Source: Pseudomonadota bacterium (GTDB lineage Bacteria; Pseudomonadota; Gammaproteobacteria; Burkholderiales; Thiobacillaceae). From it: a stretch of 8,949 nucleotides of DNA. Where the stretch lies: NCBI GenBank assembly GCA_021821425.1, contig JAKACL010000113.1, positions 1-8,949 on the forward strand. Reading direction: 5' to 3'. The notes beneath the pieces were generated by a model. It was not told the origin of the DNA, did not search any database, and saw only the letters and a program-made list of their open reading frames with translations. Below, piece after piece: positions 1-8,949 of this stretch (position 1 is its first letter; each line of letters opens with the position of its first letter). Position numbers and translations under genes: made by a program.

Positions 1-39
1 TACGACGCACCCAACCACTACGCCAGGGAAGACACATGA
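1..39 (+). CDS. 3' end of an upstream reading frame (partial, unidentified)
   Basis: Frame 1 is open from the window edge and gives about a dozen codons (ending ...HYAREDT) before a TGA at 37-39. That stop overlaps the ATG of the next gene in an ATGA arrangement, which is typical of translationally coupled genes in one operon. This overlap is the only reason to think the frame is real. Another frame is also open over the same bases, and too little sequence is visible to assign a function. Confidence 0.3.
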   Translation, partial: YDAPNHYAREDT

Positions 40-611
40 ACCACGCCACCACGCTCCTGATTGTCGTCTCAGCCGTATCGCTGCTTGCCTGTGGACCGTC
101 CGACACTGCAGCGCCATCTGCTACGGAGACAACCGTGGCCGACGGCGCGAAGACCACACCGGAGCTGGCGCCGCCGGTAATCGAGGCACCCGCCGTCGAG
201 CCGTTCACCGCCGAGCCGAGCGTGGCTCCTGACGCTGCCGAAGCCGCCCCGCAAACGCCGCCTGCGCCCGTCGCCGCGGCGCCCAGCACACCCGCTCCGG
301 TCCAACCCAAGCCGGCCGCGCCTGCAGCAGAACCCGCCGCCACGGCAGCCAGCGCGCCTGCGGGCGATCTCGCGCACGGCCAGCAGATCTACCGCCAGGC
401 CTGTGCGTTCTGTCATGACAAAGGGGTGGCGGGGGCGCCAAAAATCGGCGACGCCGCCAGCTGGGGGCCGCGTCTTGCACAGGGCATGGACGCACTCTAT
501 ACCTCCAGTCTGCGCGGCAAGGGCGCCATGCCGGCCAAGGGCGGCAACCCCGCATTGTCGGATGGCGACGTCAAGGCCGCAGTCGACTATATGGTCGCGC
601 AGGCGCGTTAA
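36..611 (+). CDS. Lipoprotein cytochrome c5-like monoheme protein with Pro/Ala-rich linker
   Basis: This is a 191-residue periplasmic electron carrier. It starts with a hydrophobic signal segment ending in a lipobox (LLAC, Cys19), so the protein is probably lipidated and held at a membrane. Residues about 25-108 form a low-complexity linker rich in Pro, Ala, Glu and Thr. The C-terminal 80 residues are a cytochrome c domain with heme motif CAFCH (Cys123, Cys126, His127) and a likely axial Met165 in GAMPAKGG, which is typical of the cytochrome c5/class I family. A GGGAA ribosome-binding site at 26-30 sits five bases before the ATG. The start overlaps an upstream stop, so the gene probably belongs to an operon that begins outside the window. 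The redox partner is unknown. The n-region of the signal is weakly charged, so lipidation is likely but not certain. Confidence 0.85.
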   Translation: MNHATTLLIVVSAVSLLACGPSDTAAPSATETTVADGAKTTPELAPPVIEAPAVEPFTAEPSVAPDAAEAAPQTPPAPVAAAPSTPAPVQPKPAAPAAEPAATAASAPAGDLAHGQQIYRQACAFCHDKGVAGAPKIGDAASWGPRLAQGMDALYTSSLRGKGAMPAKGGNPALSDGDVKAAVDYMVAQAR

Positions 612-619
612 GGTCCGGC

Positions 620-1354
620 ATGTCGCTCGTCTGCCCACAATGCGGGAGCGACAAGATTCGTAGCGGCACGCTGCATGCCCACAACGGGGTGCGCCGCATC
701 CTGCTTCACACCCCCTTGCGCTGCCGTTCCTGCAACCATCGCTTCTGGGTGTTCAATCCGATCAAGCCGCTGCTGCTGCTGACAAGCGTCGTGGTGCTGG
801 TCGGCTTCACCGCCTGGCTGGCCAGCGATCGCCACGCCGACCCATCGACGGGAGCCCTGCCCGATCATCTGCCCCACACCCGTGCCCAGCAGGGGGACCC
901 GGAAGCCCAATTGCAGATGGGCATGCGCTACGCCGAGGGCGACGGGGTGGTCCAGAACGACAGAGAGGCCGCCCGCTGGCTTGCGATGGCGGCCAAACAG
1001 GGCCTGGCCGAAGCGGAATACCAGTACGGACTCGCCCTGCTGCGCGGACGTGGCGTGGTACAGGACTACAAGGCCGCATTCAGCTGGATCGAAAAACCCG
1101 CGCTGCGCGGTTACGCGCGCGCGCAATACAGCCTGGGCGAACTTTATCGCTATGGCACCGGCACGGCGGTGGACAAGGCGCGCGCCTATCTCTGGTTCAA
1201 TCTCGCTGCCGCCCAGGGCGTGGACGCCGCCGCCAAGGCCCGCGACAGCCTGGTGTGGCAGTTGAAGCCCGAACAGATCGCGGCGATGCAGGAAGAGGCG
1301 CGGAAAATGAGCCTCGGCCCGTCTGCGCCCGCGGCCGGCCCCGCCACCCCCTGA
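620..1354 (+). CDS. Zinc-ribbon, single-TM, Sel1-repeat protein
   Basis: The protein has 244 residues and three parts. Residues 5-38 hold two CxxC pairs (Cys5/Cys8 and Cys35/Cys38) spaced like a zinc ribbon. Residues about 48-68 are one hydrophobic membrane segment. Residues about 85-200 contain three Sel1-like (SLR/TPR-type) repeats, each with alanine-rich helix pairs, a conserved glycine turn such as AAxxG, and YxxGxGVxxD-type motifs. A shorter helical tail follows, ending in a Pro/Ala stretch. The predicted topology puts the zinc ribbon in the cytoplasm and the repeats in the periplasm, which suggests a scaffold or assembly role, but no catalytic site is visible. It begins eight bases after the cytochrome gene, so the two are probably co-transcribed. 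The domain calls are firm; the function is unknown. Confidence 0.8.
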   Translation: MSLVCPQCGSDKIRSGTLHAHNGVRRILLHTPLRCRSCNHRFWVFNPIKPLLLLTSVVVLVGFTAWLASDRHADPSTGALPDHLPHTRAQQGDPEAQLQMGMRYAEGDGVVQNDREAARWLAMAAKQGLAEAEYQYGLALLRGRGVVQDYKAAFSWIEKPALRGYARAQYSLGELYRYGTGTAVDKARAYLWFNLAAAQGVDAAAKARDSLVWQLKPEQIAAMQEEARKMSLGPSAPAAGPATP

Positions 1355-1373
1355 TTTCTCGCCGCGCAGGGAG

Positions 1374-1422
1374 GCGCATGCGTTGTGGCCGCATGCACGT
1401 CCAGCGGCCACAACGCATGCGC
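1374..1422. repeat. Perfect 19-bp inverted repeat (hairpin) downstream of the Sel1 gene
   Basis: Arms 1374-1392 and 1404-1422 are exact reverse complements over 19 bases, separated by an 11-base loop (1393-1403). The arms contain GCATGCG and GTTGTGGCCGC. The motif GCATGC occurs three times (1376, 1391, 1415), so an alternative nested hairpin (1376-1382 with 1390-1396) can also form. It lies 20 bases after the Sel1 stop, where a terminator or mRNA-stabilising hairpin is expected. No T-run follows on either strand, so it is not a classic intrinsic terminator. A REP-like or MITE-like element is an alternative. Confidence 0.75.
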
Positions 1423-1590
1423 AGCCAGTTTCAGGCGGGCGTCTGCCGCCAGCGCCGCGACTTGCGCCTGCTATGCCTGCGCGCGTTCATCGAGCGCCAG
1501 CCGGCGCGTGAGCAGCACCTTACGAGATTGGCTTCCACCACGGGCGGCGAGGCGGGCTGACTCTTCCAGTGCCTGCGCGGCCCTATGCGC
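1404..1590 (-). pseudogene. Remnant resembling the C-terminal part of a TolC/CzcC outer-membrane efflux protein
   Basis: Read on the minus strand from 1590, the frame gives a helical, Ala/Arg/Leu-rich stretch with AQALEESARLAARGG, then LLTRRLALDERAQA, then an in-frame TAG at 1473-1471, then QAQVAALAADARLKLAAHALW. The spacing and composition resemble the last coiled-coil pair of TolC-family proteins, where the pattern is ALExAxxGY...LLxARRxLLxA...AxARLxL. There is no start codon, the stop interrupts it, and its 3' end runs into the 1374-1422 palindrome. I read it as an eroded fragment in a different frame from the neighbouring remnant. Family assignment is by eye only. Confidence 0.4.
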
Positions 1591-2029
1591 CTGTAACGAA
1601 GCTCAGCACCACCGTGAAACGCGCGGCGTTCTCCCGCTTCACCGCGACCGGACCGTTGGTACGCTTGAGCTGCGCCACCTGATCGAGGCTGATTTCGCGG
1701 CCCGCCGCCAGCGCCATGCGCAATTCGCCGAGCGTCACGCCGCGTGCGGCATTGCTGGCCGCCAGCTTCGATTTCAACCGCGCCTGCGTCAGGGCATTCT
1801 GCGCATATCCGCCAGGGCCAGGCATCGACAGGGTGACGAGCGAGGCGCCGTGTTTGACAGTGTTGCCGGCCTGCACGTGCCAGGCGGCATCGCCGTGCAC
1901 GCCCTGGTGCACATGCTGAAAACTCGCGTGATTCAGCTGAACCGCCCCGGCGTGCGCGTGGATGAACGGGCTATCGTCTGCAGCGCCACGAAGAACCCGA
2001 GCATCAGGAAGCGGAATGCGGCACGGTCA
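1583..2029 (-). pseudogene. Frame-broken remnant with RND (CzcA-like) and TolC-like segments
   Basis: The minus-strand frame is open from a stop near 2029 to a TAG at 1585-1583. Its only plausible start is a GTG at 1912 without a ribosome-binding site. The C-terminal part (GREISLDQVAQLKRTNGP, then VAVKREN and a hydrophobic strand) resembles the conserved periplasmic segment of CzcA/CusA-type RND pumps, where the pattern is VPLxxVAxVxxxxGPxxIxREN. An upstream piece (SLVTLSMPGPGGYAQ) looks like the TolC-family strand before the second helical repeat. Further upstream, a signal-like hydrophobic stretch (FLMLGFFVALQ) sits in another frame and would join the His-rich segment DDSPFIHAHAG by a one-base frameshift near 1980. 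I infer a collapsed heavy-metal efflux locus. A single short orphan gene at 1583-1912 is the alternative. Confidence 0.4.
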
Positions 2030-2118
2030 GGCGTGCCAAACGATAGCGTGGAAAATGACGTGTTAAGCAGGCGGTCCTGCCATCGTGGCAGGCGACGGGC
2101 GCATCCTGCCCATCGATC

Positions 2119-2135
2119 CTTAAGCCTGCCTTAAG
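2119..2135 (+). promoter_or_regulatory. PmrA/QseB-type response-regulator box upstream of the LtaS-type gene
   Basis: The sequence is CTTAAG-CCTGC-CTTAAG: two identical hexamers at 2119-2124 and 2130-2135, with an 11-base period and a 5-base spacer. This is the layout described for PmrA- and QseB-type OmpR-family regulators, which bind direct repeats of CTTAA-N5-CTTAA. It ends about 40 bases before the start codon. A weak -10 candidate (GATGCT, 2146-2151) begins 16 bases after the second hexamer starts, the same spacing as at the second box in this window (4053-4069). The cognate regulator is probably the one encoded at 5687-6355; that link is an inference. Confidence 0.7.
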
Positions 2136-2165
2136 TTCCGGATGCGATGCTCTCCTCTATTCAAT

Positions 2166-2170
2166 GAGGA
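2166..2170 (+). promoter_or_regulatory. Ribosome-binding site that decides the start of the LtaS-type gene
   Basis: GAGGA lies five bases upstream of the ATG at 2176. The earlier in-frame ATG at 2164 overlaps this site and has no purine-rich sequence before it, so the 2176 start is preferred. Confidence 0.7.
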
Positions 2171-2175
2171 CAGCC

Positions 2176-4068
2176 ATGTATCCCACGACCGTTACGCGCA
2201 TTCGATCCCTTGTCGCGCTGTATCCGCTGACCGCCTGGCTGGCGGCGGGTTTTCTGTTGCTGCACACGGGCCTGCGCGGCGTCCTGATGATGCAGACCTG
2301 GCATGCTGCACAGATGACATTTGCCTCGGCTATCAGCGTCTTCGGCACCGGGCTGGCGTTCGATCTGGTGACGCTCGCCCTGCTGCTGCCCGCCGTGCTG
2401 TTGCTGGAAAGCGCGCTCGGCACACGCAGGCAGCCCGGACGCCTGCGGCACGCAATGGCGTTGGCGGTTGCGGCGCTGACCCTCTTTGCGCTGGGTTTCG
2501 GCGTGCTGGCCGAATGGTTCTTCTGGGACGAGTTCGGCGTGCGCTTCAACTTCATCGCGGTCGACTATCTGGTCTATACGCAGGAAGTGGTCGGCAACAT
2601 CCGCGAGAGCTTCCCGGTCGGCACGCTGCTCGGCGGACTGGCCGCCGCCGCGGTAGCGCTGGTGTGGGCGAGCCGCAGTTGGCTGCTGCGTGCCACGGCA
2701 CCCGGCGCGCAACGGCGTACCCGTGTCGGCGTGTGGCTGGCAAGCGTGGCCGTGGCAGGCATGCTGGGATCGGCATGGTCGATGGATGCACGCCACGGCG
2801 CCAATGAATACCAGAAGGAGCTCTCCGCCAACGGGCTCTACAGCTTTGCCTATGCGTTCGGCAACAACGAGATCGACTATTTCGATTTTTACGCGACGCG
2901 CCCGCCGACCCCAGCCGCGCCGACCGTCGAACTTCCGCGCATCGTCTCGGCCACGCCGCCGAAAAACGTCGTCATTGTCACGATGGAAAGCCTGTCGTCG
3001 AGCTACATGGCGCATGGCGGCAATGTGCACAAGCTCACACCCAAGCTCGACCGACTGGCCGAGGAGGGCCTGTTCCTCGCCAACCTGCGCGCCACCGGCA
3101 ATCGCACCGTGCGAGGGCTGGAGGCGCTGTCGCTCGCGATCCCGCCGCTGCCCGGGCATTCGATCATCTGGCGCAAGCACAACCAGAACCTGGAAACGCT
3201 GGGCGCGGTGCTGGCCGACCACGGCTACGTCAACCGCTTCATGTACGGCGGCTACGCGCGCTTCGACAACATGGACGCCTATTTCGCGGGCAACCATTAC
3301 CAGCCGATCGACCGCAGCCAGTTCCCCGAACGGCATCGCGGCTTCGGCAACATCTGGGGCGTGGCCGACGAGCATCTGTACGACTACGCGCTGGAGCAGA
3401 TGGACCGCGACGCCGCCAGCGGCAAGCCCTTCCTGATGCATCTGATGACGACGTCGAACCACACGCCGTTCACGTTTCCAGAAGGCCGCATCGATCTGCC
3501 GCGCGGTCGCCAGGGCGCGGTGAAATATTCCGACTGGGCGGTGGGGCGCTTCATCGACATGGCGCGCACCAAACCCTGGTTCAAGGACACGGTGTTCGTG
3601 CTGGTGGCCGACCACTGCGCGTCAAGCAAGGGCCGCGTGAGCCTGCCGCCGGAGAACTATCACATCCCGGCGATCGTGTATTCGCCCGCGCATCTGAGCC
3701 CGCACACCGACACCCGGCTCGCCAGCCAGATCGACATCGTGCCCACCGTGCTCGATCTGCTCGGTTTCGCCGAGCACACGCGCTTCATGGGGCGCAGCGT
3801 GCTGCACGCCTATCCGGATGCCGGACGCGCCTTCATCGCCACCTATCAAAAACTGGGTTACCTGACGCCCGATCAACTGGTGGTGTTGAGCCCCGGGCGC
3901 CAGATCGAGGACTGGCAGCTTGATGCGCAACAGGAACTCGCCGCACCGGCGCCCCAGCCGGACACGCTGGCGGCACGCGCGATCGGCATCTATCAGGACA
4001 CCGCACGCCGCGCGCGCGATGGCCTGCTGCAGCACGTCAACCTGCCGAAGGCCTTAAGGATGCGCTAA
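2176..4068 (+). CDS. LtaS/OpgB-family sulfatase-fold membrane transferase
   Basis: This is a 630-residue inner-membrane enzyme. The N-terminal ~210 residues hold about five hydrophobic segments, followed by a periplasmic alkaline-phosphatase/sulfatase-fold domain (about 255-560). Residues matching the LtaS active site are visible: Glu271 in TMESLSSSYM (metal), Thr311 in GNRTVRG (nucleophile), His429 in TSNHTPF (substrate), and Asp479-His480 in VADHC (metal). Their spacing is close to that in lipoteichoic acid synthase. In Gram-negative bacteria this family includes OpgB, which moves phosphoglycerol from phosphatidylglycerol onto periplasmic glucans. The exact donor and acceptor here cannot be read from the sequence, and a phosphoethanolamine transferase is possible. 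A start at 2164 would add four residues. The upstream PmrA-type box suggests two-component control. The stop codon lies inside the second box, which serves the following operon. Confidence 0.85.
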   Translation: MYPTTVTRIRSLVALYPLTAWLAAGFLLLHTGLRGVLMMQTWHAAQMTFASAISVFGTGLAFDLVTLALLLPAVLLLESALGTRRQPGRLRHAMALAVAALTLFALGFGVLAEWFFWDEFGVRFNFIAVDYLVYTQEVVGNIRESFPVGTLLGGLAAAAVALVWASRSWLLRATAPGAQRRTRVGVWLASVAVAGMLGSAWSMDARHGANEYQKELSANGLYSFAYAFGNNEIDYFDFYATRPPTPAAPTVELPRIVSATPPKNVVIVTMESLSSSYMAHGGNVHKLTPKLDRLAEEGLFLANLRATGNRTVRGLEALSLAIPPLPGHSIIWRKHNQNLETLGAVLADHGYVNRFMYGGYARFDNMDAYFAGNHYQPIDRSQFPERHRGFGNIWGVADEHLYDYALEQMDRDAASGKPFLMHLMTTSNHTPFTFPEGRIDLPRGRQGAVKYSDWAVGRFIDMARTKPWFKDTVFVLVADHCASSKGRVSLPPENYHIPAIVYSPAHLSPHTDTRLASQIDIVPTVLDLLGFAEHTRFMGRSVLHAYPDAGRAFIATYQKLGYLTPDQLVVLSPGRQIEDWQLDAQQELAAPAPQPDTLAARAIGIYQDTARRARDGLLQHVNLPKALRMR

Positions 4069-4069
4069 G
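4053..4069 (+). promoter_or_regulatory. PmrA/QseB-type box upstream of the cytochrome b561 operon
   Basis: The sequence is CTTAAG-GATGC-GCTAAG: a perfect hexamer at 4053-4058 and a degenerate one at 4064-4069, again with an 11-base period. It overlaps the end of the preceding gene, whose TAA (4066-4068) lies inside the second hexamer. A -10 candidate TACAGT (4080-4085) begins 16 bases after the second hexamer starts. This gives a plausible autoregulated promoter for the operon that encodes the response regulator itself. Confidence 0.6.
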
Positions 4070-4115
4070 GACGCGTCGGTACAGTGGGTTCATCGCATCC
4101 CACAAGGAGCTCACC

Positions 4116-4739
4116 ATGTCGCAATCGAACATTCAATCCCGCCGCGTATACGACCCCTTGTTGCGAATCCTGCACTGGGCCATCGCCCTGTCCGTCGTTG
4201 CGCTGATCATCAGCAGTCAGCTTGCCGAAGCGTTCGAGGACGGCCCCTGGGAAAGCGCGGTCTGGAACCTGCACATCCTCGCCGGCTACGGCCTGACCGT
4301 GGCCTTGCTGACGCGCCTGCTGTGGGGCCTGGTCGGCCCCGCCAGCGCGCGCTGGCGCGACCTGTGGCACCCCGCGACGTGGAAGGCCAGCCTGAAGACC
4401 CTGCGCCTGCCGAGCGCGCATCGCGTCGGCCACGACCCCATCGCCAGCCTCGCCTATCTGTTTGCCTACGGCGTGATGGCGCTGATGGTCGTCACCGGCC
4501 TGGGGCTCGCCGCCAGCGAACTCAACACCGGTCCGCTCGCCGCCTGGCTGGGCAACGCCGGCTGGGTCGAAGACCTGACGGCAGACCCGCACGAATTCGG
4601 CTTTGTCTTGATGCTGGGCTTCGTCGGCCTGCACATGGCGGCGCTGGTGTTCCACCAGTTGCGCGGCGAACGCGTGGCGCAGAGCATGGTCACCGGCAAG
4701 CAATACCTCGATGCCAAGCCGGAGGTGCAGCATGATTAA
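4116..4739 (+). CDS. Cytochrome b561 (Ni-hydrogenase-type cytochrome b fold)
   Basis: This 207-residue integral membrane di-heme b cytochrome has four hydrophobic segments (about 18-38, 50-70, 110-130 and 160-182). Candidate heme-ligand histidines are His20 (ILHWAIAL), His53 (NLHILAGY), and His173 and His180 in the last helix (GLHMAALVFHQL). The N-terminal RVYDPLLRILHW is characteristic of the family. It most likely oxidises quinol and passes electrons to the periplasmic cytochromes encoded immediately downstream, as inferred for SHP/DHC clusters in other proteobacteria. A strong AAGGAG at 4104-4109 lies six bases before the ATG. The 3' end overlaps the next gene by eight bases. It is the first gene of the cluster and follows a putative response-regulator box. 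Confidence 0.9.
   Translation: MSQSNIQSRRVYDPLLRILHWAIALSVVALIISSQLAEAFEDGPWESAVWNLHILAGYGLTVALLTRLLWGLVGPASARWRDLWHPATWKASLKTLRLPSAHRVGHDPIASLAYLFAYGVMALMVVTGLGLAASELNTGPLAAWLGNAGWVEDLTADPHEFGFVLMLGFVGLHMAALVFHQLRGERVAQSMVTGKQYLDAKPEVQHD
4721..4725 (+). promoter_or_regulatory. Ribosome-binding site that decides the SHP start
   Basis: GGAGG lies inside the end of the cytochrome b561 gene, six bases before the ATG at 4732. It rules out the longer in-frame start at 4711, which would add a charged, cysteine-containing extension (MPSRRCS) before the signal peptide. Confidence 0.8.
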
Positions 4740-5133
4740 GCGGCTAGCAGGGGCAGGGCTGATGCTGCTGTCGGTCCACGCTGCGGCCGACAGCCCCGCA
4801 GGCTTGATGGTGCGCTACGCGCAGCAGGCCGGCGTGGCGATGACCGCACTGTCGTCCGCGCGCGGCGAAGCGCTCTACCGCAGCGAACATCCCGGAAAAA
4901 ACGGCGCCATGCAGAGCTGCGCCAGCTGTCACACCGCGAATCCGAAGCAGGCGGGACAGACTCGCGTCGGCAAGCGCATCGAGCCGCTGGCGCCGTCAGC
5001 GAATCCCCAGCGTTTCACCGATGCCGCCAAGGTCGAGAAATGGTTCCGTCGCAACTGCACCGACGTGCTCGCGCGCGAATGCAGCGCGCAGGAAAAGGGC
5101 GATTTCATCGCCTGGCTCAGCCAGATGAAATGA
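4732..5133 (+). CDS. shp: Sphaeroides heme protein (SHP), DUF1924 monoheme cytochrome c
   Basis: This is a 133-residue periplasmic cytochrome. A signal peptide (MIKRLAGAGLMLLSVHAAA) precedes a domain with a single CASCH heme site (Cys63, Cys66, His67). Near the C-terminus the motif FRRNC...EC gives Asn108, Cys109 and Cys117. In the SHP of Rhodobacter sphaeroides an asparagine is the displaceable sixth heme ligand and sits beside a cysteine in a short disulfide. The order and eight-residue Cys spacing here fit that arrangement. SHPs bind oxygen and nitric oxide in the reduced state and take electrons from DHC. Their cellular role is still unclear. The gene overlaps cytochrome b561 by eight bases and is ten bases from the DHC gene, so the three are surely one operon. 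Disulfide and ligand assignments are by pattern only. Confidence 0.85.
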   Translation: MIKRLAGAGLMLLSVHAAADSPAGLMVRYAQQAGVAMTALSSARGEALYRSEHPGKNGAMQSCASCHTANPKQAGQTRVGKRIEPLAPSANPQRFTDAAKVEKWFRRNCTDVLARECSAQEKGDFIAWLSQMK

Positions 5134-5143
5134 GGAGGACAGC

Positions 5144-5677
5144 ATGAACTATCTATTGCGCGGAATCGGGGTGCTGGCGACCGTCGGCACGCTCAGCCTG
5201 CTGGCATTTTCGCTGCCCTCGGGCGGCGAGGCGCGCGGCGACAGCGGCGGCGACGACCTGATGCCGCGACTTACCCACAAAAACTGGCAGCAGGAATGCG
5301 CCAGCTGCCATCTGGCCTATTCGCCCGCGCTGCTGCCGCGCGCATCGTGGCGGCGCGTGATGGGCGGTCTCGAGCAGCACTTCGGCGAAAACGCCAGCCT
5401 TGATCCGGCCACCCAGGCTGATATCCTGCGTTTTCTCGAAGCCAACGCCGCCGACAGCGGCACCAGCCGGATGGGCGATAAGGTGATGCAGCGCATGGAC
5501 ACGAAGGCAGCGCCGCTGCGCATCACCGAAACCCGCTGGTTCGTGAGGAAGCACGACGAGGTGCCGCGTACCGCCTGGGCACGCAAGTCGGTGGGCTCGG
5601 CCGCCAACTGCGCGGTGTGCCACCAGCAGGCGGAAAAGGGCGTATTCGACGAGGACACGGTCAGGATTCCCAAATGA
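5144..5677 (+). CDS. dhc: Diheme cytochrome c (DHC)
   Basis: This 177-residue periplasmic diheme cytochrome is the usual electron donor to SHP. A hydrophobic N-terminal segment (about 4-24) is a signal peptide or anchor. Heme site 1 is CASCH (Cys52, Cys55, His56), followed by the family-typical LAYSPALLPRASWRRVM stretch and a helix DILRFLEANAAD. Heme site 2 is CAVCH (Cys156, Cys159, His160) near the C-terminus, in the context SAANCAVCHQQAEKG. The layout of an N-terminal domain carrying one heme and a C-terminal heme close to the end matches the DHC family. GGAGG at 5134-5138 lies five bases before the ATG. Its place between SHP and the response regulator matches SHP clusters known elsewhere. 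Confidence 0.9.
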   Translation: MNYLLRGIGVLATVGTLSLLAFSLPSGGEARGDSGGDDLMPRLTHKNWQQECASCHLAYSPALLPRASWRRVMGGLEQHFGENASLDPATQADILRFLEANAADSGTSRMGDKVMQRMDTKAAPLRITETRWFVRKHDEVPRTAWARKSVGSAANCAVCHQQAEKGVFDEDTVRIPK

Positions 5678-5686
5678 AACGACGCG

Positions 5687-6355
5687 ATGCGCATCCTGCT
5701 GGTTGAAGACGACCGCCTGCTCGGCGACGGCCTCAAGGCCGGGCTGACGCAGGCCGGCTACGCGGTCGACTGGCTGCGCGACGGCGAGGCGGCAGTGGCC
5801 GCCCTGTCCACCGAAGCCTTTGCCGCGGTGGTGCTCGACCTGGGGTTGCCGAAGCGCGACGGGCTGTCGGTGCTGCAATGGCTGCGCGGCCGCCACGACG
5901 CGACACCGGTGCTGATTCTCACCGCGCGCGACCAGCTGGAAGACAAGGTGCGCGGGCTCGATCTCGGTGCCGACGATTATGTGCTGAAGCCCTTCGACCT
6001 GGACGAGATCGCCGCCCGCCTGCGCGCCCTGGTGCGGCGAGCCCACGGCCGCCCGGAGCCGGTGCTGACGCTGGGCGATGTCGAGCTCAACCCGGCGGCG
6101 CGCACGGTGACGCGTGCCGGCGAAGCCGTCGACCTGACCCCGCGCGAATTCGATCTGCTGCATCTGCTGCTGGAAAACGCCGAGCGGGTGCTGACCCGGC
6201 GCACGCTGGAAGAGCAGCTCTATACCTGGAACGATGCGGTCGACAGCAATGCGCTCGAAGTTCACATCCATCACCTGCGCAAGAAGCTCGGCAACGAACT
6301 GATCCGCACCGTGCGCGGCGTCGGCTACGTGGCCTCGGCGTCCTCGCAGACGTGA
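5687..6355 (+). CDS. OmpR/PhoB-family response regulator (QseB/PmrA-like)
   Basis: This 222-residue cytoplasmic transcription regulator has a receiver domain at residues 1-115 with acidic pocket Glu7-Asp8-Asp9, phosphoacceptor Asp51, Thr79 and Lys101. A winged-helix DNA-binding domain occupies about 125-218, with LTPREFDLLHLL, then SNALEVHIHHLRKKL as recognition helix, then the TVRGVGYV wing. The overall sequence is closest by eye to the QseB/PmrA branch, whose binding sites are CTTAAG-like 11-bp direct repeats. Two such sites occur in this window. No convincing ribosome-binding site precedes the ATG, which lies nine bases after the DHC stop, so translational coupling is likely. Its stop overlaps the kinase start (GTGA). 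Confidence 0.93.
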   Translation: MRILLVEDDRLLGDGLKAGLTQAGYAVDWLRDGEAAVAALSTEAFAAVVLDLGLPKRDGLSVLQWLRGRHDATPVLILTARDQLEDKVRGLDLGADDYVLKPFDLDEIAARLRALVRRAHGRPEPVLTLGDVELNPAARTVTRAGEAVDLTPREFDLLHLLLENAERVLTRRTLEEQLYTWNDAVDSNALEVHIHHLRKKLGNELIRTVRGVGYVASASSQT

Positions 6356-7725
6356 GCGGCACCCCCGCCTACTCGCTGCGCCGCCGGCTGGTATGGCTGC
6401 TGACCAGCGCCGTGGCCGTGATCTGGCTGCTCTCCACGCTGGTGGTCTACCAGCGCGCCCATCACGAGGCCGACGAACTGCTCGACAACCAGCTAACGCA
6501 GGTGGGCGAAACCTTGCTTGCCATCGTGGCCGGCGGCGAGGTCGAGCATTTTGTGAAGGAACTGCACGAGCACGCCCGGCACTCCCCGGTGCCGATCGCA
6601 TTCGAGATCTGGCTCGACAAGGATGAGCGGACCCGGCTGCTGGTGACGTCACCCGGGCACAGTGGGTTCGGGACGGTCACGGAAACCGGCTTCAGCGAGC
6701 ATCCGTACCAGGGGAAACGCTGGCGTTTTTATGCAGTGCAGGACGACGAGGGGGAATACCGCGTGGTGGTCGGCCAGTCCCGTGCCGCACGCGAACGGAT
6801 GGCGCGCGAAATCGGCCTGTCGCTGCTGCTGCCGGCGATCCTGGCGCTGCCGCTGATGGCACTGTCTGTATGGTGGGTCGTCGGTCGCGCACTGCGGCCG
6901 GTGGACGCGGTGGCGCGGCAGGTCGGGTCGCTCGATGCGCAGGCGCTGGCGCCGCTCGACGAAACGGCCCGGCTCCCGGACGAGATCGCGCCGCTGCGCA
7001 CCGCACTCAATGCGCTGATCCGGCGCGTCAGGGACGCCTTCGACAACGAACGCCGCTTCACAGCCGACGCGGCGCACGAATTGCGCACCCCGCTGGCGGC
7101 CCTGAAAGTGCAGGCGCAGGTGGCGCTGCGTGCCCAGGCAGACGACAGCCGGCAGCACGCGCTGAGCCAGGTGATCGCCGGGGTCGACCGCATGACGCAC
7201 CTGGTCGAACAGCTGCTCACGCTCGCGCGCGTCGACCCGGCCAGCCAGGGTGCGGCACCGCCTCCGATTGACCCGGCGTGCACGGTGACCGCGGTCTGCG
7301 CCGAATTGCTGCCGCTCGCGCGTCAGCGCAATCAAAACCTGGCGGTCGATGTGGCAGAAGGGTGTACGGTGGCAGTCAGCGCCGCCTGGCTGCAGATTGC
7401 GGTACGCAATCTGCTCGACAATGCGCTGCGCTACGCGGGTGAGGGCGCGCAGATCGCGGTGCGCTTCGCGCGAGCCGGATCAGTCTGCACGCTCAGCGTC
7501 GCGGATGACGGTCCGGGGGTGTCGCCCGACCTGCGTGCGCAACTCAGCGCGCGCTTCGTGCGCGGCGAGGTCGAGGGTGACGGCTGCGGGCTCGGGCTCT
7601 CCATCGTCGCCCGCATTGCCGCGCTGTCGCATGCCCGGCTGGAACTGGGTGAGGGTCTCCCGCGCGCGGCCGGAGGCTATGGCTTCAGGGCCACCCTCCA
7701 CTTCGCCGCCACCCCGGCCGCCTGA
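6352..7725 (+). CDS. Sensor histidine kinase (QseC-like)
   Basis: This 457-residue inner-membrane kinase is the partner of the preceding regulator. It is read from a GTG that overlaps the regulator's TGA. The open frame extends much further upstream, but only inside the regulator gene, so this start is chosen. TM1 spans about 13-33 and TM2 about 154-176, enclosing a periplasmic sensor of roughly 120 residues of the QseC/2CSK type. A linker follows, then the H-box FTADAAHELRTPLAAL with His242, the N-box NLLDNALRYAG (Asn353, Asn357), the G1 box DDGPG (from Asp385) and the G2 box GCGLGLSI (411-418). All catalytic parts are present. No heme or metal motif is seen in the sensor, so the signal is unknown. 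Its operon suggests redox state, oxygen or nitric oxide. It ends seven bases from a convergent gene with no terminator between them. Confidence 0.93.
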   Translation: MSGTPAYSLRRRLVWLLTSAVAVIWLLSTLVVYQRAHHEADELLDNQLTQVGETLLAIVAGGEVEHFVKELHEHARHSPVPIAFEIWLDKDERTRLLVTSPGHSGFGTVTETGFSEHPYQGKRWRFYAVQDDEGEYRVVVGQSRAARERMAREIGLSLLLPAILALPLMALSVWWVVGRALRPVDAVARQVGSLDAQALAPLDETARLPDEIAPLRTALNALIRRVRDAFDNERRFTADAAHELRTPLAALKVQAQVALRAQADDSRQHALSQVIAGVDRMTHLVEQLLTLARVDPASQGAAPPPIDPACTVTAVCAELLPLARQRNQNLAVDVAEGCTVAVSAAWLQIAVRNLLDNALRYAGEGAQIAVRFARAGSVCTLSVADDGPGVSPDLRAQLSARFVRGEVEGDGCGLGLSIVARIAALSHARLELGEGLPRAAGGYGFRATLHFAATPAA

Positions 7726-7732
7726 GCCGGTC

Positions 7733-8068
7733 TTACTTGCCGGGTCCGGGACCCATGCCGCTGCCCGGTCCCATGCCGGGCCCCATCCCTGGGCCCATGC
7801 CGGGCCCCCGACCCGCAGGGGGCATCTCGGGCAGGGTCTTGCCCTGCGCCTTGGCGCGTTCCTGCATTTTCTTGTGGTGTTCCAGCCGGAGGGCTTCGCG
7901 CTCCTGCTCGGTCTTGGCGGCGCGCATGCGATCCTGGTATTCGTTACGCTCCTGCGGGCTCATCAACTCGTATCCATACGCCCGCTCCTGCATCATGTGG
8001 TGGTCGGCCTGCACCGGGAAGGCGAGCGCCGCGCAAAGGGAAAGCGCCAACAAGGACAGCTGTCTCAT
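7733..8068 (-). CDS. Small secreted protein with Gly-Pro-Met repeat tail
   Basis: The gene encodes about 111 residues. A signal peptide (cleavage near VQA|DHH) leads into a short charged helical region with LMSPQERNEYQDRMRAAKT and EHHKKMQERAKAQG, rich in Glu, Arg, His and Met. A C-terminal tail is built from repeated GPGM units and ends in Lys. Similar small periplasmic proteins of unknown function with MxPQERxEYxxRMRxAKT motifs are common in betaproteobacteria; this is from memory, not from a search. The His/Met content and the neighbouring copper genes make metal binding conceivable, and a Spy/CpxP-like chaperone is another idea. AGGAG at 8075-8079 lies three bases before one ATG (8071) and six before the next (8068); the second has the better spacing. 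It converges on the histidine kinase gene. Confidence 0.75.
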   Translation of the reverse strand: MRQLSLLALSLCAALAFPVQADHHMMQERAYGYELMSPQERNEYQDRMRAAKTEQEREALRLEHHKKMQERAKAQGKTLPEMPPAGRGPGMGPGMGPGMGPGSGMGPGPGK

Positions 8069-8129
8069 CATGATCTCCTGAGTGACGGGGCCCCGGCAGC
8101 AGGTGTCGCGCCGGGGGGAGCCTTCTGTT

Positions 8130-8191
8130 TAGGGCGTGTTAACGCTAATTTCGCGGCAACGCGGACGCGAAATTAGTGTTAACACGCCCTA
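8130..8191. repeat. 62-bp near-perfect palindrome bounded by TA (possible minimal MITE)
   Basis: Arms 8130-8155 and 8166-8191 are 26 bases each and complementary except at one position, 8144/8177, which would be a G-U pair in plus-strand RNA. The loop is ten bases (8156-8165). The arm begins TAGGGCGTGTTAAC and ends AATTTCGCG, and is more AT-rich than its surroundings. The ends read TA on both sides, as a TA target duplication would, but because TA is its own complement this cannot be separated from the palindrome itself. No T-run follows on either strand. It lies between two minus-strand genes, downstream of the CusF-like gene and about 60 bases upstream of the small secreted-protein gene, and could also affect their transcripts. 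Confidence 0.8.
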
Positions 8192-8224
8192 GTACAAAAA
8201 TGCCGCCTGTCCAAACCTTCCTGT

Positions 8225-8264
8225 CGGTTTTCGCTGCGCGCGGGCCGGGCCCGCACAGAAACCG
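8225..8264 (-). terminator. GC-rich hairpin after the CusF-like gene (possible terminator)
   Basis: A perfect inner stem (GCGGGC at 8240-8245 with GCCCGC at 8249-8254, three-base loop) is flanked by a second complementary pair (CGGTTT at 8225-8230 with AAACCG at 8259-8264). It directly follows the stop of the minus-strand CusF-like gene. There is no T-run downstream on the minus strand, so intrinsic termination is only a possibility. Confidence 0.35.
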
Positions 8265-8576
8265 CTATGGCGCCGGCTGGATCGCCGTCACCGTGTAGGC
8301 GCCCTCGATTTCCTCGGCACGGAATTTCACCTTGTCGCCGACCTTGAGTCCCTGCAGCAGCGCGGGCGGTTTCGCCTTGAACACCATGGTCATGCCGGGC
8401 ATGTCGAGGTTGGAGATGGGGCCATGCCTAAGAGTGAGTTTGGCGTTGGCCGTGTCGATCTTGCGCACTTCGCCGTCGCTCATTGCGGCGGCCTCGGCGG
8501 CAGGGGGCGTCGCGGGTTCGGCGTGAAGCGGGGGGCCAAACGCCAGTGCGGCCAGCAGGGGGATCCAGTTTTTCAT
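8265..8576 (-). CDS. CusF-like periplasmic copper-binding protein
   Basis: This 103-residue protein has a signal peptide (cleavage near LHA|EPA), an Ala/Pro-rich linker, and a CusF-type OB-fold from about residue 35 (GEVRKIDTANAKLTLRHGP). Copper-site candidates are His51, Met62 and Met64 in DMPGMTMVF. They correspond in spacing to His36, Met47 and Met49 of E. coli CusF. At the place of CusF Trp44, which caps the copper, this protein has Met59. A LKVGDKVKF motif follows, typical of the family. The role is periplasmic Cu(I)/Ag(I) binding or delivery. An AGGAG at 8584-8588 precedes the ATG by seven bases, and the start overlaps the cupredoxin stop as ATGA, so the two are one operon. Confidence 0.88.
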   Translation of the reverse strand: MKNWIPLLAALAFGPPLHAEPATPPAAEAAAMSDGEVRKIDTANAKLTLRHGPISNLDMPGMTMVFKAKPPALLQGLKVGDKVKFRAEEIEGAYTVTAIQPAP

Positions 8577-8949
8577 AGTGCAGCTCCTTGTTGCGGGGTG
8601 ACGGTGACGGTGCCGCGCATGCCGGCTTCGTAGTGGCCTGCGATCAGGCAGGCGAATTCAAAGCGGCCGGCGCGGTTGAACTGCCAGACGATTTCGCCGG
8701 TCTGGCCGGGTTCTACATGGACCATGTAGGGCGCGTCGTGTTCCATGTTGGGAAACTTGGCCATCAGGGCGGCATGCTTGGCCAGTTCGGCGGGCGTCCC
8801 GATGACCATTTCGTGCAGCATAAGGCCGCGATTCCTGACCACAAAACGCACCGTGTCGCCTTCCCGGACGGTTAGCTGATCGGGTATGAAACGCATGGCG
8901 TCGGTCATGTCGATCGTGACTGTACGGGTGACCTGCGCGGGCGCGCCCG
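8573..8949 (-). CDS. Cupredoxin (type 1 copper protein), 5' end outside the window
   Basis: The minus-strand frame is open to the window edge. The visible part is about 124 residues and includes residues upstream of the first in-window ATG (8908) that already look like the first strand of the fold (QVTRTVTIDMTD). The true start and signal peptide therefore lie outside. Type 1 copper ligands are visible as the His in LMLHEMVIG and the Cys, His and Met in FACLIAGHYEAGM. The stretch between, with AELAKHAALMAKFPNMEHDAPYMV written over two strands, is typical of cupredoxins found in copper-resistance clusters. It is periplasmic and may store, carry or oxidise copper. It overlaps the CusF-like gene by ATGA, which strengthens a copper-homeostasis role for both. 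Confidence 0.88.
   Translation of the reverse strand, partial: GAPAQVTRTVTIDMTDAMRFIPDQLTVREGDTVRFVVRNRGLMLHEMVIGTPAELAKHAALMAKFPNMEHDAPYMVHVEPGQTGEIVWQFNRAGRFEFACLIAGHYEAGMRGTVTVTPQQGAAL

Follow-up and report, generated by a model that had tools for sequence, protein, structure and literature searches.

The PmrA box, as given in the available part of PMC3973317, comprises two hexamers placed 5 bp apart, head to tail: CTTAAG with XTTAAT in Salmonella, and CTTAAT with CCTAAG in Klebsiella. The same part of that paper lists K153, R171, T187, N188, H193, H195, R198 and R210 as the DNA-contact residues of PmrA and names H193 and H195, from a docking model, as likely determinants of specificity. 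Salmonella STM1253, annotated as cytochrome b561, is strongly activated by PreA (QseB) and is listed as PmrA-regulated in the available portion of PMC2653508. The SHP (sphaeroides haem protein) operon with an SK2 (QseC-type) kinase, described by Meyer et al. 2010 (PMC2909971), combines CytB, SHP and DHC with a QseC-type kinase/regulator pair; according to the accessible text of that paper, no other c-type haem protein than SHP is known to bind oxygen and the role of SHP is unsettled, and no operator, further targets or RND link is found in it. Among the open-access papers searched, within the parts of them that were available, no description of a regulon joining SHP, RND and QseBC elements was found.

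The window, that is, the whole stretch of 8949 bases of a sulfur-oxidising bacterium analysed here, contains an operon of this kind on the plus strand. It consists of a cytochrome b561 (4116..4739; PF01292, 115 bits), an SHP-type cytochrome c (DUF1924; 4732..5133; PF09086, 136 bits when translated from 4711, the start codon being chosen by eye), a DHC dihaem cytochrome c (5144..5677; PF09626, 147 bits), a QseB/PmrA-type response regulator (5687..6355; PF00072 and PF00486) and a QseC-type sensor kinase with a 2CSK_N domain (6352..7725; profile matches). As in the SK2 class, b561, SHP and DHC stand together with a QseC-type kinase/regulator pair, and several of the closest relatives of the DHC protein are named Thiobacillus. 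Upstream lies the gene of a 634-aa LtaS-type enzyme of the sulfatase superfamily (2164..4068, plus strand), its N-terminal half hydrophobic by eye, while cytochrome c and Sel1-repeat genes occupy positions 36-1354. The enzyme shares the PF00884 domain (147 bits) with the LtaS/OpgB-type phosphoglycerol transferases but falls far below both equivalog cut-offs (54.9 of 970 bits for LtaS, 57.3 of 574 for the OpgB type); its nearest solved relative is 3lxq (the uncharacterised VP1736), followed weakly by LtaP/LtaS.

The regulator had been placed by eye in the QseB/PmrA branch, and profile scores agree, with QseB nearest (NF007663, 272 of 345 bits) and PmrA next (NF007928, 251 of 330); both scores lie below the equivalog cut-offs, so the protein is filed as a relative and not as QseB or PmrA. 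Its best PDB match is BasR (PmrA), at 184 bits, and at the eight PmrA contact positions it carries R R S N H H R R, six of them identical and two conservative. The kinase is nearest QseC, again under the equivalog cut-off. The pair resembles QseBC/PreAB, for which a b561-annotated target is reported in Salmonella (PMC2653508, available part), but differs in its scores below the cut-offs and in the lack of any ygiW or mdaB product among the ten window proteins scanned.

The sequence-only reading had reported paired repeats with an 11-bp period upstream of the LtaS-type gene and of the cytochrome operon, and both are present. Box 1 (2119..2135, CTTAAG-N5-CTTAAG) is a palindromic operator candidate between the LtaS-type gene on the plus strand and the scar of an RND operon on the minus strand. 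Box 2 (4053..4069, plus strand, CTTAAG-N5-GCTAAG) is the predicted operator of the b561-SHP-DHC-regulator-kinase operon and overlaps the stop codon of the sulfatase gene (TAA 4066-4068). Each consists of two CTTAAG/CTTAAT-related hexamers 5 bp apart, which supports the PmrA/QseB form ascribed to them earlier, and each lies at a fixed distance from a -10 candidate: GATGCT (2146..2151, plus strand) for the LtaS-type gene and TACAGT (4080..4085, plus strand) after box 2. The offset of 16 bases given for both is accurate when counted from the start of the second hexamer, so that 10 nt separate box and -10. PhoB-type activators use a box that ends 10 nt before the -10 element, in place of the -35. 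Because CTTAAG is a palindrome, box 1 can be read in both directions; on the minus strand CAGGAT (2103..2108), the -10 candidate of a divergent RND promoter, lies at the same 10-nt spacing, and this is the element conserved in relatives. The sequence-only reading does not include it. With up to three mismatches to CTTAAG-N5-CTTAAG, the window yields three matches where 0.56 are expected, a number reached in 2 of 200 shuffles: 2119-2135 with none, 4053-4069 with two and 4042-4058 with three. The last overlaps box 2, and apart from it the claim that no other paired repeat occurs in the window holds.

Conservation of box 2 in orthologous loci, proposed earlier as a check, extends across many Betaproteobacteria. 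Set 1 comprises genome loci with a DHC gene, the best 80 of 373; nearly all 33 Thiobacillus-type loci (L001-L033) retain the operon order, as do many other loci, e.g. those of Methylotenera and Sulfuricella, with the box about 44-60 nt from the extrapolated b561 start. In a matrix of 52 sites, TTAA and TAAG are invariant and the G of TTAAG occurs in 51, while a -10 with A at position 2 and T at position 6 lies exactly 10 nt away in every site, as TAnnnT in 28/28 Thiobacillus-type sites and with the same A and T in 24/24 more distant ones. Six of 58 loci are left out of the matrix, their extrapolated start placing the box outside the segment; their boxes are seen otherwise. The systematic test uses TTAAG-N7-TAAG, a 10-nt spacer and nAnnnT upstream of the SHP operon. 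Among the best 80 of 373, the full pattern occurs in 60 of the 64 testable loci with a nearby regulator at least 53% identical to that of the window and in 0/11 loci without one, counts that are not independent because many loci are close relatives. At most one deviation is found in 62/64, the remaining two being L051, whose operon head is off the contig, and L074. One of the 11 negatives, L063, has a box further upstream, before a 209-aa ORF. Five set-1 loci stand outside the test: one has no SHP match, and in the other four the contig does not include the head of the operon.

Operator type and the class of the neighbouring regulator vary together. In set 1, TTCAG-N6-TTCAG, again with an 11-bp period, occurs in all eight loci whose SHP neighbour regulator lacks His195, with zero mismatches in L067, L070, L072, L073, L076 and L077 (F193, G/A195) and in L079 (Y193, R195), and with one in L080 (F193, A195). 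A TTCAG pair with one mismatch also stands at L075, a locus with no regulator found, and L078 (Y193, H195) has a hybrid operator. Set 2 comprises 68 loci, drawn from 300 genomes of a single order and scored at no more than one mismatch within 250 nt, a level at which shuffles give 0.4% for each pair. Here TTAAG and TTCAG pairs accompany 36/42 and 2/42 His195 regulators, 0/5 and 3/5 non-His195 regulators, and 8/21 and 1/21 loci with no regulator found nearby; 6/42 His195 loci are without a good box. The two regulator classes separate at a single deep split of the regulator tree, so that the co-variation amounts to one evolutionary contrast, and on this split residue 195 is a candidate base switch between TTAAG and TTCAG. 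A switch at residue 193 finds no support, because TTAAG accompanies each of H, Y, F and N193.

Box 1 had been described simply as a promoter box of the LtaS-type gene, a description that comparison does not support: in relatives the chief role of the box appears to be that of operator for a divergent RND efflux operon of heavy-metal type, with or without a sulfatase gene alongside. In 21/21 relatives with the RND operon in this locus, the minus-strand box is followed after 10 nt by CAGGAT (19), CATGAT (1) or CAGAAT (1). The operon in most relatives encodes a small His-rich protein as its first gene, a CusB/CzcB-type adaptor and a CusA/CzcA-type pump. The L027 pump (1067 bits to TIGR00914, cut-off 701) and adaptor (135 bits to TIGR01730, cut-off 95) agree with the CusA/CzcA (HME) RND operons; predicted control by a PmrA/QseB-type box and, in the window, the survival of fragments only set this system apart from them. 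A sulfatase lies on the other side of the box in seven of the 21 loci (L002-L006, L009, L027), all with the CTTAAG pair unchanged, and the pair also precedes the RND operon in each of the 14 without a linked sulfatase. A box that serves the sulfatase gene only is rejected on the conservation of the minus-strand box and -10 in the RND loci. A pump at least 75% identical is present in 26 of 33 genomes, with the exact promoter pattern at the pump in 24; in a 25th (G020) one base of the box differs, and G022 (pump 89%) shows no box in the 3 kb examined. Among the seven genomes without a close pump, only G027 is boxed, before its own 61% identical pump, and no box is seen in the stretch examined for the 61% pump of G007 or the second pumps of G010 and G024.

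In the window, this operon is reduced to a deletion scar on the minus strand (1589-2019). The remnant nearest the box derives from the His-rich, apparently exported small protein and spans two frames (1866..2019; tblastn pieces of 65% and 47% identity), followed by remnants of the CusB/CzcB-type adaptor (1742..1879; residues 87-131 of the L027 protein, 80% identity) and of the CusA/CzcA-type pump (1589..1723; residues 775-819, 76% identity). No intact adaptor and pump of an HME-RND operon exist at 1589-2019 on the minus strand, only fragments of three genes. The scar DNA is collinear with L005 in all three remnants, from 1866 onward in the His-rich one; the deletions between these stretches measure about 0.5 to 1.7 kb, and three of the four junctions show a few bases in common. 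A one-off assembly artefact is less likely, given a 98% homologue of the scar ORF in four contigs, which are perhaps not independent samples. The genome of L001 contains no close pump or sulfatase; a pump fragment lies beside b561, and box 2 is present.

The genome scan suggested by the sequence-only reading gives a divided result. Plain boxes with up to one mismatch and no -10 do not exceed the control (26 in 12 genomes vs 43 for the reversed pattern), and on this count one of the refuting tests proposed in the sequence-only reading goes against it, whereas boxes combined with a -10 are few and lie mostly at promoters. In the 33 Thiobacillus-type genomes, this promoter pattern gives 68 matches vs 9 for the reversed control, assigned by hand to b561 (32), RND (25), ArnT-like/PAP2 (5), and sulfatase (1), with 5 further matches left unassigned, one of which precedes a PepSY_2 protein. 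The five matches at an ArnT-like gene or PAP2 neighbour come from four genomes, and the assignment is by Pfam for L249 (PMT domain) and by eye for the rest. In 28 more distant genomes the pattern gives 50 matches vs 17 in a control that is not low; within the part of these matches examined, the gene after the site encodes an RND adaptor or outer-membrane component in five genomes (G036, G044 and G051 by Pfam, G042 and G053 by eye), and many of the 50 have no assigned target. Six of the 28 were chosen for an SHP neighbour regulator of another class or none found, and four of these show no match, with three matches between the other two. A stricter pattern in 39 further genomes yields 49 matches vs 2 in the control, 10/39 genomes being without a match. 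Sixteen lie at SHP operons. Of the remaining 33, 11 stand before an adaptor and pump, each in a different genome, and three before b561-like genes (L410, L422 and, by eye, L431); 13 have no assigned target, and further targets include a DHC-like gene (L406), ArnT (L428, Arnt_C), a sulfatase (L429), DegQ-like proteases (L401, L414) and another regulator (L423). A regulon is well supported in silico by these comparisons. It shares the box form and ArnT-like targets (L249, L428) with the PmrA(BasR) regulon of enteric bacteria, but its main predicted targets are the b561-SHP-DHC chain and an RND pump, its kinase is QseC-like, and its regulator scores below the PmrA cut-off.

Conservation, spacing, gene linkage across genomes, regulator/operator co-variation and the scar together suggest, with a probability of about 0.8, that both boxes are operators of the regulator encoded at 5687-6355, that box 1 acts in two directions, and that its RND operon has been scarred here. 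In this mechanism, the QseC-type kinase would phosphorylate the regulator, which would bind the two half-sites as a dimer, head to tail. Bound at a box 10 nt from the -10, it would take the place of a -35 element in recruiting RNA polymerase. Through box 2 it would drive the b561-SHP-DHC-regulator-kinase operon and with it regulate its own gene. The main target of box 1 in relatives would be the divergent RND efflux operon, while the LtaS-type gene on the other side probably uses the box as well; several deletions in the RND operon have left this gene as the sole intact one adjoining box 1 in the window. From these features we infer that the regulator binds and activates at the boxes, that box 1 works in both directions, and that the physiological signal is perhaps a stress on the envelope or one caused by metals or amines.

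Box 1 could instead serve the RND operon only, with the LtaS-type gene adjoining by chance and unregulated and the box left here as a deletion relic, an explanation we find possible but doubtful. It would account for the box and minus-strand -10 in the 14 loci without a linked sulfatase, for the 14 sulfatase homologues in other genomes (45-54% identity, L106-L119) at which no box was found, and for a plus-side -10 that matches TATAAT poorly. However, the plus-strand -10 nAnnCT occurs in 8/8 sulfatase-linked loci (the window included), though these are related, vs 1/14 RND loci without a sulfatase; a sulfatase of G230 (L429), 39% identical over 561 aligned positions, has a CTTAAG-N5-CTTAAG box of its own 25 nt upstream of the ORF start; and box 1 is intact in the window despite the loss of the RND operon, although that loss may be recent. 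With the box shared in 7/33 close relatives and one distant independent case, membership of the LtaS-type gene in the regulon is plausible. The regulon first proposed, joining electron transfer with an envelope polymer, accordingly keeps its SHP operon box, and its link to the sulfatase is the weaker part.

That some other regulator of the OmpR family, either a true PmrA or a metal regulator like CusR/CzcR, is the main binder of the boxes seems improbable. Paralogues of 44-55% identity do occur in 10 of 14 genomes searched, one of them (G006:C2) with its own CTTAAG triple repeat, and the eight boxed SHP loci of set 2 without a regulator found nearby would suit such a binder. But the b561 and RND boxes are both present in G003, G004, G005 and G016, where no regulator other than the window-type one matches at E<=1e-45, and the operator type follows the regulator class found beside it. 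Both boxes are likely to be bound by the QseB/PmrA-type regulator that the cytochrome operon itself encodes. An origin of the repeats by chance, or their conservation for some other reason, e.g. as coding sequence at the sulfatase 3' end, is judged very unlikely. The overlap of box 2 with the stop codon and the unrestricted counts, which do not rise above the reversed control, would fit it, yet box 2 also occurs in relatives whose b561 has no sulfatase gene before it, ranging from Thiobacillus to Methylotenera and Sulfuricella, and once the -10 is required, matches outnumber those of the control (68 vs 9 and 49 vs 2), in addition to the result of the window shuffles.

In conclusion, the shared predicted operator ties the SHP operon to a metal-type pump and in some cases to enzymes that modify lipid A or a polymer, which offers a testable context of envelope stress defence. 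We tentatively propose, as a less probable extension, a betaproteobacterial envelope-defence regulon in which QseBC-type sensing of a periplasmic toxicant (metal or amine-like) would act through one operator type on its oxidative modification by a haem chain from quinol to SHP, its export by HME-RND pumps and, in some lineages, envelope polymer or lipid A enzymes. The analysis also provides predicted targets for QseBC-type systems of environmental bacteria and natural regulator/operator pairs with TTAAG or TTCAG half-sites. If true, the change from TTAAG to TTCAG with regulator residue 195 would represent a natural base-specificity code, and the envelope-defence regulon would give SHP a defined physiological context.

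Upstream of the SHP (sphaeroides haem protein) operon, a TTCAG-N6-TTCAG repeat with the same 11-bp period is found in nine loci from relatives' genomes (L067, L070, L072, L073, L076, L077, L079, L352 and L361). In the first eight of these, the neighbouring regulator lacks His195; at L361, no regulator was found within the fetched stretch.

In Thiobacillus-type genomes, an ArnT-like glycosyltransferase gene is accompanied by a PmrA/QseB-type box in L087, L097, L248 and L249. Across the box from it, L087, L097 and L249 have a PAP2-type gene; these assignments are based on Pfam for L249 and were made by eye for the other three loci. In L085, three CTTAAG copies at 11-bp spacing precede the gene for a second PmrA-type regulator (G006:C2), which is 55% identical to the window's regulator. 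Boxes are likewise located before small, His-rich, apparently exported proteins in L404, L408 and L409, for which no Pfam match was found.

Within the window, a deletion scar of the small-protein/adaptor/pump RND efflux operon occupies 1589-2019 on the minus strand, its pieces collinear and three of its four junctions each showing a few shared bases. The ORF of this scar (P0121) has a 98% homologue in four contigs. By eye, two intergenic stretches, at about 8130-8192 and 1378-1422, form long inverted repeats. Near the b561-SHP-DHC-regulator-kinase operon, the minus strand at 8265-8908 encodes a copper-binding protein that is CusF-like (PF11604), with an adjoining ORF that appears cupredoxin-like by eye; a copper theme is possible.
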